Source of the DNA: Acidobacteriota bacterium
GTDB lineage: Bacteria > Acidobacteriota > Terriglobia > Terriglobales > Acidobacteriaceae
Assembly: GCA_003225615.1 (NCBI GenBank)
Contig: QIAS01000187.1
Coordinates: forward strand, 444-11,498
Length of the DNA stretch: 11,055 nt
Reading direction: 5' to 3'
Both the position numbers and the translations under genes were made by a program. A model generated the notes under the pieces. It worked only from the letters and a program-made list of their open reading frames with translations, was not told where the DNA came from and ran no database searches. This document shows positions 1-11,055 of this stretch, in pieces (position 1 is the stretch's first letter; every line of letters starts with the position of its first letter).

Positions 1-1
1 C

Positions 2-1414
2 GCCCTTGAAGACTCCCTTCAAGGCAACAAGCCTGCCCATCGCTACCCCGCGGAAGCCGTGCGCAACGGCTGGCGAATCTCGTTGCCCGACTGGTGCAAG
101 GACCAGCGCAATCAGATGACCGGCCCCGCCGACGAAGCTGAGCTCGTCGTCAAGATGCTGAACTCAGGCGCCCCCGGCGTCATGCTCGACCTGGAAGACT
201 CGGTCGTCAACGAATGGGATCACCAGCGCCTGGCCGTCGACAACATTCTGCAAGCTCTGCGCGGATTACTCACCTACTTCGACAAGAAGCGCAATAAAGA
301 GGTCGCCATCCAACCCAGCGCAACCGTCATCTGGACGCGCCCTCGCGGCCTGCACATCAGCCAGGGCGGAATCTTTGGAAACGAATTAACCTCTGCCTCG
401 CTCTTTGACGTGGCCAGTGTGGTCTTCCGCGTCGATCCGGCTGAGCTGAAACATCCACTCTCTTTCTACATTCCCAAATCCGAGTCCGCTGACGAAGCGC
501 TATGGTGGCGCGACCTGTTCCAGGCCCTCTCCGCCGCCCGCGGTTGGCCCAAGGATTACATCAAGTGCATGGCGCTGGTGGAAGCCCATCCGCTGGCATT
601 TCAAATGGAAGAGTTTCTCTACAACCTGCGCGACCACCTGCTTGGCCTAGACCTCGGTCGATGGGATTACATGGCCAGCCTGATTCACTTCAACTACGAA
701 GACCCGCGGTGGGTGCTGCCTGACCGCAACACGATTCCGCACGACGTTCCGTTCTTCCAGAATCTGCGCGAACTGCTGCCCGAGATTTGTCACAAACGCG
801 GAATACTCGCAGTCGGGGGCATGACCGCGCTTTACCCCAGCCGCGAGGATGCCGAACTCAACGCACGCGCTCTGGCCGTCCTAAAAGAAGACAAGAAGAA
901 CGAAGCGAACTCGCTGATGGACGGTGCCTGGACGGGCCATCCCGACCAGAACCAGATCGCGGTTGACCAGTTTCCCTATCCCAACCAGCTTAATGCCCGC
1001 CGCCCACATGCCGAGCGCTATCCAGATCTGCGTCCGGTCCCGCATGGTGTCGGACAGAGAACGCTGAACGGAACGCGCGCGGCTGTACGCACCGTGATTC
1101 GCTATCGCAACGGTGTGCTTAACGGCAAAGGCGCGAGCCTGCTCGATGGATACATGGAAGACCTGGCTACCGACCGCATCTACCGCCTGATGATCGCTCA
1201 GCGCATGAGGCACTGCGAACAAATGCCGATCGTGGACGGATCAGGCAACCCCGTGCCGCACACGCCCGACCTGATAAGCGAAATTTTTGACGAGCAGCTC
1301 GAAATGCTATTGGCTAATCCGGCCCGCGCCGATCTCGGTACCCCCGAAACCTTCCGAGAAGCCCGCCGCATAGCCGAAGCCATGGTAATAAACGAAGAAT
1401 TCGACCCGATGTAA
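2..1414 (+). CDS. aceB: Malate synthase, 5'-truncated by window start
   Basis: Condenses glyoxylate with acetyl-CoA to malate, the second step of the glyoxylate shunt. The reading frame is open from the first bases of the window (no stop upstream of the GTG at 59, which is therefore not the start), giving about 470 visible residues of a protein whose E. coli homologue AceB has 533, so roughly the N-terminal 60-100 residues are missing. Visible landmarks match the malate synthase A family: LDLEDS, the active-site loop TRPRGLH (codons 335-355), the EAHPLAFQMEE strand, LRDHLLGLDLGRWDY, CHKRG, DGAWTGHP, and MEDLATDRIYR, whose Asp (codon 1160-1162) aligns with the catalytic base. The gene ends in TAA and is followed after 108 bases by isocitrate lyase on the same strand, the classic aceB-aceA order, so the two are probably co-transcribed. 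I see no aceK. The promoter lies outside the window. Identity is very secure. Confidence 0.96.
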   Translation, partial: ALEDSLQGNKPAHRYPAEAVRNGWRISLPDWCKDQRNQMTGPADEAELVVKMLNSGAPGVMLDLEDSVVNEWDHQRLAVDNILQALRGLLTYFDKKRNKEVAIQPSATVIWTRPRGLHISQGGIFGNELTSASLFDVASVVFRVDPAELKHPLSFYIPKSESADEALWWRDLFQALSAARGWPKDYIKCMALVEAHPLAFQMEEFLYNLRDHLLGLDLGRWDYMASLIHFNYEDPRWVLPDRNTIPHDVPFFQNLRELLPEICHKRGILAVGGMTALYPSREDAELNARALAVLKEDKKNEANSLMDGAWTGHPDQNQIAVDQFPYPNQLNARRPHAERYPDLRPVPHGVGQRTLNGTRAAVRTVIRYRNGVLNGKGASLLDGYMEDLATDRIYRLMIAQRMRHCEQMPIVDGSGNPVPHTPDLISEIFDEQLEMLLANPARADLGTPETFREARRIAEAMVINEEFDPM

Positions 1415-1522
1415 CCGGCGACGAGCAGAGGCCACGTGGCGAAAGGCGCCTTGCCCGTCTACCGAGCGAAGCGAGGCAGCACAAGCCTCGGCCAAGAGGT
1501 CGCAATAAAAAAGGAAGCCAAC
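1415..1522 (+). other. aceB-aceA spacer with inverted repeats
   Basis: This 108-base spacer contains a perfect 10-base palindrome GCCACGTGGC (1431-1440), a GGCGCC (1445-1450), a hairpin CGAGGC / GCCTCG (1472-1477 and 1485-1490, 7-base loop) and the aceA Shine-Dalgarno at 1511-1517. The hairpins lack T-tracts, so they are not terminators. They could stabilise or process the aceB-aceA transcript; that is inference. Confidence 0.4.
1511..1517 (+). promoter_or_regulatory. Ribosome binding site of aceA
   Basis: AAGGAAG lies five bases before the ATG at 1523. It decides the start in favour of this ATG over the in-frame GTG at 1436, which has no comparable site. Confidence 0.75.
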
Positions 1523-2953
1523 ATGAAAAGCAACGGATCCAACGGAACCAACGGAAAAGACCTGAGCCCCCAGAATGACTGGACCACTAACCCGCGCTGG
1601 GAAGGCATCACCCGCCCTTACACGCCGCAGGATGTCGAGCGCCTCCGAGGCTCCATGCAGATCGAGTACACCATAGCTCGCCACGGAGCCGAGCGGCTCT
1701 GGGACTTACTGCACACGGAGGCCTTCGTCCCGTCCCTGGGCGCCATGACCGGCAACCAAGCCATCCAGCAGGTCAAGGCCGGCCTTCCCGCCATCTACGT
1801 CTCCGGCTGGCAAGTAGCTGCCGACGCCAACGACGTCGGCCAAATGTACCCCGACCAGAGTCTCTACCCGGTGGACAGCGTTCCGAACCTGGTGCGCCGC
1901 ATCAACCAGGCGCTCATCCGTGCCGACCAGATCCATCACTCCGAAGGCAAGAACGGCCTCCACTGGTTTGCACCATGTATTGCCGACGCCGAAGCCGGCT
2001 TCGGCGGCAACCTGAACGCCTTTGAGTTGATGAAAGCCATGATCGAGGCTGGAGCCGCTGCCGTCCACTTTGAAGATCAGCTCTCCTCCGCCAAAAAATG
2101 CGGCCATCTCGGAGGAAAGGTCCTGGTCCCGACCTGCGAGTTTATTCAGAAGCTGATTGCCGCTCGCCTCGCGGCCGATGTGATGGGCGTTCCCACCCTG
2201 ATCATGGCCCGCACCGACGCTAACAGCGCTCACCTGCTCACCAGCGACGTTGATCCGTACGACCGCGAGTTCCTCACCGGTAATCGCACGCCCGAAGGTT
2301 TCTTCTGCATCCGTGGCGGCATCGAGTCCGCCATTGCCCGCGCGACAGCCTACGCACCGTACGTGGAACTGCTGTGGTGCGAGACTTCCGAACCAAACTT
2401 GGAGGAAGCGCGCAAGTTCGCCGAAGGCGTCCACGCGAAATATCCCGACCGCATGCTCGCCTACAACTGCTCGCCTTCATTCAATTGGAAGAAGAAGCTC
2501 GACGATACCACTATCGCCCGTTTCCAGACCGAGCTTGCTGCCATGGGCTACAAGTACCAGTTCATCACGCTGGCCGGTTTCCACTCTCTGAACCTGGCCA
2601 TGTTCGAGCTCGCCCGCGGATACCGCCTCAGCGGCATGACAGCCTACGCCCGCTTGCAGGAAAAAGAATTCAGCCGCGAGCGCGACTATGGCTACGAAGC
2701 CGTAAAGCACCAGCGCTTCGTGGGCACCGGATATTTCGACTCCGTCGCGCAAGTGATCGCCGGAGGCGCCTCGTCGATTACCGCCCTGGCCGGCTCGACC
2801 GAACAGGAGCAGTTCACGCCTACGCCCGCGCCGCCTTACGCGGGACACGGCCCGGACCCGGCATGCCAACCGATTCTCGGGGAGTGCCCCTCCATTCCCT
2901 CGCCTGAACAGGTCATACCTGAAATCAAGCCCGCAAAGCCGCATGTAGGCTGA
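1523..2953 (+). CDS. aceA: Isocitrate lyase
   Basis: Cleaves isocitrate to succinate and glyoxylate, the first step of the glyoxylate shunt. It works with the adjacent malate synthase to let cells grow on acetate or fatty acids. The ATG at 1523 is chosen because AAGGAAG (1511-1517) sits five bases upstream and because MKSNGSNG... aligns with the E. coli N-terminus; the frame stays open back to a GTG at 1436 but that stretch has no homology. The product has 476 residues. The catalytic loop KKCGH has its Cys at residue 193. Other family landmarks are [41 protein letters not shown] (metal/substrate region), [14 protein letters not shown] and [14 protein letters not shown]. coli AceA ends at the equivalent of residue 431; this protein continues in frame for 45 more residues rich in Pro (432-476), a tail of unknown role. 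No strong intrinsic terminator follows. Confidence 0.97.
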
Positions 2954-2985
2954 TAACGCCCGTTTTTTTTCGGCCCAAACCCACC

Positions 2986-3012
2986 CTTCCCGCTCAAATT
3001 GAGGGCGGGGAG
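2986..3012 (+). terminator. Hairpin downstream of aceA, possible weak terminator
   Basis: Bases 2986-2993 pair with 3005-3012 (8 pairs including one G-T), then a two-base bulge and three further pairs around a 3-base loop. It is followed only by AGTATTTC, so the U-tract is poor. A run of eight T lies at 2963-2970 but has only a weak 3-bp GGC/GCC stem before it. Either could be where aceBA transcription ends; neither is convincing alone. Confidence 0.35.
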
Positions 3013-3108
3013 AGTATTTCTGTACCGCCGGACTGCCGAATTACCGTCCAATTGCGGGTTTTCGGGGGCAGGAACCTGAAATAACCCGTCCCACGCGGAT
3101 TTTCACAG

Positions 3109-3136
3109 TTGACATTCAGAAAAGTCAGCGGAAAAT
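3109..3136 (+). promoter_or_regulatory. Candidate sigma70-type promoter of the HU gene
   Basis: A perfect -35 hexamer TTGACA (3109-3114) is followed after 16 bases by GAAAAT (3131-3136, four of six matches to the -10 consensus). Transcription would start near 3143, giving a leader of about 88 bases before the HU start codon. Confidence 0.5.
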
Positions 3137-3230
3137 AGCTGCCACCAGGTTTCTCATCTCAGCGGGTGCTTTTGTGCGTACCTCCCCCGGTGCGCGCTGC
3201 AGAACTCACGGAACCTGCCCAGGAGAGAAA

Positions 3231-3512
3231 ATGAATAAAGCGGATCTCGTTGACCGGATCGCAGGCGCCTGCAAAATCAGCAAGACGCAAGCTGCCCATG
3301 CGATTGATACGACAGTGGACAGCGTTACCTCTGCCTTAAAGAAGGGTGATCGGGTAGCCCTCATTGGTTTTGGCACATTCTCTGTTTCCCAGAGAAAGGC
3401 CCGCAACGGGCGCAACCCGCAGACGGGCGCCACCATCAAGATCGCCGCCCGCAAGGTAGCAAAATTTACCCCCGGGGCCGAACTCAAGAAAGCGGTCAAC
3501 CGCAACAAGTAA
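3231..3512 (+). CDS. hup: HU family DNA-binding protein
   Basis: A histone-like nucleoid protein that binds and bends DNA as a dimer. The 93-residue product has the normal HU length and pattern: N-terminal helical dimerisation part (MNKADLVDRIAGACKISKTQ), the GFGTFSVSQRKARNGRNPQTG signature (residues 46-66) with the intercalating Pro at residue 63 at the tip of the beta arm, and the C-terminal IKIAARKVAKFTPGAELKKAV. The ATG at 3231 is preferred to the in-frame GTG at 3174 because AGGAGA (3221-3226) lies just upstream and because homology begins exactly there. It stands alone between its own promoter and a strong terminator. HU, rather than IHF, is favoured by the absence of IHF-specific extensions and by residue pattern, though the distinction is not absolute. 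Confidence 0.96.
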   Translation: MNKADLVDRIAGACKISKTQAAHAIDTTVDSVTSALKKGDRVALIGFGTFSVSQRKARNGRNPQTGATIKIAARKVAKFTPGAELKKAVNRNK

Positions 3513-3546
3513 GCAGTCAAAGGCAACTAAGCAGCAAATTCATCCC

Positions 3547-3576
3547 AAACGGCAGGAACCGCTCCTGCCGTTTTTT
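3547..3576 (+). terminator. Intrinsic terminator of the HU gene
   Basis: A perfect 11-bp stem (AAACGGCAGGA 3547-3557 with TCCTGCCGTTT 3563-3573), 5-base loop ACCGC, and a run of six T at 3571-3576. It lies 35 bases after the HU stop codon. Confidence 0.92.
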
Positions 3577-3595
3577 CACGCTTGGTCAAGTCACC

Positions 3596-3626
3596 CCACG
3601 TGGGGATGGTCGCCTCGGCCCGTCCC
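3596..3626. repeat. Palindromic repeat family B, copy 1 (intergenic, decayed)
   Basis: This 31-base stretch aligns with 11026-11055 at 27 of 31 positions (three substitutions and one gap). Shared core: CCACGT, GGGA, GGTCGCCTCG, GTCCC. The second copy is a perfect palindrome; here the two arms have diverged. The copy overlaps a separate perfect palindrome CCCCACGTGGGG at 3594-3605. It lies in the intergenic DNA between the HU terminator and the rpmE promoter. Confidence 0.7.
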
Positions 3627-3645
3627 GCGAGCCCACCCCACCCGT

Positions 3646-3675
3646 TTGCCGAATCCTTTTCCAATCCGCTAGAAT
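3646..3675 (+). promoter_or_regulatory. Candidate promoter of rpmE
   Basis: TTGCCG (3646-3651, four of six) and TAGAAT (3670-3675, five of six) are separated by 18 bases. Transcription would start near 3682, giving a leader of about 25 bases. Confidence 0.55.
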
Positions 3676-3706
3676 CTAATGATTCGAACTGAAATTGGGA
3701 GACCTA

Positions 3707-3937
3707 ATGAAGGCTGCTATTCATCCCGCATACAACGAAGTGCGCGTGCTGTGCGCCTGTGGCAACAGTTTCACCACCCGCTCCACCCACAAGGGCGACC
3801 TCCACGTAGAAATCTGCTCCAGCTGTCATCCCTTCTTTACAGGCAAGCAGAAGCTGATGGACACCGCCGGTCGTGTGGAACGCTTCCGCCGCAAGTACGC
3901 CAAGGCAGGCGAAAAGGCTGCAGCGCCGAAGAAGTAG
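3707..3937 (+). CDS. rpmE: 50S ribosomal protein L31, zinc-binding form
   Basis: A large-subunit ribosomal protein that bridges the two subunits. The 76-residue product is a clear L31: [12 protein letters not shown] at the N-terminus, then [18 protein letters not shown] and [10 protein letters not shown]. The four metal ligands Cys16, Cys18, Cys37 and Cys40 are all present, so this is the zinc-containing (C+) type rather than the YtiA/RpmE2-like zinc-independent paralogue. The ATG at 3707 has GGGAGA (3697-3702) upstream; a TTG at 3695 in the same frame would add four residues that no L31 needs. A short Lys/Ala-rich tail (GEKAAAPKK) follows the conserved part. It is a single-gene unit with its own promoter and terminator. 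Confidence 0.97.
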
Positions 3938-3968
3938 CTTCGGCAGTTTCCCAGCTTGAAGACACCAG

Positions 3969-3997
3969 AGGCTTCCATTTCAAACGGAAGCCTTTTT
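3969..3997 (+). terminator. Intrinsic terminator of rpmE
   Basis: AGGCTTCC (3969-3976) pairs with GGAAGCCT (3986-3993) around a 9-base loop, followed by TTTTT (3993-3997). It ends two bases before the stop codon of the convergent gene on the minus strand. The minus-strand side has no T-tract, so it serves rpmE. Confidence 0.88.
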
Positions 3998-3999
3998 AG

Positions 4000-4668
4000 T
4001 TATCCGACGTTTTCGTCATCGTCGCGTGGGGTGATTCGCTCTCCCACACTGTTGTAGTAAACCTCTTTGGGTTCCTTGGCCTTTTCTGGCTTCGGCCGCG
4101 CGGGTGCGGAGGTAGATGGAATTCGCGGCTTGGAGGGCGCAACTGCCGCGGACGGCACAGCCTCGCGCTTAGCGGACAGGTCGGGCTGGGAGGCCGCGAA
4201 TCCAGCAGGCGCGTCCCGCGGCACTATGGGCGTTGAGAAGGACAACGTGCTGCTTGCGGGCGGCTGCGAAGCAGCCGATGCTTGGGTCGTTGCCGGGCTC
4301 TTGAACTTGGCAGTCGCCGTTTGCGCGACCGGCTGGGCCAAACTCAACGATTTTGTTTTGCCATATTTGGGCTTCTTCTGGATCCAGGCATTCAGAATGA
4401 TGACGAAGATCCCCGCCAGGCAAAGCTGCAGCACAGCGGTAAACAAATCGGGAAAGTTGAAGTCCTGTTTACCCAGAGATAGTGGGGAACTCGCGGTTTC
4501 CTCTCCCATGGCCATTGCCATGAGCGGCAGAATCACATCTCGAGTGAGCGACACAATGACGACCCAAACAGCCTCGCCAAGAACCAGGCCGCCGATAATG
4601 AGTGCGATCCACTTCTTTGGTCCCCACAAACTCCACTGTGCCGGGAGTGTTTTTGGAGTTTCATCCAT
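4000..4668 (-). CDS. Two-helix membrane protein with long disordered tail, faint MscL-like core
   Basis: I do not recognise a named family with confidence. The 222-residue product has two strongly hydrophobic segments (about residues 20-54 and 75-96) separated by a short polar loop, a basic stop-transfer QKKPKYGKTK, then about 120 residues rich in Ala, Pro, Ser and Lys that look disordered, ending in KEVYYNSVGERITPRDDD, which looks like a conserved terminal motif. The core resembles MscL in layout and wording: SLTRDVILPLMAMAMG recalls the SLVADIIMPPLGLLIGG stretch of MscL TM1, and FPDLFTAVLQLCLAGIFVIIL-type TM2 is followed by a basic cluster as in MscL. The MscL N-terminal amphipathic helix motif is not evident. 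Start ATG at 4668; the ribosome site is weak (AGGG about 11 bases upstream). It is a lone gene, convergent with rpmE and divergent from dusB. That it is a real gene is likely; the MscL link is inference. Confidence 0.8.
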   Translation of the reverse strand: MDETPKTLPAQWSLWGPKKWIALIIGGLVLGEAVWVVIVSLTRDVILPLMAMAMGEETASSPLSLGKQDFNFPDLFTAVLQLCLAGIFVIILNAWIQKKPKYGKTKSLSLAQPVAQTATAKFKSPATTQASAASQPPASSTLSFSTPIVPRDAPAGFAASQPDLSAKREAVPSAAVAPSKPRIPSTSAPARPKPEKAKEPKEVYYNSVGERITPRDDDENVG

Positions 4669-4701
4669 GGTCTTTTACCCTATTAGATGCGGAATTGTGG
4701 C

Positions 4702-4730
4702 CTGTCACGCAGGGGACAAGGCAGTAAAAT
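4702..4730 (+). promoter_or_regulatory. Candidate promoter of dusB, near-leaderless
   Basis: CTGTCA (4702-4707, four of six) and TAAAAT (4725-4730, five of six) are separated by exactly 17 bases. Transcription would begin at about 4737, the same base as the upstream GTG start of dusB, so the message would be leaderless unless the second GTG (4764) is used. Confidence 0.45.
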
Positions 4731-4736
4731 AACAAC

Positions 4737-5888
4737 GTGCGCAAGCAATGGGACAATCCGAATGTGGCGCGGGCATTCCTGCCCGCGAATGTTGCCGGCG
4801 TTCCGTCCTCGCTGAGAATCGGCAGCGTCGAGATCCGTCCCGCCACCGTTCTCGCCCCCATGGCCGGAGTAACCGACACCGTCTTCCGCCGCTTCATCCG
4901 CAATCTCGGAGGCTGCGGCCTTATCATGACCGAGTTCACCTCGGCCGACGGAATCCTCCGCGCCAAAGACAAGAAAGCTCGCCGCTACCTGCACTTCTAC
5001 GAAGACGAACACCCCATCTCCGCTCAACTCTTCGGCAGCAATCCCCAGGTGATGGCCGAAGCCGCCCGCATGGTCGAAGACTTAGGATTCGACCTGGTCG
5101 ATCTCAACCTCGGCTGCCCGGCGAAAAAAGTCGTTAAGTGCAACGGAGGCTCCGGCCTGCTTCGTGATCTCCCTGCCATCGGTAACATTTTTAAAGCCGT
5201 CCGAGCCGCCGTCAAAGTTCCCTTCACAGTAAAATTCCGTGCCGGATGGAACGACCAGGAAATCATCTGTGTCGAGCTAGCCAAAATGGCCGAAGATTGC
5301 GGCCTCTGCGCCGTAGCCCTGCACGCCCGCACCCGCGAGCAAGGCTATAGCGGAAACGCCCGCTGGGATTGGATTGGCGCGGTAAAGCAGGCGGTGAAAA
5401 TCCCCGTAATCGGCAACGGCGACATCCGCACGCCAGAGGATGCCTGCGCCATGGTGACCCAAACCGGCTGCGATGCAGTCATGATAGGCCGCACCGCCGC
5501 CTCGAACCCCTGGATCTTCCGCCAGATAGCTCAATACACAAGCAACGTCCGCGTAGAGACGGCCGCCTCGGACGTCCAGCCTTTCGAAAACGATCCAGCC
5601 AGTAGAGACGGTGCGAGCCCCGTCTCTACGAAAGAGTATGATGAGCCCACCACCGCCGACCGCTACCAAATGATTCGCACCTACTTCCAGATGCTGATCG
5701 AAGAAGAAATGCCCGGCGCCGCTGGCAAAATGAAGCAGTTCGCCTCCTGGTTCACCCACGGAGTCGCCGGAGGTGCCGCACTACGCAAGGCTATCTATGA
5801 AGCTAAAAGCGAGCGAGAGATTCTCGCCCGCGTAGAAGAATTCTTCGAAGCAATCCTGCAGCCCGAGCCCGTCTCCGCCCCTCAATGA
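4737..5888 (+). CDS. dusB: tRNA-dihydrouridine synthase, DusB type
   Basis: An FMN enzyme that reduces uridines in tRNA to dihydrouridine using NADPH. From GTG 4737 it has 383 residues against 321 for E. coli DusB. TIM-barrel landmarks: LAPMAGVTDTVF (39-50), QLFGSNP, NLGCPAKKV with catalytic Cys127, NGGSGLLRDLP, HARTREQGYSG (196-206), IPVIGNGDIRTPEDA and MIGRTAASNPWIF. The C-terminal helical RNA-binding domain follows (RYQMIRTYF to the end). Two things are odd. The first 25 residues contain ARAFLPANVAG, encoded by a palindromic repeat (4765-4787). Residues 269-303 sit between the barrel and the helical domain, are encoded by a double-hairpin repeat segment (5545-5629), and are about 27 residues longer than in E. 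coli. The frame is intact through both. Only GTG 4737 and GTG 4764 are usable starts before the conserved LRIGSVEI; neither has a strong ribosome site (GGGA at 4750-4753 precedes the second). Family assignment secure, start uncertain. Confidence 0.93.
   Translation: MRKQWDNPNVARAFLPANVAGVPSSLRIGSVEIRPATVLAPMAGVTDTVFRRFIRNLGGCGLIMTEFTSADGILRAKDKKARRYLHFYEDEHPISAQLFGSNPQVMAEAARMVEDLGFDLVDLNLGCPAKKVVKCNGGSGLLRDLPAIGNIFKAVRAAVKVPFTVKFRAGWNDQEIICVELAKMAEDCGLCAVALHARTREQGYSGNARWDWIGAVKQAVKIPVIGNGDIRTPEDACAMVTQTGCDAVMIGRTAASNPWIFRQIAQYTSNVRVETAASDVQPFENDPASRDGASPVSTKEYDEPTTADRYQMIRTYFQMLIEEEMPGAAGKMKQFASWFTHGVAGGAALRKAIYEAKSEREILARVEEFFEAILQPEPVSAPQ
4765..4787. repeat. Palindromic repeat family A, copy 1 (inside dusB N-terminus)
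   Basis: A 23-base unit: TGG followed by arms CGCGGGCA and TGCCCGCG, a perfect 8-bp stem with loop TTCC (the arms start at 4768). It matches 10671-10693 at 21 of 23 positions. In the dusB frame it encodes part of VARAFLPA. Confidence 0.8.
5545..5575. repeat. Inverted repeat inside dusB (first hairpin of insert)
   Basis: ACGTCCG (5545-5551) and CGGACGT (5569-5575) form a perfect 7-bp stem. The 17-base loop contains GTAGAGACGG (5553-5562), identical to the left arm of the second hairpin 49 bases downstream (5602-5611). Confidence 0.65.
5602..5629. repeat. Palindromic repeat family C inside dusB (second hairpin of insert)
   Basis: GTAGAGACGG (5602-5611) and CCGTCTCTAC (5620-5629) form a perfect 10-bp stem with an 8-base loop. 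It is read through in the dusB frame as SRDGASPVST. From memory, GTAGAGACG-type palindromes recur in many copies in some bacterial genomes; this needs checking. Confidence 0.85.
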
Positions 5889-5901
5889 CCCGATAACGCG
5901 A

Positions 5902-6768
5902 TCACCCGGCCGCTTGCACCAGCATCTTGCCCACCTGGTCCCTCCCCACATAAGCCCAAGGAACCGTCGGGTCATGAGTAAAAACCGTCAGCCACTTCTC
6001 CGGAATTGCCTGCGCATAGTAGCTTTTCTTGCTCTCAATAGTCTGCAAAGGAAAAAGGTCGAACGCCATCCCCCACGTCAGGTCAACGTGAGCAGTTGTC
6101 GGAATTAAATCCGAAATATAGCAAGCCGTTTTCCCTCCACTCTTGATTATCACCGCCTGCATGTTCGCCGTATGCCCAGGAAAAATCTTCACCCACACTC
6201 CCGGGACAATCTCCTGGTCCCCATGCAGCAAATGCATCTGCCCATTTTTTATCAGCGGATCATAGTTATCGCTGATATAGCTGATGGCATCCCGCTCATG
6301 TTGCCGCCGCCCATGCTGCCACTCGCCTTCCTGCACGTAATATTGCGCCTTGGGAAACGTCGCCACAGCCTGCCCATTCTTTCGAACCGTATTCCATCCA
6401 CAATGGTCGAAATGCAGATGAGTGTTGATGACCACATCAACATCTTCCGGAGCCACGCCCGCAGCGCTCAAATTCTCCAGAAGTTTTGCCGGCTGGCCGT
6501 AAATCTTTACCATACGTTCCGGCAATTTATTGCCGATCCCTGTCTCCACCAACACCGTCCGCTTCCCACCCCGCACCAGCAATGAGTTCAGCCCAGCCAC
6601 AACGCGGTTCTGCTCATCCGCCATCACTTTCTTCGACCACATCACCTTGGGCACAACTCCAAAAAATGCTCCCCCACCCAGGAAATAAGTTCCGTCCGAA
6701 AACACGCTCAACTCGAAGTCGCCAATAGTAGTGCGTTGCATCAAATCGTTCTCGCTCTTTGTCGTCAC
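5902..6768 (-). CDS. Metallo-beta-lactamase-fold hydrolase, lactonase-like
   Basis: A dinuclear metal hydrolase of the MBL superfamily. Using GTG 6768 it has 288 residues. The full metal ligand set is visible: THLHFDH (His117, His119, Asp121, His122), His199 in FPGHTANMQ, Asp220 in YISDLIPT and His265 in VFTHDP, the spacing seen in AHL-lactonase-like and YtnP-like enzymes. The substrate cannot be told; a lactone or other ester is plausible. No signal peptide, so cytoplasmic. The start is chosen because GTG 6768-6766 overlaps the TGA of the upstream peptidase gene (GTGA) and has GGGAG five bases before it; alternatives are TTG 6786 and ATG 6741, the latter just before the first well-conserved stretch (QRTTIGDFELSVFSDG). 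Translational coupling with the peptidase is likely. It converges on dusB with only 13 bases between the stop codons and no terminator visible there. Confidence 0.9.
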   Translation of the reverse strand: MTTKSENDLMQRTTIGDFELSVFSDGTYFLGGGAFFGVVPKVMWSKKVMADEQNRVVAGLNSLLVRGGKRTVLVETGIGNKLPERMVKIYGQPAKLLENLSAAGVAPEDVDVVINTHLHFDHCGWNTVRKNGQAVATFPKAQYYVQEGEWQHGRRQHERDAISYISDNYDPLIKNGQMHLLHGDQEIVPGVWVKIFPGHTANMQAVIIKSGGKTACYISDLIPTTAHVDLTWGMAFDLFPLQTIESKKSYYAQAIPEKWLTVFTHDPTVPWAYVGRDQVGKMLVQAAG

Positions 6769-9008
6769 TTCAGCTCCCGCTCCCAATGCTCCTGCATCAT
6801 GTGGAACAAATGCGTCCGCGCCGCCGCCCCGGAAATACTGTGCGTCTTATTCGGATACACCATCAGCCGGAACTGTTTCTCGGCCTTGACCAACGCGTCA
6901 ATCATCTGAATGCTGTTCTGCAAATGCACGTTGTCATCGCTGCTCCCATGTGCCATCAGCAGCGCCCCGTGCAGATCCTTCGCGGCCTTGGGCATCGAAG
7001 AATCCTCATATCCCTTCACATTGTCCTTCGGCAATCCCATATACCGTTCGGTATAAATCGAATCGTAGTTGTGCCAATCGGTCACCGGCGCCACCGCAAC
7101 TCCTGCCTTGAACACGTCAGAATGCGTCATCGAGAAAAGCGTCATGGAAGCCCCATTGCTCCACCCCCACACCCCCACGCGCTGCTTGTCGAGCTGCGGA
7201 AACTGCCCCAGCAAACTGTTCAGCGACGTAAGCTGGTCCTTGAGTTCAATCCCGCCAAACTGCCTGCGGATAGCCGCGCTGAACTTCCGCCCCCGATCCG
7301 GAGTCCCCCGGTTATCCACCGAAAAAATGGCAAATCCGAGCTGCGCCAGAAGCTGATGAAAAAGTTCCGTCCCGCCGCCCCAGGAATTTTTTACCAACTG
7401 CCCCGCCGGCCCTCCATACACGCTTACGATAAGCGGAATCCTCCCGCCCGTCCCTTCCGCAGGCAAAAGTAACTGTCCGTAGAGAGTCTCCCCATCCTCC
7501 GCCTTAAATTCCATGTACTTCAGAGGGCTCAGGCCGTACTCCGCCACGCTGCGCGATTCGAAAATGCGGTGACAAGGCCCTGCTACCGCACATACTGACA
7601 TCCGTGGAGGAGTCAGGACATTCGAGTAGTCCTCTACATAGTGCTTGGTATCATCGGCAAAGTTCGCGGTGTAAGTGCCTTCTTCGTGCGAAAGCTTGCT
7701 AAAGCCGGTGCCATCCACTTTCACTGAAAAAATATGCGTCTGCCGCGGATCATCCTTGTTCGCCGTGAAGAAAATCGTCCCCGAATCGTCATCCACTCCC
7801 TCCACCCCCAATACTTCATACTCCCCCTGCTCCAGCTGCCGATCCAGTTTCGCATCCGCTGCCAGCGGATTCTGCTTGTCGAAGCTATACAAATAAAGAT
7901 GTGTATGCCCATCCCGCCAGCTCGACCAGATAAACCGGTCTCCCGACTTCAATGCATGAAAATCATCAGTCACGTTCACCCAAGCGTCCGGGCAGGTCTC
8001 CGTCAAGACCTTCCGCGACTTCCCCGAATGCGCGTCTACGAAATACAAATCCATCTTGTCCTGCGCCCGGTTCAGAACCTGCGCCCACATCATCCCCGGT
8101 CCCACCCAGCCGAACCGCGGAATGTAAATGTCATTCTCCTTCGTCAGCGAAATCCACTTGGTCTTCCCGCCGTCCGCGCCTACCACTCCCAGTCGCACCC
8201 CAGGATTCGGATCTCCGGCTTTGGGATACTTTTCCGGATCAACCTTGGGATGTGTCGGCAGCCAGTCCGTAATCGGATAGGCAGGAACTTGAGTTTCATC
8301 CATCTGCAGAAACACGATTTCGCGGTTATCCGGCGACCAGAAATAATTGCTTCGCACGCCCAGCTCTTCGGCGTATACCCAGTCCACCTCGCCGTCCAGC
8401 AAGTTCTCGTCTTTATCTTTTGTCAGCTGACGCTCCCCTTTATTCCCAGCCAGCGGCCGGACATAAAGGTTATGCTTGCGCACATACGCCAGGTGGCTTC
8501 CGTCGGGAGAGAATTTGGGATCCTGGCTGGCCTCCGGAGCAGAAGTAAACTGCACGGCCGTTCCATTCTCCACGTTATAAAGCCAGAGCTGGCCTTGCGA
8601 GTCGAACAGCAACTGCTTGGAATCCGGCGACCACACGTAAGCCGCCACGTGATACCGCGCCAAACGCTCTTTTTCCCGCTCGTCCTTGACCTTGCTCAAC
8701 GGCGGAGACAGCAAGGCCAGCTTCGCTTCACTTACCAGCACCTTCTTCTCCCCCGTCGCCGCATCCGCGTACCAAAGCTGCCCATGCTCGCCGGCGTCGT
8801 CGCGCTGCACGAATGACACCTTGCTGCCGTCCGGACTCCACTTAACATTTTCCGGCACTCGTCCCGTCAAGCCGCCTTCGGCAAAAATGGCTTCAATCGT
8901 GAACGGCTTTCTCGCCGCCGATTGACTTTGTGCCGCCGTCGACTGCGCCGCACCGCGCGCCAACATCAACCCTGTAAAAACCAGCAATAAGGCCAAAGAT
9001 CGCTTCAC
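6765..9008 (-). CDS. Secreted S9B (DPP-IV family) serine peptidase
   Basis: A prolyl dipeptidyl-peptidase-like exopeptidase of MEROPS family S9, subfamily B. The 747-residue product starts with a signal peptide (MKRSLALLLVFTGLMLARGAAQ). Residues of about 40-500 form a beta-propeller with repeated WSPDG/SPD motifs. DWVYAEEL (209-216) aligns with the DPP-IV DWVYEEE loop and keeps the two Glu that bind the substrate amino terminus (Glu214, Glu215). The C-terminal alpha/beta-hydrolase domain has Ser617 in GWSNGAS, Asp691 in SSDDNVHLQ and His723 in KTHSISG, a complete catalytic triad. The usual GWSYGG of DPP-IV is here GWSNGA. The start is GTG 9008 with GGGAG seven bases upstream (9016-9020). It acts outside the cytoplasm, probably in the periplasm, releasing dipeptides for nutrition. 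It is followed by the overlapping MBL gene. The annotated alternative, acylaminoacyl-peptidase, is less likely given the Glu pair. Confidence 0.95.
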   Translation of the reverse strand: MKRSLALLLVFTGLMLARGAAQSTAAQSQSAARKPFTIEAIFAEGGLTGRVPENVKWSPDGSKVSFVQRDDAGEHGQLWYADAATGEKKVLVSEAKLALLSPPLSKVKDEREKERLARYHVAAYVWSPDSKQLLFDSQGQLWLYNVENGTAVQFTSAPEASQDPKFSPDGSHLAYVRKHNLYVRPLAGNKGERQLTKDKDENLLDGEVDWVYAEELGVRSNYFWSPDNREIVFLQMDETQVPAYPITDWLPTHPKVDPEKYPKAGDPNPGVRLGVVGADGGKTKWISLTKENDIYIPRFGWVGPGMMWAQVLNRAQDKMDLYFVDAHSGKSRKVLTETCPDAWVNVTDDFHALKSGDRFIWSSWRDGHTHLYLYSFDKQNPLAADAKLDRQLEQGEYEVLGVEGVDDDSGTIFFTANKDDPRQTHIFSVKVDGTGFSKLSHEEGTYTANFADDTKHYVEDYSNVLTPPRMSVCAVAGPCHRIFESRSVAEYGLSPLKYMEFKAEDGETLYGQLLLPAEGTGGRIPLIVSVYGGPAGQLVKNSWGGGTELFHQLLAQLGFAIFSVDNRGTPDRGRKFSAAIRRQFGGIELKDQLTSLNSLLGQFPQLDKQRVGVWGWSNGASMTLFSMTHSDVFKAGVAVAPVTDWHNYDSIYTERYMGLPKDNVKGYEDSSMPKAAKDLHGALLMAHGSSDDNVHLQNSIQMIDALVKAEKQFRLMVYPNKTHSISGAAARTHLFHMMQEHWERELK

Positions 9009-9516
9009 GAGCTAGCTCCCGAGAGGAAAAATGAACATCACAGCAGGGCTGAAAAGTGTACACCGTGAAGCCGCAGTTGTGCATTGGAGGTTCGTCGCCA
9101 CAACCGCCGCCCAATAAACCGACAAAATCCCCTGGGACATCGGCCACTCGGCCATAGTCCCGCGATGATTGACAGAGCCGAACTTCAAACAATAATTGCC
9201 TCACTCTTTTCGGCCCGCGGCATTCATCTTCGGCATGTTTTCCCTGGAGGACCTCATGCGCACCCATGGACACTTCCACCACTCCCGGACAACATTTATC
9301 AGATAGCTTCTAGACAGCTCCACAAGCGGCATCATCCTTTAGGAAATCCGCCGAGCGCAATCCAGATTCACGTCTAGACGCAACATTTTGCCCACTGTGC
9401 TATCACCCGGCCACTGATGCACGCCATCAGGCAGCAAAAGGTCGACACCTGTTCCACTTTCAAAAAATTATTTACAAATCTGATTCTTGCCTGGATTGGT
9501 TCCTGACTTGGAAAGA
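9009..9516. other. 508-base region without a convincing gene
   Basis: Open frames here give unrecognisable, His/Arg/Pro-rich products and I call no gene. It contains the peptidase ribosome site, the palindrome GAGCTAGCTC (9009-9018), GTGTACAC (9056-9063) overlapping a weak minus-strand -10 (TACACT), a two-part hairpin at 9134-9161 (GGGAC/GTCCC outside GGCC/GGCC, loop ACTC), a palindrome CGTCTAGACG (9371-9380), a hairpin CTGATG/CATCAG (9414-9430) downstream of the PilZ-like gene, and an A/T-rich patch at about 9463-9482. Confidence 0.5.
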
Positions 9517-9852
9517 CTAGAGCAGCTTTTTCAACTCACCCTGCAACCGTTGCTGTTCTTTCGCGGGCAATTCATCAAACCGGAAAGGCTGCAGATAACC
9601 ATTCGTAGCCCACATGGGAAACAACAATTCCGACTTCAGCCGAAAACTCGAGCCCACATGAAATACCACGGTAACCACGATCCCCTCGTCAAGCGGCTTT
9701 TCCAGTTGCAACTGTCCCCCGTTGATCGACAACTGATGCACCTTGGCCCGCACCTGCCGGCCATTTTCCAGAATGATCAGCGCAAGCACCGAGCCGCCCA
9801 GCTTCAAACGTGGCGCGCGCTGTTCTTCCCGCACATGGGACTTCGGGGACAT
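9517..9852 (-). CDS. PilZ-like domain protein
   Basis: A small single-domain protein of 111 residues. The sequence has the two PilZ landmarks in the right order: an RxxxR (Arg8-Glu-Glu-Gln-Arg12, followed by APRLKLGG) and, about 28 residues later, VHQLSINGGQLQL, matching the (D/N)xSxxG signature except that Gln40 replaces Asp/Asn. The pattern of alternating hydrophobic strands and the C-terminal helix (LPAKEQQRLQGELKKLL) also fit. PilZ domains normally bind cyclic di-GMP; the Gln substitution makes binding uncertain. The start ATG 9852 has GGGA about 10 bases upstream. It lies downstream of the cyclic-nucleotide-binding-like gene on the same strand, 269 bases away. A PilZ-fold protein that no longer binds c-di-GMP is the main alternative. 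Confidence 0.75.
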   Translation of the reverse strand: MSPKSHVREEQRAPRLKLGGSVLALIILENGRQVRAKVHQLSINGGQLQLEKPLDEGIVVTVVFHVGSSFRLKSELLFPMWATNGYLQPFRFDELPAKEQQRLQGELKKLL

Positions 9853-9924
9853 TATCTGATTTTCCCATGCCGTCGGTCTCCCAGTGACATTACGAAAGAA
9901 CCCCCCGCCTACCGGACGGTCGTG

Positions 9925-10101
9925 TTAACTATCGAAGCCTTCCCGCAACTTCCGTCGCTCGCCACTGGTGAGCGGCGCCCCGCTTCCCGATGGCCACAGA
10001 GTGCCCTGCCATGCACCAGCCCCCAAGGGGCGGAAAAGGATAGCCCAGGGCGTAGGCAAGAACGGTTCCTCAGGTTGGTCGCGGCCCGCCTCGTCCGGCA
10101 T
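9925..10101 (-). CDS. Possible small protein, 58 residues
   Basis: I do not recognise it. An ATG at 10101 opens a frame of 58 codons ending in TAA at 9925-9927. The product begins MPDEAGRDQPEEPFLPTPWA and ends SGERRKLREGFDS; its balanced composition, acidic start, aromatic Pro/Gly middle and charged C-terminal end look more protein-like than the Arg/Cys-rich reading of the overlapping frame (9909-10109). The same frame stays open upstream into the 3' end of the cyclic-nucleotide-binding-like gene but has no other start codon. There is no clear ribosome site; translation might depend on the upstream gene, whose stop is 20 bases before this ATG. Conservation would decide whether it is real. Confidence 0.35.
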   Translation of the reverse strand: MPDEAGRDQPEEPFLPTPWAILFRPLGAGAWQGTLWPSGSGAPLTSGERRKLREGFDS

Positions 10102-10121
10102 CGCGCCAAAAACGAGCGACC

Positions 10122-10580
10122 CTACTTCTGACCCTGTCGCGACGAGATCTGTTCGCGCAACCTGCGCGACAAATTCACCGCCAAAGACCGGTAAAACCGC
10201 GATGCCAGATGCGGAAACAGCTCAAATAAGCTTTCCAACGCCGGCCATTCAATGGCATACGCCTCGGTCGCCTCATCCGCAATGGCCGTGGCGCTGGCCA
10301 GGCTGTCTTCCAGAAACGCCATTTCGCCGCAAACCTCGCCTGGCCCTATCTGCGCCACCCTGCTCCGCGAGACGTCGATATTGACTCTGCCTTTCGCCAG
10401 CAGGTACACCACTTTTGTCTGCTTTCCCTGCTGGATCAGGGTTTCATTCTTCGAGAATCGCACCCGCTTGGCTTTGTCTATGATCAGCGCCCAATCATTT
10501 TGGCTGAGGTAGGCCAGCCGGTTTTTGGTGGTCCGCAATACCGAAACGAGATCTTCCGGGGGAGACTCTGACTTTCCCAT
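10122..10580 (-). CDS. Single-domain cyclic-nucleotide-binding-like protein
   Basis: A 152-residue protein consisting of a cNMP-binding fold and little else. Residues 25-135 follow the CAP/CRP effector domain: LSQNDWALIIDKAKRVRFSKNETLIQQG, VVYLLAKGRVNI, then the phosphate-binding cassette GEVCGEMAFLEDSLASAT (81-98). The cassette keeps Glu86, but the Arg that holds the cyclic phosphate (RSA in CRP-type proteins) is replaced by Ala95 (ASAT), so canonical cAMP or cGMP binding is doubtful. The C-terminal helix (FYRSLAVNLSRRLREQIS) matches the dimer helix region, but no DNA-binding helix-turn-helix follows, so it is not a transcription factor of the usual kind. ATG 10580 has GAGG four bases upstream. 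It is divergent from rsmG. It may signal through protein contacts, possibly with the PilZ-like neighbour; that is inference. Confidence 0.88.
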   Translation of the reverse strand: MGKSESPPEDLVSVLRTTKNRLAYLSQNDWALIIDKAKRVRFSKNETLIQQGKQTKVVYLLAKGRVNIDVSRSRVAQIGPGEVCGEMAFLEDSLASATAIADEATEAYAIEWPALESLFELFPHLASRFYRSLAVNLSRRLREQISSRQGQK

Positions 10581-10670
10581 TTTGCCTCAGTTCAAGGTAG
10601 AAACCCGCATTGCAAGCGAAAGAGAATAGCAGATACACAGCCTGTTCACCTGCGCTTTTTACAACCTCTC

Positions 10671-10693
10671 TGGCGCGGCCATTCCTGTCCGCG
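10671..10693. repeat. Palindromic repeat family A, copy 2 (upstream of rsmG)
   Basis: This 23-base unit matches 4765-4787 at 21 of 23 positions. The two differences fall at positions that pair with each other in copy 1, so the stem here has one mismatch (C opposite T). It lies in the divergent intergenic region between the cyclic-nucleotide-binding-like gene and rsmG. Confidence 0.75.
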
Positions 10694-10744
10694 TAATCGG
10701 TCGAGGATTTGGTCAGCGGAATTCCCTGTCTTCCCTGGCCCGTC

Positions 10745-10750
10745 TACAAT
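10745..10750 (+). promoter_or_regulatory. Candidate -10 element of rsmG, near-leaderless
   Basis: TACAAT (five of six matches) lies nine bases before the rsmG ATG at 10760. The best -35 at 17 bases is TTCCCT (10722-10727), which is poor. If used, transcription would start at about 10757, giving a nearly leaderless message, in keeping with the absence of a Shine-Dalgarno. Confidence 0.4.
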
Positions 10751-10759
10751 CAACCTTTA

Positions 10760-11055
10760 ATGGATACTGCCCGCATCGCCGACCTGCTCGTACCCTTCCT
10801 TGGCCCGTCTTCTCTTAGCCGGGAACCCGCATCCCTTGTCGAATCCCAGCTAAAACAAATATCGATGTACATCGATATATTAATTCGCTGGAGCGCCCGC
10901 ATCAACCTCACCGCCGTCCGCCGCCCTGAAGATATCGTGACCCGCCACTTCGGAGAGTCCCTCTTCGCCGCCCGTCACCTTCTGTCCGTGAGCAAAGACG
11001 TAGCCAGCCGGATCTCTACCAGGAACCACGTTGGGACGGTCGCCTCGACCGTCCC
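10760..11055 (+). CDS. rsmG: 16S rRNA (guanine-527-N7) methyltransferase RsmG, 3'-truncated, with repeat insertion
   Basis: RsmG (GidB) methylates N7 of G527 in 16S rRNA using S-adenosylmethionine. The visible 98 residues contain the N-terminal helical part and the family signature: [32 protein letters not shown] sequence followed by [10 protein letters not shown]. In E. coli RsmG the equivalent position is followed almost at once by the SAM-binding motif (FIDVGTGPG). Here it is followed instead by at least 24 residues including [13 protein letters not shown], encoded partly by a palindromic repeat (11026-11055), and the SAM motif has not appeared by the window end. The frame is still open at 11055. 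Whether the gene resumes in frame beyond the window cannot be seen. The ATG at 10760 is the start; no ribosome site is visible before it. Confidence 0.9.
11026..11055. repeat. Palindromic repeat family B, copy 2 (inside rsmG)
   Basis: GGGACGGTCG (11033-11042) and CGACCGTCCC (11046-11055) form a perfect 10-bp stem with loop CCT; the similarity to copy 1 (3596-3626) extends five to seven bases further left (CCACGT). It may continue beyond the window. It is read in the rsmG frame. Confidence 0.85.

Follow-up and report, generated by a model that had tools for sequence, protein, structure and literature searches.

Palindromic repeats resembling REP elements lie in frame in a length-variable linker of DusB in a clade of Acidobacteriota

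Intragenic GTAG REPs have been described before (Di Nocera et al., 2013; PMC3733652). As presented there, these are short palindromes with a GTAG foot that are mostly intergenic, occur as dimers and adjoin genes for REP-associated tyrosine transposases (RAYTs). Some lie in housekeeping genes, including those of tRNA enzymes; flexible linkers and loops are mentioned, and the recB REPs of X. campestris and X. oryzae sit at about the same site. Rickettsia palindromic elements (RPEs) are described as inserts of about 150 bp in Rickettsia which encode a conserved peptide, add residues in frame to the products of unrelated genes and are apparently tolerated (PMC10969869, PMC2996958, PMC3733652). REPINs and BIMEs, as described, likewise consist of REP hairpins, are often paired and are associated with RAYTs, and are presented as extragenic (PMC3116915, PMC2817692).

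The repeats reported here share these features and depart from each description in some respect. Unlike the REPs presented in PMC3733652, they belong to Acidobacteriota, and a single orthologous linker, that of the tRNA-dihydrouridine synthase DusB, is long in 68 of the 117 distinct sequences examined; its elements differ, and it has as many as 116 additional residues. Unlike RPEs as described, the units measure about 25-180 bp and fall into several families, one of which (family A) has RAYT partners. In contrast to REPINs and BIMEs, described as extragenic, part of them lie in coding loops. The main text of PMC3733652 makes no mention of dihydrouridine, and the literature searched, with most subscription journals outside it, held no report of DusB insertions in Acidobacteria or of palindromic repeats in Sulfotelmatobacter. 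Intragenic REPs and RPEs are already known; what is new is that such repeats recur in dozens of species at a single orthologous site.

The window analysed is a stretch of 11,055 nucleotides from the genome of an Acidobacteriota bacterium (577 contigs, 4.03 Mb, 82.7% complete). Its upstream part (59-2953) holds adjacent genes for malate synthase and isocitrate lyase, recognized with Pfam. The dusB product scored 332 bits against the NCBIfam model TIGR00737 (cut-off 293), and the solved structure closest to it in sequence is that of E. coli DusB (6ei9). A first-pass annotation had described two perfect inverted repeats inside dusB, and both stems were recovered, with arms ACGTCCG/CGGACGT at 5545-5551/5569-5575 and GTAGAGACGG/CCGTCTCTAC at 5602-5611/5620-5629; the open reading frame crosses them with neither a stop nor a frameshift, as it had said. 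Its counts of 41 residues between FRQIAQY and RYQMIRTYF, and of about 14 in E. coli DusB (aligned via an orthologue with a short linker), were likewise reproduced. The surplus itself stood, at 28 codons rather than the 27 proposed, when the NPWIF..A linker was compared between the window (51 residues) and the commonest form among relatives (23). The features are listed in the table.

Table. Features of the window's dusB and the repeat families read from linkers of its relatives
Feature	Position	Strand	Basis
dusB, tRNA-dihydrouridine synthase B (383 aa, GTG start)	4737-5888	+	ORF, NCBIfam, Pfam
N-terminal leader palindrome of dusB, CGCGGGCA-TTCC-TGCCCGCG, read VARAFLPA	4768-4787	+	sequence
Extra linker segment, about 84 nt surplus with uncertain borders, from the end of the TIM barrel (..FRQIAQY) to YDEPT..ADRY	5544-5636	+	orthologue linkers
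7-bp inverted repeat ACGTCCG/CGGACGT, overlapping the decayed hairpin	5545-5575	+	sequence
Left outer end, 11/11 complementary to 5620-5630	5552-5562	+	inverted-repeat pair
Putative decayed GTAG-footed hairpin resembling family A, read VETAASDVQ (relatives: VGTAASGCPVE)	5553-5580	+	weak profile match at 5554-5580
GTAG-footed 28-bp palindrome GTAGAGACGGTGCGAGCCCCGTCTCTAC, read SRDGASPVS with flanking bases	5602-5629	+	inverted-repeat and pattern search
Right outer end, complementary to 5552-5562	5620-5630	+	inverted-repeat pair
Family A: GTAGGG-hairpin-GTCGAGCGAAGCTCGAC, with matching right end R			read from linker DNA
Family B: GGGAAGGGCACGACTTCAGTCGTGCC...GGCTTTAGCCGC...			read from linker DNA
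Family C: TGTCATCCTGAGGAG...			read from linker DNA

The intact unit of the window is composed of GTAGAGACGG-TGCGAGCC-CCGTCTCTAC and agrees with the definition of a GTAG REP, a palindrome of 20-40 bp with a GTAG foot. The first repeat is probably better described by a decayed hairpin than by the 7-bp stem, which shares its right arm with that hairpin and is weak at 7 bp alone. This putative unit, GTAGAGACGGCCGCCTCGGACGTCC at 5553-5577, starts with GTAG at 5553, and its membership in family A is weakly suggested by a profile match of 9.0 bits (E 2.6e-4 with a single 168-base stretch searched). In the pooled profile search it fell short of the 1e-3 cut, which counts against a REP reading. RNA folding of 5543-5632 gave z = -2.1, with 7 of 200 shuffles as good, and the stem formed by the outer ends dominates the fold. 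In the AlphaFold model the insert is a coil (278-305) between helices at 259-277 and 306-322, with pLDDT below 50 at residues 280-297; the model is weak overall, with a mean pLDDT of 66.9 and part of the barrel below 50.

A search for DusB orthologues was positive in 55 of the 61 near genomes (E ≤ 1e-60) and in 342 of the 398 genomes of the family (E ≤ 1e-100). Sampling nearest-first gave 196 loci, 119 of them distinct and 117 with a readable linker; the other genera of the family contributed a further 20. The NPWIF..A linker was 23-25 residues long in 42 of the 117 distinct sequences, 27-29 in seven and 31-139 in 68, and all 20 distant family members had 23 or 29 residues (19 parsed, one read by eye). 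When the linker was left out of the tree, a single supported branch comprising 88 rows took in 67 of the 68 sequences with long linkers. The named records of this clade belong to Ca. Sulfotelmatobacter (placed by NCBI in Terriglobales, Acidobacteriota), Acidobacteriaceae and other Terriglobia. The label changes between long and short at least 17 times on this quick tree, in which 53 of 114 inner branches are weak, and six of the changes are forced by well-supported branches. Equally long linkers of conserved, non-palindromic sequence in close orthologues would have spoken against an insertion; the close orthologues are indeed equally long, yet their linkers are unconserved, they hold differing sequences at this one spot, and 37 of the 68 carry a perfect inverted repeat.

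In these 37 linkers the perfect inverted repeat measures 8 bp or longer; the expectation from dinucleotide shuffles was 1.9 of the 68 linkers, and such repeats were seen in 15 of 255 control stretches of the same length taken from dusB. The remaining 31 have no such repeat, which counts against a REP reading. Family A was the commonest family in the linkers. Profiles of A, R, B or C matched 40 of the 68 long linkers and none of the 49 short ones; the 28 long linkers that match none of the four again count against that reading, and we assume decay both in these and in the 31 without a perfect repeat. Copies of A, R and B are also present elsewhere in 0.8 Mb of relatives, and C occurred in one linker only, with none in that 0.8-Mb sample. 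A peptide search of eight genomes with part of one long linker matched only the dusB linkers of two of them (G325 and G353), with one further weak match containing a stop; DNA profiles worked better.

We then examined the source genome, where the first-pass annotation had proposed that further copies be sought. BLASTN with a 121-base stretch gave 30 matches at E ≤ 10; apart from that to the window itself, they spanned only parts of the stretch, 14-47 bases long. The idea of a single 85-base element had to be given up: the segment is made of two units, and no second copy of the whole turned up. The 28-bp palindrome with exact arms occurs four times in the 4.03 Mb, including the window, and a reversed control pattern gave none, so the second palindrome (5602-5629) is beyond chance. 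The other three copies were judged from the ORF layout to be intergenic, between ORFs with a coding signature. A shorter close copy lies in frame in argS (C62:9501-9532), where it reads SRDGARPVS against SRDGASPVS in DusB. This ORF (L004:1-1833) is incomplete, running off the end of its stretch; it scored under the cut-off of the NCBIfam arginine--tRNA ligase models, and the Pfam catalytic and anticodon-binding domains passed. The rlmD gene of the same genome (L007:335-1801) also carries a palindromic element in frame. A looser form of the palindrome pattern was found at 31 places in 11 of 16 genomes, with the largest number, 11, in one genome (G100), against eight places for its reversed control, which equals or beats the real pattern in G146, G115 and G027. 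On these counts, the 28-bp unit is clearly present in some of the 16 genomes and does not stand out in others. An Rfam search of the window returned no family at the gathering score. At L354:1572-1606, beside an S9 peptidase gene and next to an apparent frame break, a repeat reads VHVETAASPVQP, compared with VRVETAASDVQP in the window.

The elements are not confined to DusB. Such confinement was favoured at first, when none of the 11 clusters seen across 400 kb of G146 was placed in a real gene, and was dropped after other genes were found. In 1.2 Mb of six relatives there were 78 element clusters, 27 of which were flagged by script as lying inside ORFs; after leaders and spurious ORFs had been removed by eye, 16 of the 27 were judged to be inside convincing genes, a count in which dusB is favoured because detection partly used dusB linkers as queries. 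These genes were folC, mnmE, valS (twice) and dusB in G115; dusB in each of G349 and G226; hydantoinase A (twice), agmatinase, RNase H, an OppD-like ATPase, clpB and dusB in G405; and mnmG and dusB in G241. None of the clusters of G146 was so judged. For the second hydantoinase site, agmatinase, RNase H and clpB, BLAST matches were the sole basis. In ClpB (L384:2464-5157), about 19 residues in the second AAA domain are related by BLAST to a dusB linker repeat. ValRS was found in 30 of 32 genomes and MnmE in all 32, and in 30 loci of each (L293-L322 and L323-L352, respectively) the loops are very variable in length. Profile A matched six times in valS ORFs and 11 times in mnmE ORFs, and some of these loops also hold R or B in frame, with much of the remaining loop sequence assigned to no family. 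In-frame insertion into unrelated protein genes, a feature of RPEs, is present here as well. An RlmI-like case passed with one query at E ≤ 1e-3 and was absent from the larger 1.2-Mb scan. The presence of dusB, mnmE, mnmG, valS, argS, rlmD and the RlmI-like gene in this set is suggestive of a bias to enzymes acting on tRNA or rRNA; elements also lie in clpB, folC and the genes for the OppD-like ATPase, hydantoinase, agmatinase and RNase H, which are not of this class.

The RAYT model NF047646 was over its cut-off in ten of ten genomes, the source genome among them, and in one of 14 control genomes; in the source genome it was over the cut-off at two places, one of which has an internal TGA. 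Family-A elements lie on both sides of a RAYT gene in three relatives (G115 C97, G349 C114 and G405 C1), the gene of G115 being over the cut-off of 80 with 88 bits, and B-like hairpins flank a RAYT gene on both sides in G405 (C6). Among the 38 stretches scanned, two of which are the same gene, 16 hold some element, not always near the gene. The stretches scanned around the source genome's own Y1/RAYT loci had neither family A, R or B nor the 28-bp palindrome, and in eight genomes the top-scoring Y1 locus lacked A, R and B. From this last result the repeats had seemed unconnected with RAYTs, an idea that was dropped because family A adjoins lower-scoring matches. The link of family A, and perhaps of B, with RAYTs is seen in relatives; for the source genome we infer it from the loci of the three relatives, because its own loci are without these repeats. 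A Y1 transposase gene of the source genome (L213, on C31) has GTAGGGAC/GTCCCTAC motifs, with GCCCAGCGCT palindromes on both sides.

The reading that we prefer, and hold to be very probable, is that REP elements mobilized by transposases settle in tolerant loops, turn over there and are lost again. GTAG-footed REP elements would enter the flexible linker by which the TIM barrel of DusB is joined to its helical domain, with RAYTs probably mobilizing them as single strands. Copies that keep the frame would be tolerated because the linker is disordered, their peptide presumably being neutral. After arrival, hairpins would be exchanged, nested and deleted, as a result of which the length and sequence of the linker vary by species, the core of the enzyme being conserved. 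The evidence thus favours what the first-pass annotation had proposed, a palindromic element carried in frame and tolerated as a linker peptide in the manner of RPEs, with mobility as the conjectural part. Insertion stands, and a lone event does not, since differing repeats are found at the same spot in many species and in other genes too. By the published descriptions of RPEs, the element in the window would work like one; this is a likeness and not a claim of membership. More widely, protein loops would have been settled by REP elements across the clade, the DusB linker being the best documented site here.

A different history of the same elements, and so a variant of the REP reading, has nearly an even chance of being right. 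One family-A insertion would have been inherited from the ancestor of the clade and later altered by drift in place, exchange of hairpins with copies elsewhere in the genome, nested insertions and deletions, with no repeated arrival at a hot spot. The frame of family A argues for it: on the coding strand it is the same in 28 of 29 matches in dusB linkers, though each of five frames out of the six is free of stops in 30 or more of the 31 copies from the sampled stretches, a few of these copies being inside genes. A left border, TGCGCGGGGATGGA, shared by some long linkers of genus g7 points the same way; it is retained in one linker of 23 residues, which suggests loss by deletion. However, families A, B and C occupy the spot in different species, and the many changes of state on the tree, which cannot separate gain from loss, also stand against a single event.

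Frame constancy reaches beyond DusB. When mnmE and valS are added to the dusB linkers, family A on the coding strand keeps a single frame in 34 of 36 matches, and on the other strand one frame accounts for 12 of 18. Family B on the coding strand has one frame in all 14 matches in dusB linkers and mnmE, and a different frame in both matches in the 5' region of dusB. It is conceivable, though in our estimate rather unlikely, that the REPs of this clade are coding-compatible parasites, with sequences selected for one harmless reading frame, which would let them persist and turn over within housekeeping genes, and the DusB linker as a standing reservoir. This is hinted at by the one-frame reading of families A and B, by the peptide SRDGA[SR]PVS shared by dusB and argS, and by family B in mnmG, which keeps the peptide REGHDFSRAD that it encodes elsewhere. 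The one-frame cases in dusB may have one common origin, so that their independent support is thin.

It is improbable that the hairpins owe their retention to an RNA-level function, for example in stability or translation of the dusB mRNA, with the peptide as a by-product. Such a role would fit the paired changes seen at three positions of the stem in a set of 24 distinct hairpins, although the hairpins were chosen for at least 7/9 pairs, which makes the pairing rate circular and only the variety of pairs informative; mobile REPs would give equal paired changes with no function in the host. The inserts appear to be under little protein-level constraint, because pN/pS was 0.63 in them and 0.05 in the core (three species pairs picked for alignable inserts), which fits the REP reading and would also suit an RNA role. 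Against it, the long linker is missing from 49 of the 117 orthologues, the hairpins vary in their arms, loops, number and family, and the fold of the window reaches only the modest z given above. Less probable still is ordinary drift of a disordered linker with chance palindromes. The linkers are unconserved and the repeat profiles fail to match 28 of the 68 long ones, as drift would have it, but the excess of inverted repeats over the shuffles, the lack of any profile match in short linkers and the copies elsewhere in the genomes all argue against it. Least probable is an artefact of metagenome assembly: the named records are almost all MAGs and the linker is interrupted in two of the 119 distinct loci (L018, which has NN at that point, and L099, whose assembly is 6% contaminated and also holds an intact dusB), but the architecture recurs in assemblies of many projects and 68 of the 70 long or broken linkers are in frame.

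The more than 100 orthologues with and without inserts form a natural series in which to study how proteins are lengthened by mobile DNA, whether the added peptide is neutral and how REPs are exchanged. They also carry a warning that variation in DusB linker length in this clade would largely reflect repeat invasion and no functional domain, and parts of MnmE and ValRS may be of the same origin. The linker is not the only variable site in DusB: the N-terminal leader is a second one among the orthologues, and ValRS of the source genome (L317) holds SVARAFLPAKAG, which matches the peptide encoded by the leader palindrome.
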